Below, in pieces: positions 1 to 64,000 of a stretch of DNA of 64,000 nucleotides. Origin of the DNA: a virus; the IMG/VR virus record IMGVR_UViG_3300007512_000011, positions 1 to 64,000 of that record. The stretch is one strand, 5' to 3'. Both the position numbers and the translations under genes were made by a program. Numbering within the stretch: the stretch's first letter is position 1; the number at the start of each line of letters is the position of its first letter. The notes under the pieces are model-generated. The model saw nothing but the letters and a program-made list of their open reading frames with translations, made no database searches and was not told the DNA's origin.

Positions 1-88
1 TGGTACGGGTAGCCGGACTTGAACCGGCAAGACCTAATGGTCGAGGGGTTTTAAGCCCCTTGTGTTTACCAAATTTCACCATACCCGC
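1..88 (-). tRNA. tRNA-Leu (anticodon UAA)
   Basis: On the minus strand the sequence folds as a class II tRNA. The acceptor GCGGGTA pairs with TACCCGT (first pair G-U), followed by A and an encoded CCA end at bases 1-3. The anticodon stem AGGGG/CCCCT frames a loop with anticodon TAA. A long variable arm has stem GACC/GGTC, and the T arm is GCCGG/CCGGC around TTCAAGT. The long variable arm and anticodon identify leucine. It may supplement leucine UUA decoding in an AT-rich phage. Confidence 0.95.
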
Positions 89-128
89 ATAAATCATTTA
101 TATTATACTTCAATATTAGGTTTTGTAT

Positions 129-178
129 AACACTTTATAAATAAAGTCTGTTGTGTATACCAATTCCACCAACCCGGC
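129..178 (-). pseudogene. 5'-half tRNA-Leu-like relic
   Basis: Starting at base 178 on the minus strand, the sequence GCCGGGTTGGTGGAATTGGT resembles the acceptor 5' strand and D arm of a leucine tRNA. It aligns with the D-arm region of the intact tRNA-Leu at 1-88. No matching 3' acceptor strand (ACCCGGC) or T arm follows. Instead there is an AT-rich hairpin at about 129-152, and then the spacer to the intact tRNA. It looks like a truncated tRNA copy, though a standalone small RNA cannot be excluded. Confidence 0.5.
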
Positions 179-225
179 TCAAGCTTCATTGTAACCCAAT
201 AATGGGAAATTTACACGTTATAGCG

Positions 226-393
226 CTACTTTCGGAGATTGCTTAATAGATCAATCATTACTAAGCTCGAGCAGCTGGCGACGCCACTGAAAAGCGCTGC
301 ATCATTCTCACCAAGAGAAATTGAAAAGATCATCACGACGATGTTTATGCCCAGAAGAAAATATGAAAATACGAGATGGTGCAAAAATCCCAA
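226..393 (-). CDS. possible 55-residue membrane peptide
   Basis: A short ORF begins at a TTG one base beyond the stop codon of the upstream VWA gene. A GAGGTG Shine-Dalgarno match lies in the end of that gene. The peptide has one strongly hydrophobic stretch at about residues 7-27, then a polar Ser/Ala-rich tail, so it could be a single-span membrane protein coupled to the VWA lipoprotein. No family is recognised. A TTG start and short length make this uncertain. Confidence 0.4.
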   Translation of the reverse strand: MGFLHHLVFSYFLLGINIVVMIFSISLGENDAALFSGVASCSSLVMIDLLSNLRK

Positions 394-394
394 C

Positions 395-1333
395 TTACAC
401 CTCGACTTTGTATCCGACTTCAACAAGCTCACCATAGTCAGGAACAAATCCTAACTGAACCGTATTTGTCTCTTCAATATACTCCCAGTCCCATGTTGGA
501 GCTCTTTCAACATAGACAACTATCGACTTGACAATAGGATCAGTCTCAGTTAAAACTATGCTACTTTCTCGGCTTGTGATAAAGGATGACTCTGAAAGCC
601 ATAAGGACCAGTCCTCGTCACAAATATCTAATGCGCTTTTGTTATACAGGCCTGCGAGCTCTTCATACTTCCAGCCATAATCCCACAAGATGCCACAGTC
701 ACTTTCACTGTCGTTTAACGTAGTAATTGATACAGTGTCATGCCGAACATCAACAAATAATGCCTGCAACCAATCATAGAACGCCTGTGCAGATATACTG
801 CTCTGCTCATCCTCATCTGAGATTAAGAATAATAAAAAATCAGAATCGGGTCGAAAAAATTCAATTCCAGACGAGGAAGATAGAAATGTGTATGTCGATG
901 CAAAACCTTCTTCATAGATTGTCTGCGGCAAAAGGCTTGGAGCCATCATCATGTCTATTGGGCTTGAACTAGAATCATACGGCCCTACAAATCCGAGACG
1001 AGTGGAATCAGCTGTAATATACCCAAATTTATAATCTAGGGTCAAGCTCTCAATATCAGACCTTAATAGTTCCATCCCGCTTGAAACATTTGAAAAATTG
1101 TCGCTCATAGAGCAGGATGTATCAAGAGCAACAAGAACGTCTATCTTCTCAACTTGGTCTACTTGCACAAATGAATCAATTACTACTCTAGTCTCTGAGT
1201 GGTCTATTACTGTAAAATCTTGCGAACAACCTGTCGAGGCTAGCAATACTATAAAAGCTACCCAGCTCTTGACTACAAAGGCAAAAGCATATTTTTCAAA
1301 TCTCGTAACTCTGTCTATGATACTCAGACTCAT
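395..1333 (-). CDS. VWA-domain lipoprotein-like protein
   Basis: This 312-residue protein starts at ATG 1333. The N terminus carries a hydrophobic segment (about residues 19-33) ending in ASTGC, a loose lipobox with Cys36, so it is probably exported and lipidated. A von Willebrand A domain follows: a predicted strand ending in the MIDAS motif DTSCS (Asp71) and a later LISDEDE strand typical of bacterial VWA proteins. VWA domains bind protein ligands through a divalent metal. A phage-encoded surface lipoprotein suggests host-surface modification or superinfection exclusion, but this is inference. A late-promoter-like motif lies 8 bases upstream. Confidence 0.8.
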   Translation of the reverse strand: MSLSIIDRVTRFEKYAFAFVVKSWVAFIVLLASTGCSQDFTVIDHSETRVVIDSFVQVDQVEKIDVLVALDTSCSMSDNFSNVSSGMELLRSDIESLTLDYKFGYITADSTRLGFVGPYDSSSSPIDMMMAPSLLPQTIYEEGFASTYTFLSSSSGIEFFRPDSDFLLFLISDEDEQSSISAQAFYDWLQALFVDVRHDTVSITTLNDSESDCGILWDYGWKYEELAGLYNKSALDICDEDWSLWLSESSFITSRESSIVLTETDPIVKSIVVYVERAPTWDWEYIEETNTVQLGFVPDYGELVEVGYKVEV

Positions 1334-1340
1334 ATCTGCC

Positions 1341-1350
1341 TATTAAATAC
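1341..1350 (-). promoter_or_regulatory. putative late promoter (GTATTTAATA)
   Basis: Minus-strand GTATTTAATA sits just upstream of the VWA lipoprotein start. It matches a (A/T)TATTTA(A/T) motif found before several other structural-type genes in the window. The very short distance to the start codon means the transcript would be almost leaderless if this is a -10 element. Confidence 0.35.
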
Positions 1351-1381
1351 ATATGAGGCAAATACCTTACAGCCGAGTATG

Positions 1382-1567
1382 CTATGAAAAGTTCACATAT
1401 GGCTTCAATAAATCATCTACTAGGCTCATCAGCTTCTCACAAAACACCGCGACATCTCTCTGTCTCATCATAGAAACAGATGGATTTTCACTTCCATCAA
1501 GTGATTTATATTTTTCTAATACAGATTCTCTAACCTTAAGTAATTTTTGTAGATCTTCCTGTTGCAT
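1382..1567 (-). CDS. small hypothetical protein (61 aa)
   Basis: ATG start at 1567 is preceded by AGGAAAGAGTT, a good ribosome-binding site. The product is a charged, mostly helical 61-residue protein with Leu/Lys/Glu-rich segments. It has no signal peptide or membrane span and belongs to no family I recognise. The 131 bases between it and GreA hold no convincing further gene. Confidence 0.6.
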   Translation of the reverse strand: MQQEDLQKLLKVRESVLEKYKSLDGSENPSVSMMRQRDVAVFCEKLMSLVDDLLKPYVNFS

Positions 1568-1698
1568 AACTCTTTCCTGTTTGTTATATATGCGTAATTC
1601 ATACTCAGCTTGAGAGGCCCAGTAAAAACATACCTGATTATCATATCATTTAAGATATCGGGTAATATCTGGTGCTGTCTGAGAGCATCTGCGCTGTA

Positions 1699-2172
1699 TT
1701 AATCGTACAGCACGTCTAGAACTTCGTAGTAGCTGACGCCTTTTGGTGTCTCAAATTCAACTGTTTCACCTGCGCTGGTGCCAAGAATTGCTCGGGCAAG
1801 AGGAGATTTATAGCTTAGCTTTCCATTCGGAATGTCTGATTCAGTTTCGCCCACCACTCTGTATATATGCTGTGTGTCTGTGTCACAGTTAAGCAGCTTT
1901 GCACGCACACCAAAGACAACCCGACCGTCCCTTGCTAGATGATAATTTGTCATAATTTCAGCGGTAGAAAGAAAGTTTTTAAGATAAGAAATGCGTAATT
2001 CGTTAGATTGCTGACGATCCTTGGCATAGTCAAATTCCGCATTTTCACTAATATCACCGTGACCTCTTGCTGTTTCGATCTCATTAGCTATTTCAATACG
2101 AACTTTCGATGTGCGATGATTTAGTTCAGCTAAAAGATCATTATACCCCTGCTGTGTGATTGGATTTCTCAT
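1699..2172 (-). CDS. greA: transcription elongation factor GreA
   Basis: The protein of about 157 residues matches GreA over its full length. The N-terminal coiled coil includes the family signature RGHGDISENAEFDYAKDRQ, with the acidic tip residues that enter the RNA polymerase secondary channel. A C-terminal FKBP-like domain contains SPLARAILG. GreA stimulates transcript cleavage by backtracked polymerase. I place the start at ATG 2172, six bases after GGAGG; an ATG two codons upstream abuts the ribosome-binding site. The gene overlaps the end of the upstream cytidylyltransferase. A phage-borne GreA beside a phage sigma factor points to control of host polymerase. Confidence 0.93.
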   Translation of the reverse strand: MRNPITQQGYNDLLAELNHRTSKVRIEIANEIETARGHGDISENAEFDYAKDRQQSNELRISYLKNFLSTAEIMTNYHLARDGRVVFGVRAKLLNCDTDTQHIYRVVGETESDIPNGKLSYKSPLARAILGTSAGETVEFETPKGVSYYEVLDVLYD

Positions 2173-2608
2173 CTTCATCCTCCTTGTCTTGAATGCCCTT
2201 TACAAGCCAGCTGCTACTCTGAATTTTTCCGCCGCCGATACCGAATAACATCTCTATTCCAAGATTCTCGCAGACATCCATCTCAGGTGTATTTTTGTCT
2301 CCTCTGTCTCCGCCATTTGCAAAGTAGTCCAGACTAATAACCTTCTTTAGATCAGTGAGTGATTTACAAACTGTATTATCATAATCTGATGCCTTGACAA
2401 CTTCGATGACACCACGAATTGAATGCAGAATTTCCGCTCTCTCTTGCCATGGCATAAAGACATAATCTTTCTTTCTTGTCAGCCATTCATCACTATTCAA
2501 AATAATAATTACATCTCCATGCTCTGCAGCTTCTAAGATCATTCTCACATGTCCAACATGAATAGGATCAAATCCACCACTAACAGCCACTGTCTTTCTT
2601 TCACTCAT
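2141..2608 (-). CDS. cytidylyltransferase-family nucleotidyltransferase
   Basis: The protein of about 155 residues has the HxGH nucleotidylyltransferase fold. The phosphate-binding motif GGFDPIHVGHVRM lies near the N terminus, followed by predicted strand-helix repeats and a NSDEWLTRKK segment. It resembles the adenylyltransferase domain of heptose synthesis (RfaE/HldE C-terminal part) and glycerol-3-phosphate cytidylyltransferases, so it probably activates a sugar or alcohol phosphate. The start is ATG 2608, preceded by AGGAGAG; a GTG two codons upstream is less likely. It may work with the sugar epimerase and cupin at 29-30 kb, but the substrate is not deducible. Confidence 0.85.
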   Translation of the reverse strand: MSERKTVAVSGGFDPIHVGHVRMILEAAEHGDVIIILNSDEWLTRKKDYVFMPWQERAEILHSIRGVIEVVKASDYDNTVCKSLTDLKKVISLDYFANGGDRGDKNTPEMDVCENLGIEMLFGIGGGKIQSSSWLVKGIQDKEDEDEKSNHTAGV

Positions 2609-2610
2609 GA

Positions 2611-2832
2611 TCACTCTCCTATTAAAATGAGATCATCCTCAAAAAACTCACCAACAAAGTTTGATGACATTACTACCATCAAATTAACAAGCTCACCTGT
2701 TCCTCTAGCGTTGTTGTAACCTGCAAAGGTCCTTTCACTAATATCAACAATAAGCCCATATTTCTCTTCAGGTTCTAACCCGATGGACAACATTGCTGTA
2801 TCATTTAATTTCACAAGGTTTCCCGGTTGCAT
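2611..2832 (-). CDS. small SH3/KOW-like hypothetical protein
   Basis: The 73-residue acidic protein begins MQPGNLVKLND, a pattern typical of small beta-barrel (SH3/KOW-like) phage proteins, with alternating hydrophobic strands and an acidic C terminus. It ends two bases before the start of the cytidylyltransferase. Two other small barrel-like proteins occur in the window (4748-4975 and 25545-25799). The function is unknown and the ribosome-binding site is weak. Confidence 0.6.
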   Translation of the reverse strand: MQPGNLVKLNDTAMLSIGLEPEEKYGLIVDISERTFAGYNNARGTGELVNLMVVMSSNFVGEFFEDDLILIGE

Positions 2833-2871
2833 TGAAATGATATTACAACTGCAACGAGACTTTTACAAAGA

Positions 2872-3321
2872 TTATCCCACACCCTCAAACTTGGGAAGCG
2901 TCACGTTATTATCTGAGCCTGTGAGTGTACCTGTTAGCACTGGGAACTGTGTTGTCTCTATGCCTGTCAATCCTGCAACCACGCTAAAGCTTGACGGGCT
3001 AGGATCTGCATCATTACAAAACCAGATCTCCTTACACCGTATTTCTAGTCGATCAGTTGTCTGGTTGCCAGAGACTAGCAGATAATTATTCGTCGCATGG
3101 TTTCCACTTGTTCCTGTGACACCATTCTCTGTAAATCCCACTCTTATCCAGTTATCAGATGTGTTATGAACGACAAAGAATCGTGTCACATATGGAAACT
3201 TGACTCGGATGGGGATGGAGTGCAACTCGCTCGAATTCGAGCTAGTCACATACGGAACACCCGAGACCTCATAGGCTGGAACAAAATTTGCGCCTTGTTT
3301 TACTCTGTTATCAATGCCCAC
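2872..3321 (-). CDS. probable virion structural protein
   Basis: This 149-residue protein starts at GTG 3321, with GAGG eight bases upstream. It is rich in beta-strand-forming and Asn/Ser/Thr/Gly residues. The N terminus NRVKQGANFVPAYEVSG and the rest look like a conserved small virion or decoration-type protein of large marine phages. A late-promoter-like ATATTTAATATT lies just upstream. No enzymatic motif is visible, so the structural role is inferred from composition and the late-type promoter. Confidence 0.6.
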   Translation of the reverse strand: MGIDNRVKQGANFVPAYEVSGVPYVTSSNSSELHSIPIRVKFPYVTRFFVVHNTSDNWIRVGFTENGVTGTSGNHATNNYLLVSGNQTTDRLEIRCKEIWFCNDADPSPSSFSVVAGLTGIETTQFPVLTGTLTGSDNNVTLPKFEGVG

Positions 3322-3343
3322 TTAAAATACCTCACTCATGCAA

Positions 3344-3352
3344 TATTAAATA
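3344..3352 (-). promoter_or_regulatory. putative late promoter (TATTTAATA)
   Basis: Minus-strand AATATATTTAATATTG ends 23 bases upstream of the GTG start of the structural protein. This is one of the best matches to the recurring motif in the window. Confidence 0.45.
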
Positions 3353-3393
3353 TATTCTGTTGGACGAAATTGTGAATATCATTATTCTATGAT

Positions 3394-3954
3394 TTATCCT
3401 GTGTCTGTCTTGAACTTCCTATACTCCTCAACAATGTCATGACAGTCACTTTCATCTTGATTTTCCGGTGCAATGCCACACTGTGCCATGTAGAAGTGAG
3501 TAAGCTCATGAACAAGAATGTCATCTGACGGCTTGTCACAATCAGAACAAATGAATGACCACGCAATATTAGGAAAAACGTACGTCGTTACTCCGTAGAA
3601 TTCTTTTCCAGCAGGTTCATCCTTTGTAAACGTCATAATGTTTCTATCATTTAGTTTTTTATCAGGAATAATGTGAATATTAATCAGACCATCTGTGCAT
3701 GGAATTGCTTGAAGACTAGATACCCGCTTAGAAACAAATGGCACAGCCTTTCTCGTTAGAGCATTAAGCCTTTTAAAATCATCATGTGTGGTTGCATCAG
3801 AATATACAATTGTCTCACCCGTAACAGATGATGCAAAGATCTGACGAGACCCGACATATGGACCTGCATTGGTTCGTGATTGCGAAACAAGAGACACATG
3901 TGTCGGTTCTGCACATGCAAGAAGAAGAGAAATAAGGGAAAGTCTAAAAATCAC
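3394..3954 (-). CDS. secreted/lipoprotein HExxH metallopeptidase-like protein
   Basis: This 186-residue protein starts at GTG 3954 after a strong AGGAGG. The first 14 residues form a short hydrophobic signal ending LLACAE, consistent with lipoprotein processing at Cys14. Near the C terminus VHELTHFYMA carries the HExxH zinc-metallopeptidase motif, with several cysteines around it. It may be an exported protease acting in the periplasm or at the envelope, or a lysis or exclusion factor. No precise family is recognised and the third metal ligand is not obvious. Confidence 0.7.
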   Translation of the reverse strand: MIFRLSLISLLLACAEPTHVSLVSQSRTNAGPYVGSRQIFASSVTGETIVYSDATTHDDFKRLNALTRKAVPFVSKRVSSLQAIPCTDGLINIHIIPDKKLNDRNIMTFTKDEPAGKEFYGVTTYVFPNIAWSFICSDCDKPSDDILVHELTHFYMAQCGIAPENQDESDCHDIVEEYRKFKTDTG

Positions 3955-4035
3955 TAGTATTACCTCCTACAAGATAATACCACAAGCCCTGGTATGTTGC
4001 ACGAAACTAAGACATCACGGTGCACTGCGATGATG

Positions 4036-4485
4036 CTAGTTAGATTTTGCCCATGCCATCGTTACTTTCTGAACTTCGTCGCTGGGAAATTGTCCCCGAT
4101 TTTTGACAACATAGTTAATAAGGTCTGTTTTAGACATATCGCCTGCTGCGATGTGGCCTTTAAGCATCCCCTTGACAGCGGCTGCGAGCTTGGAGCTAAG
4201 AAGATGATCTTCAAATGCTGAATCAGGCGTTACACCTTTCTGCTTAGCTGCATCAAGTACGTGTTTCGGATTGTATGCTTCGGAGTCGGAATCTACTGCT
4301 GCCGCATATTGAGAGTCTGCACCGGCAGGAAATTTCGCTGCCAGACGAACCATCTTTGCTGCAACGTGATCTGGCCCACCTGGAGGATACATCTTTCTGA
4401 TCTCCTCAGCAGATGCCTCAGGTAAAAGGTGCCTCTCTAGCTCCTCTCTGATGATTCTTCGTAGTTGATCTTTGCTAATTTTCAT
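4036..4485 (-). CDS. conserved phage protein with N-terminal IREEL helix
   Basis: The protein of 149 residues starts at ATG 4485; an upstream TTG is less likely. Its first residues, MKISKDQLRRIIREELE, form the amphipathic motif repeated at the N termini of several proteins in this window. The rest is Ala/Lys-rich and probably helical, with no catalytic motif. I suspect a virion-internal or head-associated protein. A late-promoter-like motif stands 24 bases upstream, supporting late expression. Confidence 0.6.
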   Translation of the reverse strand: MKISKDQLRRIIREELERHLLPEASAEEIRKMYPPGGPDHVAAKMVRLAAKFPAGADSQYAAAVDSDSEAYNPKHVLDAAKQKGVTPDSAFEDHLLSSKLAAAVKGMLKGHIAAGDMSKTDLINYVVKNRGQFPSDEVQKVTMAWAKSN

Positions 4486-4508
4486 TGTGGTGTGCCCCTG
4501 CAAAACAT

Positions 4509-4517
4509 TATTAAATA
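4509..4517 (-). promoter_or_regulatory. putative late promoter (TATTTAATA)
   Basis: Minus-strand GAATATTTAATAATG is located 24 bases upstream of the IREEL-type protein start and matches the recurrent late-promoter-like motif. Confidence 0.45.
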
Positions 4518-4548
4518 TTCTCTTTGATGTGTATTTTCACCAGTTCTG

Positions 4549-4800
4549 CTAGTTGTAATCCTCATCATCTACTGTTATCTTTCTTGTAAGGTAATCGACG
4601 TTTTTATCTCCGGACTTAATCCGTGCCATGACAAATCTAGGGTCAGCCATGAGTTTGGAGCGAATCTCATCCATCTCATCACAAAAGTCGAGGAATTCCT
4701 CAATTAAAAACGCGATAGATATTCTGTCTACCATTATAACAATTGAGTCAGTCGTCTCTTCGAGCCATGCGTTTTCTGTTAGCAGCTTGGGCTCTTTCAT
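4549..4800 (-). CDS. small hypothetical protein (83 aa)
   Basis: The 83-residue protein is acidic, with a hydrophobic helix-forming middle (MVDRISIAFLIEEFLDFCDE). The ATG at 4800 lies inside the end of the upstream gene (53-base overlap). A later ATG at 4734 would avoid the overlap but lacks a ribosome-binding site. No family is recognised. Confidence 0.55.
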   Translation of the reverse strand: MKEPKLLTENAWLEETTDSIVIMVDRISIAFLIEEFLDFCDEMDEIRSKLMADPRFVMARIKSGDKNVDYLTRKITVDDEDYN

Positions 4801-4975
4801 TTTCGACTCTCTGCAGATTGTGTTGCGACCATGTTTTCATCCCGCCTGCTGTTAAAACTCGCCAATAGAGCTTATGAGGCTCATCCTGACAAATGATTAC
4901 TCCTAGTTCATCATCCCTCTCGTTTTTGACGAGAGTTCCTGGTAAATAACTATAGCGTTCTTGACTCAAGCTCAT
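4748..4975 (-). CDS. small SH3-like hypothetical protein (75 aa)
   Basis: The 75-residue protein starts at ATG 4975, two bases after the methyltransferase stop. Residues 8-50 look like a small beta barrel (PGTLVKNERDDELGVIICQD, then YWRVLT), followed by a basic, Arg-rich C terminus that may bind nucleic acid. Similar short barrels are common in large phages, with no assigned function. Confidence 0.6.
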   Translation of the reverse strand: MSLSQERYSYLPGTLVKNERDDELGVIICQDEPHKLYWRVLTAGGMKTWSQHNLQRVENERAQAANRKRMARRDD

Positions 4976-4977
4976 TC

Positions 4978-5649
4978 TTATTGAACCTTGTGCAGCACAT
5001 AAAGCATAGATGTGTATTCAGGCATACCTGGTGCTGTTATCTTCTTAGGCTTTTTTCCCAGCAACCCTGGGATCACATCAACATCACGAGCTCGAAATAT
5101 CACCTTGTGCTCTGGAAACTGGCTAACAAGATCTATCTCCGACAAAATCAAGCCTCTGAGAAAATTCTCTGAATCTGCATATTCTTTATAACACGATCTC
5201 TCCCACGTGTTCACGTCGGTTATCATTGTTTTGATAACAATGTACTCTGGCGATATCACTCTCCAGCAATTTGCAATTGCTTCAAAGTATTCAAATGATG
5301 GAAAGTGGTAAATGACAGAGAATGAAATAATCATATCAAAGCGCTTCTTAATCAAGCCTCTAATAGCTCGATTAAATGTGGGCTTATCAACAATTACATC
5401 TGTTGTTGCATGCGGAATTGACTTTTTCGCAACGTCAATCACCTCACTAGACACATCAACAAGGTGAATGTCTGTCTCCGGAGAGAGCATTTCTGATGTC
5501 CAGCCAGATCCAGGGCCCCAGTCAAGAACACTATGCACACGTGCTAGCTCACACTCATTTAGGCATTTTTGGAATGCTGTCTGTGTGTAATACTTCTTCT
5601 TTCTAACTGCGTCACCGATCTGCTTAATATGTCTCCAGCCAGGTGACAC
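4978..5649 (-). CDS. class I SAM-dependent methyltransferase
   Basis: This 223-residue protein starts at GTG 5649. Motif I is VLDWGPGSGW near residues 42-51, followed by an acidic residue ending the second strand (HLVDVS). A motif IV-like strand is FDMIISFSVIYHF. The fold is that of a Rossmann class I methyltransferase. The absence of DPPY or NPPY and of a target-recognition domain argues against a DNA adenine or N4-cytosine methylase; a small molecule, sugar, RNA or protein substrate is possible. It resembles the FkbM/UbiE-like groups only in general. Confidence 0.8.
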   Translation of the reverse strand: MSPGWRHIKQIGDAVRKKKYYTQTAFQKCLNECELARVHSVLDWGPGSGWTSEMLSPETDIHLVDVSSEVIDVAKKSIPHATTDVIVDKPTFNRAIRGLIKKRFDMIISFSVIYHFPSFEYFEAIANCWRVISPEYIVIKTMITDVNTWERSCYKEYADSENFLRGLILSEIDLVSQFPEHKVIFRARDVDVIPGLLGKKPKKITAPGMPEYTSMLYVLHKVQ

Positions 5650-5666
5650 CTCATTCCAAAGCTCTG

Positions 5667-6113
5667 TTAGCTTGCTGTGGATGTCTTTTTTCTGGATGTT
5701 CTCGATTTCTTTGCCGTCGGTTTGGTTGTTGTGCTTTTTGTTTTCTTCTTTTCAGCAACTTTCTTCACCTTCTTCGGTGGAGATGGTGACACTAGCTTTT
5801 TCTGCGGCTCTTCTACCTTTGACTCTACTTTAATCTCTTCTACCTCTGGCTCTACCTTGGGTTCCTCTTGAGCTACAGGACGAAGGTCATCCCATGTTGG
5901 AGGAGCTTCTGGTCGAAATGCGTCCCAGAGATCATCGTCTCCAAGTGCATACTCTGAAAGCAGGGAAGCAATTACTTCCTGTGTAGGTGGTGAAACACCC
6001 CTTCTAACAAGAGCACTCACAAAATCCTCATATGTTCTTATCTTGTGTTGCCTGATAAATGTCTCAGGATCAACTCGCCTTCGCTTAGTAAAAAAATCCC
6101 AGCTCATTCCCAT
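5667..6113 (-). CDS. histone-H1-like Lys/Pro/Ala-rich protein
   Basis: The 148-residue protein starts at ATG 6113 with GAGGAG upstream. The first 80 residues form a compact, mixed-charge domain beginning MGMSWDFFTKRRR. Residues 85-110 are Glu/Val/Pro-rich, and the last 45 residues are dominated by Lys, Ser, Thr and Pro, like histone H1 or bacterial nucleoid tails. It probably binds DNA electrostatically, perhaps for compaction of phage or host DNA. The tail is low-complexity, so homology searches would be misleading without masking. Confidence 0.65.
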   Translation of the reverse strand: MGMSWDFFTKRRRVDPETFIRQHKIRTYEDFVSALVRRGVSPPTQEVIASLLSEYALGDDDLWDAFRPEAPPTWDDLRPVAQEEPKVEPEVEEIKVESKVEEPQKKLVSPSPPKKVKKVAEKKKTKSTTTKPTAKKSRTSRKKTSTAS

Positions 6114-6176
6114 AACAAACTCCTCATGTCACATCAGAAATAATTATGCCACACTATGCAATCATAACTGCGACTC

Positions 6177-6461
6177 TTAAATATCCATCTCCTTAATCAT
6201 ATCCAGAATAGCTGACTGGAATCTTGGGTCTGCAGAAATACGTTTAATATTTTCTCTAGTTGGCTGAGCATCATATAGTGAGCAAGCATTTGTAGCAAAC
6301 TTAGACATCGCTGAAAGAAAAATATTTCGAGCAGTGGAGTGATTCATTTTATCTCCACTGTCTGTCATATGTTCTGCAATTTCACGATAGCCCAAGCCAC
6401 TTTCAGAAGCTCTAACTGTTGCATATCCATGTGTTGTCTTAAATCCCTTTGGCATTGACAT
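6177..6461 (-). CDS. HTH protein resembling sigma region 4.2
   Basis: The 94-residue protein starts at ATG 6461, immediately after the sigma factor's TAA (TAAATG junction), with AGGAGGG in the end of the sigma gene. Residues 23-56 (GYREIAEHM ... NHSTARNIFL) form a helix-turn-helix. Its layout is like the sigma-70 region 4.2 helix pair that reads the -35 element. The upstream sigma lacks exactly this segment. I infer that the two act together as a split sigma, or that this is an independent regulator coupled to it. Confidence 0.65.
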   Translation of the reverse strand: MSMPKGFKTTHGYATVRASESGLGYREIAEHMTDSGDKMNHSTARNIFLSAMSKFATNACSLYDAQPTRENIKRISADPRFQSAILDMIKEMDI

Positions 6462-7232
6462 TTACTTGCCCTCCTTTTGTGATACTAATTTAGCTTCTGA
6501 TCCTGTCAAATTAAAGTCACTGGTATCATTAAAATTCTCTGCGATTCCAAAGCGTAGACGAAGAATTTGCTCCTCCCTGGGACTGAGCCTTTGCAGGCAA
6601 TCACGAACCACGAGCAAGATCTTTTCCTTGTCAATTATTCCGTCTATGTCAATCTGATTAAAGTCAGGAACGACTTCGGAAATAGATCTGTTACCATCCT
6701 TGTTTCCAATTGTTCCATCAATAGAAATCATATTTTGAAACTTAATTGATGCGAGGCTTGCGTTAATCATATTCTCAGATACACCCAAGATATCTGACAG
6801 TTCAGCAATGCTTGGCTTTTGACCCAGATCTTCCTCATATTCCTTCGTAACTGCTTGAATCTTATAAGCCAGTGATGCGGTATGTGCCGGAACCTTAACA
6901 GTATTCCTACTTGTTCCGATATGACGACACACAGACTGTTTAATCCACCAGCTAGCATATGTACTGAACTTGAATCCTCTGCGCCAATCAAACTTTTCTA
7001 CAGCTTTCATTAGGCCGATATTTGACTCTTGAATAAGATCCTCGATATTGCACCCACTTCTATAGTATTTTTTAGCAATACTAATCGCAAGTCGTAGGTT
7101 AGATTCAATCATTATGCTTCTTGCTTCTTGATCTCCCTTTTCAATTCTTTGTGAGAGCATTACTTCCTCCTCACGTGTGAGAAGATTAGTCTTAGAAACA
7201 TCTTTAAAGTATGAATCGAGCGATTGTGACAT
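6462..7232 (-). CDS. RNA polymerase sigma-70 family factor lacking region 4.2
   Basis: This 256-residue protein starts at ATG 7232 after AGGAA. Region 1.2 (residues about 4-34) and a full region 2 are present, with NLRLAISIAKKYYR, the core-binding DLIQESNIGLMKAVEKFDW and the -10 reading FKFSTYASWWIKQS. A region 3 HTH and the region 4.1 helix LSPREEQILRLRFGI follow. The protein then ends in about 25 unrelated polar residues, without the DNA-binding 4.2 helix. It should direct host polymerase to phage promoters. The next gene may supply the missing domain. Upstream lies an AT-rich region with a TATAAAAT box. Confidence 0.93.
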   Translation of the reverse strand: MSQSLDSYFKDVSKTNLLTREEEVMLSQRIEKGDQEARSIMIESNLRLAISIAKKYYRSGCNIEDLIQESNIGLMKAVEKFDWRRGFKFSTYASWWIKQSVCRHIGTSRNTVKVPAHTASLAYKIQAVTKEYEEDLGQKPSIAELSDILGVSENMINASLASIKFQNMISIDGTIGNKDGNRSISEVVPDFNQIDIDGIIDKEKILLVVRDCLQRLSPREEQILRLRFGIAENFNDTSDFNLTGSEAKLVSQKEGK

Positions 7233-7293
7233 TATGATTCCTGTTCTTTAGTGGGGTAAGCTTATTTTATACTGGTTCTTTTTTATTTGCACG

Positions 7294-7344
7294 TCATGGG
7301 CTATGATAATGTAGACACACAAGGGTGTTTGAAAAGGCCCATGA
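7294..7344. promoter_or_regulatory. inverted repeat and shared motif upstream of sigma gene
   Basis: TCATGGGC (7294-7301) and GCCCATGA (7337-7344) form an 8-base inverted repeat around a small inner ACAC/GTGT hairpin. Between them, the minus strand carries GTGTCTACATT (7308-7318), an 11-mer also found just upstream of dnaK (36976-36986). The region may hold the terminator of the upstream small gene and part of the sigma promoter. A TATAAAAT box lies nearer the sigma start. Confidence 0.35.
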
Positions 7345-7353
7345 GATAAAAAG

Positions 7354-7578
7354 TTATGCAGACTGTCTATTGTGCTTTGCAGCTGTGTAGTTCAAATGTG
7401 CAATTTTACGAGATCGCCTTACCTCAAGCTCTCTGTAGATGTAGCAAAGCTCGACTTCGATGCCTTCGCGTGAATCTCCCTTTCGCCTACTACGAAGTCT
7501 GTTTGTGAGACTTGCATAAATCCGAGACAGATCGCCTTCATCCATTTTGCTAAGTTCATCAAAGCTGTACATTCTCAT
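7354..7578 (-). CDS. small basic hypothetical protein (74 aa)
   Basis: The 74-residue protein starts at ATG 7578 after AAGGAG. It is Arg/Lys-rich and helical with Leu/Tyr heptad-like spacing (LSRIYASLTNRLRSRR). No known family is recognised. It is the last gene before the region upstream of the sigma factor. Confidence 0.65.
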   Translation of the reverse strand: MRMYSFDELSKMDEGDLSRIYASLTNRLRSRRKGDSREGIEVELCYIYRELEVRRSRKIAHLNYTAAKHNRQSA

Positions 7579-7637
7579 TTGTTACTCCTTGCTAGATGCA
7601 TTTCAATATTACTACATTCTAGCAAAGTTTACACGTA

Positions 7638-7871
7638 TTAGACAACGTTTATAAAGCTTCCGAACCTATCTTTAATGAGATTTCGAAGATCTTGCTTACT
7701 AGTTCTTACACGAACCTTAACTGCGTAGCGCTTTCCAGATTTGGAACCGATCTCTCTAATTTTTCCTACAGATTTTATTGCCTTGTTTGATCTCGCCCAG
7801 CGCAATCCCAACTGCAAGTCTGACAAATATGCTGCAACTATCGTTGCTGTCCTAGCTTTAGGCTTTTTCAT
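7638..7871 (-). CDS. small basic hypothetical protein (77 aa)
   Basis: The 77-residue, strongly basic protein starts at ATG 7871, overlapping the stop of the upstream gene (TGATG). A GTG one codon earlier is possible. A Lys/Arg/Ser-rich centre (GKIREIGSKSGKRYAVKVRV) suggests nucleic-acid or virion contact. No family is assigned. Confidence 0.65.
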   Translation of the reverse strand: MKKPKARTATIVAAYLSDLQLGLRWARSNKAIKSVGKIREIGSKSGKRYAVKVRVRTSKQDLRNLIKDRFGSFINVV

Positions 7872-8251
7872 CACACTACGATCGGCTTGCCTTTAAATGT
7901 GACCCTTCTGCCATCCATAGTCAAAACTCTGACCATTTTTACACCAGGTAGTCTCTTGATTAGCTTGCTTAAGGACAAAAGATTCTTGTAGTCACTACCA
8001 GATCTGGGCAAGTACTTTACATAAATCTCAAGCATCGTCTTTCCCTTTGGCGTTCTTTGTACGGGTTCCTTCTGGCCTACAACAGAAACTGTTGGCAGCA
8101 CTCGAACACGTGTAAGTGTGTCAGGTACATGAGCGTTTGTTGTCATAGTCAAAAGACATGTGACATTAACGAGATCTCTTTTAAGACGCAGCTCTTCCTG
8201 TTCTTTAAGAATGTGGCCCACAACTAATCTAAGTTTTGACTCTTCTAGCAT
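7871..8251 (-). CDS. conserved phage protein of unknown function
   Basis: This 126-residue protein starts at ATG 8251. It opens with an amphipathic helix (ESKLRLVVGHILKEQEELR) like the shared N-terminal motif of several proteins here. A two-strand/one-helix repeat follows, with VRVLPTVSVVGQKEP and a C-terminal VRVLTMDGRRVTFKGKPIVV. The second half looks ferredoxin-like. A late-promoter-like ATATTTATGG lies 18 bases upstream, so a virion or assembly role is plausible but unproven. Confidence 0.65.
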   Translation of the reverse strand: MLEESKLRLVVGHILKEQEELRLKRDLVNVTCLLTMTTNAHVPDTLTRVRVLPTVSVVGQKEPVQRTPKGKTMLEIYVKYLPRSGSDYKNLLSLSKLIKRLPGVKMVRVLTMDGRRVTFKGKPIVV

Positions 8252-8268
8252 AGTATGATATCCCAGCC

Positions 8269-8275
8269 ATAAATA
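8269..8275 (-). promoter_or_regulatory. putative late promoter (TATTTAT)
   Basis: Minus-strand GATATTTATGG lies 18 bases upstream of the conserved phage protein start and matches the recurrent motif with an A-to-T change at its end. Confidence 0.35.
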
Positions 8276-8294
8276 TCATGGGAAAACTGAAAGG

Positions 8295-9914
<1,620 letters not shown>

Positions 9915-10325
9915 CTATTCGGTGAAACTAGCGTCGCTTAAAGCTTCAATATTGACTCTTGCTTTCACGCCGTCTCCCATGTCAATTTCAACACTATCAG
10001 AGCTATTCTGTAAACCTTCCTGAAGCGGTGCCTCACTTCCAAATGCCTTTTTCTGAACATTGGCGGCATTTTCAACTACTCTTGTAATGGCAACTGTCGC
10101 CTCATGTAAAAGATGATCTCTAAGAAGATCAAGCGACACAAAAAGTTCTGCATCTATACTTTCGAGTGGTACTCGACTTGATTTTTTGTCAGGCAGCTCA
10201 ATTACGTACGACTCCTCCTCGCCCTCGAGTGTTCGTCTTGAAATTTGCTCAACAACCCTTGCGGGAAAAATTCGTGTATCTTTCTTCGACACAAGATACA
10301 CAATCTGACTAACCTGATAACCCAT
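9915..10325 (-). CDS. conserved hypothetical protein upstream of groEL
   Basis: This 136-residue protein starts at ATG 10325, preceded by AGGAGT. Residues 5-60 look like a small beta barrel (VSQIVYLVSKKDTRIFPARV and following strands), then an amphipathic helix and an acidic C terminus. It is cotranscribed with groEL (six bases apart) downstream of a promoter and terminator pair. It is not a GroES: the mobile-loop and roof motifs are not visible. A chaperonin-associated role is only suggested by position. Confidence 0.65.
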   Translation of the reverse strand: MGYQVSQIVYLVSKKDTRIFPARVVEQISRRTLEGEEESYVIELPDKKSSRVPLESIDAELFVSLDLLRDHLLHEATVAITRVVENAANVQKKAFGSEAPLQEGLQNSSDSVEIDMGDGVKARVNIEALSDASFTE

Positions 10326-10342
10326 CCATGACTCCTGAGCAG

Positions 10343-10348
10343 ATTATA
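10343..10348 (-). promoter_or_regulatory. sigma-70-like -10 box upstream of the groEL operon
   Basis: A perfect minus-strand TATAAT lies 18 bases upstream of the start of the gene preceding groEL and directly after the 10374-10398 terminator. The best -35 candidate, TTGTAT, has a 19-base spacer, so recognition by a standard sigma would be weak unless an activator helps. Confidence 0.5.
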
Positions 10349-10373
10349 CAGCAAAAACTTGCGCAATATACAA

Positions 10374-10398
10374 AAACAGCCCGCATTGCGGGCTGTTT
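10374..10398 (-). terminator. rho-independent terminator after the 10419-10823 gene
   Basis: AAACAGCCCGCA and TGCGGGCTGTTT form a perfect 12-base inverted repeat with a GC-rich core. On the minus strand it is followed by a T-rich tract (TTTTTG). It ends transcription of the gene at 10419-10823 and separates it from the groEL operon. Confidence 0.85.
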
Positions 10399-10418
10399 GT
10401 ACTGGAAGAATCTAATCT

Positions 10419-10823
10419 CTACTTAAAGCCAATTCCTGGAAACATCATGTTAACAAGGCCTTCTCTGCTGTTCTCAGGCTGATCATCCCCATAAAGCCAG
10501 GAGCTATCAGATCTGTAAACACCCAGTTCTTCTAGGATGCTCTGGATTTCTCCTCTGACTGCTTCCCGAAGCCTTGCTTCGTCAAGTCTTTCTTTCTCAG
10601 CTCGTGCAACCGCCTCACGAAGCTCACCATCATCTATTTCAAGAGTTTCATCATCTGCTTGTGAATCTTCGTTGAGAGTATCTTCGCCACCCTCAGCATC
10701 TAGATATGACTCTAGACCGGGATCTTCTCGCTTACTACGATTTCCTGCTTCTTGCAGCATACCTGCCTGCTCATCACCAGGCAGACCAGCTAGCTTGGCA
10801 AGTCTGTTTATATCAAAATTCAT
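10419..10823 (-). CDS. conserved phage protein, acidic
   Basis: The 134-residue protein starts at ATG 10823 with GGAGGAT upstream. It opens MNFDINRLAKLAGL, a helix common to small phage proteins, followed by a long acidic stretch and a helical segment rich in Arg/Glu (REAVARAEKERLDEARLREA). It is probably a virion or assembly factor. It stands alone upstream of a strong terminator. Confidence 0.6.
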   Translation of the reverse strand: MNFDINRLAKLAGLPGDEQAGMLQEAGNRSKREDPGLESYLDAEGGEDTLNEDSQADDETLEIDDGELREAVARAEKERLDEARLREAVRGEIQSILEELGVYRSDSSWLYGDDQPENSREGLVNMMFPGIGFK

Positions 10824-10876
10824 TGCTTATCCTCCAGCATAAATTAAGTATTTAGCTTTGAGAAAAACATCCCTAG

Positions 10877-11224
10877 CTAGTCATCTAGATTCTGACGAAT
10901 TCTAGAAGAAATCGCCTGGCCTTTTTGAACCGCTGTCGAGAGAGGTTCCAATCCCAACGCTACTCTAACCAGATCAAATGTGTAGCCATCAAGATTTTGC
11001 TTCAGCACAACCATGTCCGCATATTGATGCAAATCCCACTGTGACACAGGGACATCCTCACCCTCAAGCCCAGGTTCATAGTCACCTGTCTCACGAGACT
11101 CGAACATGTAGAGGAGACAGGGCATCTCCTCTCCCTCAGGAACAATAACAAACGGAATACTTGATGTCGATCCGTCTGCATTTTCCTCATAAAGAATCTC
11201 AGGGATCCAATTGCTTTCACTCAT
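10877..11224 (-). CDS. conserved phage protein of unknown function
   Basis: The 115-residue acidic protein starts at ATG 11224, ten bases after AGGAG; an in-frame GTG two codons upstream overlaps that site. Its sequence (NWIPEILYEENADGSTSSIP, later WDLHQYADM) matches a small conserved family of large phages, without known activity. A hairpin-forming palindrome lies in the gap upstream. Confidence 0.65.
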   Translation of the reverse strand: MSESNWIPEILYEENADGSTSSIPFVIVPEGEEMPCLLYMFESRETGDYEPGLEGEDVPVSQWDLHQYADMVVLKQNLDGYTFDLVRVALGLEPLSTAVQKGQAISSRIRQNLDD

Positions 11225-11257
11225 TACCACTCCTGTCTACCTCGGAATTATTCCATT

Positions 11258-11277
11258 TATAAACGGAAACGTTTATA
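11258..11277. repeat. palindrome TATAAACG-GAAA-CGTTTATA
   Basis: Eight-base perfect arms enclose GAAA on the plus strand (TTTC on the coding strand). It lies in the 57-base gap between two minus-strand genes. It contains a TATAAA and may be an operator, an mRNA hairpin or a weak terminator; no T tract follows. Confidence 0.5.
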
Positions 11278-11281
11278 GCAG

Positions 11282-12052
11282 CTAGAGAGAAAGCTTTTCT
11301 CTAACATTATCGAATAGCTCCAGCAGCTGGGCTTTTTGTTCTGGAAAGTCTTTGCCCAGCTCGTCGGTCAAAGCACTAAATCCCTGTTGCCATTCTCCAA
11401 ACATGCCATCGATCCATTCAGGAATCTCTTGACTTCTCAGCGCATTTTCAAGAGCAGCTAGATCGCCTGTCACCTCTGCACTATGCTTTGCCAAAAAGTC
11501 AGAGATTTTACTTATATCAACATCAACACCGATAAAGCTGCCATACTTGGTGACCATTTCCTGCAAGTCGGAAGACCTTGAAATATCATTCAACTTACTA
11601 GCAACGCGATCGAGGTCACTTGATAGACTTTTCTTTAAGGCAGAAACATCTCCCATACTTAGATTCTCTGCCTCCTTGCCTGCCACTTCTGAAAAATGCT
11701 CAGCTACAGATGGAAAAATCTCTAGAAAACCCTTGGTGCCCTTTTTATTAATATCTGCTAAAATTTTTGAAAAATCAGCCGCGAGATCACCGCTACCAAC
11801 TCCAAGGTATTGAGCTATTTTTCCTGGCTTCACATCAGCCAGGAACATTGCTGTAATCGCTCCTCCGAATGTCGTTAGAGACTTTGGAACTCTGAAAAAG
11901 AGCCACTGTGCAGGCTCTTGCCCGTATAGCTCATAAAATGTCATAAATTGATTTTCCTGGGCTCTCTGGCCTAGCTGGAAACCCACCTTACCTATCTTCT
12001 CGCTAAGAAGGTCTCTCACAATATGTTTTAACTGTTCACGATCAGAGGACAC
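11282..12052 (-). CDS. helical structural or head-internal protein
   Basis: The product of 256 residues most likely starts at GTG 12052, preceded by AGGGAG; an ATG upstream at 12076 overlaps the previous gene further. Its N terminus (REQLKHIVRDLLSEKIG) carries the shared amphipathic motif. The rest is rich in Leu/Ala/Glu and predicted helical. A hydrophobic segment around residues 55-75 may be buried or membrane-interacting. No enzymatic motif is present; an internal head or tail role is plausible. Confidence 0.6.
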   Translation of the reverse strand: MSSDREQLKHIVRDLLSEKIGKVGFQLGQRAQENQFMTFYELYGQEPAQWLFFRVPKSLTTFGGAITAMFLADVKPGKIAQYLGVGSGDLAADFSKILADINKKGTKGFLEIFPSVAEHFSEVAGKEAENLSMGDVSALKKSLSSDLDRVASKLNDISRSSDLQEMVTKYGSFIGVDVDISKISDFLAKHSAEVTGDLAALENALRSQEIPEWIDGMFGEWQQGFSALTDELGKDFPEQKAQLLELFDNVREKLSL

Positions 12053-12323
12053 CAAACATCTCCCTTCTCTCTGCAAGTGTACGAAGCTTTAGGTCAACAC
12101 CTGTCTGCTCCCTATAATAATTAATTAGCTCCTTCTCAAAATCATTCAACCACTGCTCCTTTGTCCTCGAATCACGACGAGAAAATCTTTTACGCAGCGG
12201 TGAGGGTATTCCTCGAAGAATCTCCTTCTTGACAGTCACCCAGTCATCGCAATCTCCAACATAGGATGCAACAAAGCGTAGCTGCTCTAAGATCCTATTC
12301 ATTCCTTGGTCAGATGCTTCCAT
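12042..12323 (-). CDS. small basic hypothetical protein (93 aa)
   Basis: The 93-residue, Arg/Lys-rich helical protein starts at ATG 12323 with AAGG upstream, overlapping the end of the giant gene by 14 bases. Its 3' end overlaps the start of the next gene. It has Trp-containing helices (EQWLNDFEKELINYYREQ) and no known domain. The tight coupling suggests it belongs to the giant-protein operon. Confidence 0.6.
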   Translation of the reverse strand: MEASDQGMNRILEQLRFVASYVGDCDDWVTVKKEILRGIPSPLRKRFSRRDSRTKEQWLNDFEKELINYYREQTGVDLKLRTLAERREMFGVL

Positions 12324-15300
12324 TGTACCTTGAAATTAAGCCCTGTAGTGCCCGAGTCACACTTGCAACCTCATTTGTAGATCCTGGAGAGCTCTCAGCA
12401 GCAATTGATCTTGGGTCTGGAAGATTTAAAGTTGACACAAGCTTAGCAAACTCCTCGCGGTCCCTCTCTGCATCAAGATCAATACCAGACTGTTTTAGTC
12501 TACGTAACGGCGAATTTTTAAGCTGAGATCTGATACCATAGTTTCCACCTCTAAAATTTCTAAAATAAACTGCACCCTGTGCAGGTGAGAAGTCAAAAAA
12601 CTCTGATGATCTGCTGTTACCATTCTCATCTGTTAGTGTGATCTTAAAGTCTGGATGCAGGTGAAACAAGCCTTTTCCCTTCACCTGAACTAGACCTGCC
12701 TTTTTAAGCATGTAATACTTCCGGAGCACATCTGCTGAAACAGTGTAAACAGCAAGCAACGCGCCTGAAATATTCTCTCCCATGCTTCGAAGAGCGGGTA
12801 ATACCACATCCCTATACTCCTCTTTGCTTATCTTAGCGAGGATGCTCTCTATCTCAGGCAGGTCATTCTTAGACCGATAGTCATTTATCACATCCCTTAC
12901 AAGTATCAACCTCCTGTTCACCTCAGCTGCTGTTGGATCCATGTTTATAAGATCTGCAATATCTTGGTTTTGCGGCTTAGGGTTTGAAGCAAAAAACTCA
13001 CCTTTGTCAAAGTCATACTTTAGTGTGGGCTCTCCTGCTTGAGCGTTTGGAAGCTTTACCTCGATGCCGAGCATTCCGCTGGCCATGGGAACATAGACAT
13101 CAGATACAGAGTTATCCTCTCCGCTTTGTACTTGGAGACCAGCTGCCTTGAGATTCTCACCTACATCAATCTCATACACATATCCTGCCTTCCGTTGGCC
13201 TCCGGTGACTCCAGCAATTCCAAAAATCACCATGAGGTCATCGAGATCAGGCATGACATATGCTGGATACTTGCTACTGGGGTTAGGATGCTCATCAGGT
13301 GCAAGCTCAATGATGCCCCTCGTGCGATCAGGTGATAATCTATCGTACATAAGGTTTAATATCTTATTGATATCATGACGATCATCGACACCTGGAGCCA
13401 AGCCAAGCCTAACTAGTTTGTTTGCACCTGACACATTGATTATTTTCTGTATGTCATTTCCGAAAAAATCAGGTGATTTAAGAATGTCAAAGATAACTCT
13501 TGACTTTTCAGTGAAGGATTTCGCGCTCTCATATGTCTCAGAACTCTCGTATAGCAGCTCTCTAACCTTTTGTCTAAAGCGCAGCTCAGCTAATTCACTT
13601 TCTGATGGGGCTTTAGAAATTGTAGCATTGATCACATCGATGGCCTTGCGGGCCTCATCCCTTACCTTCTCCGAGCTGGCATTTAATCTGTGTCCAATAT
13701 ATTCCTCAAATCTTTCTAGAGCTTCTCTAAATTCAGGTGTGTTCGCCATCAGCATATGAGACAAGAGATCCTCAAAGGTTCTGACAGAATTCTTATCCTC
13801 TACCTGCACGCCTAGCTTAGGAAGGTAATCATCAGGATCAGGTATCCTTCCTGATACATCTTCGACACCGTTAACTTTTTCACGTAGTCCGCCTGGAAAA
13901 GCTATTGTGTACTTAATAACCCTGTCTGATGTTGACTCTCTCTCACCTTTTATTTTAGCTAGAAGAGAAAACATTAGCTTATGATATTCACCCTTAACCT
14001 TTCCTTCTCCCCCACCAGAAAGTTCCCAGGATGTATCATCCATGCTAACACTTGGAAACAGGTCAACCTGAAATAATTGACCTGTTTCTGCATCCTTGAC
14101 CATTATGGCGATAAGCTGTCCCACCTTTAACACACGCGGTACACCTTCGACCAATTCATCACTGAGGTATGGCGAACTCAACATCTTTTGGTATAGTGTT
14201 TCCTTATCAGGCTCACTTACAACAAGATCAATATCACCGATCATTTGCTTGTCAGTTGCTGTACTACCCACAGGTAAGAACTTCATGCCTGACGGTTCCA
14301 GTAGATTCTTCTCAAGATCTTGGATTATCCTATCAGCCTGCTGTCTGGATATTCTATCATCTGATGTTGCAACAATCTTATTTCCCTGATCATCCTTCTT
14401 TTTAAAGGCCTTTCCACCCTCGGAGAGAATCTTCATTAAAATCTTATTCACTGTTTCACTTAGATCTTTATCACCTTCTCGGTCTGACATTTTTGCCTTG
14501 CCGTATGAAAAGAATCCACGCAATCTATTAATGGGTGTAAAAAGACCGGTTAACTTATAGGTCTTATTATTGTGTGTAAAGACAATGCCCTCTGTGGCGC
14601 GAGTAAATAAATCTTCATTAGCTTCAAGCCTCGCCAGGGCTACACGAATCCCCTCTAGTGTCTTCTCATCTTCAGATCCCAATCCAAAGTTAAACCCAGA
14701 TTCAAATGCACCCCTAACACCTTTAACAAATCCTAGCAGATCTTCCTGATTACTAGCCTGGAGGGCAAGATCAAGCTTATCAATAATCATAATACCCAGT
14801 CGCTGAATGATATTCTCAAGCGGAACAATTGCTTCTTGAACTACTCTAGTCTTTACTTTGTCGAGCGATCGAAAGCGCTGATAGTCTTCGGGGGATACCA
14901 TCTTCTTAAGTCGTAGTGCAACTTTTCCCTTTCCTGTCATAAATCTGTCAGCGACATCAGGAATCAGATCATCAGGAATAAATTTATATTTCTCACGAAT
15001 AAACTCCTCTAGCCTCGCTTTAACATAATCACCAACTGTATTATTGCCAATTGAAAGCCCAACCTCTCCAACAACTGACTCTAAGTCTTTCTCTAGTTGC
15101 TCAAGTGCACCATCATCCTCTTTAAGACCTTTCATAAGAGAGGCCGTCGGCACCTTGTCCATAGTAAAAGCGTCTGTTGAAGACTCCCGCATCTCTGACA
15201 TGAAGGATGACAGTGCATCCTGGTTAGCAGGCTCTTCTGTCAGAGAAACGGCAAGAACTGTCCTTAGAGAGTCCTCATCATATAAAATTGTATTAGGATT

Positions 15301-16599
15301 CTTTGAAACCATTATCTGTGATACCATCACAACCTCTCCATTTCTAAAGAGTGAATCCTGATATGGTAATGCTACGGGCTCTAGTGCCTCATAGGCAATT
15401 GCAAAACCTTCTGCAATGTTTGATCTATCTCCCGTATATGCAGACATAATCTGATTTAGCGTCATTCCGCCGCCAGCTCCACCTGCTCGAATTAGCTCTA
15501 GCCGTCGATCCTTTGCCCTCTGGCTCTGAAGGTCCATCTTAGTAAAAAATCTTAGCTGTCCATCAACAACTGTGAAAGCTAGAAACTGACCATCCATTTT
15601 TTCCTGAACATTCTCTAGTTTTCCTTCAAGCCCTAGACGGCCAATCTCAATAATATCGCTGAGAGGCATTCCTAGTTCTTCATACAGATTGTATATGTGT
15701 GCTTCCTCACCAGGCTTAGCGGTGTCTTTATCATCTTGCTCTGATAGAATTTTTATAGCAGAAAACTTTGTTGCAGCTCTTTTTATAACAATTTCTGAAA
15801 TGGCTGGCTCATTTATACTGCCCAGAAGAATTTCAATGATCTTGTCCTTTTCATCATTGTTAAGAAAAGGAGGAAGATATCGCTTGGCTTCTTCTGCTGT
15901 CTCTGGAGAAGATGCGAGATCTCTAACTCGAGTACCTCTAACAGACTGCAACTGTGCAATATCCTCGTCAGACAGGTCCTTTCGAGCTTCTCCTTCTAAC
16001 CCAGCATAATATCCCCTTAGTGCATCACGCGCTTCTTCTTCGGCGCGGGCCATTAGGCTATCTAACCTATCTGGATCCAGGTAGTCTTCTGGGCTTTCGG
16101 GAATGGCGCCGCCAAATTGGATCTTTCCCGCTGTCACAAAGTCTTTAAATTTTGGGCTTTTCATGTAAGGCATCATCGAAGATTTATCTCCATAGATAGT
16201 TACCTTTTCATACATGTCGGGATTCTCAACAAACTCCTCAAGATTCTTGAATATCGCTGTTACGGGTGCTCGAACTGCAGCGAGATCTCCCTGTTCATCC
16301 CTGGCCTGACTTTGCACCAGAACTACCTCGACGCCTGGGATTCTATCGAGTGCAGTCTTGTATATTTGAAAGATAGACTCAGCAACTTTCTCGTCATACT
16401 CTCTCTTTGTCTTGCCTATTCTTCTAAACTTCTGTCGAGGTGCCAGCGGCTTACCCCTCTTCCCGTATCTAATGGGCTCCACTTGCTGCATGCCGTAAAA
16501 TAGATACACCTTGTCATTATCGCGTATCGCGTCAGCCAACCTTGCAAAATGTCCAGTTGTGAAGGGCTTGAATCCTCCGCCGTAAAGTCCAAGCTTCAT
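12310..16599 (-). CDS. giant multidomain nucleotidyltransferase/ligase-like protein (1429 aa)
   Basis: The start is ATG 16599 after GAGGAG, with a 4-base ATGA overlap with the phosphoesterase gene. Four domain signatures occur in order. First, an N-terminal HxGH-type nucleotidylyltransferase: GGGFKPFTTGHF near residues 7-18. Second, a covalent nucleotidyltransferase (ligase)-like region: KMDG with Lys334, EGIVF at 670-674 and a motif V-like YKLTG at 681-685; the motif I-IV spacing is unusually long. Third, a Pol-beta-type nucleotidyltransferase: PVGS (Gly778-Ser779), GDID (Asp789, Asp791) and FQVD (Asp846). Fourth, a possible PD-(D/E)XK core: Asp1167 and GIEVK at 1178-1182. I infer a phage nucleic-acid end-processing or ligation machine, perhaps packaged. 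Alternatively, some domains are inactive structural modules. Confidence 0.8.
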   Translation of the reverse strand: MKLGLYGGGFKPFTTGHFARLADAIRDNDKVYLFYGMQQVEPIRYGKRGKPLAPRQKFRRIGKTKREYDEKVAESIFQIYKTALDRIPGVEVVLVQSQARDEQGDLAAVRAPVTAIFKNLEEFVENPDMYEKVTIYGDKSSMMPYMKSPKFKDFVTAGKIQFGGAIPESPEDYLDPDRLDSLMARAEEEARDALRGYYAGLEGEARKDLSDEDIAQLQSVRGTRVRDLASSPETAEEAKRYLPPFLNNDEKDKIIEILLGSINEPAISEIVIKRAATKFSAIKILSEQDDKDTAKPGEEAHIYNLYEELGMPLSDIIEIGRLGLEGKLENVQEKMDGQFLAFTVVDGQLRFFTKMDLQSQRAKDRRLELIRAGGAGGGMTLNQIMSAYTGDRSNIAEGFAIAYEALEPVALPYQDSLFRNGEVVMVSQIMVSKNPNTILYDEDSLRTVLAVSLTEEPANQDALSSFMSEMRESSTDAFTMDKVPTASLMKGLKEDDGALEQLEKDLESVVGEVGLSIGNNTVGDYVKARLEEFIREKYKFIPDDLIPDVADRFMTGKGKVALRLKKMVSPEDYQRFRSLDKVKTRVVQEAIVPLENIIQRLGIMIIDKLDLALQASNQEDLLGFVKGVRGAFESGFNFGLGSEDEKTLEGIRVALARLEANEDLFTRATEGIVFTHNNKTYKLTGLFTPINRLRGFFSYGKAKMSDREGDKDLSETVNKILMKILSEGGKAFKKKDDQGNKIVATSDDRISRQQADRIIQDLEKNLLEPSGMKFLPVGSTATDKQMIGDIDLVVSEPDKETLYQKMLSSPYLSDELVEGVPRVLKVGQLIAIMVKDAETGQLFQVDLFPSVSMDDTSWELSGGGEGKVKGEYHKLMFSLLAKIKGERESTSDRVIKYTIAFPGGLREKVNGVEDVSGRIPDPDDYLPKLGVQVEDKNSVRTFEDLLSHMLMANTPEFREALERFEEYIGHRLNASSEKVRDEARKAIDVINATISKAPSESELAELRFRQKVRELLYESSETYESAKSFTEKSRVIFDILKSPDFFGNDIQKIINVSGANKLVRLGLAPGVDDRHDINKILNLMYDRLSPDRTRGIIELAPDEHPNPSSKYPAYVMPDLDDLMVIFGIAGVTGGQRKAGYVYEIDVGENLKAAGLQVQSGEDNSVSDVYVPMASGMLGIEVKLPNAQAGEPTLKYDFDKGEFFASNPKPQNQDIADLINMDPTAAEVNRRLILVRDVINDYRSKNDLPEIESILAKISKEEYRDVVLPALRSMGENISGALLAVYTVSADVLRKYYMLKKAGLVQVKGKGLFHLHPDFKITLTDENGNSRSSEFFDFSPAQGAVYFRNFRGGNYGIRSQLKNSPLRRLKQSGIDLDAERDREEFAKLVSTLNLPDPRSIAAESSPGSTNEVASVTRALQGLISRYNGSI

Positions 16600-17243
16600 T
16601 CTCTTCTCCTCGGCCAGTGCCCTTGCATCACTCTATATATTTCCTCGACAGCGCCGGGAAAATCTTGCATATTAATTGATAAATGTGCCCGAAGTGTTTC
16701 ACCATCCAGGCGGATATCACACCACTCATTTGACGTTTCACTCTTCTTTGTCGAGACAAGATCACACAGCCTATCAACATGAATTGGCGAGAAGCCCCAG
16801 ATGTCACAGCTAACATTGATCCTCTTTCCCCTAGTCCTGGGTGATATATGAATATGTCCATGAATTAAAAGATCATGATCAGAAAATAGCCTCTCGGGCA
16901 CAGGATGGTGCTGCACTAGTGCTTTTTGTCCATTTGGCAGTGTGTAATTCATCTTTCTATGGCACTCATCAAATCCAACCTCCTTCATCTTCTTGAGACT
17001 CAGATCATGATTTCCCTTTACAAGAACCTTGTAGCCTTTTAGCTGTGACATTATCTCTGGCATTTTTTGCTTACCACACAAAAACATGTCACCCACAACT
17101 ATCACTCTATCATCGTTGCCAACCACACCATTCCAATTGTCAATCAATGCACTATTCATCTCATCAACATTCGAAAATGGTCTATCACAATGCTTGATAA
17201 TATTTCTATGTCCGAAATGTAAGTCTGATGTGAAAAAGTCCAT
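16596..17243 (-). CDS. calcineurin-like metallophosphoesterase
   Basis: The 215-residue protein starts at ATG 17243, overlapping the upstream stop by one base (TAATG). All five metallophosphoesterase motifs are visible: SDLHFGH, GDMF, GNHD, a His in VQHHP, and GHIH. This phage-type family hydrolyses phosphomono- or diesters; some members process cyclic phosphates or ends during nucleic-acid repair. It sits between two nucleotidyltransferase genes with coupled starts, so a substrate made or consumed by those enzymes is likely, though not identified. Confidence 0.9.
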   Translation of the reverse strand: MDFFTSDLHFGHRNIIKHCDRPFSNVDEMNSALIDNWNGVVGNDDRVIVVGDMFLCGKQKMPEIMSQLKGYKVLVKGNHDLSLKKMKEVGFDECHRKMNYTLPNGQKALVQHHPVPERLFSDHDLLIHGHIHISPRTRGKRINVSCDIWGFSPIHVDRLCDLVSTKKSETSNEWCDIRLDGETLRAHLSINMQDFPGAVEEIYRVMQGHWPRRRE

Positions 17244-18502
17244 TAGAGGCCAAACTCCTCCGACATCATTCTAACAGCAGCATCATTCATCTTTAGCAGC
17301 TTCTGGTAGTCTTTCTCATTTAAGCCTCTGGCTTTTTTCTGCTCTACATTTCTTCTAAGATTTTCCTCATAGTGTGCTTTAATGGCATTCATCATATCCA
17401 GCGCGTCATAGTCCCCTCCAGTCTCAAGAGTCAGAGCTAATCCCTTTATTCCCTTCACAAGAGATCTCATGTCTACATTGTCTTTGTCAACACCAGGATT
17501 TCCAACCAAAAGCGGATGAGGATCTAGAGTATCTCCCATAAGGTAGGCAGCAATATCTACCAGAAAATTGCCGATATCTGTACTCACATTTTCAATCTTC
17601 ACATCTTTTTGAAACTTAGCAGGTACTCTCTTTCCCTCCCTAGACTTAATTGCCACCCCCTGGGTACCGACAGACATCACCAGATGGTCACCAAGAGACT
17701 TATATATGTTTCCTATCAGGTATCCCTTGACACCACGCTCTGGTGTATACCTACCCTTCATCCACTCTGCGTATCTCGGATACGTCGTGACTGTGTCTAC
17801 TTGGACTAGCTCTCCACCAGGCAGTGTTACAATGACCATATATGGGCTAGAGCCCGGTTTTAGTGTTAGCTCAATATCAACTTCAGCAGGTCTAGCAGAA
17901 TTTAAAAAATCAACAAACAATTGCTCATATTCTCGCTTGGCTGCATTTTCAGATTGTCGCCTGACTTTCTCATCATCTCCCTCTCGGTGAGTTACGGGAA
18001 GCTCTACCAGATAATCAATATCTCCATATTCTGCACTAGGTCTATCTGCAGCATCCTGTGAATAATAGCTTACAGACCCTACAGGCTTAATTGGCTTCAC
18101 AGGATCATGACCTGTTGACTCAAGATATGAATTCCACTGTCCCAAGAGATTCTCATACACCTTTATTGCCTGGCCCACTAGGGTGGGATTTAACTTTTTA
18201 TCGGAACCGCCGGGAATCTTTAATCCTCCCTCAGCGATCAAGCCGCTTCTAATTCCCAATCTTTTAGCACCATTTCTGAGATATCGAATTGCCTCGATTG
18301 CACTTTGAATTCTGTGTATCTCTTTTCTATTTTGAAGTCTTTTTGGACCACTCCTAAGCGTCCTTTTTAAGTGCTGAAGCTCGTTGATTATTCTATCAAG
18401 GTCTTCGACGTGACTTGTCGAGCCATATTCTGCTTCCGTTCCATCGTAAAGCCTTAGCATAGATTCACGAATAAGCTGTCTTAAAAGCTCTTCTGATCTC
18501 AT
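17243..18502 (-). CDS. Pol-beta-type nucleotidyltransferase with IREE-type N terminus
   Basis: The 419-residue protein starts at ATG 18502. The N terminus (EELLRQLIRESMLRL) has the recurrent amphipathic motif, followed by a Lys/Arg-rich helical region. The catalytic pattern PVGS (Gly142-Ser143), GDID (Asp161, Asp163) and VQVD (Asp236) matches that in the giant protein and the GS/DxD/D signature of Pol-beta-superfamily nucleotidyltransferases. They transfer NMP to nucleic acids, proteins or small molecules. Sequence patterns suggest it and the giant's third domain are related. It leads the coupled three-gene cassette. Confidence 0.8.
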   Translation of the reverse strand: MRSEELLRQLIRESMLRLYDGTEAEYGSTSHVEDLDRIINELQHLKRTLRSGPKRLQNRKEIHRIQSAIEAIRYLRNGAKRLGIRSGLIAEGGLKIPGGSDKKLNPTLVGQAIKVYENLLGQWNSYLESTGHDPVKPIKPVGSVSYYSQDAADRPSAEYGDIDYLVELPVTHREGDDEKVRRQSENAAKREYEQLFVDFLNSARPAEVDIELTLKPGSSPYMVIVTLPGGELVQVDTVTTYPRYAEWMKGRYTPERGVKGYLIGNIYKSLGDHLVMSVGTQGVAIKSREGKRVPAKFQKDVKIENVSTDIGNFLVDIAAYLMGDTLDPHPLLVGNPGVDKDNVDMRSLVKGIKGLALTLETGGDYDALDMMNAIKAHYEENLRRNVEQKKARGLNEKDYQKLLKMNDAAVRMMSEEFGL

Positions 18503-18541
18503 AACATACCCCTATTGATAAGTATGATGAGACAACTGTTC

Positions 18542-18754
18542 CTACAGGTCGTTCCTGACAACCCAATCAGGATCAGAATCAACACCATCTAGCGCACCCT
18601 TCACACTTCCATGCACAAACATTCTAATATGGTCATCAGTTATCACATCTTCCTCTGTGAGACTAAACTGACGCCTGACATAAGTTAAAAATTCAGGTGT
18701 CATTTCTATCTCAAGATCTCCACCTGTTGGCAATGTTATTGTTCTTTTTTGCAT
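18542..18754 (-). CDS. small acidic phage protein (70 aa)
   Basis: The ATG at 18754, with GGAG six bases upstream, is preferred over a GTG 13 codons earlier. The 70-residue protein has a short beta hairpin (KRTITLPTGGDLEIEMTPEF) followed by helices. It resembles small conserved phage proteins of unknown role. It lies just upstream of the nucleotidyltransferase cassette. Confidence 0.6.
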   Translation of the reverse strand: MQKRTITLPTGGDLEIEMTPEFLTYVRRQFSLTEEDVITDDHIRMFVHGSVKGALDGVDSDPDWVVRNDL

Positions 18755-18814
18755 GTCGAGCTCCGCATTTCTTTTATGGCTAAATCTTACCACAAAAAAG
18801 AAAAAATTACACGA

Positions 18815-19531
18815 CTATCTGCTCATTAACTTTTGAACTCGCCTTCTAATCTCAGCAACACGTTGCGGACCGCCGGGTGTAATTGGAACAGGGGGTGTTG
18901 TATCCTCTGCACCCGCTTTCTCTTCTTCCTCTTCCTCTTCATCCTCAGCTGTTTCAGCAGCAGCCGGTTCTTTTTCTGGCTCTGCTGAAACCTTAGGTTC
19001 AGGAGGCTTAGCACCGCCTCCTGACATAGCAATATTCAAAGGTGGATCACTTGGATCTTGTGCATCAGCCCCAGTTACATTGTTTGTTAAAATTTTTGAA
19101 AACGCACTCATAAATGCCTGCAGTGCTTGTCTCTCTGGTGCTTCTAGCCTGTCAAAGTAGGCACGCATTTGTGCTTTGATTTCTCTGTCATCGACAGATC
19201 GCCCACTCCTTAGTGTCTTAATACTATCTGCAACACTATCGAGTGACACCTCAAGGCCCTCTCCAGAGTCATCTTCCACTGGCTCAGCATCATCAGTCGA
19301 AACAGACTCAGTGTCGTCAGTGGGCTTCGTGGCCTCTTCTTCTTCAGAAGGAAGGCCATCCTGTTCGCTAAGATCGTATATTGACTTATCTTGCTTCATC
19401 TGCTTCTCAATCTGTCCTTGCATTGGATCAGTTGACGAAATTGAGCGTTGTGCCTCCTTGATACTCTCTTCTGCTAAAATTTTGAGAAATAGCTCAACAT
19501 CTCTAGCACTATCAAGTCTTATGTCACTCAT
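18815..19531 (-). CDS. acidic low-complexity virion/scaffold-type protein
   Basis: The 238-residue protein starts at ATG 19531, overlapping the upstream small gene's stop (ATGA). It begins with a helical N terminus related to the shared motif. A Ser/Asp/Glu-rich stretch follows, then a helical domain around residues 100-150 and a Pro/Glu-rich tail with a run of glutamates. The composition fits a scaffolding, core or internal head protein, but no family is recognised. Confidence 0.6.
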   Translation of the reverse strand: MSDIRLDSARDVELFLKILAEESIKEAQRSISSTDPMQGQIEKQMKQDKSIYDLSEQDGLPSEEEEATKPTDDTESVSTDDAEPVEDDSGEGLEVSLDSVADSIKTLRSGRSVDDREIKAQMRAYFDRLEAPERQALQAFMSAFSKILTNNVTGADAQDPSDPPLNIAMSGGGAKPPEPKVSAEPEKEPAAAETAEDEEEEEEEKAGAEDTTPPVPITPGGPQRVAEIRRRVQKLMSR

Positions 19532-19698
19532 TTCTTTTCTCCGTACCAGATTCTATTCTGCCAACGTTCACGATATAGCTTATTATATCTTCTTTGAGGA
19601 GTCTCCTCCTCCTGTGTGTGATTTTCATTCTTAGCAGCAGATGATTCCTTTTCACAGATATCATTTATAAATTTTTCAAATTCAAACTCTTGACTCAT
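19528..19698 (-). CDS. small hypothetical protein (56 aa)
   Basis: A short gene fills the gap between the acidic protein and the next gene. It has ATG at 19698 with GAGG upstream and ends in TGA overlapping the ATG of the following gene. The 56-residue product is charged, opening SQEFEFEKFINDI and ending in an Arg/Tyr/Trp-rich segment (YRERWQNRIWYGEK). The ATGA coupling and ribosome-binding site support a real gene; its function is unknown. Confidence 0.65.
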   Translation of the reverse strand: MSQEFEFEKFINDICEKESSAAKNENHTQEEETPQRRYNKLYRERWQNRIWYGEKK

Positions 19699-19718
19699 TA
19701 TTGCCTCACATGAATTAA

Positions 19719-20087
19719 TTATGCGGAGTTTTTTGTTGTTACGGTTAATTCTACATGATATGAATCGAGACCTTGTGCCTCAAATCTTGTCTCAAGAACA
19801 TTGACGTTTTTAAATGACAAAACTGGTTCATCAGAAGCATTATGAAGCACATCTAGTGTCACACTGCTTCTATTTCCAAGCATAACAAGTGCCTGATTAG
19901 CGTCACATAAAAATGATATAGAGATAATACCGGGAGAAGATATGATCTTTTGAGGTAGAAAATCAAGAATCCTACCCATTATCTGAAAACGACAGAGAAT
20001 TTCTGAAGGTGCTATATTATCGCCTAGCTGGGAGGCGGGGACTCTTCCCTTGAGAGAGTCACTCATAAAAATTGTGGTGCTAGACAT
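19719..20087 (-). CDS. structural-type protein (122 aa)
   Basis: The ATG at 20087, overlapping the upstream gene's last bases, is preferred over the longer reading from 20135. The 122-residue product is a beta-rich, mixed-polarity protein with no motif I recognise. It could be a tail or baseplate component judging from composition and its late-gene neighbourhood. Confidence 0.6.
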   Translation of the reverse strand: MSSTTIFMSDSLKGRVPASQLGDNIAPSEILCRFQIMGRILDFLPQKIISSPGIISISFLCDANQALVMLGNRSSVTLDVLHNASDEPVLSFKNVNVLETRFEAQGLDSYHVELTVTTKNSA

Positions 20088-20484
20088 CTTCGCTTCTCTC
20101 GATGAAATATTTTGTATCCTCAAATATCTCATCACAAAATTTGGCCAATATTAGATCTTGCTCTGTAACTGCATTTATTGAATGTGTATATGACTCTATG
20201 CTAACCACTCTATGCTCTATTTGAATCAAAGCGTGATGATTCATTCTTTCTTGCTCTAGTAATAATTCATCAATAAAGTATCTCATGTCATCAAATCTAT
20301 CAAATTCAAAACTTTTGGCAATTCTTTCAGGCTCTTGTAAGATGACCCATTCTGGCTTTGAAACCTCGATAGGCAGTGGATCAGGTAGTGTGGTCTTCAG
20401 TGACCCCAGCGTCTGACCCACACTACTTGGCAAAGAACTACCCTCTAGTAATCTTTTGTCCACAAGATCTATCAGCGATTTCAT
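20080..20484 (-). CDS. pterin-4a-carbinolamine dehydratase-like protein
   Basis: The 134-residue protein starts at ATG 20484 with AAGGAA. Residues about 45-125 follow the PCD pattern: W at the start, FEFDRFDDMRYFIDELLLEQ, an HH pair (NHHALIQIEHRVVSI), and THSINAVTEQDLILAKFCDE. PCD enzymes dehydrate 4a-hydroxytetrahydrobiopterin; phage homologues are also carried near structural genes. Conservation of the catalytic His pair is visible, but the substrate in a phage without pterin hydroxylases is unclear. Confidence 0.75.
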   Translation of the reverse strand: MKSLIDLVDKRLLEGSSLPSSVGQTLGSLKTTLPDPLPIEVSKPEWVILQEPERIAKSFEFDRFDDMRYFIDELLLEQERMNHHALIQIEHRVVSIESYTHSINAVTEQDLILAKFCDEIFEDTKYFIERSEDV

Positions 20485-20485
20485 A

Positions 20486-22255
20486 TTATTTCCTTAAAAA
20501 CTTTCCAGTTCTTTTGGGTGCAGTCTTCAACGCCTTTTCAAGAATTCCGTAAGCTATATCCTCATCTAAAATGACATCTTGAATCTTGTCAACTAGATCA
20601 TTCATATACTGTTCAAAGTTTTGTGTTGTTAGCACTTCATCTGACACCTGCCGCCTGAAAGCACCATCAGCATTCATCTGTTGCATAAATGCTCTCATTC
20701 CGCCCTCCTTTGCTCCTTTTGTCTTTGCAGGATCAAGAATGGACTTTGCAACGCCCTGAATAAATGCAACAACAGCTTCAAATGAATTTCTAACGTTTAA
20801 ATATTGCTGTGAATTAGGGTCCATGTCTCGAGGAACAACTGCTGTGTTCTGGACTCTTAGGTATCCTTCAATTCCATCTCCTGGAAAAGTTGCACTATCA
20901 CCATCTAGCAGTGCATCTAAAACACTGGCTTCATCATCCTCATCGTAGCCTATACTCTCAACATAGTCTCGCATTGTTGATCTGAATAGATCATATGTTA
21001 CACCTGTTATCTGCTTTTGTGCGTTTAGCTTCATTGGATCATATGTGCTTGGAATTTTTTTCTCGCTTGGAAATCCTAGCATTGTAGCATCTTCTGGGTT
21101 GAACCCGAATACCTTAAGATCATCATAAAGAATATTTTGAATATTATTGACCTTTAAGCCTGTCTCATCTGCAATTTTTTCTTTAAGTGCTTGCAGGGCT
21201 TTTTGTGACATCTTGAGATCAACTCCTTCCTGCTCTAGAACTTCATCACGTAGTTGCTTGCGAATCTTTGCTGCCTCATGCGGATTGATTGTCTCTATTG
21301 CTGCAACTGGATCAACAGATTCCTCAGGCTCAGAGACTTCTTGCTCAGTTTCATCAGCAAGCTTTCTAAGCCCTTTTGCATTGTCCTCCATTCCCATTGC
21401 CTCTAGTTCGTCGGCGCGATCTCTAAGGGCAGCAACAAGCTCAAGACCCTCAAATCCAGTCTCCTTTCTAACTTTAGCCATCTCCTTGGCTGGTACACGT
21501 GCTGCTGCTTCTGCTTTTCCCGCAGCAATGTATCCAGAGACTTCTTCTGGTGTCACCTCTCGTTTTGCAAATCTAAGCATCTCATTTGCAACAGCAACCC
21601 TAACGTCCTTTATCTCATCTTCTGAGAGCTTGCTTTTTCGTAGAATGTTCTGAATAACTGAGTTTTTTTGCAGCTGGCTCAAAACTCGAAGCTGTACAAG
21701 TCTGGGTTCTGCAGCTCTTGTCATCGGTTTCCCACTTTCAGGATCAACACCGACAATGTCTTGAAAAAATGCAGGATTCGCAACAATGTAGTCAACTATC
21801 TTATCTGCTGCTTCAGAAACGGGATCTTCTATGGATAGCTTTATATCATCAAGAGATTCATCATCATTATCTTCTAAGAGCAGCCGAACTTTTTCTCGAA
21901 ACAATGTCTCGTCAAGAGTCTCCTCATAAGTCTTAGCATCATGCCTATCTAATGCATTGTCTAAAAGCCTGTGAAGCTTTCTATAGAAAAATTCAATCTG
22001 ATCTGCAGGCACCTCAGCAGATATAACAGAAGCTGCACGACCCAGTTCTTCAACATTTGACGGTATGTATACAGGATCGTCTACAGGGGGCATATCCACT
22101 GATAGCTGCACAGCCATTTGTGGTGTTGGCTCAATAGGCTCATCATCATCTGCACCTGGAATCATATCAATTCTCTCTGATCGATAACTTCGATCCTCAT
22201 TTAAGATCCTTAGAAGTGCTTCTTCCAGGGCACCTTTCTTTACTATGACGCGCAT
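20486..22255 (-). CDS. large acidic structural or scaffold-like protein (589 aa)
   Basis: I choose ATG 22255, because GAGGAG lies eight bases upstream and a late-promoter-like motif a little further. A reading from 22321 would run through both. The N terminus (ALEEALLRILNEDRSYR) resembles the shared amphipathic helix. The 589-residue protein is helical and rich in Asp/Glu/Ala, with several long amphipathic helices and no catalytic motif. Probably it is a head core, scaffold or other virion assembly protein; a nucleic-acid-binding role is possible but unseen. Confidence 0.65.
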   Translation of the reverse strand: MRVIVKKGALEEALLRILNEDRSYRSERIDMIPGADDDEPIEPTPQMAVQLSVDMPPVDDPVYIPSNVEELGRAASVISAEVPADQIEFFYRKLHRLLDNALDRHDAKTYEETLDETLFREKVRLLLEDNDDESLDDIKLSIEDPVSEAADKIVDYIVANPAFFQDIVGVDPESGKPMTRAAEPRLVQLRVLSQLQKNSVIQNILRKSKLSEDEIKDVRVAVANEMLRFAKREVTPEEVSGYIAAGKAEAAARVPAKEMAKVRKETGFEGLELVAALRDRADELEAMGMEDNAKGLRKLADETEQEVSEPEESVDPVAAIETINPHEAAKIRKQLRDEVLEQEGVDLKMSQKALQALKEKIADETGLKVNNIQNILYDDLKVFGFNPEDATMLGFPSEKKIPSTYDPMKLNAQKQITGVTYDLFRSTMRDYVESIGYDEDDEASVLDALLDGDSATFPGDGIEGYLRVQNTAVVPRDMDPNSQQYLNVRNSFEAVVAFIQGVAKSILDPAKTKGAKEGGMRAFMQQMNADGAFRRQVSDEVLTTQNFEQYMNDLVDKIQDVILDEDIAYGILEKALKTAPKRTGKFLRK

Positions 22256-22271
22256 ACGAGACTCCTCACAG

Positions 22272-22278
22272 ATAAATA
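22272..22278 (-). promoter_or_regulatory. putative late promoter (TATTTAT)
   Basis: Minus-strand AGATATTTATCTG, itself palindromic, lies 17 bases before the chosen start of the large structural protein and matches the recurrent motif. Confidence 0.4.
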
Positions 22279-22290
22279 TCTGCGGTAGTT

Positions 22291-22734
22291 TTAATTTGCT
22301 GAGGCTTGTGAAACTGCCCAAACACCAAAAGACGTCGCCAGAATACCTGTTACAATCCCACCTACATACCAGGCTGATGCTGACGGGCTTCCTCTCCTTT
22401 TAATTTGTGTATTAAGAAGATCAATATGATCATTCTTTACAATTAAAATTTCTTCGCTGCGCTTCTCACAAAAGTCCAATCTGATCTTCTCAACATCAAC
22501 CAGATATTGCATTTCAGCCTCTTTTATGGCTGTTGCCTGCTCTATTTTTATCTGGCATGCTTGCTGTGCGTTCTCAAGATCTATGGCTATCTTGGCTGCA
22601 GCAGCTGTGCTAAATAGTGTTCCAGAAAAAGGAGCTGTATCTCCTACTTGCAAAGTTACTATTTTTTCCTCTTGAGGCTCATCTGCAAATACAACTCCCA
22701 TTGTAGCAATCATTAAAGCTCCAAACAGCATCAT
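22291..22734 (-). CDS. exported membrane-anchored protein, lysis-locus type
   Basis: The 147-residue protein starts at ATG 22734 (GAGGTAGA). A signal peptide (FGALMIATMGVVFADE) is followed by VGDTAPFSGTLFSTAAAAKI, a motif known from phage lysis and envelope loci. Then come a helical, coiled-coil-like middle and a C-terminal membrane span (about residues 124-143). The order signal, periplasmic coil, TM suggests a protein bridging the envelope. It overlaps the upstream i-spanin-like gene by four bases. Confidence 0.65.
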   Translation of the reverse strand: MMLFGALMIATMGVVFADEPQEEKIVTLQVGDTAPFSGTLFSTAAAAKIAIDLENAQQACQIKIEQATAIKEAEMQYLVDVEKIRLDFCEKRSEEILIVKNDHIDLLNTQIKRRGSPSASAWYVGGIVTGILATSFGVWAVSQASAN

Positions 22735-23138
22735 TCTACCTCAATCTTAAACCCAGTTAGAGATGCAATCTTCTCTGTGATTGCATCAGGATCATCGATA
22801 TTATCCTTGATGAGTGCTTCCACCTGCTTCTTTTTCTTTGCATCAAGCTTTTTATTTTCGCTCTTATACTTTGACTCAATTGAAGACAGTGCGCTTTGTA
22901 GCCTGCTTTGTGCTGATAGGATACTTTCGACCTCACTCTTATGTGATGACTTCAAGATTTCAACCTCATCACTATGTGCTTTTTGTGCACCAACCAAAAG
23001 AGAGGATATGCTTCTTGTCCTTCTACGTGTCATAATACTGACCACTATAATTGTTGCGACGGCCAGAAATGTTTCCCAGTGCGTCTTTATCCAGAGCACC
23101 AGTCTCTTTACGAGATAGTGTGCTTTTAGATAGAGCAT
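22731..23138 (-). CDS. i-spanin-like membrane/coiled-coil protein
   Basis: The 135-residue protein starts at ATG 23138 (a GTG lies one codon earlier). After a basic N terminus there is a membrane span (TFLAVATIIVVSI, about residues 23-36). A long, Lys/Glu/Ser-rich coiled coil follows (residues 55-115). This architecture is that of an inner-membrane spanin subunit or tape-like anchor. It lies between the holin-like gene and an exported protein, consistent with a lysis cassette. Confidence 0.6.
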   Translation of the reverse strand: MLYLKAHYLVKRLVLWIKTHWETFLAVATIIVVSIMTRRRTRSISSLLVGAQKAHSDEVEILKSSHKSEVESILSAQSRLQSALSSIESKYKSENKKLDAKKKKQVEALIKDNIDDPDAITEKIASLTGFKIEVE

Positions 23139-23140
23139 CA

Positions 23141-23326
23141 CTAACGACCGTGTCTATAGGCTGTCATCGCATCTACAACGGCCTGGCCACCAATATAGCA
23201 AATTGCAATCATGCCCCAAGTTTCAGAATCAAGACCATCCCAAACCATTAAGCCCGTCGCTGTAGCGAACACTAGAAGCTTTCTAGAAACCACCTTTTCG
23301 AGAACTCGATCAGTGAAACCTTTCAT
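23141..23326 (-). CDS. holin-like small membrane protein (61 aa)
   Basis: Start chosen at ATG 23326, just past the stop of the preceding gene; a longer reading from 23443 would overlap that gene. The 61-residue protein has two hydrophobic segments (KLLVFATATGLMVW and WGMIAICYIGGQAVVDAM) with charged ends. This is the size and layout of a class II/III holin. Function is inferred from topology and neighbours only. Confidence 0.55.
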   Translation of the reverse strand: MKGFTDRVLEKVVSRKLLVFATATGLMVWDGLDSETWGMIAICYIGGQAVVDAMTAYRHGR

Positions 23327-23327
23327 T

Positions 23328-23606
23328 CTAGTCCTCGCTGGACTCTGCGGTTGCTTCACTTGCATCATCACTAGTAGTCTCGTTACCGGTCGATGTTGTA
23401 GTTGTCTCATCAGCTGCTGTTGTTGCAGCTGTGGTAGTCTCATCAGCGCTAGTAGTTGTTTCTGTAGCTTCCTCTACAGACTCCTCTAACGCGTCAAGAT
23501 CGGGCTCAACTGTACACTGACCATATGCAGTTGCTATCACAAGCGCACCGCCCACCACAGAAATGTGAACCTTCCACTTGCTCAAAAGTTCTTTTAGCTT
23601 TTTCAT
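23328..23606 (-). CDS. exported Thr/Ser/Glu-rich low-complexity protein
   Basis: The 92-residue protein starts at ATG 23604-23606 after AGGAGGTGAT. A hydrophobic N-terminal segment (ISVVGGALVIATAYGQC) ends at a Cys that resembles a lipidation site poorly. The remaining 60 residues are almost entirely Thr, Ser, Ala, Glu and Asp in short repeats. It may be a surface or periplasmic, o-spanin-like protein in the lysis cassette. The repeats give no family. Confidence 0.5.
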   Translation of the reverse strand: MKKLKELLSKWKVHISVVGGALVIATAYGQCTVEPDLDALEESVEEATETTTSADETTTAATTAADETTTTSTGNETTSDDASEATAESSED

Positions 23607-23664
23607 AATATCACCTCCAAAAGCATGACAAATTATAACAAGCTACTAAAAAAGTTAAACTGAA

Positions 23665-23958
23665 CTAATTTATAAGATCATCGTCGTCGTCAGAAAGAAT
23701 CATCATTCCTCGGGTAGAAGCTGACATCTTATCCCTAGGGTGTCCTTTCGTCACAGTGCCCAGCACATGATCAACTATATCTTCTTGCACCTTGGTGTAA
23801 GTCGTTAAAACATATGCTTGATTTACAACAATCTCTTCAAGCTTAAACATTCTTATCTCGAGCTCATTAACAGTCTTGGTTAGCTCTTGAACCTTTGAAG
23901 AAGTTGTAAAAACTCTATCGAATAACCTAGCGAACAACTCTTTTACATTAGTAAACAT
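23665..23958 (-). CDS. coiled-coil hypothetical protein (97 aa)
   Basis: The ATG at 23958 (AGGATTGAAA upstream) is preferred to TTG 23964. The 97-residue product has a central heptad-like region (SKVQELTKTVNELEIRMFKL) and a Thr/Ser/Asp-rich tail ending in an acidic DDDDD segment. No domain is recognised. It sits between lysis-type and structural-type genes. Confidence 0.55.
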   Translation of the reverse strand: MFTNVKELFARLFDRVFTTSSKVQELTKTVNELEIRMFKLEEIVVNQAYVLTTYTKVQEDIVDHVLGTVTKGHPRDKMSASTRGMMILSDDDDDLIN

Positions 23959-23966
23959 TTTCAATC

Positions 23967-24254
23967 CTAATCATCTGAGAGCGGGCTCTCCTGCGCAATT
24001 ACATCAAATAGCGACTCTGCATCTGTCTGTGATAGCTTCTTAATAGTCTTACTGCGCTTTCTCTGTGAAAGATCATCAAGAATGTGAATCATATCAGGTG
24101 ACCCTGCTGCTATTTTCTGCGACACTTCCTCAAATACCTCTTGCATGGAAAGCCTCTTCTTAAAGCATGTGATTCTTAACTCTGCGTGAGTGGCACGTGT
24201 AATATTAAAATGTATTGTCTTTTTTGTCTCAAAATCAATGTACTTATCAGACAT
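23967..24254 (-). CDS. ribbon-helix-helix-like DNA-binding protein
   Basis: The 95-residue protein starts at ATG 24254, overlapping the preceding stop (TGATG). Residues 11-47 fit a ribbon-helix-helix pattern: a strand (KKTIHFNITRATHAELRI), a helix, and a second helix beginning at RLSMQEVFEEVSQKI. Small RHH proteins are often dimeric repressors or regulators; a structural role is also possible. The rest is polar. Confidence 0.5.
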   Translation of the reverse strand: MSDKYIDFETKKTIHFNITRATHAELRITCFKKRLSMQEVFEEVSQKIAAGSPDMIHILDDLSQRKRSKTIKKLSQTDAESLFDVIAQESPLSDD

Positions 24255-24847
24255 CAGCCACCACCGCCGCCGAGGCCCCCTGTGCCGCCGGCATATGCAC
24301 CTACAGCGTACGGCGCGTCAGGTGTGTCTTCCGCGCCTTCCAGATTAAAATCAAACTGTGTATCAAGTATCTCTCTCATCTGGTTAACATGTGCCTGGTC
24401 GTAATTTTCAAGCAAATAATTTTTCGCTCTATTCAAAATAACTGATCTCACATCAAGCAAAACAGCATTGTTCATTACAAGTCTTGCAACTCTCTTTGTA
24501 AAGGCATCGATGTTTAGAGGAAGCGCTTGAATCTCTTCAGCAGGCTCTGTGGCATCGATCTTTGTGCTATCCTCAGGCTCTGGAACCTCTGGCTCTTCCT
24601 CTTCATCCGGTTCCTCCTCGCCTTCCTCTTGCTCAAACAAAAGATCAACCAGGGATCTAACACGTGTCTCTGAAAGCGCACCCTCAGGTGAAATTGAATC
24701 CTTTTCAAATTTTATCAAAAATGAGTCTATCTGGTCATCAACAGAATCTAGACCTAGCCTAGTCTTATCAGTCTCGTCCTCGGCTGACAACATCTCTTCC
24801 ATTGCCTCAAGAATGAGTTTTCTAATCATTTTTTTATTCATTTCCAT
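24254..24847 (-). CDS. acidic phage protein with N-terminal helix and Gly-rich end
   Basis: ATG 24847, with GAGGG upstream, is preferred over TTG 24853. The N terminus (KKMIRKLILEAMEEMLS) has the shared motif. An acidic, Glu-rich middle, a helical domain (residues 120-175) and a Gly-rich C terminus (AGGTGGLGGGGG) follow. The product is about 197 residues. A virion or assembly role fits composition and neighbours; no family is recognised. Confidence 0.6.
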   Translation of the reverse strand: MEMNKKMIRKLILEAMEEMLSAEDETDKTRLGLDSVDDQIDSFLIKFEKDSISPEGALSETRVRSLVDLLFEQEEGEEEPDEEEEPEVPEPEDSTKIDATEPAEEIQALPLNIDAFTKRVARLVMNNAVLLDVRSVILNRAKNYLLENYDQAHVNQMREILDTQFDFNLEGAEDTPDAPYAVGAYAGGTGGLGGGGG

Positions 24848-24849
24848 CT

Positions 24850-25545
24850 TCAAGCCCTCAACGCCTTTTGAATCTTATCAGCCTTACGAATTCTCTCTTC
24901 GATGACATTCCAATTAAGTTGCTTCATCATTGCATGCACATATGTTCTTGCATCTCTCAAATAATCTCGATAATAAGCATGTTGCCACACATCCATAACA
25001 ATGACTGGGTAAGAGCCAATTGGAATCTGCAGGCTGTGTAGGTCAACAACACAATTTACATACCTCTGGAGATATGTGCTATAAATGGTCACAGCCCATC
25101 CACATCTAGATGCCATGCAACATGCGATAAAATCCTCCTGCCACTTGTCAAAACCCCCAAAGTCACGAGAAAGTCGCATATAAGAAAGTGAATCCATTGA
25201 TATCTGGCTATGAAGATCACTTATGTTTGAAAAATAAAGCTCATGAAGGTATGCTCCATTCATGTTGTATGCTTCGTCAATCTTCAAGGACCTATACTCT
25301 GAATGATTAGAATTTGCTGCAGACCTATCTGCTGTATCTAGCTCAGCACTCACACGATTGAAATTTTCAACATACCCTTCATACAGCTCAATGTGGTTCC
25401 TCTTATTAGCCACACTTAACAGCTCCGTCGGTAAATTATATTGCTTCAGCTGTGCAACATACGCTTCATTCAGCTCTTCATTTTCATTGAGCCCTAACGA
25501 TTCACGTATGTTATCTCTCAGATTCTTATTAGTAAAGTCTGACAT
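24850..25545 (-). CDS. Fe/Mn superoxide dismutase-family protein
   Basis: The 231-residue protein has an N-terminal region unlike SOD. Then follow SOD-like segments: NHIELYEGYVENFN, AYLHELYFSN, and the strongly conserved metal-ligand motif DVWQHAYYRDY (Asp and His ligands) near the end. The first two His ligands appear at roughly the expected places, one offset by a residue. SODs disproportionate superoxide. The position among structural and lysis genes, coupled by TAATG to its neighbour, suggests a virion or infection role rather than housekeeping; catalysis is untested. Confidence 0.8.
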   Translation of the reverse strand: MSDFTNKNLRDNIRESLGLNENEELNEAYVAQLKQYNLPTELLSVANKRNHIELYEGYVENFNRVSAELDTADRSAANSNHSEYRSLKIDEAYNMNGAYLHELYFSNISDLHSQISMDSLSYMRLSRDFGGFDKWQEDFIACCMASRCGWAVTIYSTYLQRYVNCVVDLHSLQIPIGSYPVIVMDVWQHAYYRDYLRDARTYVHAMMKQLNWNVIEERIRKADKIQKALRA

Positions 25546-25799
25546 TATTGCCTCTCATAGTCCTTAAAGTGTTGTTTTGTGATTTCAATTACAAACCCTG
25601 GACGATTACAAATCAATACTGGATTTGGTGGATCAGATAGATCTATTGCCTGAACTGTGTAAGTTACACCTGACTTCTTGTGTCTTATCTTAAGGCCTGG
25701 CTTTACAATGAGTCGTCTATCCTTAGCTGGGCCTACAAAGAGATCTATGCCTTCAAGCACACTAGAGCTTTCACTCTTTATGCGATTCACAATCTGCAT
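25545..25799 (-). CDS. small beta-barrel hypothetical protein (84 aa)
   Basis: ATG 25799, with GAGG eight bases upstream, is preferred over ATG 25844, which lacks a ribosome-binding site. The second half resembles a small SH3/KOW-like barrel (PGLKIRHKKSGVTYTVQAID). Its stop codon overlaps the SOD start. No function is assigned. Confidence 0.55.
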   Translation of the reverse strand: MQIVNRIKSESSSVLEGIDLFVGPAKDRRLIVKPGLKIRHKKSGVTYTVQAIDLSDPPNPVLICNRPGFVIEITKQHFKDYERQ

Positions 25800-25889
25800 T
25801 ATATGATCCTCGGTATAAATTTCCAACAGGCACTCCATTAACATTCATACTACATTAATTATCGGAAGCCACAGCATTTTTGCCGCCAT

Positions 25890-27134
25890 CTAAAAATCAA
25901 GCCTGATTCTAAATGTCAGATCCTTATCATTGCTTTTCTCTACTGGCCGACTTAGCTTCGCAATTGCAAGCAAATTATCATGTGCATCGTAAAGTCCGAC
26001 AGAAGTCACATATGAAAAAGACTGCTGTATGCTTTCAGATCCTGCCTCGAGAACCTGTATGGCGTTATCATCATCTATGTAGGTGGGATTGGTGGAATAA
26101 TTAAACTCATCAGCAGTCGCTCTACAGAAAATCAGTGTCGAATTTATCTCTGTGGTGTTTTGGAACGTGATTGCTGTCTCAGATCCAGAGCTAAACCTAC
26201 AGCTGCAAATGTGATCAAGAATATCATCAATCGATGCAGATACCATTAAATCAGGTATGAATTTTGCCTTTGGGTTTCCAGAACCTGATGATCCAATTAC
26301 CATTGTGCCTATTGGTGCACGTTCTCCAGGGCTTGTTGAGTTCATCGCATCAATGACACCTGAGACATGCTGACTACCAGATGTAATTCTAGAAAGATCC
26401 AAAACAGCAACACCCTGACGGTAAAACAAGCTGCCGACAGTTGAATTGGACGCAGCTGCATCAATGATGTTTCCAACCCTACCAGAAAATTCGGTCCTTG
26501 CTGTAGCATTGGCACCCACATCAGTAAAAATCGCAGAGCCTGTCTCAGATGTTTTAAACAAATTATAACTTTCACTATGAGGATGATCAGTCAGTGATGC
26601 TGTTGTAAAGAATCGCATCGCAAAGGTTTGAGCTTTTATTCTATCCCTTGCAAAACTACGCCTGAAACTTATGAAGAGAGCCTCATCGACTCTCGAGCCT
26701 GTTGAGCCAATTGGTTCATCTGGTCTACCGCTCGAAGAGAGAAAAAATGGCTCGTCAGCACTGCCCAATAATAGTTGTGAAAATTGTTGGTAGACGTCCA
26801 TTTTCTGATGCATCATCACAGACTGGGACGGGAAAACAAGCTTTCCAACACTATCTTGTGCGAATGCCGAATCCCTCACTGTATCACTGCCGCTAAATAA
26901 ACCAACAGTTATGTCAAATACAGGATTCGCAGACTGTAATCGATAATCACTATCATAAACTGTGTGAAACAGAGAAGATGTGATTCCTGGTCCTATACCG
27001 CCTGTTGTGAATGTATTTCTCTTTTTTCTTGACGTCGAGCCTGACACATACCTTTGAGGAATGTCAATTAGCTGGTGTAAAAGATCCTCTCCCACTCTGA
27101 TATCAGAGGCGGCTATCTCCTTAAATCTAGGCAC
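25890..27134 (-). CDS. conserved virion structural protein (414 aa)
   Basis: This 414-residue protein starts at GTG 27134 with GGAG upstream. It is beta-rich, Ser/Thr/Gly-rich, and ends in a segment (SVGLYDAHDNLLAIAKLSRP) that recurs in virion proteins of large marine phages. No enzymatic motif is seen. A tail- or baseplate-associated role is likely. A late-promoter-like motif (GATATTTAATACAATAG) lies 43 bases upstream, within the end of the dCMP deaminase gene. Confidence 0.65.
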   Translation of the reverse strand: MPRFKEIAASDIRVGEDLLHQLIDIPQRYVSGSTSRKKRNTFTTGGIGPGITSSLFHTVYDSDYRLQSANPVFDITVGLFSGSDTVRDSAFAQDSVGKLVFPSQSVMMHQKMDVYQQFSQLLLGSADEPFFLSSSGRPDEPIGSTGSRVDEALFISFRRSFARDRIKAQTFAMRFFTTASLTDHPHSESYNLFKTSETGSAIFTDVGANATARTEFSGRVGNIIDAAASNSTVGSLFYRQGVAVLDLSRITSGSQHVSGVIDAMNSTSPGERAPIGTMVIGSSGSGNPKAKFIPDLMVSASIDDILDHICSCRFSSGSETAITFQNTTEINSTLIFCRATADEFNYSTNPTYIDDDNAIQVLEAGSESIQQSFSYVTSVGLYDAHDNLLAIAKLSRPVEKSNDKDLTFRIRLDF

Positions 27135-27176
27135 TGTTCAAAACTCCAGATCACTCGAATAAGCAATACTCTATTG

Positions 27177-27185
27177 TATTAAATA
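27177..27185 (-). promoter_or_regulatory. putative late promoter overlapping dCMP deaminase end
   Basis: Minus-strand GATATTTAATACAATAG includes the last codons of the deaminase gene and could drive the virion gene at 25890-27134. This is one of the exact matches to TATTTAATA. Confidence 0.4.
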
Positions 27186-27592
27186 TCGCCCGGAAGTGTT
27201 AGCTTTTTTACAACAATGTCAGATTCACGAAGAATTTCTAATCCTGATGTGTCCCTGTACTCTTCTGCGTATAGCACTTCATCAATTCCTGTATTAATAA
27301 TTGCCTTTGCGCACATACGACAGGGAGACAATGTGAGATAGAGCTTCTTTCTCTTAGGGTTGTTGTAATCCATCTTAAGAAGAGCATTTATCTCTGCGTG
27401 AAGCATTCCAGACTCACCAGGTGTATCAGATTCAACTTCATTGGGCCCTCCAGAATAGTTGCCATTATATCCGACTGCTAGAACCTGTGTATTGTCATCA
27501 GTCACAACAACTGCTCCAACCTGGTGACGAGGATCATATGACCTTCGAGCAATTCCATAGGCGACGTCTACCCAAATCTCATCCCAGCTCAA
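27179..27592 (-). CDS. dCMP deaminase
   Basis: The 137-residue protein starts at TTG 27592, whose N terminus (SWDEIWVDVAYGIARRS) matches the family start. The zinc and catalytic motifs HAEINALL and SPCRMCAKAI are complete. dCMP deaminase produces dUMP, feeding the ThyX/dUTPase/thymidine kinase group. It is the first of a nucleotide-metabolism block. Confidence 0.93.
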   Translation of the reverse strand: MSWDEIWVDVAYGIARRSYDPRHQVGAVVVTDDNTQVLAVGYNGNYSGGPNEVESDTPGESGMLHAEINALLKMDYNNPKRKKLYLTLSPCRMCAKAIINTGIDEVLYAEEYRDTSGLEILRESDIVVKKLTLPGDI

Positions 27593-27612
27593 TCTATGAC
27601 CAATAATTGAAA

Positions 27613-28515
27613 TTATTCTTCTTCCTCTTGCTTGTCTTCCGCGTCATCAAATACTTCATCTTCGAAAAATTCAAGATCAGGATCCTCGTCAAAGATCTCA
27701 TCAACTCTCATATCACCCGGCATTTGAAAACCTGATGCCTTGCGATGTCCGCCGCCGCCAAATTCCTTGGCAATCTCAGATACATCAACAGTATCATGAA
27801 AAGATCTCAGGCTCACCTTAATCACCTTGTCATCGTGATCATAATACCAGATCATGGCAAAATCACAGTCAGGAGAAAGTCGAGCTCCGATCTCAGACAT
27901 CCAATGGCAAGAATTTACCACTAGCACATCTAGCTCTTTATACCTTCTTGTTGATGCCTTTTCACAAACCTTTTTAACAACTGTCTTAGAGTAGGCGAGA
28001 ATATATGATCCTCTCTTCACAGCATCATCGAATACAGAGTCATCCTCAAACTTCTCAAACTCTTCAAAGTCAAAAGGAACCATATCAAATGCTGCCGCAA
28101 ATTCCTTCGAATAGGCAAGCTCCCACTTCCAAAGATCTCTATCTTGGATGTATTCAATAAACTTTGGAGGCTCTTTTCCTGGATGAAAGAATTCCCATGA
28201 TAGTATCGCACCAGATTTTGTCATATCAAATATTGTATTTGAAATATCGTGCAGTTCAACTATTGCAGATTTATGATGATCAATAATAATCAACCCATCT
28301 GCATCTTCAATCATCTGCTTTGTTGTTGCGTTATTATAGGAGAAATCAAGAATTGCAACATTTTTCCCCTGCACATCTGGGGGAGGATTTCCGTGCTTGC
28401 ATGCATAATACTCAGCTCTATTTCCTAAAAGCTTCCAGGCTGCATATGCAGCTCCAAAGCCGTCAGAGCAATCTGCGTGATAGATTACTGTATCAATACT
28501 TGTTGGTTCAATCAT
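27613..28515 (-). CDS. DHH/DHHA1 phosphoesterase-family protein
   Basis: The 300-residue protein starts at ATG 28515. Motif I-II residues (YHADCSDGFGAAYAAW), the DHH motif (IIIDHHKS), and a DHHA1-like GGGGHRKASGF near residue 265 identify a DHH phosphoesterase like nanoRNase/oligoribonuclease or cyclic-dinucleotide hydrolases. A Glu/Asp-rich tail is appended. The substrate could be short oligonucleotides or signalling dinucleotides; the latter would matter for host defence, but that is inference. Confidence 0.85.
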   Translation of the reverse strand: MIEPTSIDTVIYHADCSDGFGAAYAAWKLLGNRAEYYACKHGNPPPDVQGKNVAILDFSYNNATTKQMIEDADGLIIIDHHKSAIVELHDISNTIFDMTKSGAILSWEFFHPGKEPPKFIEYIQDRDLWKWELAYSKEFAAAFDMVPFDFEEFEKFEDDSVFDDAVKRGSYILAYSKTVVKKVCEKASTRRYKELDVLVVNSCHWMSEIGARLSPDCDFAMIWYYDHDDKVIKVSLRSFHDTVDVSEIAKEFGGGGHRKASGFQMPGDMRVDEIFDEDPDLEFFEDEVFDDAEDKQEEEE

Positions 28516-28516
28516 T

Positions 28517-29077
28517 TTAGTTAAGTTTATTCATATAAATGTGATATTCCCAGCAACGAGGCTCATAAAGCTCTGCTCCTCCCACCGCTATCTCACTCAT
28601 AGTATCATACTTTCTATGAGTGTAATATGCGTCTCGACCCGTTATTGTGCAAACAGCTGGACAGATCTCAATCTTTGTAGCAAAGGGCATCATATCCCTC
28701 ACCTCTTCAAAAACGCTACAGCTCGCTGATAGCTGTAAGGATGAAACAACAACGGTCTTGCCCATTTGAAATAGTTTTATGAGAGAATTAGCAATTCCGT
28801 CTATCATAAAGGCCTCGTCTACTGCGACTATATCGACTTTTTCTTCAGCACCTAGTGTGTGCTTTTCAACATCTAAACCGGTATCTACAGTAACTGCCTT
28901 TAGGCTACCTCCATTGTGGGTGGAGATCTCTCCGCTAGAATATCTATCATCTAACTTTGGCTTAAATGCCATGATCACTTTATTCTGATAGACATACCTA
29001 TCAACCGCTGCAAGGAGCTTTGTTGTCTTAGAGCCGAACATTGGGCCTGTAAAAATAATAAACTCAGGAGAAATCAT
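28517..29077 (-). CDS. thymidine kinase-family protein with altered P-loop
   Basis: The 186-residue protein starts at ATG 29077 and aligns with type II thymidine kinases, including VDEAFMID (catalytic Walker B/lasso region) and VGGAELYEPRC. However, its P-loop reads GPMFGSKT (residues 11-18) instead of GPMFSGKS/T, so the Gly before the catalytic Lys is Ser. Only two of the four zinc-ribbon cysteines remain (VCTITG, CWEY). It may be degraded, have altered catalysis, or be a regulatory protein. Genomic context (ThyX, dCMP deaminase) supports a thymidine role. Confidence 0.75.
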   Translation of the reverse strand: MISPEFIIFTGPMFGSKTTKLLAAVDRYVYQNKVIMAFKPKLDDRYSSGEISTHNGGSLKAVTVDTGLDVEKHTLGAEEKVDIVAVDEAFMIDGIANSLIKLFQMGKTVVVSSLQLSASCSVFEEVRDMMPFATKIEICPAVCTITGRDAYYTHRKYDTMSEIAVGGAELYEPRCWEYHIYMNKLN

Positions 29078-29490
29078 TCCACCCTTCCGTAATCATCTTC
29101 AAGCCTAACAGGCTTATCTGCCATATTATCTCCAATCTCTATAATTTCACTATCTGCTAAGGCAGAAATTCTATATGGGCAGCAAGATTGTACCATCAGT
29201 GTGTCACCTTCTGCCATTGTCTCATTTTTCATTGGATTTGCAACTGGATCCAAGAGAGAGCATTCGTTTCCATATGTTACTTCTACTGTACCAGATCTAA
29301 CAAATAGCATCTCAGTCTTTCTAGGGTAGTATTTAAGACTTGTTCTTTCACCCTCTCTAATGAACAGAGTCTTGCCGTGGATGCCCTGGAATCCTGACCA
29401 GTTTTGCTCTTCACCCCAGGGCTTTTGATAAATCTTTGTAGGTGTGGCTCTTATGATCCAAGCTGATTTTATGTGCTTCTTGTCTATCAC
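29074..29490 (-). CDS. cupin-domain sugar-phosphate isomerase/epimerase-like protein
   Basis: The start is GTG 29490, overlapping the epimerase TGA by four bases (GTGA) with a GGGGAAT ribosome-binding site; the TTG at 29532 is less plausible. The protein of 138 residues has the cupin metal-binding and beta-barrel pattern around PWGEE and the RLEDDYGR end typical of mannose-6-phosphate-isomerase-type and nucleotide-sugar cupins. It probably modifies a hexose phosphate or sugar in partnership with the epimerase. The substrate is unknown. Confidence 0.8.
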   Translation of the reverse strand: MIDKKHIKSAWIIRATPTKIYQKPWGEEQNWSGFQGIHGKTLFIREGERTSLKYYPRKTEMLFVRSGTVEVTYGNECSLLDPVANPMKNETMAEGDTLMVQSCCPYRISALADSEIIEIGDNMADKPVRLEDDYGRVE

Positions 29491-30482
29491 TCTATTCCCC
29501 ACCAGGCAAGTGTTCTCTCTAGACCCTCCCAAAATCTAACCTTTGGCTCATAGCCTAGATCATTTGAAATACTTGAAATGTCAGCACAAGTATGCATTAC
29601 ATCACCAAGTCGCCATGGTGCACCTCTGACAACAGTGTGGCTGAACCTATTCATAAAAAAATCTAAAATTTCTCTATTGGTTGTCTGGTCGCCGCAAGAA
29701 ACATTATAAGTCTTTCCGTAAAATTTCATATCTGATGTTGCTGCAAGAACATTGGCGTCAACAGCATTATCAATATAACACAGATCTCTTGATTGACTTC
29801 CATCTCCATCACTTCTGAGAGGTTTATTGTTTTTCGTTGCATGACACCATGCAGAGACTGCTGTCGAGTAAGGTGAGTCACCATACTGTCCGGGGCCAAA
29901 AACATTAAAGTATCGCAAGCACACGATATCAAGATCATAAAGCTCACCAAAGAGACGTGCAATATCTTCAATTGCGCTCTTCTGCCAGGCATATGGAGAC
30001 TTAGGGTTTCTTACAGTTGTCTCTGCTGTGGGGAGAATATCTGCTCCCCCATACACAGAAGAGGAAGAAGCCCAAACTATTCTACTAACACAATCCCGGC
30101 AGGCCTCGAATAATCTAACTGTCCCAGCGATGTTTACATCTGTTGTGATTCCTGGATTTTCAACAGAAAAAAGAACCCTGGGAATTGCTGCCTGGTGGAA
30201 AACTACGTCATACATTTCTGATCTTATGTTTGATATCACAGCAGGATGCGCAAAATCTCCCTGAATTACATGCACATCTGATGTCTCTCTTGGTACACAT
30301 GATTCGTAAAAGTTTGAAAGCAAGTCAGCGAGAATAACTCTCATGTTTAAGCCTTCAAGAAGCTCTAGATGCCCATTTGACATGTCGTCAACAATATCGA
30401 CCTGCCAACCCTCTTTTACAAGTCGATGTGTCAGATTTGATCCGATGAATCCACATCCCCCTGTTACAAGTGCTCTTTTCAT
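29487..30482 (-). CDS. NAD-dependent sugar epimerase/dehydratase
   Basis: The 331-residue protein starts at ATG 30482. The Rossmann motif GGCGFIGSNL is at the N terminus, then SSSVYGG and the catalytic YAWQK (YxxxK). The family is GalE/RmlB-like short-chain dehydrogenase/reductase enzymes that remodel nucleotide sugars. With the cupin downstream and the cytidylyltransferase at 2.1 kb, a phage glycan pathway (virion or DNA decoration) is possible. The exact sugar is not deducible. Confidence 0.88.
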   Translation of the reverse strand: MKRALVTGGCGFIGSNLTHRLVKEGWQVDIVDDMSNGHLELLEGLNMRVILADLLSNFYESCVPRETSDVHVIQGDFAHPAVISNIRSEMYDVVFHQAAIPRVLFSVENPGITTDVNIAGTVRLFEACRDCVSRIVWASSSSVYGGADILPTAETTVRNPKSPYAWQKSAIEDIARLFGELYDLDIVCLRYFNVFGPGQYGDSPYSTAVSAWCHATKNNKPLRSDGDGSQSRDLCYIDNAVDANVLAATSDMKFYGKTYNVSCGDQTTNREILDFFMNRFSHTVVRGAPWRLGDVMHTCADISSISNDLGYEPKVRFWEGLERTLAWWGIE

Positions 30483-30497
30483 GTAATTTACTCCGTT

Positions 30498-31403
30498 CTA
30501 AATAATATGTGCAGAATTTAAATTAAATCGTAGTCTGGCCTGACTACAACCTTTTCCTATCTTCTTCCAGCATTCAGATGCTAAGAAATACAAAAACCTC
30601 AAATCATGCTCAAAAAGCGTCTTCACATTACATGATCGAATCACGACGTGAAAATCCATTGTTGCATTTCTTTGGCTCACCTGAATAAAGGATATGCAGG
30701 AATCTCCTGTAAATACGAATCGTCTAGATGATAAATCTTCTTTTCGATTGTACACATTATTGCCCGCAAGTTCATTATCTATTTTCTCTAACACCGATTG
30801 ATAGATCTCTTTATAGTATTCTGTCTCTGGTTCATAATCAAGAATACCTGAATCTGCTTCTTCGAACTTACCTGTATCGTATAGTGTAAAACACAGAGGA
30901 AATATCTCATTTGTCGGTGATTCACTAACAGACTGGATTACCTCACTAGCGACCTCTTTAAGCATTGCTCTTTCTTTTACATCAAGCAGTGCAACTATGC
31001 TTTCAGCGAGGTCTTCTACACCTACTTCTCTATTAACGTGAATAATATTGGGTAGGCTCTTCATGCTATTGAATCTAGCTGTAAAAATATCGTGGACCTT
31101 CTTAATAGAGGCATGATCATGAAGTGGATCACCACGACTAAGAAATCTTCTCTCAATAACACTCCAGGGCAGATCAAGTAACACGTATCTATTATTGAGA
31201 TTGTGCACCTCATTATGCAAATCAGCATCAACGAAAGCAAGAGATCGCTTATACAGTCCACCAAACACATCACGAGAAAGCTGTGATCTATCCATTAGAT
31301 GCCATCGATAATCTGACACATCATGTATTTGTCCAATCAATGTTGTCTTTCCGGAGCAATCCGGTCCTTCAACAAATAGTGTTTGAGTTGGGTATATTAG
31401 CAT
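30498..31403 (-). CDS. P-loop deoxynucleoside monophosphate kinase-like protein
   Basis: The 301-residue protein starts at ATG 31403. Residues 10-20 carry a Walker A (VEGPDCSGKTT), with a thymidylate kinase-like start to the first 170 residues, including DLPWSVIERRFLSRGD. The C-terminal 130 residues are unrelated to kinases and may be an added domain. A dTMP-kinase role fits the neighbours, but the substrate is unconfirmed. Confidence 0.72.
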   Translation of the reverse strand: MLIYPTQTLFVEGPDCSGKTTLIGQIHDVSDYRWHLMDRSQLSRDVFGGLYKRSLAFVDADLHNEVHNLNNRYVLLDLPWSVIERRFLSRGDPLHDHASIKKVHDIFTARFNSMKSLPNIIHVNREVGVEDLAESIVALLDVKERAMLKEVASEVIQSVSESPTNEIFPLCFTLYDTGKFEEADSGILDYEPETEYYKEIYQSVLEKIDNELAGNNVYNRKEDLSSRRFVFTGDSCISFIQVSQRNATMDFHVVIRSCNVKTLFEHDLRFLYFLASECWKKIGKGCSQARLRFNLNSAHII

Positions 31404-31411
31404 GTCTGTTA

Positions 31412-34400
31412 TTATACATTAATTTGCTTCATTTTGTAAGCAGAAGTTGAACAGCCCCAGGCCTCACTGGATGCCACCTCGGCAAGCCAGATTGTATACA
31501 GGTCAGGGAGTTGATTGAACCTACCCCACACACGGAGCCACACACTCTCAGAGCTGCTATCGCAGACCTTTAAGCGATAAAATATCTTTCCATTCTTTGT
31601 TGTCCTTTCTTCAATTGACTGAATGCAGAACCAAGAGACATCCTTCTTGTTTCCTTCCATTTTAGTAATAGGCTTTACTTGTGACTTTTCAATTTTTTTC
31701 ATCAACGCGGGAGGAAACACTATCTCTTCATCTGCTCCTGCCATGAGATCCACACTAAAGGCTATCTTGGTTGATCGAGACCAATCAGGCTCATCAAAGG
31801 TCTCTCTTATCTTCTCAGGAATAAATTCTGGAACTCGACCTGTCTCCTTCATCATTTTCTTTGCAGCTGTCTTTGACATTCCAAATCTTCCCTTCTTGAG
31901 AAGATCGTAATTACCAACTATGACTTCATGAAGCTGTCTGTGATTTTTAATATCACCACTTGACATCTCTTTCAAAGCTCCAAATGCCTCAACCTTGCAC
32001 AGAGAATCGAAGCAAGTCTTATTCATCTTTGAGGGACGCCACTGTCCTTCTTCATTAAAAAGCATCTGATCTATGCATGTGAATGGTCGTCGGGACATAA
32101 TTTCCTGAACTGCTGACTTGCCCACACCCTTGATCGCTGTAAGGGGTGGAACAAAGCCCTTTCTCTTCTCACTGTACACCCAGACATCTGAGGATGTATT
32201 AATATCGGGCGGTAAAATCTTGTAGCCTAGTGATTTTATCTCGGCCATAATTTTTCCAAATTTTGGTGAACCATTCCATGTTTGAAGACAGGTCGCAAGC
32301 CACTCCTTCTCATAATGTGTATGTAGCCATGCTGAGTAATACGAGTCAACAGCGTACGCTACAGCATGTGATTTATTAAACCCATAGGCAGAGAATGCTT
32401 CGATTGTCTCGTATAGCTTAATTGCTTTATTCTCATCCATTCCAGACAGATCAGTTGCACCCCTCACAAATGTTTCTCGAAGCTCAATGCGCTCCCTTGC
32501 CTTTTTCTCATTCATGTCAAGTGACTTCTTCACAAGAGTCTTTCTCATCTTATCAGATGCACCCTTGTCAAACCCACAGAGCTTCTGCGCAATAAGCATA
32601 AACTGTTCCTGAAAAACAACAAAGCCTCGACTCTCCTTCAGTATTTCCTCAAGAACTGGGTGATCATATGTGATTGAATCGAGGGACTTTCCAGCTGCGA
32701 CATACTTTTTGTGGACGTTTGCTGCAAGCGGACCAGGCCTGTAAATTGCTGTGATGGTTGCGAGATCCTCAATAGATCTTGGTTTAGCTTGCACACAGAA
32801 CTTCCTGGCTCCAGAATTTGTAAACTGAAAGATCTGGACAAACCTACCGCCGTGATAAATGTACTCCCAGACACTCTGATCATCCATCTTATGATAGCGA
32901 CTATTTAGATTCGCATCAAAGAATTCATTGATCTGATCGAATGTAGGTTCTTCAATACCTTGATTTCTCAAAATCAGTCTAATGCTATCCTCGACCATCT
33001 TTAAAGTTGCCAGGCCAAGAAAGTCAAACTTTAAGAACCCATTTTCTTCTAGATGTCTGAAGTTCATTCCTTCAGACCAGGGTGTTTGCAACTCTCCTCT
33101 GACCTTGATGACGGGCATGTGACTCTCAAGATCAGGACAAACGAGAACCCCTCCTGCATGGCGCCCTATTGATCTTGGTTCCATAAATAGAGTTTGGATG
33201 TGCTCTGCAATTTTTGGATATTTCTGCATGAACTGACGATATGATTCGCTATACTTCATACAATCTTCATGTGTCAACACATAAGTTGACTTTTCCTCAT
33301 GATCACCCATTGCACGCGGCATAACCTCTCTTTCAAGGGGCCCTGTTAGCACATTCACTTCTTCAAAGGGTATTCCAAAAAATTTTGACACATCTTTAAT
33401 CAGTGACTTAAGCTTTAGTGTGTTAAAGTTTGACACCGGAATTACAGAATCCTCTCCAAAGAGCTCCCTTGCAACATCAATTAAGACATCCCGATCTCCA
33501 ACATCAGAGTCAATATCAGGCCACGCCACTTTGTGAAGCCCTAGAAATCTCTCAAAAAGCAAGTTATATTGTATTGGGTCTATGTGTGTGATTCCAAGAA
33601 CATAATTGACAAGGCTTCCGCCGCCGGATCCTCTCGCTGGACCGAGAAGCGTACGGGACTTAGACTTTTCAAATACTTTTGTCAGGGTTAGAAAGTAATT
33701 TTCAAATCCGAGCTCCTTAATAACAGAAAGCTCTTCCTTAATTCGATCAACATATTCGGGATCTTGGTGAAAATTATCTTTCACCATTCCATCTTTTACC
33801 TGCCTAACAAGCTGTGTGAATGCAGAGCTTTTAGGCGTGCTAAAGTTTGGAAGCTTTGCCTCGCCATCAAACCACACTTCTTTACACTGATCCCATGCAA
33901 TATCGTGCGATCTTTCAATTGCAGACTTAACAAGCTCCTCACTGCCCTCATAAAAGTCGTAGTGATCATAGCTGTGGCGAAATTCATCCCACATCTGCTG
34001 TGCATTTTTTGGATACAGCTCACACTTGAGATCCTCCTTCTCAGGTAAAGTGGGCATTTCATCCCCTCGAGATCCCATTCTTCCCAGTAGTTTATACATT
34101 TCACGAGCTTCCCATAAGTCTGGGTTGCAGTAATGTGAATCAGCTGTTGCCACAAGTGGAACGCCAGTTTTTTTAGAAAGCTCTATTAGACATCGATTCG
34201 CTAAGTTTTGTGCCTCGAGCTTATTAAATTGCAATTCAAGAAAGAAATTCTCACGCCCTACAGCATCGACAAATCGATCCGTCATGTTCTCAAGCTTTGA
34301 CATAACAGCAGAGAGCACAGCGGGATCATCAACGAGAGAAGGTGTAAGATCATCAAATTTTGCATCCGGGAATTGCTGAAAAATTAATCCTGATGGCCTA

Positions 34401-35014
34401 CCTCCCACACACGCAGTTGACACAATCAGTCCCTCAGAGTGCTCTTTTAGCATTTTGTAATCAATTCTCGGAAAACGATAAAATCCTTCCTTATATGATC
34501 GCTTCACCAGCCGAAAAAGATTTTGTAATCCGACATAGTTTTTTGCCAACACGACAAGGTGATAGCGCCGCTTCCATTCAGGATATGTTCCTCTTTCTGA
34601 TTTAGATTCATTCTCATTTTCGATGACAAGCCCTTCATTGTCATCATCTTTTTCAATCACAGCACGTTGCTTTTTAGCTTCCCGCTCTAGTCTCACTGAC
34701 TCTCTGTGAGCTTCATAGTCATTTCTCCACTCATCGAGATCATCAACAAAGTAGCATTCGCAACCATAGACATGCTTATATTGCTGCCCTTTTGATTTTA
34801 GCTTCTTTGCATAATTGTGAGCATGAGCTGCTGAATTCATGTGACCATGATTTGTCAGAGCAAAAGCATTCATTCCATTTTCAAGAACAAAGTCTATGTG
34901 CTCATTCGGATACCCTAGACCGTCATAAACACTTGACCCATCATGAGCATGCAGCCCGACAAATCTTTTTGGAGGACCACAAACACCATCTAAGCTCTTC
35001 TTAAATTTTCCCAT
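31412..35014 (-). CDS. dnaE: DNA polymerase III alpha subunit (DnaE)
   Basis: The 1200-residue protein starts at ATG 35014. The N-terminal PHP domain opens FVGLHAHDGSSVYDGLG. The catalytic palm has WPDIDSDVGDRD and the third Asp in FLKFDFLGLAT; GRHAGGVLV, AIYRPGPL, FQEQF and AYGFNKSHA motifs are all present. Residues near 1090-1200 resemble an OB fold. It is probably the phage's replicative polymerase, unusual beside T4-type accessory proteins. Its start is coupled to a short leader reading frame with its own ribosome-binding site (35015-35041). Confidence 0.96.
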   Translation of the reverse strand: MGKFKKSLDGVCGPPKRFVGLHAHDGSSVYDGLGYPNEHIDFVLENGMNAFALTNHGHMNSAAHAHNYAKKLKSKGQQYKHVYGCECYFVDDLDEWRNDYEAHRESVRLEREAKKQRAVIEKDDDNEGLVIENENESKSERGTYPEWKRRYHLVVLAKNYVGLQNLFRLVKRSYKEGFYRFPRIDYKMLKEHSEGLIVSTACVGGRPSGLIFQQFPDAKFDDLTPSLVDDPAVLSAVMSKLENMTDRFVDAVGRENFFLELQFNKLEAQNLANRCLIELSKKTGVPLVATADSHYCNPDLWEAREMYKLLGRMGSRGDEMPTLPEKEDLKCELYPKNAQQMWDEFRHSYDHYDFYEGSEELVKSAIERSHDIAWDQCKEVWFDGEAKLPNFSTPKSSAFTQLVRQVKDGMVKDNFHQDPEYVDRIKEELSVIKELGFENYFLTLTKVFEKSKSRTLLGPARGSGGGSLVNYVLGITHIDPIQYNLLFERFLGLHKVAWPDIDSDVGDRDVLIDVARELFGEDSVIPVSNFNTLKLKSLIKDVSKFFGIPFEEVNVLTGPLEREVMPRAMGDHEEKSTYVLTHEDCMKYSESYRQFMQKYPKIAEHIQTLFMEPRSIGRHAGGVLVCPDLESHMPVIKVRGELQTPWSEGMNFRHLEENGFLKFDFLGLATLKMVEDSIRLILRNQGIEEPTFDQINEFFDANLNSRYHKMDDQSVWEYIYHGGRFVQIFQFTNSGARKFCVQAKPRSIEDLATITAIYRPGPLAANVHKKYVAAGKSLDSITYDHPVLEEILKESRGFVVFQEQFMLIAQKLCGFDKGASDKMRKTLVKKSLDMNEKKARERIELRETFVRGATDLSGMDENKAIKLYETIEAFSAYGFNKSHAVAYAVDSYYSAWLHTHYEKEWLATCLQTWNGSPKFGKIMAEIKSLGYKILPPDINTSSDVWVYSEKRKGFVPPLTAIKGVGKSAVQEIMSRRPFTCIDQMLFNEEGQWRPSKMNKTCFDSLCKVEAFGALKEMSSGDIKNHRQLHEVIVGNYDLLKKGRFGMSKTAAKKMMKETGRVPEFIPEKIRETFDEPDWSRSTKIAFSVDLMAGADEEIVFPPALMKKIEKSQVKPITKMEGNKKDVSWFCIQSIEERTTKNGKIFYRLKVCDSSSESVWLRVWGRFNQLPDLYTIWLAEVASSEAWGCSTSAYKMKQINV

Positions 35015-35041
35015 TTACCTTCCAGGTAGGAGCATAAACAT
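35015..35041 (-). CDS. possible 8-residue leader peptide before dnaE
   Basis: AAAGGAG stands before ATG 35041, which begins MFMLLPGR and stops in TAA directly adjoining the dnaE ATG. The GGAAGG inside the leader is the likely dnaE ribosome-binding site. If real, ribosomes finishing the leader could re-initiate on dnaE, coupling polymerase translation. It is very short, so this is a suggestion only. Confidence 0.35.
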   Translation of the reverse strand: MFMLLPGR

Positions 35042-35080
35042 TACTCCTTTCATAAACATTCTATACCTGTTATGAGAAAT

Positions 35081-36949
<1,869 letters not shown>

Positions 36950-36975
36950 TCACGTCTCCTTATGACGACAGTATA

Positions 36976-36986
36976 AATGTAGACAC
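36976..36986 (-). promoter_or_regulatory. GTGTCTACATT motif upstream of dnaK
   Basis: This 11-base minus-strand sequence, followed by TATACT (a plausible -10), lies 30 bases before dnaK and is identical to 7308-7318 upstream of the sigma gene. It may be a shared regulatory or promoter element; two copies only, so caution. Confidence 0.35.
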
Positions 36987-37009
36987 CAAATTTAGAAAGA
37001 AAACCCTTT

Positions 37010-38044
37010 TTATTGCTCTTTTTGAATTTTTTTCAAATTCAAAATCAGGTCTCTCTCCTGTTTGGTTATTTCAGTGGGCACTTCAAGACAGAGATGCACC
37101 ATTTGATCACCTATAACACCCTCTCTCTTCATTCCCTTTCCAGACAATTTAACTACTGTGCCGTGCTGTGTACCGGGTGTCACCTTAAGAGAAACTTCAC
37201 CTGATAGTGTCTCAACAGTGACAGTTCCACCTAGAACAGCAAGCGGATACGAGATGTGCTTACGACAGTGTAGATCGTTCATCTCTCTCTCAAACTTAGG
37301 ATGAGGAACAACATCAACTCTAATGTATAGATCACCTGGCTGATTCGATGCTGGATGATGATTTCCTAGATTCTGAATTCTTAATCTTTCTCCGCTCATG
37401 ATTCCTACAGGAATGGTGAACTTTATCGCTCGAGGCTCTTGAACTCTTCCCAAGCCCTTACATGACTTGCACGGATTCTTAATAGTACTTCCGGAACCCT
37501 GGCAGTGACCACAAGTCATTGATATATTTAGAAAAGCAGCAGTGTGATGCATCTTACCAGAGCCGTTACAGTTGGGACAAGTCTGAACATCAGATGGATC
37601 TCTAATGCCCGCACCGCTACATTTGTCACATATGATCAAACTGTTATAGGTTGTCTGTTTTTCAATGCCTGAAAATGCTGACTCTAGAGAAATAGTCACC
37701 AGTATTTCAACATCCTCGCCTACTTGTGGACCCGAATCTGGCTGGCTATGCCCGCTAAAGAAAGATTCAAATCCAAAGTCTTTAAAGAAGCTTTCAAAAA
37801 TGTCATGTGGGTTATCTGCAAACGTCGTAAAATTTCGTGTACCTCCCAGATCATATTGCTTTCTTTTCTCGGGATCAGATAGCACCTCATATGCCTCAGA
37901 TGCTTCTTTGAACTTTGCTTCTGCATCTGGATTATCTGAATTTCTATCAGGATGATATTTTAATGCTAGCTCTCTATACACTTTCTTGATATCATCCTGT
38001 GATGCACTCTTGTCAACTCCTAACACACTGTAAAAATCAGACAA
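37010..38044 (-). CDS. dnaJ: Hsp40 co-chaperone DnaJ
   Basis: The 344-residue protein starts at TTG 38044 after GAGGG. The J domain includes YHPDRN (HPD) at about residue 30. A short Gly/Phe region is Phe-rich. Four CxxCxGxG zinc motifs follow ([32 protein letters not shown]) and then a substrate-binding C-terminal domain. It is coexpressed with DnaK just downstream. Confidence 0.96.
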
Positions 38045-38055
38045 GAAAGTACCCT

Positions 38056-38496
38056 CTACTCTATTGATCCATAGTAGGGTTCAAAGAGAAGCTCATTGCT
38101 ATCATTGCATCTCGAAAGATAATCATCAAGATCCTGAAATGATGTACAGACCTTTATGCCTGATTGTGCGAGCATCAAATTAAATGTGGCACCACCAGGA
38201 AGGCCTGCACAAAAATATACAATAGGTGTATCTGAATGATATGCTACACCAGCTTCGAAGATGCTTCCCATATCCTTGTCACGTGTATTACAAATCACAA
38301 AATCATTTCCAAGAATGTGCTCTACATTTCCCTCAAATGTATCCTTCTGTGTTTGCAGATCAGCAGTTGGAGGACAGATGAAAAAATCTTTCGGTGAAAA
38401 ATATTCATAGCCATTTTTTGTTAATAGCTCTTTGATGGTTTCAACCTCCTCAAAAGCTGCAGGTGTGAACCAAGAACTTGCGATATATGCTTTCAT
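38056..38496 (-). CDS. nucleoside 2-deoxyribosyltransferase-like protein
   Basis: The 146-residue protein starts at ATG 38496 (AAGGAA). It carries the N-deoxyribosyltransferase pattern: an early KAYIASSWF, a [15 protein letters not shown] motif with the nucleophilic Glu, and IVYFCAG. The enzymes swap bases on deoxyribonucleosides or hydrolyse deoxynucleoside monophosphates. Next to ThyX it could recycle or hydrolyse nonstandard pyrimidine deoxynucleotides. The specificity is unknown. Confidence 0.8.
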
Positions 38497-38498
38497 TA

Positions 38499-39479
38499 TT
38501 ATTCCTTTGTATTCTTATAGGCTGTTTCAAGATTAGTAATTTCATCTATCAGTCCATTCCAAATCTGACGAAACTTTGTGTTTCCCTCAGACTCCTCAAC
38601 GGGCGGATTTGTTCCATTTAGGTCATATCGATGTGCCTGATAGATTGTATCATTTGGATGATATTCTATGTGCTTATCACTATCAGAATCAGGCCAGTAT
38701 AAATTTGTACCTGTTCCAGATCTCAGATTTCTAATATAATGCCAGGCAGGACCTGTCAGTGCTTTTGTACCAATAACAGCACTAGCTTCAGGGAGGACCT
38801 TGATAATTTCAAGAGCCATTTTCGCTGCAATGAGATTATCAACTGCAGGCTGAATTTGCTTATCAGCCCGCTGCTTAACAAGCCCGATAATATCCTTTAG
38901 ATTAAACCTTCCGTAATAAAATGTTGACAAACACTTTGGCAAGATTGTACGAGCATCCATCATGGAAATCTGATTGGTATCAACCATGTCGGCATAGAGC
39001 TGCTTGGCATCGTCAACATGACGCTTCCATCGACGATAAAGCTCAGGACTATTTTCAACCGAAGAAGGAACAAGGCATGGCTCATGATGCAAGAATCTAT
39101 CACCTGTACACTGTGCAGCAAAAGATCCAGCTCGATGTCGAATTAGATGAGTCACGGTCTGCAAATCAATGCCGGCAAACTTAAAGGTAAAGCTGAAGAT
39201 CTCCATTGGTGTCGGCAATGCACGAAAGCAAAGCACATCCTCGAGATTTTCACTAAGCTCTAGCTGTGAAGCTCCTGAAGGGTTTGTGTAGTCTGGTTGA
39301 TCCGCCCACGTTGCCTTCACAAATCTCCACGCGACATCTCTCATCTGCTGGGGAGTTGGGTGATCTACAAGCTCAATATCTAGTGCATCGAGATCATTTA
39401 AGAATTGCGTTGTTGGATCTTCATCAAATCGAAGCGCCATTGGCAATTTTACAGGTTCAAGGTTTTTATCTTGTGGCAT
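38499..39479 (-). CDS. divergent ThyX (flavin-dependent thymidylate synthase-like)
   Basis: The 326-residue protein starts at ATG 39479. RHRAGSFAAQCTGDR at residues 114-128 aligns with the ThyX signature RHRx7S but has Cys for Ser and an altered end. The region normally containing AQxEIR, with the arginine that contacts dUMP, reads KQIQPAVDNL. The sequence is long for ThyX. This family forms dTMP from dUMP using FAD and methylene-THF. Loss of key residues could mean altered substrate or chemistry, or a nonfunctional copy. Neighbours support a pyrimidine role. Confidence 0.75.
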   Translation of the reverse strand: MPQDKNLEPVKLPMALRFDEDPTTQFLNDLDALDIELVDHPTPQQMRDVAWRFVKATWADQPDYTNPSGASQLELSENLEDVLCFRALPTPMEIFSFTFKFAGIDLQTVTHLIRHRAGSFAAQCTGDRFLHHEPCLVPSSVENSPELYRRWKRHVDDAKQLYADMVDTNQISMMDARTILPKCLSTFYYGRFNLKDIIGLVKQRADKQIQPAVDNLIAAKMALEIIKVLPEASAVIGTKALTGPAWHYIRNLRSGTGTNLYWPDSDSDKHIEYHPNDTIYQAHRYDLNGTNPPVEESEGNTKFRQIWNGLIDEITNLETAYKNTKE

Positions 39480-39509
39480 ATGAGAATCCTTTGTAGTAAT
39501 TTTATGCTG

Positions 39510-40451
39510 TTAGAGAGAATGTTTATTTAAAAAGAGTCGTAAAAAATCTTTTGAGTCATCATACATTGATATGTTTTCGCGACCCTCTAGTTCAGTGTTA
39601 TATGATGTTCTTGGAGAATAGACATGAATACCGTGCTTTGCATACTCAGCTGCATGCTTTGCTGAATCATCGATTGCACAGACGACTTTTCCAGAATCAA
39701 AATAATCTGACTGTGTGAGCCATCTATACTTTTCAGAGCTAAAGCTAATTCTATCATACTGCAAGCCCGACTCATTTATCCAGTGAAAAGTATCATAACA
39801 ACAAAGCAAATTTTCATTAGGACGGGCAGTCAGTATATGTACCCAATATCCTGCATCTTTAATCTGATTTATAGCAGAGATCATCTTCTTGTTTGGTGCC
39901 AGATTGCGTAATTCTCTTTCTCTGATGAAGTCAAAAAAGACCTTTTCCGGATTTAACCCAGCTGCTTTTACCTCTGATGTTGTATAGTATTCAGAAGAAT
40001 TTCTATCGATCTTAAGATTATGATTTTTCTCCAACCACTCTATAAATCCCGATCTGAATTCTATTATGACATCGTCCAAGTCAAGAATTATTACCTCTTG
40101 GCCCTCCCATTGGCTCTTAGATGATTGATAACGGGTGTGCAAAAAGAGGTCTTTGTCATGAAACGCAGAGACAAACTGATCACTCGAAATGTCCCACAGA
40201 TTCAAGATAGCCAAAATATATCGAAATACATCAACAGACTCATACAGAATTTTCGTTTTATTGACAGGTACGATTTCACTAGTGTGATCTTTATAGTTTA
40301 GCCCAGACACTAGAGAAGAGACCTCTGCGTGCAATGCTAGAGAAAAAGACTTTGTAGTCTCTTCTTTCTGCTTCTCTGAAAGCTTGTCAGAGCTGTAGAA
40401 CAGATCATTAAAAACTCTCTGTCTACTAAAAAGGTCGTCGATGGTTGACAA
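39510..40451 (-). CDS. fusion: all-alpha NTP-pyrophosphatase (dUTPase-like) + HAD phosphatase
   Basis: The 313-residue protein starts at TTG 40451. Residues 1-115 resemble a dimeric dUTPase/MazG-type all-alpha pyrophosphatase (HAEVSS and ESVDVFRY). Residues 118-313 form a HAD hydrolase, with the nucleophile motif ILDLDDVII, HILTARP and CAIDDSAKHA, similar to 5'(3')-deoxyribonucleotidases. I infer sequential hydrolysis of a nucleotide such as dUTP to dUMP and on to deoxynucleoside, or specific removal of an unwanted or modified nucleotide. The fusion is not one I recognise. Confidence 0.75.
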   Translation of the reverse strand: MSTIDDLFSRQRVFNDLFYSSDKLSEKQKEETTKSFSLALHAEVSSLVSGLNYKDHTSEIVPVNKTKILYESVDVFRYILAILNLWDISSDQFVSAFHDKDLFLHTRYQSSKSQWEGQEVIILDLDDVIIEFRSGFIEWLEKNHNLKIDRNSSEYYTTSEVKAAGLNPEKVFFDFIRERELRNLAPNKKMISAINQIKDAGYWVHILTARPNENLLCCYDTFHWINESGLQYDRISFSSEKYRWLTQSDYFDSGKVVCAIDDSAKHAAEYAKHGIHVYSPRTSYNTELEGRENISMYDDSKDFLRLFLNKHSL

Positions 40452-40452
40452 T

Positions 40453-40839
40453 CTAATATCCGTCTTTTAATCTACTGTGGATTATTTCATCTTTTAAAAC
40501 ATAAGCCTTGTATAGATCATCTGCATCATAGCCGGCAAGGATTATCAGTGAGAAAAAATAATTGAAAGCATCAACTATCTCTTCCAGGAACTCCCTATCA
40601 TCGAATTCTTCGATATTTGTAACCCGATGTGGTTTCCAGTTTTTCAAATGCTGCAAAGCCTCAAACATTTCCTCTACACCGCGCAGTGCCATATCACGAC
40701 AAAGCTGCTGATTTTCTTTTTTCTTTAGATCAATCGGCAATTCTGGATATGCTTCTGGGAAGCTTTTTCTCAATTCCTGCATGAATGACTTCCGAAGCTC
40801 AAACATGCTAATCAGCCTGTCTTTCATCTTCCTCGGCAT
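40453..40839 (-). CDS. dimeric dUTPase-like pyrophosphatase
   Basis: The protein of up to 128 residues starts at ATG 40839 or another ATG a few codons later. It contains helical motifs of the all-alpha dUTPase_2/MazG superfamily: RGVEEMFEAL, then DREFLEEIVDAFNYFFSL with the metal-binding ExxD pattern. It probably hydrolyses dUTP to dUMP, supplying ThyX and excluding uracil from DNA. It directly precedes the fused paralogue. Confidence 0.78.
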   Translation of the reverse strand: MPRKMKDRLISMFELRKSFMQELRKSFPEAYPELPIDLKKKENQQLCRDMALRGVEEMFEALQHLKNWKPHRVTNIEEFDDREFLEEIVDAFNYFFSLIILAGYDADDLYKAYVLKDEIIHSRLKDGY

Positions 40840-41056
40840 CCTGAATTTGTGAAACCTCTTCTAGCAATTGTGACACTTGATTCTCAGAAACTTCTCTGTA
40901 CTCAGGTGTTAACACTAGTGTGCTGTCATCTAGTTCAGAGCTTGTCACTCTAATCATTCTAAGATGATCAATCACGTCTGTTCCGGTGATAATAGCTAGT
41001 TGCACCAGCTTTGCCACCTGGCCTATTACCTCATCTGAAAGTTTATATTCTTCCAC
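40808..41056 (-). CDS. small hypothetical protein (82 aa)
   Basis: The 82-residue acidic helical protein starts at GTG 41056 with AGGAG upstream and overlaps the dUTPase-like gene by 32 bases. It has no signal or recognisable domain. The context suggests a nucleotide-metabolism accessory factor, but there is no direct evidence. Confidence 0.55.
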   Translation of the reverse strand: MEEYKLSDEVIGQVAKLVQLAIITGTDVIDHLRMIRVTSSELDDSTLVLTPEYREVSENQVSQLLEEVSQIQDAEEDERQAD

Positions 41057-41065
41057 GTCTTTCTC

Positions 41066-41872
41066 CTAATTTTGAACCTCGGGAACCCAGTGTGTAGTTC
41101 TTCCGTCAGAAGTTCTTTCCTTGATTACTTGATTACCGATTGGATCAACATCCTGATTATAAACAGCAAATCTTCTAGTGTATTTGCCAGAATTTCCATC
41201 AAAATCTTGATATGTGGAAATAGTTGCACCGCCAGTCCTATAAGACTCACGGATAGTTGATTTTATGCTTTTATTTAAAGCAGAAATCTCTCGATCACTA
41301 AGACTACTACAAAGTCTATGGGGAGAAATTCTGGCCATATATAGTGATTCTGCTTTTAGATAATTTCCAACCCCTGCGATCACAGATTGATCCATTACTG
41401 CCTGGACAATAGTTTTATTCTTTCTTTTTCTTAGAGCATTTTTAAATTCAAAATCAGTTATATCTTGTGATAGCATATCTGGGCCTAGCTTTGTGAGCTT
41501 GCGACACAAGTAGTCATGACCTTTTACAAACCTTAGTGTTCCAAAGTTACGCATATCATTAAAGAAGATCTCATCATCTTCAATGGTTAATTTAACCCTA
41601 CTATGTTTCGTCGCCCCTGACTGCCATGTACCTGACATTCCCAATGTGCTCCAGATGCTCCAGCCTTCATCTAGCTTAAAGTAAATAAATTTTCCATGAC
41701 ATTCAACAGAAGTTATCATTCTTGGTAAATTTTTGATAAGATCAAATGATCCCTCTGGAGGGCCGTGCCTTGTGTATCTTCCACTTAACAAATCAATCTT
41801 AAGTAAACATTTTTCTGTGAGCCTCTCTGATAAAGCGTCAACGATATGTCTAACTTCTGGACCCTCTGGCAT
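41066..41872 (-). CDS. Fpg/Nei-type DNA glycosylase lacking the classic zinc finger
   Basis: The start at ATG 41872 gives the diagnostic PEGPEVRH N terminus (Pro after Met is the catalytic nucleophile, then Glu). An upstream reading at 41959 adds 29 residues and is rejected. The conserved Lys in GKFIYFKL and the helix-two-turn-helix IAGVGNYLKAESLY are present. The C terminus ends in TSDGRTTHWVPEVQN rather than a four-Cys finger, as in zincless-finger relatives. It removes oxidised or modified bases and cleaves by beta/delta elimination. It is divergent from the lone plus-strand gene by 45 bases. Confidence 0.92.
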   Translation of the reverse strand: MPEGPEVRHIVDALSERLTEKCLLKIDLLSGRYTRHGPPEGSFDLIKNLPRMITSVECHGKFIYFKLDEGWSIWSTLGMSGTWQSGATKHSRVKLTIEDDEIFFNDMRNFGTLRFVKGHDYLCRKLTKLGPDMLSQDITDFEFKNALRKRKNKTIVQAVMDQSVIAGVGNYLKAESLYMARISPHRLCSSLSDREISALNKSIKSTIRESYRTGGATISTYQDFDGNSGKYTRRFAVYNQDVDPIGNQVIKERTSDGRTTHWVPEVQN

Positions 41873-41917
41873 AAAAACCCCTGTAGAAATGTTACCACTT
41901 AAATTCAAAGTGTTCAA

Positions 41918-42577
41918 ATGAAAAGAGTAATCATTTCCGATACACACATAGGCAGTCAATTCTACAAATCAAGTGAGCTATTAAGCTTTTTAACAAGTGA
42001 AAGCTATGATCAGCTTATTCTAGCCGGAGACATTATTGATTTCATAAAAATCCCGGTCTTTACCAATCGGTGTAAAAAGATTCTAGAAACAATCGATTAT
42101 CAGAAAGAGATCATCTATGTAGTCGGAAATCACGATGAAAGCTTAGTCGGTCTAATAGGAGACAACCTTTTTGGCATTAACTTTGTCAAAAAATATGAGT
42201 TTGAAGAAGGAGGCAGAAAATTTAGAATAGAGCACGGTGATGAGTACACCAAAGGTGCACTGCATAATAAGCTCTTTGTAACACTTCTGTCTGTCATCCA
42301 GAACATTCTTGAATTCACATTTAAGTTTGACTTTACTACATGGTGGACAGGAATTCAGATTAAGCGTCACAAATTACGAAGCGTCATTCATGTGCTTAGG
42401 CACAATGAAGATGTGGATGTCTTTATAATGGGACACACCCATAATCCTGAAGCGTTAATATGGGTGGACGAAGATCAACATATTAAGACTTATATTAATG
42501 CTGGCGACTGGGTCACTCATCAAACCTATGTCACTATTATTGATAGTATCGCTCGATTACGAAAGTTCGAATCATAG
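41918..42577 (+). CDS. calcineurin-like metallophosphoesterase (only plus-strand gene)
   Basis: The 219-residue protein starts at ATG 41918; the ribosome-binding site is weak. Motifs are complete: SDTHIGS, LAGDIIDF, VVGNHDE, IEHGDE and MGHTHNPE. It most resembles the LpxH/UDP-2,3-diacylglucosamine pyrophosphatase-like subgroup. The middle carries a hydrophobic stretch (KLFVTLLSVIQNILEF). It is divergently oriented from Fpg and convergent with the MBD4-like gene, so it may have been inserted as a unit or use its own promoter. The substrate is unknown. Confidence 0.88.
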   Translation: MKRVIISDTHIGSQFYKSSELLSFLTSESYDQLILAGDIIDFIKIPVFTNRCKKILETIDYQKEIIYVVGNHDESLVGLIGDNLFGINFVKKYEFEEGGRKFRIEHGDEYTKGALHNKLFVTLLSVIQNILEFTFKFDFTTWWTGIQIKRHKLRSVIHVLRHNEDVDVFIMGHTHNPEALIWVDEDQHIKTYINAGDWVTHQTYVTIIDSIARLRKFES

Positions 42578-42596
42578 CATCTCATCTAATGCATGT

Positions 42597-43031
42597 TTAA
42601 GCAACCTGAGCAGTTTGATTTTTTAACCATGTGTGATAGTCATTTAGGGCATTATCTCTGGGTTGCACATCTTTCCAATCGCCTAAGCAAAAAATACGAT
42701 AAGCATCGGAAGCATACTTTCCGATCCCGTAGAGAACTTCTGGGTTATCCCTCCACTTCTTGTTGATGTAATCATCAGACATTCTCACCAGGGCCTTAGA
42801 TCGTCTCTGTGACAATCCTAGCGGCTGTATCATAGTCTTGACATCTTCAAGATTTGCATTCGACGCTGCTTGTGGAGTTGGGTATTTTAGAAAAAATTCC
42901 CACATATACGGTTCTGCATCAACCCTTTTTGTTAGGTTGCAAAAGATACATGCGACAAATATTTTCCAGGGATCCTGCCAAAGATGCTCTTGAATGAGAT
43001 TGTAAGGTGAGCGTGGGGGCTGCCAGGACAT
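42597..43031 (-). CDS. HhH-GPD DNA glycosylase resembling MBD4 catalytic domain
   Basis: The 144-residue protein starts at ATG 43031, after AGGAG. It has the pattern of the glycosylase domain of animal MBD4: HLWQDPWKIFVACIF, IQPLGLSQRRSKALVR, YGIGKYASDAYRIFC, and DVQPRDNALNDYHTWL, including the helix-hairpin-helix and the catalytic Asp in the last motif. MBD4 removes T or U opposite G, and 5-substituted uracils. Its presence beside Fpg suggests base excision tuned to unusual phage DNA. Close resemblance is judged by eye from the conserved pattern. Confidence 0.82.
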   Translation of the reverse strand: MSWQPPRSPYNLIQEHLWQDPWKIFVACIFCNLTKRVDAEPYMWEFFLKYPTPQAASNANLEDVKTMIQPLGLSQRRSKALVRMSDDYINKKWRDNPEVLYGIGKYASDAYRIFCLGDWKDVQPRDNALNDYHTWLKNQTAQVA

Positions 43032-43069
43032 AATATCTCCTGAGTAATTTTAAATCATACACTGCATTT

Positions 43070-43726
43070 TTACACGTCTTCAGACCAGCCTCTCATCTCT
43101 GCAAAAGCATTCATTAACTCAACTTTTTCCTCTGGGCTACTAAGTGCCCATGTCCAAATTAGCGTCATTTTTATTTCTTCTATCTTACCTTCTAAGTCAA
43201 AAATTTCAGAATTGAGATACTGGGCTAGATCTTCTCCATCACTAGGCATCTCAACACCTAGCTCCGATGCAGCTTCAACCAATCCAGAAAAATTCCCGCT
43301 TTGATATGCATCAGTTGCAAGCGTGTAGAGGGAAACCAATTTTTCTCGTAGTTTTTCACTAAGACTATCTGGAACTTTATCAGGATGAGTTATAACTGCC
43401 ACATCTCTGAATAGCTGTTTGGCCCATCTGGGCTGATTTTTTGCAGAGGATGTATCAGAGATTTCTAAATCTTCAATCTCCTCACGATCACTCTCGCTGG
43501 TGGTCAGCACTTCCTCAGCCATGGGGTCAGAGTCATTTGTGTCATCTGTATCTAATGAGGCATCAGAAATCTCGTCATCCTCAGCACCCATTTCTTTCTT
43601 TTTTGTAATAGCGTCAGTAAAGAACTCTATTTTTGCCTTTTCGTATATTTGCTGGCACTCTGCAAATTCTTCCTTGAGATACTTTATTTGATACACAAGC
43701 TTATGAATCTTGTGGCTATGGGACAC
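43070..43726 (-). CDS. J-domain-like protein
   Basis: The 218-residue protein starts at GTG 43726. A helical N terminus and an acidic Ser/Asp/Glu-rich linker precede ELFR-like helices and ITHPDKVPDSLSEKLREK, which fits helices II-III of a J domain with the HPD motif (residues about 110-150). J proteins stimulate the Hsp70 ATPase, so it could be a second, targeted partner of phage DnaK. The remaining C-terminal helix is unassigned. The J-domain call rests on the HPDK motif and flanking helices. Confidence 0.6.
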   Translation of the reverse strand: MSHSHKIHKLVYQIKYLKEEFAECQQIYEKAKIEFFTDAITKKKEMGAEDDEISDASLDTDDTNDSDPMAEEVLTTSESDREEIEDLEISDTSSAKNQPRWAKQLFRDVAVITHPDKVPDSLSEKLREKLVSLYTLATDAYQSGNFSGLVEAASELGVEMPSDGEDLAQYLNSEIFDLEGKIEEIKMTLIWTWALSSPEEKVELMNAFAEMRGWSEDV

Positions 43727-43763
43727 AATCTATCTCGATTTCTGTAATATGCGTTGTGCCGAT

Positions 43764-44252
43764 TTATTCACTTGTGCGCTCTTCAAAATGCCTTATGTCT
43801 TTTAACTTTTCTGGTCTCGTTCCTGCTTTGCGACGATTTAAATTTTCACCATTTTCAACACGCTCTTGCACACGATTGTGTGCTTCGATCTCTGTCTGCT
43901 TCTCTACTATATGCTCATCTATTGATTGTGCGTATACCTGGAAGCCTTCGACCATGCCTATTCTCTTAGAGAGAATATGTCTTTCATTTGACACGTACTC
44001 AACTGAGTAGCTCTCTAGCTTTTGCAGCGCAGAACGTGCAATTTCAGCCCTTTCTTCAAGAGATTCAGCATCTTCTAGCTGTTCTCTAGTGCTTTTAATA
44101 AAGGCAGAAATTGCAGCACAAGGAACGCTTACTGACTCGAGACGTATCTGATCAATTTGCACCTGTCTTGACACTTTTTGAATGTTCTCATCAAGCCCGA
44201 CACGAACATCTTTCAGAACATTGATATGGTATTCTAAACTACTACTTGACAT
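43764..44252 (-). CDS. coiled-coil hypothetical protein (162 aa)
   Basis: The 162-residue protein starts at ATG 44252 with GAGG. It is almost entirely helical with long heptad-like runs (EQLEDAESLEERAEIARSAL) and a basic C-terminal Arg/Lys-rich segment. No known family is recognised; a tail-associated or virion accessory function fits its place next to the tail-fibre genes. A late-type motif and terminator lie directly upstream. Confidence 0.6.
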   Translation of the reverse strand: MSSSSLEYHINVLKDVRVGLDENIQKVSRQVQIDQIRLESVSVPCAAISAFIKSTREQLEDAESLEERAEIARSALQKLESYSVEYVSNERHILSKRIGMVEGFQVYAQSIDEHIVEKQTEIEAHNRVQERVENGENLNRRKAGTRPEKLKDIRHFEERTSE

Positions 44253-44282
44253 TTATATATCCTCAAATTACACATCATAATC

Positions 44283-44289
44283 ATAAATA
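44283..44289 (-). promoter_or_regulatory. putative late promoter after tail-fibre terminator
   Basis: Minus-strand TTATTTATGATTATG begins directly after the 44291-44321 terminator and is 31 bases upstream of the coiled-coil gene. It matches the TATTTA(A/T) motif. Confidence 0.4.
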
Positions 44290-44290
44290 A

Positions 44291-44321
44291 ATCGTCCCCG
44301 GAGTTAAACCCCGGGGACGAT
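44291..44321 (-). terminator. rho-independent terminator of the tail-fibre gene
   Basis: ATCGTCCCCGG and CCGGGGACGAT form an 11-base perfect stem with a nine-base loop, followed on the minus strand by a T-rich tract (TTATTTATGA). It ends transcription from the 44345-46849 tail-fibre gene. Confidence 0.85.
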
Positions 44322-44344
44322 AATAATCATCAATTTTGTTAGCT

Positions 44345-46849
44345 CTATCTGTTGATTTCGAATGTCGTTATGACATCTCCCTCCTCAAGATTGAAGAAGA
44401 ACTTAATTGATCCTGTCGTTGTACAACCAATGCCGACTGAATAGTCACCATTTGCAGCGCTTGTTCCAGATTGCATGTACTGACCGTTTAGGTAGACATC
44501 CAGCGCTCCGTATGGATCATGTCTAGCTTTAGTGTTGTTGAAACCTGTCTGTGATGTAGCTCCATCACCATGGATGATGATCTCAGATCCATTTGAATAA
44601 GTTCCTGTGACATTGTAAAAGTTTCTAGCCTTAGATCCTGACGGTGACAAGTCGACCCCAGTCACACCTATAGTAATCGCAGTGTTTGAACCTGAGGTTA
44701 TTACGATATTTGATCCTGCCTCGATGAATGACTTGCCGTTGGATAGACGTGTTATCGATCCACTAATTCCTTCTGGGAATCGAACACCTGTTGCTGCTGG
44801 AGATCTAATTGCTCCTGTTACAGTGAATGAGGATACATTACCTGATACGTAGAGACCTGATGTTCCTACTCCTAGCACCTGTGTACCATTTACCTGTAGG
44901 TTAACTCCTGTCTTTCCATCTAGGGTCAGCAACCCTGCATCTGTTTCTATCTCAGTGGCAACTGATGATTCAATGACCTTGGCTACATTGCTCCGAATTG
45001 TTCCAGTTAATTCAAATCCTGAGACTGATCCTGAGAGATAGACACCTGCAGGTCCGACTGAGAGCTGTGTTGCTGTGTCGACAACCAGATTAACTGCTGT
45101 TGTACCGACGAGGCCTAATGAACCGGCCTTTGCCATGATCTCTGTTGCAGCTGATGACTGTATTGCTCTAGCAGCACTTGTCTTAATTGTCCCTGTGACA
45201 CTAAAGTCTGAGACTGATCCAGAGAGATAGACACCCTTGGGTCCGACTGAGAGCATTTGAGCGCCGTTGGCCTGAAGGGCTACACCAGATTTACCGTCTA
45301 ATGTAAGAGCTCCGGCAGCTGTTTCTATCTCTGTCGCAATTGATGACTCTATAACCTTGGCTGCACTGTTCTTAATCGTTCCAGTTAGATTGAAATCTGA
45401 GACTGATCCTGATAAGTAGGTAGCGAATTCCGAGGCAATCCGGGTTATTGAGAGCAATCCAGCTGTCTTGTTAAACGAGAAACCTGGATCTCCACCAAAA
45501 TCACCACCGTCATTAAACTGAACCGAAGTGTTTTCTCCTCCGGGATCTGCTGTACCAGTCGTAGCTGAAATTGTTAGAGCACCTGAGGAGCCTGTGTTGA
45601 TCGTGATGTTTGTCCCAGCGATCATGTACTCAGATCCATTGGCCAGGGTCGTAAGAGATCCACTTAGTTTATCAACGAAGACTGATCCAGAGAGATGAAG
45701 CGGACTGACAATTGCGCCTGAGACGTATATGTTCGGTGGGGCCTGGCCTCTTGTGAGTGATGAACCACTCAGGTCTCCTAGCACAATTGATCCCGATCTT
45801 AGTCTAATGTATGAACTTCCGCTGTATTGCAGCTGAACACCGCCAGCGCCGTCTACATCAAATGATCCTGCGAGTGTTTTTATTGTAGTTCCAGCAGATG
45901 CTTGTAGTGCAACGGTTGCATCACTCTTTATTGTTCCTGTGACAAGGAAGTCAGAGACTGATCCAGAGAGGTAGACACCTGCAGGTCCAACAGAGAGCAT
46001 CTGTGTTCCATTTGCCTGAAGTGCTACACCAGTTTTGCCGTCAATAGTTAGTGCACCAGCAGTTGTTTCTATCTCTGTCGCAACTGAGGACTGAATGACC
46101 TTAGCAGCGCTGTTCTTAATCGTTCCAGATAGTGCGTAGTCTGAGACTGTTCCAGATAGTTGAATCTGCGTGCCTGCTGCACCTATTCCTACATTTCGCC
46201 CGGTGTCAATGGCTATTACAGTTGTTCCATTTTCCTGGAGGTTTATGCCTGTCTTGCCGTCAATAGTTATTGCACCAGCTGTGGTCTCAATTTCTGTAGC
46301 AACTGAAGATTGGATGACCTTAGCAGCACTATTTTTAATCGTTCCAGATAGTGCAAAGTCAGAGACTGTTCCAGACAGATATATGAATGTCGTCGCCGAG
46401 CCAACTGCTACATTTCTGCTTGTATCAACTGTTATGACTGCGGTGCCATCTTCTTTAATGGTTACACCGGTCTTTCCGTCAAGTGTGAGTGCACCAGCTG
46501 AAGTTGAAAAGTTTGATGCAGCACCTGCGTCTAGTGACAACGCACCGCCGGCGTCAATTGTAATGGCAGCACCTGCATCAATATCAATTCCGCCAGAGCC
46601 ATTTGATGCATCTAGGGCAATAGCACTGCCATGTGCAGCAGTTCCAGTTAGCTGATAGGTTGCGTTACCATACCACGCAGTTGTTCCCTTCATATCTTTG
46701 AATAACGCGCGTACGTTATTGAGATCTTCTTGAAGGTTTGATGCAGAAAGCAACCCAGACCCGATTGTGACAGCATCAACCGCGGTGGTTGACATATCAA
46801 TTGAGCCAGTAATTTGTTTTTGTCTAAGTTTTGTGACCGATCCGGACAT
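44345..46849 (-). CDS. repeat-rich tail-fibre protein (834 aa)
   Basis: The 834-residue protein starts at ATG 46849. It contains six to seven related modules based on SDFxLTGTIKNSA, ATEIET and LTLDGKTG segments, plus Gly/Ser/Thr-rich insert modules with FNDGGDFGGDPGF, and a C-terminal domain ending VYLNGQYM. The modules are like those in the two neighbouring fibres, suggesting multidomain trimers that bind receptors. The function is inferred from composition, repetition and the location beside the endolysin. Confidence 0.85.
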   Translation of the reverse strand: MSGSVTKLRQKQITGSIDMSTTAVDAVTIGSGLLSASNLQEDLNNVRALFKDMKGTTAWYGNATYQLTGTAAHGSAIALDASNGSGGIDIDAGAAITIDAGGALSLDAGAASNFSTSAGALTLDGKTGVTIKEDGTAVITVDTSRNVAVGSATTFIYLSGTVSDFALSGTIKNSAAKVIQSSVATEIETTAGAITIDGKTGINLQENGTTVIAIDTGRNVGIGAAGTQIQLSGTVSDYALSGTIKNSAAKVIQSSVATEIETTAGALTIDGKTGVALQANGTQMLSVGPAGVYLSGSVSDFLVTGTIKSDATVALQASAGTTIKTLAGSFDVDGAGGVQLQYSGSSYIRLRSGSIVLGDLSGSSLTRGQAPPNIYVSGAIVSPLHLSGSVFVDKLSGSLTTLANGSEYMIAGTNITINTGSSGALTISATTGTADPGGENTSVQFNDGGDFGGDPGFSFNKTAGLLSITRIASEFATYLSGSVSDFNLTGTIKNSAAKVIESSIATEIETAAGALTLDGKSGVALQANGAQMLSVGPKGVYLSGSVSDFSVTGTIKTSAARAIQSSAATEIMAKAGSLGLVGTTAVNLVVDTATQLSVGPAGVYLSGSVSGFELTGTIRSNVAKVIESSVATEIETDAGLLTLDGKTGVNLQVNGTQVLGVGTSGLYVSGNVSSFTVTGAIRSPAATGVRFPEGISGSITRLSNGKSFIEAGSNIVITSGSNTAITIGVTGVDLSPSGSKARNFYNVTGTYSNGSEIIIHGDGATSQTGFNNTKARHDPYGALDVYLNGQYMQSGTSAANGDYSVGIGCTTTGSIKFFFNLEEGDVITTFEINR

Positions 46850-46908
46850 CTTGTTTTATCTTTATAGATGTGAGGTTAAATTTAAAAACGGACGTCTACG
46901 GAAACTTA

Positions 46909-46950
46909 TACGTACTAAACCTACTTTACGTGTTAAACCTACATTACGAT
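46909..46950. repeat. 18-base-spaced direct repeats in the tail-fibre upstream region
   Basis: Minus-strand GTAGGTTTA(A/G)(C/T)ACGTA occurs twice, exactly 18 bases apart (copies beginning at plus 46909 and 46927). A degenerate third copy begins near 46945. The tandem spacing resembles repeated operator or activator sites, or a structured leader, for the tail-fibre gene. It lies in a 177-base gap between two genes. Confidence 0.6.
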
Positions 46951-46966
46951 TTGGCTTCTTACACTT

Positions 46967-46973
46967 TTAAATA
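46967..46973 (-). promoter_or_regulatory. putative late promoter of the tail-fibre gene
   Basis: Minus-strand GATATATTTAAAAG lies 118 bases upstream of the 44345-46849 start and just upstream of the 18-base repeats. Relation to the motif is moderate. Confidence 0.3.
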
Positions 46974-47026
46974 TATCTGAACAACTAGAAAATAAGATTA
47001 TTTTGAAAAATGTGAAAGTTTTTATC

Positions 47027-47254
47027 TCAAGATTTATACAAGATTTTTTTAAGCGTGCGAACGTGATTATCGAACTTAGAAAAGTCACTATTGACAAAAT
47101 CAATGCTTAGCATGTGACCTTTTTGACCAGGATCATCGAATACAAATTCAAACTTTCCGGAAACACGAGTCGCACTAATTAGCGGTAACCCTCTCATCAC
47201 TAAGAAGGCTGCTAAAGCCAAATCTGACGTTTTATACTGCGTAGTTGTGTTCAT
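47027..47254 (-). CDS. DUF5659-like small protein (75 aa)
   Basis: ATG 47254 with AGGAATAGGATA is preferred over the longer reading from 47305. The 75-residue product contains KTSDLALAAFLVMRGLPLI near its N terminus, matching a family of small phage proteins of unknown function. It lies between two large tail-fibre genes. Confidence 0.6.
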   Translation of the reverse strand: MNTTTQYKTSDLALAAFLVMRGLPLISATRVSGKFEFVFDDPGQKGHMLSIDFVNSDFSKFDNHVRTLKKILYKS

Positions 47255-47279
47255 TATCCTATTCCTAATTATTACCGAC

Positions 47280-50200
47280 CTATGTTGACTTAGAATATGT
47301 TGCAATTAGTTGATCACTTGTCTGCGGAACTGATTCTCCAGAAAATGTTATTGTCTTATTGCTTAATGTGTAATCTAGTCCAGATCCAGATGTCTGTAAT
47401 TGACCATTTACAAAAAGCATAACTGTTCCATCTTCAGGTGAATTTGCTAATGTAAAGTCTGTATTTGATCCGTTTATTGATCCACCCGGTGTCTCATTAA
47501 AGACTACATTTGATGTAGAGGAAACTGATACGGTTACTTGTCCTGCGGTACCTGTTGTAATTGTCACATTAGATCCAGCATTGAGATAAGCTGTGCCGTC
47601 TGCTAGTGTTGTCAGTGATCCACTTATCCCCTGTGATACATGAAGTGCACCGCTGACCATAGTGTCTCCGCCGAATACTGCAGTACCTTTATCGGTTGTT
47701 CCCTTCGATCCAATTGAACCTGAGACAAAGAACGCAAGGTCTAGCGCATTTCGAGGCTGCATGTCGGGGGACCCTATTCCTGAACCTGATAGGAAAATTA
47801 CTTGACGGTTTGCGGTGCCATAATGATCTCCAAGCCTCAGTATTTCTTCAGTGGACGAACCATTAAATACGTCGAACCTTAGATCATTGGTGCCTGATTC
47901 GTGTGTAATCGTAGCACCGACAGCGCCCGCTGCACCTTCAAAGCTTATTTTACTATCTTGACTGTTGGCGCCTCTTCTCAGTGTGTATTTTGGACTTTCG
48001 GCATTTAATTCCACCTCTGTCCCTGTAAAGGTAAAAGCCGAGCTCCCTCCAAATGATCCGCCATCGTTAAACTGGACCTGAGTGTTTCCTCCACCAGGAT
48101 CTGCTGTGCCAGTTGTAGCTGAAATTGTTAGTGCACCGGATGAGCCCGTATTGATTGTGATGTTGGCACCAGCTATCATGTACTCAGTACCATCAGCTAG
48201 TGCTGTCAGTGATCCACTAAGTTTACTAGCGAAGACTGAACCAGATAGATGCAGATTACTTTGAATAGCTCCTGAAATGTAGATATTTGGGGGTGCGACA
48301 CCTAGTGTATTAGATCCGCTAAGGTCTCCTATTGTGATTGATCCGGAGTTTAGCTTTATGTAAGAGCTTCCGCTATATTGTAAATCAATACCTGATGCAC
48401 CATCTAGTGTAAGTGTACCAGCTCTTGTCTCAATTTCGGTGGCAACTGATGACTCTATGACCTTTGATGCTGAATTCTTGATTGTTCCAGTTAGGTTGAA
48501 ATCTGAGACTGATCCTGAAAGCTGAATCTGCTTGCCTGCTGTGCCGATTATTACGTTTTGTCCATTATCGATGGCTATAAGAGTTGTACCATCTTCCTGA
48601 AGATTTATACCTGTTTTACCGTCTAGTGTGAGAGCTCCTGCTTTTGTCTCTATCTCAGTTGCAACTGAAGACTCTATGACCTTTGATGCTGAATTCTTAA
48701 TTGTGCCTGTTAGAGCAAAGTCAGAGACAGAGGAAGAAAGATAAGTTCCAGCAGGACCAACAGATAACACAGTTGTCCCATTTGCTTGGAGATTCACGCC
48801 AGTCTTGCCATCTAGTGTCAGTGCACCAGCATCTGTCTCGATTTCAGTTGCTACAGATGACTCTATAACCTTGGCTGCACTGTTCTTAATCGTTCCAGTT
48901 AGATTGAAGTCTGAGACTGATCCTGAGAGATGAGCATTGTCAGTCGTGTGCAGCTTTCCAGCTGTGAGCAGATTAGAAGTCTTATTAAATGTGAGTCCTG
49001 CGTCTCCTCCGAAACTATCATCATCATTAAACTGTACCTGTGTATCTGTTCCTGCAACAGAAGCTGCTGTCGTAGAGATTGTTAGAGCACCGGATGATCC
49101 TGTGTTGATCGTAATGTTGGTGCCGGCAATAATGTATTCAGTGCCGTCTGTCAGTGTTGTTAAGGATCCGCTTAGCTTGCTAGCGAAGACTGAACCAGAA
49201 AGGTGTAGTTTGCTTTGTACTGCTCCTGAGATGTAGATGTCAGGGGATGCGACACCTAGTGTATTTGAACTACTCAAATCACCGATTATTATTGATCCTG
49301 ATCCTAGTTTCAGATACGAGCTACCACTATACTGGAGATTCACACCTGCTGCACCGTCTAATGTGAGAACACCTGCTCGTGTCTCAATTTCAGTTGCTAC
49401 AGATGACTCTATAACCTTGGCTGCACTGTTCTTAATCGTTCCAGTTAGAGAAAAATCAGAAACAGAGGATGAGAGATACGTTCCAGCGGGTCCTACAGAA
49501 AGTACTGTTGTACCGTTAGCCTGTAGATTGACTCCTGTCTTGCCGTCCAGTGTTAAAGCACCTGCTGTTGTTTCTATTTCAGTTGCTGCTGATGACTGGA
49601 TGACCTTGGACGCTGAGTTCTTTATGGTCCCTGTTAGAGTAAAATCTGACACTGATCCTGAGAGATGAACATTGCCAGTGAATGTTGTTCCTGATACCAG
49701 CTGGGCAACGACATTTGGATTAATTGCAACAGTTATATTGCTGCCGGCGCCTCCATCAGTAAGCTTTAATCCAGATCCTGCTGCAAGAACCCTCTCGTTT
49801 GACAGAGACCCTGTAGCGGATAAGACAACATATTGTGCAGCCTTATCAGCACCACCGCTGCCTCCGGTTGCTGTTGAAGCAATTGTTATCGCACCGGACG
49901 ATCCAGTTGTTAATGTAATACTAGAACCTGCAATTAGGTACTCTGAGCCATCTGCAAGAGTTGTAAGTGAGCCACTTAGCTTATCAGCAAAGACTGATCC
50001 TGAAAGATGTAATTCACTTTGCACAGCACCAGAAATATAGATGTCTGGGGGTGCAACCCCCAGTGTGTTTGAACCGCTCAGATCTCCTATTGTGATTGAT
50101 CCGGAGTTTAACTTAATATATGAGCTACCGCTATGCTGGAGATCGATTCCTGCTGCACCATCTAGTGTGAGTGTACCCGCACGTGTCTCAATCTCAGTGG

Positions 50201-52757
50201 CAACTGATGACTCTATGACCTTTGATGCTGAATTCTTGATGGTGCCTGTTAGCGAGAAGTCAGAGACAGAGGAAGAGAGATAAGTTCCAGCAGGCCCTAT
50301 GGCAAGAATTGTTGTACCATTAGACTGCAGGCTGACTCCTGTCTTACCATCTAGTGTCAGAGATCCTGCTGTTGTTTCAATTTCAGTTGCAACTGAAGAT
50401 TCTATTACCTTCGCTGCACTGTTTTTTATTGTTCCAGTGAGTGAGAAGTCAGAAACAGAGGAAGAAAGATAAGTTCCAGCAGGGCCAATTGATAGTACAG
50501 TTGTGCCATTTGCTTGGAGGTTCACACCTGTCTTGCCATCAAGGGTCAGCGATCCAGCATCTGTCTCTATCTCTGTTGCAACAGAAGATTCAATCACTTT
50601 TGATGCAGTGTTCTTAATTGTTCCCGTTAGAGCAAAGCCAGAGACAGTTCCTGAGAGGCTTGTTTTAGCAGTTACATGTAGCTTACCAGCAGATAACAGG
50701 TCAGAGGTCTTGTTAAATGTGAGACCTGAATCGCCTCCGAAGGCTCCACCGTCATTAAACTGAACCTGTGTATTTGAACCTCCAGGGTCTGCTGTGCCGG
50801 TCGTAGCTGAAATTGTTAGTGCACCATCTGATCCTGTATTGATCGTTATGTTGGTGCCGGCAATCATGTACTCGGTGCCATCAGTTAGTGTTGTAAGTGA
50901 ACCGCTTAAGCCTTTTAGTGATGTGACTGATCCTGATATAACTGAATCACCACCAAATACTGCAATTCCCTTTGTTGTTGAATCCTTGGCACCTATTGAG
51001 CCGGAAATAAAGAGATATGTGTCACCTCCACCTGCTGAATTAGCTCCAAGCATGACCTGATCAGAACCAGCATCTACGAATACAGCATGTGTCTGATTAT
51101 CTGATTCTACTCTGAAATCGTTTGTGGCATGACCGTCTTCATTGAAAATCACACCAGCTGAACCTACTGAGATCGCGACATCATTTGTGTTGTGTATCTT
51201 AGTGTCAAAATTAGATTCACCGCGATTTACATGGAAAACATTTGCATTCGCATCAACGAATAGTGCCTGTGTCTCTGATGTAGATTCCACCCTAAAGTCG
51301 ACGTCTACACCGCCGTCATTAATAATAACAGCATCTTGAGTACCGTCTTCCTTGAGGAAGATCATGTCCCGGCCACCTGCGGCAAAGTATACGTTATCAT
51401 CTGTGAATCTGATGTAAGTGTCAGAATCACCTTCGTGATAAATGTATTGGCTTGCATGGATATTTCCACTGATAACAGTGTCTCCACCAAATTCTGTAAC
51501 TCCTTTTGTCGTTGAATCCTTGCCGCCTATAGATCCTGACACAAAGAATGCGGCATCAACACCTGGTGGAGTGCTAGTTGCGCCGCCGCCTGAAAGGATG
51601 TATACAGAACCTGTGTTTAGCGCTATGTAAGTGGTTCCACTGTACTGTAGATCAATGCCCGCTGCACCATCTAATGTGAGAGCTCCTGCTTTTGTTTCAA
51701 TCTCTGTGGCGACTGAGGATTCGATGACCTTCGATGCTGAGTTCTTGATGGTTCCTGTTAGAGCAAAATCAGAAATCGATCCTGAAAAATGAACGTTATC
51801 CTCGAAAGTCGTACCCGACACAATCTGTGCAACAACATTTGTGTTGATTGCTAGTGTTACTTCATTTCCAGCTCCGCCGTCTGATATTGTTAATCCTGAA
51901 TCTGCCTTAAGAACTCTTTCATTTGCTAGGGAGCCTGTTGCGGATATCACAACATACGTTGCACCCTTGTCAGCTCCACCTGATCCTCCACCAGTAGAGT
52001 TTATTGTGATCGCACCGCTAGAACCTGTTGACAGTGTAACATTGTCTCCAGCAACAAGATAGGGAGTACCGTCTGTTAGCGCTGTAAGTGATCCACTTAG
52101 TCCACTGTTAAACTTTGCTGTCCCAGTTGCTATGAATTCAGAAATTGTGCCTGAAAAATGAACACGGCTATCAAATAGTGTCGACGAAGCAGAGACGTGA
52201 AACTTTGGTCCTTTAATTGCTCCTGTGAGAACAAAACTTGAGACATTTCCAGAAATATGCAAATTACTGCTAAATTTCACACCAGCTGTGAAATCAGTTC
52301 CAGAAACCAGTGAAGGAATGTCGTTATAGTTAATAGCTAGTGTTACATTGCCGCCAGCACCGGCATCTGTCATTGCTATACCTGATCCGGCTGCAAGAAC
52401 TCTTTCATTTGTCATCGAAGCGGTTGCTGCCATGACAACGTACTGAGCTTCACGATCAGCATTCCCGCCGCCTGTTTGAGCACTTATGTGAATGAAACCT
52501 GTAGAGCCTGTTGTGATGATGATATTGTCACCACCCTGAATATAGTCTGTTCCATCCTTTAGACTTGTGAGTGATCCTGTTATTCCGCCCGAAGCTATTA
52601 AGACACCCTTTGTGATAAGATCGCTCTTAAATCCTTCACTGTCAAGACCGATCTGGAGCTTGTTTGGAGAGATTATTCTGTCAATCTTCTCTGTAAGCTT
52701 TTTTTGGAGGACTATAAAGTCACTCTTTTCGAGATCTTTTTTCTTTTCAGAAGGCAT
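47280..52757 (-). CDS. giant repeat-rich tail-fibre protein (1825 aa)
   Basis: The 1825-residue protein starts at ATG 52757. A short charged N-terminal region is followed by at least nine SDFxLTGTIKNSA/VATEIET/LTLDGKTG modules. Consecutive copies are 63 residues (189 bases) apart, and DNA-level repetition is visible. Interspersed are FNDGGAFGGDSGL modules, SGSIG segments and a C-terminal knob-like domain (VNGQLQTSG ... YTLSNKTIT). It is a receptor-binding fibre or fibre component. A late-promoter-like motif lies 49 bases upstream. Confidence 0.88.
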   Translation of the reverse strand: MPSEKKKDLEKSDFIVLQKKLTEKIDRIISPNKLQIGLDSEGFKSDLITKGVLIASGGITGSLTSLKDGTDYIQGGDNIIITTGSTGFIHISAQTGGGNADREAQYVVMAATASMTNERVLAAGSGIAMTDAGAGGNVTLAINYNDIPSLVSGTDFTAGVKFSSNLHISGNVSSFVLTGAIKGPKFHVSASSTLFDSRVHFSGTISEFIATGTAKFNSGLSGSLTALTDGTPYLVAGDNVTLSTGSSGAITINSTGGGSGGADKGATYVVISATGSLANERVLKADSGLTISDGGAGNEVTLAINTNVVAQIVSGTTFEDNVHFSGSISDFALTGTIKNSASKVIESSVATEIETKAGALTLDGAAGIDLQYSGTTYIALNTGSVYILSGGGATSTPPGVDAAFFVSGSIGGKDSTTKGVTEFGGDTVISGNIHASQYIYHEGDSDTYIRFTDDNVYFAAGGRDMIFLKEDGTQDAVIINDGGVDVDFRVESTSETQALFVDANANVFHVNRGESNFDTKIHNTNDVAISVGSAGVIFNEDGHATNDFRVESDNQTHAVFVDAGSDQVMLGANSAGGGDTYLFISGSIGAKDSTTKGIAVFGGDSVISGSVTSLKGLSGSLTTLTDGTEYMIAGTNITINTGSDGALTISATTGTADPGGSNTQVQFNDGGAFGGDSGLTFNKTSDLLSAGKLHVTAKTSLSGTVSGFALTGTIKNTASKVIESSVATEIETDAGSLTLDGKTGVNLQANGTTVLSIGPAGTYLSSSVSDFSLTGTIKNSAAKVIESSVATEIETTAGSLTLDGKTGVSLQSNGTTILAIGPAGTYLSSSVSDFSLTGTIKNSASKVIESSVATEIETRAGTLTLDGAAGIDLQHSGSSYIKLNSGSITIGDLSGSNTLGVAPPDIYISGAVQSELHLSGSVFADKLSGSLTTLADGSEYLIAGSSITLTTGSSGAITIASTATGGSGGADKAAQYVVLSATGSLSNERVLAAGSGLKLTDGGAGSNITVAINPNVVAQLVSGTTFTGNVHLSGSVSDFTLTGTIKNSASKVIQSSAATEIETTAGALTLDGKTGVNLQANGTTVLSVGPAGTYLSSSVSDFSLTGTIKNSAAKVIESSVATEIETRAGVLTLDGAAGVNLQYSGSSYLKLGSGSIIIGDLSSSNTLGVASPDIYISGAVQSKLHLSGSVFASKLSGSLTTLTDGTEYIIAGTNITINTGSSGALTISTTAASVAGTDTQVQFNDDDSFGGDAGLTFNKTSNLLTAGKLHTTDNAHLSGSVSDFNLTGTIKNSAAKVIESSVATEIETDAGALTLDGKTGVNLQANGTTVLSVGPAGTYLSSSVSDFALTGTIKNSASKVIESSVATEIETKAGALTLDGKTGINLQEDGTTLIAIDNGQNVIIGTAGKQIQLSGSVSDFNLTGTIKNSASKVIESSVATEIETRAGTLTLDGASGIDLQYSGSSYIKLNSGSITIGDLSGSNTLGVAPPNIYISGAIQSNLHLSGSVFASKLSGSLTALADGTEYMIAGANITINTGSSGALTISATTGTADPGGGNTQVQFNDGGSFGGSSAFTFTGTEVELNAESPKYTLRRGANSQDSKISFEGAAGAVGATITHESGTNDLRFDVFNGSSTEEILRLGDHYGTANRQVIFLSGSGIGSPDMQPRNALDLAFFVSGSIGSKGTTDKGTAVFGGDTMVSGALHVSQGISGSLTTLADGTAYLNAGSNVTITTGTAGQVTVSVSSTSNVVFNETPGGSINGSNTDFTLANSPEDGTVMLFVNGQLQTSGSGLDYTLSNKTITFSGESVPQTSDQLIATYSKST
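48360..50720. repeat. 189-base coding repeats in the tail-fibre gene
   Basis: Near-identical blocks of 189 bases recur in the fibre gene; for example TAAGTTCCAGCAGG at 50281 and 50470 are exactly 189 apart. The repeats encode the 63-residue module. Such arrays can expand, contract or recombine with the two other fibre genes, altering fibre length. Confidence 0.75.
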
Positions 52758-52805
52758 TTAACTTATCTTAAACTCTGGTATCACGAAGACGGCACACTAC
52801 CAGCA

Positions 52806-52812
52806 ATAAATA
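52806..52812 (-). promoter_or_regulatory. putative late promoter of the 1825-residue fibre gene
   Basis: Minus-strand GAATATTTATTGC, 49 bases upstream of ATG 52757, matches the recurrent motif with an A-to-T change. Confidence 0.4.
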
Positions 52813-52858
52813 TTCTGGTAAGCTGATAAGTCGAATCAGACCTTAAATCATGCTGTAA

Positions 52859-54739
52859 TTAAATGCCGACATACTTGTCAATAATTGCCCAACCGTTTCC
52901 AGCACCGAGACAGATTAAAGTATGGCTAGTTTGATTTTCAATGCTTCCTATATTAGATGCTGCTCCGTCGATGACTGCACCATTTCTTGCTATTGTCAAT
53001 GAGTTGCCACCGCCGCTTCCCCCTGAGTCGAGTCTTTTTATGATGTATTTTCTTCCTACAATTGCATCTGCTGCTGGTGGTAATGTTAGTGTTACATTGC
53101 CTCCATTACAATCTGCAATTGCTACAGTGTGAGTCTCATCAAGTGCATGATTGCTAGCAAAGCTTGAGACCAGAAAACCAACAGATCCGCTAACCTGGAG
53201 TGTTGAACCTGGATTTGGAGCATTGATCCCAACTCTTCCAGATCCTGTGACAACTAAAAGATCAACGTAGCTATCAGAGCGAAGAGAGAGGAGGTTATCA
53301 GTATCTGTGCCAACAATCTGTACAGTCGCTGTTGGACTGTCGGTTCCAAACCCGAATGTTCCTTCACTTTCATCAAAATAGAAACCCGTCGTTGTATTGT
53401 TACCGTATAGATGAAAGTCTCGATTCGTTGTGTCAAGCTTGTTTTTGCCGGAATGAGCCATCAACGTCATGAAAGCGTCACTATTCGTGGTAGTGCCCAT
53501 CATCAGCTTGAGCCCGCCGCCAACCTCGAGATCTATCCGATAGTTACTAGTCGTATCATCAAGACGTAAAACAGAATCCGCGCCCACTATGTGTAGGATT
53601 TCTGCTGGAGAACCTGTTCCAATTCCAAGATTGCCCGATACAACTAGATCTCCGCCAAAGGCTGCGTGATTAATAGTTCCGCCGATTGCACCAGACACGA
53701 ACCAGTTCACGTCTGATCCTGGTGTACCTTCCTTAAAGAAGGATACAGTGTCTAAGGTTGGGTCTATATTAAGAACATGAATCTCAGCAGATGTGTCGAC
53801 TCTCATTCCGTACATAGAGTAAAAAGTTCCACTACTAAATAAATCTCCTCCAAAGACTGATGTTCCTCTAGCAGTAGTTCCTCGAGACGATATTGAACCT
53901 GAGACAAGGAAGTTTGTATCGGTTCCGGAAACTGTGTTGGATGCTATGGAAATCGAATCATTTCCCGCATCTACAAATAGCATGTGATTATTATTGTCAC
54001 TTTCTACACGAAAATCATTTGTAGCATGTCCGTCGTCGTTTAAAACTACACCGGCAGAATTTACTGTAAGTGCTAGATCATTTGTATTGTGAATTTTTGT
54101 TTGGAAATTTGACTCACCATGATTAATGTGAAATACTTCATTGCCAGCGTGGAGATATAAAGCTTTTGTTTCATTAGGCGATTCTACTATAAAATCAACA
54201 TCGGCGGCATTATCATTAAAAGTAATTTTATCTTGGGAACCATCTTCTACTATCGAAACAAAAGTAACGCCGCCAGCAACTAATTCCATTTGATCATTAG
54301 CCGGCATTCCAATGTATGTGTCACCATCCCCTCGACGTTTTAGATAATCCCTAAAACTTAAATCACCATTAACTGTGAGTGCCTCTACTTGTGTCGGAAT
54401 TCCACCTGCTGATGTTTCACCGATTGCAACTTTTCCATCACCCCGGACCCTGAACACTGTTGTTATCCCAGATTCCACATCAAATAAATTTGTTCCAGTT
54501 CCACTTCCATCACTGGTTACCTTTAGTCCGTGACCTTGACTATTTTGATCATTGTCAATAACAGCCGCATATTTGCCTGAAAGACTGGTGTATAAATCTA
54601 AAGCCGGGCTAGATTCAGCTCCTGAAACTACCATGCTTCCTGTTACAATTACAGTTCCATTACCACAATCAGTACCGCTTACAATAATTCCTTGGTTAAA
54701 CCGCAGGGTGGTGATACCGAAGTTTCTCTTTGTTGCCAC
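52859..54739 (-). CDS. tail-fibre/host-recognition protein (626 aa)
   Basis: The 626-residue protein starts at GTG 54739 with GAGG. It shares FRVESDN and TKIHNTND modules with the 1825-residue fibre, and the C terminus (HALDETHTVAIADCNGG to NGWAIIDKYVGI) is a compact knob often found at fibre tips. It is probably another fibre or adhesin in a fibre complex. No protease or chaperone motif is seen. Confidence 0.8.
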   Translation of the reverse strand: MATKRNFGITTLRFNQGIIVSGTDCGNGTVIVTGSMVVSGAESSPALDLYTSLSGKYAAVIDNDQNSQGHGLKVTSDGSGTGTNLFDVESGITTVFRVRGDGKVAIGETSAGGIPTQVEALTVNGDLSFRDYLKRRGDGDTYIGMPANDQMELVAGGVTFVSIVEDGSQDKITFNDNAADVDFIVESPNETKALYLHAGNEVFHINHGESNFQTKIHNTNDLALTVNSAGVVLNDDGHATNDFRVESDNNNHMLFVDAGNDSISIASNTVSGTDTNFLVSGSISSRGTTARGTSVFGGDLFSSGTFYSMYGMRVDTSAEIHVLNIDPTLDTVSFFKEGTPGSDVNWFVSGAIGGTINHAAFGGDLVVSGNLGIGTGSPAEILHIVGADSVLRLDDTTSNYRIDLEVGGGLKLMMGTTTNSDAFMTLMAHSGKNKLDTTNRDFHLYGNNTTTGFYFDESEGTFGFGTDSPTATVQIVGTDTDNLLSLRSDSYVDLLVVTGSGRVGINAPNPGSTLQVSGSVGFLVSSFASNHALDETHTVAIADCNGGNVTLTLPPAADAIVGRKYIIKRLDSGGSGGGNSLTIARNGAVIDGAASNIGSIENQTSHTLICLGAGNGWAIIDKYVGI

Positions 54740-54773
54740 AAAAACCTCACAGCGCTATGACACATGCGCAATA

Positions 54774-54782
54774 TATTAAATA
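54774..54782 (-). promoter_or_regulatory. putative late promoter of the 626-residue fibre gene
   Basis: Minus-strand GATATTTAATATATTGC lies 35 bases upstream of the start. It is an exact match to the motif. Confidence 0.45.
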
Positions 54783-54813
54783 TCACAGAGGTTATTAATT
54801 GGGCCGGCTATTA

Positions 54814-55758
54814 TTATTCAGTGTCCATACAGTATATCGGCTCATTCTTAACAGCATTAAGAAGATTCGGTAAATCTAAGCCGGCACAATCTTTTTTTGA
54901 CTTAGTGAAATTATAATGATTACAGAATCCATGAAACTTTCCCCTCTCGCAGTCTTTGTGAACACCTGTTTCAATATGCCCGTTTGAATTTTTAGGATAC
55001 TCTAGAGGAATTCCGTGGCCAATGTGGATAGCCTTCCATAGGGCCTTTAACGCTTCAAGTTGCACTGGGTAAAAATCCAAAAAGGGATCTAATTTCTTTC
55101 CGTGAACCCAGGCATTCTCCTGTATCGGCCTCTCCCCGAAGCCATGGTTGACATACCAATCTTGATACTTGAGATAGTACGCATTTGATATCTCAACTCC
55201 AATCCCTTTTGTGTTTCCTCCTTCAAATCGAGGTATGCCAGCATGCCATGCTTTATGCTGGGTATCTAGCATCTGAAAGATTGTTCCATCATTATCGATA
55301 AGAAAATGAACTGATACCTTGCGGTTATTTAAAACTCTCGCACAAGACTCTGCGCTGAGACATACGTCCCAGTGGTTTACAAAGAATGTCGGTTTTCGAT
55401 CGGGTTTCCCAGAATAATCAGTGTAGCAACCTTTTTTCGATTTAAACCCACTGGGCTCATCCCAAAGAATGACATTATTCCACTCGATCGGAATAAATGA
55501 TCCGTTGTGGACAATGTGTTTGTCACCAGAAGTAGATACATGTCTTCTTGACTTGTAAGATGAAATATTTGCCTCTCTCTCTGTCCAAATCCTTCTGTAC
55601 GTCGCAGGACCCACTAAGCCATCTGCTGTTAAACCATTTTTTTTCTGCCACTTCTGAACTGCTTTTACCAGGTTGACATCAAATTCATCACAGCCGAACC
55701 ACGCGGGATTCCACCCAAGACTGGCTGCGCTTGAACTATTGTAAAAATCCTTATCCAT
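54814..55758 (-). CDS. N-acetylmuramoyl-L-alanine amidase (endolysin)
   Basis: The 314-residue protein starts at ATG 55758. A peptidoglycan-binding 1 domain (FDVNLVKAVQKWQKKNGLTA, DGLVGPATYRRI) precedes an amidase_2/PGRP domain with zinc-ligand regions at NHWD, AWHAG and FCNHYNF, with Lys and Cys-Asp after (KKDC). It cleaves the bond between muramic acid and the stem peptide. The coding end carries three tandem stops (TAA TAA TAG). Probably it acts with the holin and spanin-like genes at 22-23 kb. Confidence 0.9.
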   Translation of the reverse strand: MDKDFYNSSSAASLGWNPAWFGCDEFDVNLVKAVQKWQKKNGLTADGLVGPATYRRIWTEREANISSYKSRRHVSTSGDKHIVHNGSFIPIEWNNVILWDEPSGFKSKKGCYTDYSGKPDRKPTFFVNHWDVCLSAESCARVLNNRKVSVHFLIDNDGTIFQMLDTQHKAWHAGIPRFEGGNTKGIGVEISNAYYLKYQDWYVNHGFGERPIQENAWVHGKKLDPFLDFYPVQLEALKALWKAIHIGHGIPLEYPKNSNGHIETGVHKDCERGKFHGFCNHYNFTKSKKDCAGLDLPNLLNAVKNEPIYCMDTE

Positions 55759-56185
55759 CTTTATCTGATCCTGTATCCTTGAGAGATGCTAGGGATGACC
55801 TGTCTTTATATTTTTTCTTAACTTTGTCACTTATAGGAATGGCTTCTCCGTCGCCGTCGACCCTAAGGTAGGTTATCTCTGTTTCACAAACTGCTTTTTG
55901 TGTGCCATTGTATGGGCTGTGCCTGCGAGCTTCAAGTCTAATAATAATAGATGTGTTTCCAACACTTAAAACCTTACCATATATCTTGATAAGATGACCG
56001 GGTCTAACTGGTTTTTTAAAAATGCATTCTGCCATCTTTAGTGTCACCATTCTAGGTGTGTCACAGCACTGGCCTGCATATGCTCCACCTGCTTCATCGA
56101 GCCATGAAAGCATCACGCCTCCAAATAAATTACCGTGGACACCAATATTTTGCCCCTTGCATATGTGAGTTGAAATAAGCTCCAT
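55751..56185 (-). CDS. acyl-CoA thioesterase (hotdog fold)
   Basis: The 144-residue protein starts at ATG 56185. It resembles hotdog acyl-CoA thioesterases of the YciA/4HBT type: HGNLFGGVMLSWLDEAGGAY and a second strand region KIYGKVLSVGNTSIIIRLE. It hydrolyses acyl-CoA, so could affect host lipids or envelope, although phages rarely carry it. It overlaps the endolysin start by eight bases. Confidence 0.82.
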   Translation of the reverse strand: MELISTHICKGQNIGVHGNLFGGVMLSWLDEAGGAYAGQCCDTPRMVTLKMAECIFKKPVRPGHLIKIYGKVLSVGNTSIIIRLEARRHSPYNGTQKAVCETEITYLRVDGDGEAIPISDKVKKKYKDRSSLASLKDTGSDKDG

Positions 56186-56193
56186 TTAAGTAC

Positions 56194-56796
56194 TTATTCA
56201 AAGTCTATATCAACAGAAATCTTAATATTGAACTTTGGTACTCTCAGCTGATTTGCAAGACCGTGCTTTTTAGTCTCGTCGGGATCTAAAAACCAGTCAG
56301 CATGTCCTTTTTTATGCACGATTTTCAGAAAATAATCATCTCTCTTGCCACAGTTTCTTGCCATCATTGTGTAAACAATGTTGTTTAATCTCTCTGTTTC
56401 CTCAGCAGATGCCTTGAGCTCTTCGACCTTTCCCCTTTCCATTGATGATACGTCATGTATCATCACAGTGGCATTCGGATCCATAAATCTCATTCCATCT
56501 GTACCGAAGGAAAACAAGATAGCACCACAAGACATCGCCTTGCCCTCTACAATAGTTGCTATTGGTAATTCTGAATGCTTTACTGCGCTAATCATTGACA
56601 TCAAGCTATAGACTTGACCGCCGTATGAATCAATTACGACTGGAATGACTTTTTGACCAGTGTTGTGAGCCTGTGCAATCTCCTGGCTAAATGTCTTTGC
56701 AGCATCTTCATCGAACTTATTGACTCGAATTATAACAGGATTTTTTCTTAGCTCAACTTCTTTTATTTCTGGTGATATTTCTGTTGTCCACTTCAC
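56194..56796 (-). CDS. ClpP-like serine protease
   Basis: The 200-residue protein starts at GTG 56796. The ClpP/SppA fold motifs are visible: VIDSYGGQVYSL (oxyanion region), KAMSCGAIL with the nucleophilic Ser, MIHDVSS with the catalytic His, and ADWFLDPDETKKHG providing the Asp. A phage ClpP could process phage head proteins or alter host proteolysis. It is located between the thioesterase and the reductase genes. The ATPase partner is not encoded here. Confidence 0.85.
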   Translation of the reverse strand: MKWTTEISPEIKEVELRKNPVIIRVNKFDEDAAKTFSQEIAQAHNTGQKVIPVVIDSYGGQVYSLMSMISAVKHSELPIATIVEGKAMSCGAILFSFGTDGMRFMDPNATVMIHDVSSMERGKVEELKASAEETERLNNIVYTMMARNCGKRDDYFLKIVHKKGHADWFLDPDETKKHGLANQLRVPKFNIKISVDIDFE

Positions 56797-56808
56797 ACTT
56801 TTCTCACT

Positions 56809-59274
56809 TTAACCGCACTTAGAAGAACCGCACGATTTACATGTAACACATCCTTCCTGGTAAATAAGCGAACGTTCAGCATGACAGGTATCACAAACCT
56901 TATCCTCATGTGCTCTCTCACCATTCTTAATGTAACTTTTCAACACCCTTGCTACAACCCGAGAAAAAGAAAATAAATCAGCGTCCTTATCCTTTTGTAG
57001 CTGTTCAACAATGTAGTGAATTGGCGCACCGTGGCGTAATGCCAGTGAAATTGTTCTAGTAAACCCAGCATGATTGGGATTGTCAAAGACAGAAACAACA
57101 TCTTTAATCACAAACTCATCACCATTTTTTCCAATTCTTAAATCGTATATAGAATTTTTTGTCTTTCTTGGGTGCTTAACAATAATTCCAAAAGAGTGTT
57201 TCTTTGGTATTTCAATGTACTTTTGGAGACCACCAATTACCTCATAAGGTCTTCCGCCGAGCAAGCCCACAAGGATTGTCCAGGCTTCACCCTTAATTGT
57301 GGCATGATGAATATTACAAGGTAGCTCACTGGGCCTGACGGGTGCATCGTGTGTTTTAAATCTAGTTTTCTTCTTTCGACTTCCTGAGACTAGCACACCA
57401 GATCTGCACCCATCTCGATAAACAGTCACACCTTTGCATCCGGATCTCCACCCCGTTATATAGATCTCCTTAACCGTCTCAACATCAGTATCAGTAGGAA
57501 TATTTGTGGTATTTGAAATTGCATGACATACCCACTTCTGGGCAGCTGCTTGCATTCTTACCTTATTGATCCAGTTAATTTCATTGGCAGTAGATTTATG
57601 ATACGGAGACTTAGATGGATCATCCTCATTTCCTGTGATATTCATCCACTGTTTGTACCCGTGGTGATACACATTATACTCCTGCCACTTGTCTCCGACA
57701 TCATCGATAAAATCTACACTAGCATTGACATCCTGACCAGTTATTTTCTTTCTACGTGTGTAGCTAAGAAGATATGCAGGTTCAATTCCGCTTGTTGTCT
57801 GCGTAAGGGTTGACACAGATCCTGCAGGAGCTGTGGTTGTCAATGCGATATTTCTACGTCCGTGTCGCTTACACATTTCATAAACGTCAGGTGCTGCCTT
57901 CCACACTCTGCGCAAAAACTCATGATCCTCTTCTCGTGAATGGTCATGAACTGGAAATGAACCCCTCTCTTCTGCAAGATGACATGAAGATCTATATGCA
58001 TTAATGCACAGCGTCTTATAAATTTTTTCAACAATCTTAATAGACTTATCAGACCCATACTCAACTCCCAAAGAAGCGAGTGTATCTCCTACAGCAGTTA
58101 CTCCTAATCCCGTGCGACGACCTTTGAGTGCCATATCCTTAATCTTTACCCAGAGATTTTTCTCAATTGCCTTGACCTCGTCGGTCTCCGGATCTGCATC
58201 AATCTTAGCCAAAATTTTATCGACCTGCTCAATTTCAAGATCAATCATATCATCCATGAGCCTTTGTGCTTTTTGAGTTACCTCAGACATACCCTCAAAA
58301 TCAAATTTTGAATCTGAGCCATATGGATTTAAAACAAACGAAGATAGATTTATTAGCATTAATCTACATGAATCATATGGGCTCAAAATTATTTCACCGC
58401 AAGGGTTGGTTGAAGTTGACCCAAATCCAATATCTGCATAGGCATCAGAGGGTGTGAGATTGATTGCATTATCCCAAAAGAGCAATCCAGGCTCTGCAGA
58501 AGCATGTGCTGACGAAACTATCTCATGCCAGATCTCTCTTGCATCATCCATTACAGTTATTTGTGGAGAATCTTCATCTACTGGAAAGCGTAACTCAACA
58601 TCACTTCCCTTTTCCACTGCCTTCATAAATTCATCAGACAGTCTTATCGAAATATTGGCGCCTGTAACACGATCAAGTTTTCGCTTAATCTTAATAAAAT
58701 CTCGAATTTGTGGATGATGGACAGATATTGTCAGCATTAATGCACCGCGTCTTCCACCTTGCGCGACTTCTCGACATGAATTAGAATATCTGTCCATAAA
58801 TACTTCAATTCCATCAGTTGTCTTTGCTGCATTACCAGTCCCAAGACCCTTGGGCCGAATTGTGCTAAGATCAAAGCCCACGCCGCCGCGGCGCTTTGCA
58901 ATCTGAACCAGCTCCTGATCTGTCTTTAGTATTCCGCCGTAAGAATCACGTGGCGACTCTATGACAAAGCAATTGGATAATGATTGAATAAAGTGATCAT
59001 TTCCAATGCCTGACATCGGACTTCCCTGTGGAACAATATATGTGAAATTCTTGAAGAGGCTGTAGATTTCTTCTTCTGTCATTGGGTTGGGATACTTTTT
59101 CTCAATTCTGGCAAATTCTGAAGCTAAGCGTCGGTGCATATCATCAGGTGTGACTTCGAGATAATCTCCCTCCTTGTCACAGAGAGCATACTTTGTCGCA
59201 AAAACATTTGCTGCAAGATTATCATCACCAAAATATTCCAAACTTCTTCTGATAACTTCATCAAACTCTGCCAC
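56809..59274 (-). CDS. nrdJ: adenosylcobalamin-dependent class II ribonucleotide reductase
   Basis: The 821-residue protein starts at GTG 59274 (GGAG upstream). SNCFVIES and NPCGE carry the redox and active-site Cys/Glu; GRRGALMLTISVHHPQIRDF and TAPAGSVSTLTQTTSGIEP are in the active-site barrel. The C terminus ends in a CxxC-type zinc ribbon, CDTCHAERS to CKSCGSSKCG, typical of class II reductases. It makes dNTP precursors using B12, so it is oxygen-tolerant and requires host cobalamin. Confidence 0.95.
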   Translation of the reverse strand: MAEFDEVIRRSLEYFGDDNLAANVFATKYALCDKEGDYLEVTPDDMHRRLASEFARIEKKYPNPMTEEEIYSLFKNFTYIVPQGSPMSGIGNDHFIQSLSNCFVIESPRDSYGGILKTDQELVQIAKRRGGVGFDLSTIRPKGLGTGNAAKTTDGIEVFMDRYSNSCREVAQGGRRGALMLTISVHHPQIRDFIKIKRKLDRVTGANISIRLSDEFMKAVEKGSDVELRFPVDEDSPQITVMDDAREIWHEIVSSAHASAEPGLLFWDNAINLTPSDAYADIGFGSTSTNPCGEIILSPYDSCRLMLINLSSFVLNPYGSDSKFDFEGMSEVTQKAQRLMDDMIDLEIEQVDKILAKIDADPETDEVKAIEKNLWVKIKDMALKGRRTGLGVTAVGDTLASLGVEYGSDKSIKIVEKIYKTLCINAYRSSCHLAEERGSFPVHDHSREEDHEFLRRVWKAAPDVYEMCKRHGRRNIALTTTAPAGSVSTLTQTTSGIEPAYLLSYTRRKKITGQDVNASVDFIDDVGDKWQEYNVYHHGYKQWMNITGNEDDPSKSPYHKSTANEINWINKVRMQAAAQKWVCHAISNTTNIPTDTDVETVKEIYITGWRSGCKGVTVYRDGCRSGVLVSGSRKKKTRFKTHDAPVRPSELPCNIHHATIKGEAWTILVGLLGGRPYEVIGGLQKYIEIPKKHSFGIIVKHPRKTKNSIYDLRIGKNGDEFVIKDVVSVFDNPNHAGFTRTISLALRHGAPIHYIVEQLQKDKDADLFSFSRVVARVLKSYIKNGERAHEDKVCDTCHAERSLIYQEGCVTCKSCGSSKCG

Positions 59275-59297
59275 AATTTCTCCAATTAAAACGGCCT

Positions 59298-60668
59298 TTA
59301 GCCTTCATTTATTTCTTTCCATTTGCTTCGCAGCAAACCTTTCATCGCGTCTCGGTCAGATGACATTATCTCATTCAAGGACATTTCAGCGTCTTCTTCT
59401 AAAATAACTAATTTAGACCTTGACGTATCGAGATTTATCGGAAACAAAATTCCATCTCGGCCCGCTCTATTTTTTGCAATGAATAGTCGACCAGCTCCCG
59501 AGGCCTTTTCTATTGGCTTACGAGAAAGGGATAATACAACATCTGCAACCATTGCCTTGCCATATGCCTCTGACATGTTCTCTAAACCCACCACTGAAGA
59601 ATTTGCCGATTCTCGATTTGCCTGTGATGCTGTCCAAATCGGTATATTCATATCCATTGCCAAATTTCTCAATTCTTCATAAATCAATTTGAGCTCATGC
59701 CTTAAATTTTCATACTTTCTGGACGATCTCATGATGTCTGCGTAATCAATAATTATCAAACTTGGAGCAAAAGACTTGAGTAAAACCTTCTCAATATGGT
59801 TTCTCAAAGTCATCACAGAGGCAGACCCGGTTGGAAAGGACTTTATAATTAATCGACCCAAGTCTGATCCCTCATATTTCTTTAAAACTTCATCTTTTCG
59901 ATCAATGACCTCATGGCTAGGAACATCTGTCAAGTTCGAATCATATCTCAATCCAACTGCTGTTTCTGACAACTCAAATGTGTAGTGAATCACATTCTTA
60001 CCTACCCTTAATGCTTCACATCCTGTGTGAACCAGAAAGTGAGACTTGCCCACACCAGTGTTGGCAATGATCACGCCTATCTCCCCCCTTCCTAGCCCAC
60101 CATTTAAAACTGTCTTCTTGTCAAGATGAGCTAATCCTGTCGGGCATGTTATTCTTGAAATCGTTTCAAATCTAGCACTAGCGTCTATAAAAAAATCATG
60201 ACCAAGGCTCGAGGGAGTTCCTACTGCCAAGGCATCCTTCATTAAATCAACAACACATTCATATTTGTCTGTAGAAACCATTTCAACCGCTTTTTCAAGT
60301 GCTGCTCGAAGTGCCTGTTTCCGACAAAAATCAAGTGTCTTATCTTTTACAAATTGTAAGTCTCCAACATCAGGATTCGTCTTAATTCGGTGCAGAAAAT
60401 CTACGATCTGATCTCGTAAGAGAATGTCTGCACCCTCCTTTAGATCATCTCTCACTATTGTTATAAGCAGAGAGAGTGTCGGAAATGCCTTGTATTTTAG
60501 ATAATAGTTGAAATATCTCTCAGTAAGATACCTGAGATATTTTACATCAAAGTACTCCGGAGTCATCATCTCAGTCATTTGTGCTGACCATTTTTGATCA
60601 GTCAAAAAACACTGAAAAATCTTTTCTTCGAAGCTTTTTCCGTACTGTTTAAAGTGTGCAACAGGCAT
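59298..60668 (-). CDS. replicative DnaB-type helicase
   Basis: The 456-residue protein starts at ATG 60668 (TAATG overlap). An N-terminal helical domain is followed by the RecA-fold motor: Walker A ANTGVGKSH, Walker B LIIIDYADIM, and a QANRE arginine/sensor region. It matches phage gp41/DnaB helicases and unwinds the replication fork. It is directly downstream of the exonuclease gene. Confidence 0.93.
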   Translation of the reverse strand: MPVAHFKQYGKSFEEKIFQCFLTDQKWSAQMTEMMTPEYFDVKYLRYLTERYFNYYLKYKAFPTLSLLITIVRDDLKEGADILLRDQIVDFLHRIKTNPDVGDLQFVKDKTLDFCRKQALRAALEKAVEMVSTDKYECVVDLMKDALAVGTPSSLGHDFFIDASARFETISRITCPTGLAHLDKKTVLNGGLGRGEIGVIIANTGVGKSHFLVHTGCEALRVGKNVIHYTFELSETAVGLRYDSNLTDVPSHEVIDRKDEVLKKYEGSDLGRLIIKSFPTGSASVMTLRNHIEKVLLKSFAPSLIIIDYADIMRSSRKYENLRHELKLIYEELRNLAMDMNIPIWTASQANRESANSSVVGLENMSEAYGKAMVADVVLSLSRKPIEKASGAGRLFIAKNRAGRDGILFPINLDTSRSKLVILEEDAEMSLNEIMSSDRDAMKGLLRSKWKEINEG

Positions 60669-61639
60669 TAAGATTTCTTTGTGCTGATGTAATTTAGAGC
60701 CAAAAATACTCTATCAACATTAAATGTCTGAATGCCTTCGTGCAAAAACATTCTCATCATCTGCATTTTATTCTTGGCTGGGCTGAAAGTATCAACAGTT
60801 TCGTTTATTCTTTTAATTTGCGATGCAGCAAGGTTAGAGGTGTCTAGATAAATTAGCTTCCAGTTTCTCTCTATTTTCGCCTTCGAACTAATAATTCTTT
60901 GAAAAACCTTCACCTTACTACCTTCCTGAATAGCTTTTTCAGCTTGCTCAACTATCTGATTGACATTTATGCTTTGCTTTCCAGCTAGATCTGGAAATCT
61001 CTTGGCCACAGTTTTAAACCCAGCACCTTTTACTCCGTCTATATTGTCTGATGCGTCACCACAGATTGATTTTGCTAGACAAAAATTGGTAGGTGATATT
61101 TTAAACTTTTCTGTAACCTCCTTTGAGGTTACCATCTTTTTCCATGTGGGTGAGTAAATAATAGTCTTGGAGTCTAGAAGTTGGTAAAAATCATGATCAG
61201 ATGAAACCACAAGCTTTCTCTTATTTGGAAACTTATATCGACACAGGTACCCTATAACATCGTCTGCTTCACACTCTGGAACGTAGATCTGGCAAATAGG
61301 GATATTTCCAATAAGTGAGACCAGAGTTGAAATTTGATGATTTCTATTTTGGACTGTATCAGGCAGGTCTTTCTCATAATACCTGTTAAGCTTTGCGGGT
61401 CTCCTGTGCTGTTTATACTCTTTAAAAATCGCCCGCTTTCGAGTTGATCCGCCACCTTCCCATACAATAATTGTTTGCTCTGGCTTATATCGCTCAATCA
61501 GATCAACAACAGCATAGAGAAATCCAACAATTCCACCAACGTGACCACCATTAGCGTTGACAGCAGGATGTGCAACATAGTGCCTTGTAAACAAATTCAA
61601 GGCATCTACAATTAGAATTACCCGGCCTTCATCGGTCAA
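60668..61639 (-). CDS. 5'-3' exonuclease/RNase H-type (FEN-1 superfamily)
   Basis: The 323-residue protein starts at TTG 61639, overlapping the recA stop. Metal-binding acidic motifs VDALNLF, ECEADDVIGYL, SSDHDFYQLL and CGDASDNIDGVKGAG (helix-hairpin-helix) identify a T4 RNase H/Pol I 5'-nuclease-like protein. It removes RNA primers or flaps, substituting for the Pol I nuclease. It is in a replication operon. Confidence 0.93.
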   Translation of the reverse strand: MTDEGRVILIVDALNLFTRHYVAHPAVNANGGHVGGIVGFLYAVVDLIERYKPEQTIIVWEGGGSTRKRAIFKEYKQHRRPAKLNRYYEKDLPDTVQNRNHQISTLVSLIGNIPICQIYVPECEADDVIGYLCRYKFPNKRKLVVSSDHDFYQLLDSKTIIYSPTWKKMVTSKEVTEKFKISPTNFCLAKSICGDASDNIDGVKGAGFKTVAKRFPDLAGKQSINVNQIVEQAEKAIQEGSKVKVFQRIISSKAKIERNWKLIYLDTSNLAASQIKRINETVDTFSPAKNKMQMMRMFLHEGIQTFNVDRVFLALNYISTKKS

Positions 61640-62802
61640 TCTGTTGCCTCGAGACTACACTCACTCATAGCATCTGCTAAAGATTTCATCTCTTCATAGG
61701 ACTCTGTATCTATTTCTAGATTATCTTGATTAAACTTTTTCACCATTGCATATTCTAAGAGATCATCTATGTAAGCTGTATATTCGGGATTTCTCATTAT
61801 TTCACCAAACTTTGGCTTATGAAACTTCTTCTCAATAAGAATTTCACCAGTTTGTGTGTCTGTTACGGTTAGGCGCTTCCAAGAACCTGTTCCTGATACA
61901 GAGACCTCCTTTCCCTTGATCACTTCTGGCCCATGCTTTCTTAGCAGATCGAATATCTGCTCATGCTCCTTAATACCCACACCGAAGTGAATCTCAAAAT
62001 TAATCTTTCTAAAAGGAGGGGCGACCTTATTCTTAATGGTCTTAGCAGAAACATGAATACCGATCACATCATCACCATCCTTAATCTGCTGGCCAGCTCC
62101 TAGCTTGATTCTTGTGGAGGCATGAAATGGAATTGCCTTTCCTCCCGGTGTCGTATCAGGATCACCATACATCACTCCGATCTTAGTTCGAATCTGATTA
62201 AGGATTACAAATAGAACATTTTGATTTGCAATCACCCCTGTGATCTTTCTCATGCCCTTAGAAATCGCACGAGCTTGTAATCCGATGGACTCCTTATCAT
62301 AGTCTCCAATTAGCTCAGCCTTGGGTGATGATGCAGCAACAGAATCCCAGACAATGGTGATTGGCACATCCTTATCCATCGCCTTTGCCTTCATAATAGT
62401 CGCCTCTGCAATAGAGAGAACCTCTTCCGTGCAATGAGTGTCAACATACACAAATCTCTTTGACACATCAACGCCTAGCATCTTTAAGTTTTCTACAGAA
62501 GTCGCATTTTCTGTGTCAATATAAACAACAATTCCACCCATTTTTTGGGTTGTTCTAGCAATCTGTGTGGCTATGTGAGACTTTCCAATGGACGGTGGTC
62601 CAAAAACCTCTACAATTCTCCCTTCAGGAAGACCTCCACCCCTTCTATTAGAGCAAATATAGTCAAGCAGCTTTGACCCTGTTGAAATCCACCGCTCAAC
62701 ATGAGTCGGTGAAATATCCTGGCTGAGATTGTATGCTACCTGCGTGCCATGCTCCTTGTTTAGAGCATTAATTAAGTCTACAGTAAAATCCTGATTTGAC
62801 AT
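61636..62802 (-). CDS. RecA-type recombinase
   Basis: ATG 62802 (GGAG upstream) is preferred; an ATG five codons earlier is possible. The protein of 388 residues has Walker A GPPSIGKSH, IDTENATS, Walker B ITIVWDS and the NQIRTKIGVMYGDPDTTPGG loop 2 of bacterial RecA. It catalyses strand exchange for phage recombination or replication restart. It follows the single-strand-binding protein. Confidence 0.95.
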   Translation of the reverse strand: MSNQDFTVDLINALNKEHGTQVAYNLSQDISPTHVERWISTGSKLLDYICSNRRGGGLPEGRIVEVFGPPSIGKSHIATQIARTTQKMGGIVVYIDTENATSVENLKMLGVDVSKRFVYVDTHCTEEVLSIAEATIMKAKAMDKDVPITIVWDSVAASSPKAELIGDYDKESIGLQARAISKGMRKITGVIANQNVLFVILNQIRTKIGVMYGDPDTTPGGKAIPFHASTRIKLGAGQQIKDGDDVIGIHVSAKTIKNKVAPPFRKINFEIHFGVGIKEHEQIFDLLRKHGPEVIKGKEVSVSGTGSWKRLTVTDTQTGEILIEKKFHKPKFGEIMRNPEYTAYIDDLLEYAMVKKFNQDNLEIDTESYEEMKSLADAMSECSLEATD

Positions 62803-62849
62803 TCTTTCTCCACTCATTATCTTACAGTGACAGAACAGGTATGTTCAAG

Positions 62850-62872
62850 GCGGGGTGCGTGATGCACCCCGC
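62850..62872. other. strong hairpin between ssb and recA
   Basis: GCGGGGTGC and GCACCCCGC form a 9-base stem with a five-base loop. On the minus strand the T run lies on the wrong side (before the stem), so it is not a standard terminator. It could stabilise ssb mRNA or attenuate readthrough to recA. Confidence 0.7.
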
Positions 62873-62884
62873 AAAAAACAGAAA

Positions 62885-63649
62885 CTATTCGTCGTCGATG
62901 AGATCAGCAAAGGCCTCATCGATGCTCTTGTAGTTAGATTCAGCTGAAGCCGATGTCTCAGAAAGTGTGGTGCCCACATCTTCTTCAGCCTCATCATCAT
63001 CACTCAGCCAGTCATTGATAATCTTTGAGAGCTCATCATAAGACTTGCACTGATATGTCTCGGTTACATCTGGAATACTAGAAGTCCACTCTTTTGCCCG
63101 ATCTGTATCTTCAGACAGAAGAGATTGCTTGCCTCGTGGGCGAACCTCAGTCATCGACCATTGCCGACCAGGCTGCTTGGTGCATGTGACCTTGATATCA
63201 CGGCCTGTTTGTGGATCTGTGATATCTCCGTAGTCCTCATCAAGCATCAGTCCCAGAAGATTCTGATAAACAGTCTTACCAAAACCCCAGATCTGAACAC
63301 CCTTGTCCTCCTCTCCTCGGACAACAACGGGCGCGTAAGTACGCATCTTAGGATAGAGCTTCTTAGCGAGCTCATAGGATTCCTTAGAACCTTCCTCACG
63401 AAGCTTTGTAATTAGCTCCTGAATCGGATCAGGATCATTGAACTGATAAGGTGCCAAAAGACCCCTCTCATTTCCAATGTTATAGTAGAACCACAACTCC
63501 TTAAATGGTTGGCCATCATTATCTGGGAAAGATAGAAGACGTACTGTGTGCTCCTCTCCCTCTTGTGGTCGCCACATAAGGGACCTATTTCTATTTGTTC
63601 CGCTTAGTCTGTCAAGCTTTTTACGGATTGCATCAAAATCAACTGCCAT
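62885..63649 (-). CDS. gp32-like single-stranded DNA-binding protein
   Basis: The 254-residue protein starts at ATG 63649 after GGAGGAAC. The opening (AVDFDAIRKKLDRLSGTNRN), followed by WRPQEGEEHTVRLLSF and an OB-fold region, matches T4 gp32-type binding proteins. The acidic, Ser/Asp/Glu-rich C terminus is typical of SSB interaction tails. It coats single strands and recruits replication partners. It has its own sigma-70-like promoter. Confidence 0.9.
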   Translation of the reverse strand: MAVDFDAIRKKLDRLSGTNRNRSLMWRPQEGEEHTVRLLSFPDNDGQPFKELWFYYNIGNERGLLAPYQFNDPDPIQELITKLREEGSKESYELAKKLYPKMRTYAPVVVRGEEDKGVQIWGFGKTVYQNLLGLMLDEDYGDITDPQTGRDIKVTCTKQPGRQWSMTEVRPRGKQSLLSEDTDRAKEWTSSIPDVTETYQCKSYDELSKIINDWLSDDDEAEEDVGTTLSETSASAESNYKSIDEAFADLIDDE

Positions 63650-63702
63650 TGTTCCTCCAATTTTTAATGTTCAATGTGTAGTTTTTGCAATATGCAAATA
63701 AT

Positions 63703-63731
63703 ATTATGCTTAATTTTAGATCAATGTTCAA
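63703..63731 (-). promoter_or_regulatory. sigma-70-like promoter of ssb
   Basis: Minus-strand TTGAAC (63726-63731) and CATAAT (63703-63708) are separated by exactly 17 bases, with each hexamer close to consensus, in a 100-base AT-rich gap upstream of ssb. This would drive the early replication genes by host or phage sigma factor. Sequence evidence only. Confidence 0.6.
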
Positions 63732-63750
63732 ATAATTTTATGTTTTATGC

Positions 63751-64000
63751 TTAGTTTTTCTTTTTCTTTTTTCGCTTGCTGCCAGACTTCTCTGCAATTC
63801 CCTTTGCCCACTTTTCTGCCGCTGTATAAATAAGTGCTGGATCCTGTGGGTTTACAAGAGACCCACCGTAAAATGCTGCATTTTTCTTGGCCTGGGCCAT
63901 GTATGTCTGCCGAGAAGGACTCTTTCCTTGCGGACCTGTGCCCAAAGGAGTAACTGGACCGCCGCCGATGGCGCTGGTGCCGGAGGCCTCTCCTATCTCG
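63751..64000 (-). CDS. C-terminal part of a protein continuing past the window
   Basis: An open reading frame runs from the window edge to a stop at 63751. In-frame codons extend to base 63999 without a stop, so the start lies outside. The visible residues are Gly/Ala/Pro-rich, then helical (YTAAEKWAKGIAEKSG), ending in a strongly basic KRKKKKKN tail. Function unknown. Confidence 0.6.
   Translation of the reverse strand, partial: EIGEASGTSAIGGGPVTPLGTGPQGKSPSRQTYMAQAKKNAAFYGGSLVNPQDPALIYTAAEKWAKGIAEKSGSKRKKKKKN

Follow-up and report, generated by a model that had tools for sequence, protein, structure and literature searches.

The window analysed here is a stretch of 64,000 nucleotides from a 114,967-base IMG/VR virus contig. 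Its minus strand encodes a protein of 1429 residues that is the subject of this work. The source phage is marine and T4-like: the other part of the record encodes a gp21-family protease, a major head protein and a portal (phrog_138, phrog_213 for the last two). The features of the gene and of the two genes next to it are as follows (^ marks a predicted cut).

12310..16599, minus strand: whole gene, 1429 aa (ORF call)
15820..16599, minus strand: domain 1, residues 1-260, HIGH-superfamily (NMN adenylyltransferase-like) nucleotidylyltransferase, NTase below (AF2 model, PDB folds, conservation)
15736..15819, minus strand: linker 1, residues 261-288, LSE^Q (285-288), predicted cut after E287
14500..15735, minus strand: domain 2, residues 289-700, RNA_ligase-like nucleotidyltransferase ligase (Pfam in relatives, BFVD, motifs)
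14419..14499, minus strand: linker 2, residues 701-727, helix and ILSE^GGKAF, predicted cut after E727
13675..14418, minus strand: domain 3, residues 728-975, Pol-X/Pol-beta nucleotidyltransferase (PDB fold match, invariant aspartates)
13540..13674, minus strand: linker 3, residues 976-1020, helix LRFRQKVRELLYE^SS, predicted cut after E1018
12313..13539, minus strand: C-terminal part, residues 1021-1429, PD-(D/E)XK-like core (core invariant in the close clade)
16596..17243, minus strand: metallophosphoesterase, 215 aa, overlapping the start of the main gene (phrog_547, E 1.8e-48)
17243..18502, minus strand: second Pol-beta paralogue, 419 aa, with an N-terminal LRxxIR tag (Pol profile, E 1.7e-4)

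A first-pass annotation had described four nucleotide-handling signatures in this order in a single chain, and all of the motifs are found at the expected positions. These are FTTGH (13-17), RGTRVRD (221-227), EKMDGQ with Lys334, NGEVV (420-424) and NPNTILYD (434-441) in the N-terminal half, followed by EGIVF (670-674), YKLTG (681-685), PVGST (776-780), GDIDL (788-792) and FQVDL (843-847), and then by SDVYV (1166-1170) and GIEVK (1178-1182) in the C-terminal part. The first of them is indeed a nucleotidylyltransferase motif of the (H/T)xGH form, but it reads TTGH here and not HxGH as had been claimed. The distance from Lys334 to EGIVF, i.e., from ligase motif I to motif IV, is 336 residues, just as reported, and the insertion suggested on this ground is real: it lies between motifs III and IV, where the AF2 model has a helical block at about 493-660.

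The whole 1429-residue protein has no match above the cut-off in Pfam, PHROG or NCBIfam. Because direct library scans gave nothing, we drew the domain identities from relatives, and the profile check proposed earlier succeeded in that indirect form only, with CTP_transf_like and RNA_ligase matches. Structure prediction by segment agreed with the annotation for the NTase and Pol domains. AF2 was run on residues 1-720 with a 22-row alignment (pLDDT 80.5) and on residues 705-1429 (pLDDT 69.5).

Domain 1 contains (T/H)xGH at 14-17 and RGTxVR at 221-226. These correspond to the hallmarks of the HIGH superfamily, (H/T)xGH and a distal (S/T)xxR, which are kept in relatives as FTTGH or FHTGH and RGTxVR. 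The window clade carries TTGH, three other relatives (L024-L026) HTGH, and one (L028) HAGH. The model has a Rossmann-like fold, and a Foldseek search of the PDB matched it to NadM, NadR and NadD with a probability of 1.00 (E 2.4e-4 for NadM). Pfam CTP_transf_like was above the cut-off in relatives L008 and L009. Identification of domain 1 as an NMNAT-like NTase is thus supported, and NMN may be its substrate.

The key residues of domain 2 are Lys334, NGE at 420, EG at 670 and K682. Pfam RNA_ligase (PF09414, an Rnl2-like family) is matched by 6 of 15 relatives with a best E of 1.4e-6; the window sequence itself is unmatched. Seven residues, K45, D47, G48, G132, E381, G382 and K393 in segment numbering, are invariant in the 15 ligase sequences and represent motifs I (KxDG), III, IV (EG) and V (Lys). 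Motif I reads KxDGQN in most relatives and KMDGQF in the window clade. In BFVD, domain 2 has as neighbours RNA ligases as well as cytidyltransferase-like proteins of phages (best E 1.8e-22). Against the PDB, the ligase profile gave one motif-level match only, to a DNA ligase (E 0.3), and the NTase-ligase model had weak matches to archaeal DNA ligases and NHEJ ligase complexes. The Pfam matches of relatives, the motifs and the BFVD neighbours support domain 2 as an RNA_ligase-like ligase.

Domain 3 has the catalytic residues GS at 778-779, D789, D791 and D846. Every one of the 17 relatives has the three aspartates and the Gly of GS. The best PDB match of the model is DNA polymerase lambda (E 1e-6, probability 1.00) among 198 matches at E<=1e-3. 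Fold and conserved residues support the identification of domain 3 as a Pol-X (DNA polymerase lambda-like) nucleotidyltransferase, and viral repair Pol X proteins are matched weakly by sequence. Catalytic residues of all three of these domains are kept in divergent relatives. The NTase, the ligase and the Pol domain are supported both by fold and by conservation.

The C-terminal part is possibly a nuclease, judging from its motifs. The EVK core announced by the first-pass annotation holds up at the level of residues, as E1143, D1167 and E1180-V-K1182 are invariant in the close clade. It did not receive further backing from profiles or folds: nothing was above the Pfam cut-off for this part, the AF2 pLDDT falls below 50 around the core (residues about 1129-1190), and homology among the nuclease-like C-termini of relatives was not significant in hhalign comparisons. 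By eye, comparable D...(E/S)xK stretches are recognizable in the C-termini of other relatives.

All four parts of the protein are under purifying selection, contrary to the suggestion that some domains may be degenerate. Compared with the relative L002, which is 88% identical to the window protein, dN/dS is 0.145 for the NTase, 0.071 for the ligase, 0.112 for the Pol domain and 0.080 for the C-terminal part. The corresponding values are 0.60 for linker 1, 0.65 for linker 3 and 0.24 for the ligase-Pol linker 2. With catalytic conservation in relatives, low dN/dS and fold and Pfam matches, the four-signature protein is not a product of chance.

Full-length relatives are encoded in six IMG/VR contigs, and at least 496 relatives of the ligase domain were confirmed in IMG/VR. 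The NTase-ligase-Pol order recurs in divergent phage contigs; according to a profile search, it occurs as a fusion in L022, L024-L026 and L089. The same order is spread over two genes in L004-L007, L020, L021, L028 and L086 and over three genes in L027, L087 and L092-L094. In L004-L007 the NTase is a gene of its own, directly followed by a gene for the ligase, the Pol domain and the C-terminus. A wider scan found an NTase motif in the same ORF as the ligase in 60 of 79 ligase ORFs, before the ligase in 41 and after it in 19. Since the NTase-ligase fusion is repeated and occurs in both orders, we argue for a joint function of these two domains.

Several relatives have additional parts. L009 begins with a ParB domain matching polyvalent virion proteins. 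L006 (10171-10935) has an insert of about 190 residues between the ligase and Pol domains; a reading of this insert as a lysozyme was dropped, there being no Pfam or PHROG match. By eye, other large phage proteins (L063-L067, L078 5911-8634, L029-L062) appear to fuse an NTase of the same kind to Pol-beta, HExxH peptidase-like and HAD-like domains.

The joins between the domains follow a pattern of their own. In T4, the prohead protease gp21 recognizes L/I-X-E and cuts after E (PMC9026906). The three joins of the window protein carry LSE, LSE and LYE at the predicted cut sites. L/I-x-E is a weak motif that is frequent by chance in a long protein, and what carries information is its location at the joins alone. 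All 13 fused proteins have [ILVMF]xE immediately before the internal Pol domain (the background is 2.4% per position), which mostly starts with GG[NK]AF. Internal ligases show [ILVM]xE^GGxxGH in 23 of 26 non-redundant cases, with a background of 1.8% per position; the nominal binomial probability for these joins is too small, as the ligase ORFs are homologous and independence is overstated. LxE is present near the NTase-ligase join in 12 of 13 proteins, [ILVMF]xE within 16 of 17 NTase leaders of at least 14 residues, and a helix with [IL]xE at joins of the fused proteins. In the window protein, pLDDT is below 50 at residues 263-300, in the region of linker 1.

The alternation between a start codon and L/I-x-E is a stronger argument than the binomial one. 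Eleven ORFs that open with the ligase domain begin with M^GGxxGH. Likewise, the stand-alone Pol genes of L027, Pseudomonas phage PA5oct, Atu_ph07 and Flavobacterium phage immuto have their start codon at the same point, as M^GG or M^SG.

A second element of the linkers is a helix of the LRxxIRxxL type. We counted it with a simple pattern and shuffles, replacing a position-weight scan that was biased by closely related C-terminal tags. In six proteins of the record the pattern lies among the 30 N-terminal residues, whereas 200 shuffles gave 0.72 such cases on average and 4 at most; this excess is modest. In relatives it was observed 13 times at the N-terminus (1.8 in shuffles) and 13 times at the C-terminus (1.4 in shuffles). 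The window protein (P0001) has no N-terminal tag.

The six tagged reading frames are 4036-4503, 11282-12076, 17243-18502, 20486-22321 and 24850-25545 of the window and 13931-14416 of L081, and the region from about 4 to 26 kb of the window may be a block of cargo genes. The product of the gene at 24850-25545 (minus strand) matches iron/manganese superoxide dismutase (PF02777, E 2.7e-18); as its N-terminus carries an LRxxIRxxL tag, it is possibly another packaged enzyme. A superoxide dismutase-like stretch, MDVWEHAYY, is also readable inside the multidomain protein of L050. Elsewhere in the window there are a GreA/GreB factor (1699-2178), a small CTP_transf_like NTase (2141-2614), a sigma-70 factor (6462-7232), and an NT5C-type phosphatase domain with a MazG/dUTPase-like N-terminus (39510-40451). 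The same phage genome encodes a GroEL-like protein recognized by eye (8295-9908) and an Hsp70 (35081-36946; PF00012, E 4.2e-248). A head-maturation/ClpP-like protease is found at 56194-56796 in addition to the gp21-type protease.

The gp21-family prohead protease of this phage is encoded at L081:14404-15018 (PF03420, E 2.1e-25). The presumed pro-region of the major capsid protein ends with LLRE in the source phage and in two homologues, and with ILTE in cyanophage S-SM1. The N-terminus of L079 is MKFLKSYEEFLNENLILE^GGSYGH and that of SSM1_190 of S-SM1 is MKKFSAFLNEAE; we take both to be reminiscent of the T4 targeting peptide. In T4, the N-terminal 10 residues of IPIII, a capsid targeting sequence (CTS), are enough for the entry of proteins into the head and their subsequent delivery into the host cell (PMC9026906).

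Virion mass spectrometry has been published for distant relatives. The product of a cyanophage core gene, the cytidylyltransferase T4-GC190, was detected in purified S-SM1 virions (PMC3037559). Its neighbours in S-SM1 are a nuclease-like protein and a DUF6267 (PF19782) protein, SSM1_189 (L172 19296-20270). The latter has ligase-like motifs VKWDGAPA, PNTLEYR and HEGFV, on which its reading as a ligase rests, as the match to the ligase profile was not significant. It is possible that DUF6267 represents a divergent family of cyanophage ligases. For the Pol relative of PA5oct, EST35_0231, the annotation is that of a structural protein identified by ESI-MS/MS, one of a run of such proteins. Near it are a nuclease-like protein, EST35_0229, and a ligase-like protein, EST35_0228, which has 446 residues, the length of the BFVD match A0A4Y5JUK8, and aligns with the ligase family in pairwise hhalign with an E of 2.5e-5. 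In Agrobacterium phage Atu_ph07 (L077 7597-12529), a tandem array of paralogous genes comes after the ligase-like and Pol genes; its members begin with MRWHQLIE or MKWHQLTEA, like T4 targeting peptides. Their products look ADP-ribosyltransferase-like by eye, and Pfam gave no support for this.

We propose, with about even confidence for and against, that the protein is a kit for repairing nucleic-acid ends, synthesized as one chain, packaged in the head, matured by a protease and injected. The LRxxIRxxL-type linker helices would carry the chain into the prohead core. There the phage's own gp21-like prohead protease would cut after L/I-x-E at the three joins, at about E287, E727 and E1018. Four products would result: the NMNAT-like NTase, the RNA_ligase-type ligase, the Pol-X-type nucleotidyltransferase and the C-terminal domain, which is possibly a nuclease. 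Once freed, the enzymes would enter the host together with the genome and would immediately deal with broken nucleic acid. The most likely role we infer is an early repair of its ends upon injection, and the likeliest target would be tRNA, or another RNA, that host defence has cleaved. Lost nucleotides would be replaced by the Pol domain, and the ligase would then seal the ends. The NTase might supply or recycle an adenylylated cofactor (NAD+), feed the ligation chemistry or prepare an end. Points against packaging are the lack of an N-terminal tag in the window protein, the weakness of the L/I-x-E motif, the modest tag excess in the record, and that the virion relatives in S-SM1 and PA5oct are distant and encoded as separate genes.

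The NTase domain taken alone allows a narrower reading, which is compatible with the other explanations. It could be an NMN adenylyltransferase that restores NAD+ against NAD-depleting defence, in which case its fusion with repair enzymes would reflect joint delivery only. NadM, NadR and NadD are its best folds, and phage NAD salvage and head-packaged NAD/ADPr enzymes have been described (PMC9503650). However, many phages link the NTase to the ligase, in one order or the other, which is beyond the expectation for joint delivery, and we hold this reading to be possible but rather unlikely.

The same packaged and cut polyprotein could also serve DNA, with Pol X filling gaps and the ligase sealing nicks or ends of the incoming genome, on the model of the Pol X and ligase repair of large DNA viruses or of bacterial NHEJ. 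A DNA substrate is favoured by the best fold match of the Pol domain, DNA polymerase lambda; the weak similarities to viral repair Pol X, archaeal DNA ligases and NHEJ ligase complexes point in the same direction, and end trimming would suit a nuclease-like C-terminus. On the other hand, ligase relatives match the Pfam family RNA_ligase and not a DNA ligase family, their motif I is KxDGQN or KMDGQF as against the KxDGxR usual in DNA ligases, their BFVD neighbours are mainly RNA ligases, and the presence of an NMNAT would be left unexplained. We consider the DNA version unlikely. An RNA substrate is favoured because of the ligase family and the known pairing of RNA ligases with Pol-beta nucleotidyltransferases (PMC7824862).

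The weakest alternative is a multi-enzyme RNA-repair protein that stays in the cytoplasm and is never packaged, L/I-x-E^GG being a structural start of two folds after a helix; fusions as such do not require cleavage, and the partnership of RNA ligase and Pol-beta is known from cytoplasmic phage RNA repair with RlaP (PMC7824862), but this reading is improbable in our opinion, as it accounts neither for E at -1 and a hydrophobic residue at -3, kept while the rest of the linker varies, nor for the start codon in place of L/I-x-E in stand-alone genes, and relatives are virion proteins.

The packaged and cleaved chain that we favour resembles several known systems. Phage polyvalent proteins (PMC5512222) are also large and multidomain, combine disparate enzymes and are predicted to be packaged and injected; the window protein likewise holds several disparate enzyme domains in one phage protein. 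Their release is ascribed to built-in peptidase domains, whereas the joins described here fit the phage's own prohead protease, and in the parts of that work consulted neither an RNA ligase nor a HIGH NTase is reported among the domains. The internal head proteins of T4 and Alt with their CTS (PMC9026906) share a targeting peptide, gp21 cutting at L/I-X-E and injection with DNA, all of which are predicted in our case; in T4 terminal propeptides are lost, whereas here the cuts would part several enzymes of one chain. Phage RNA repair by Rnl1/Rnl2 and RlaP (PMC7824862) also combines an RNA ligase-type ligase with a Pol-beta nucleotidyltransferase, but as separate enzymes without a HIGH NTase; here there is one chain, and its Pol fold is nearest to polymerase lambda.

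Among the virion relatives, SSM1_188-190 of S-SM1 (T4-GC190) are adjoining genes for nuclease-like, ligase-like DUF6267 and NTase proteins (CTP_transf_like, E 5e-7), and the NTase protein, found in the virion, begins with MKKFSAFLNEA, like the T4 CTS. The differences are that the genes are separate, that no Pol domain was seen, and that the ligase reading of DUF6267 is made by eye. EST35_0228 to 0231 of PA5oct place ligase-like (0228), nuclease-like (0229) and Pol (0231) proteins side by side among virion proteins detected by mass spectrometry, but they too are separate genes, and no NTase was seen in the cluster. The first-pass annotation knew of no characterised protein with the same combination of domains. 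Neither this combination nor the processing of one chain into several enzymes by a prohead protease was found in the literature searched, which included few subscription papers, and novelty is unproven.

With these results, a large and so far unassigned family of proteins from aquatic phages, counting at least 496 ligase-domain relatives in IMG/VR, receives a function that can be tested. They offer a possible reason for the NTase being a virion protein in marine cyanophages. They also suggest that the prohead protease both matures the head and frees enzymes from polyproteins inside the head. Exact N-termini of the fragments can be predicted from the joins. There is, in our estimate, an even chance that this is a true polyprotein strategy in tailed phages, with one chain, shared linker tags, cutting by the prohead protease and an injected multi-enzyme first-aid kit. 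If so, the strategy would be widespread in aquatic phages and would take in core genes of cyanophages.
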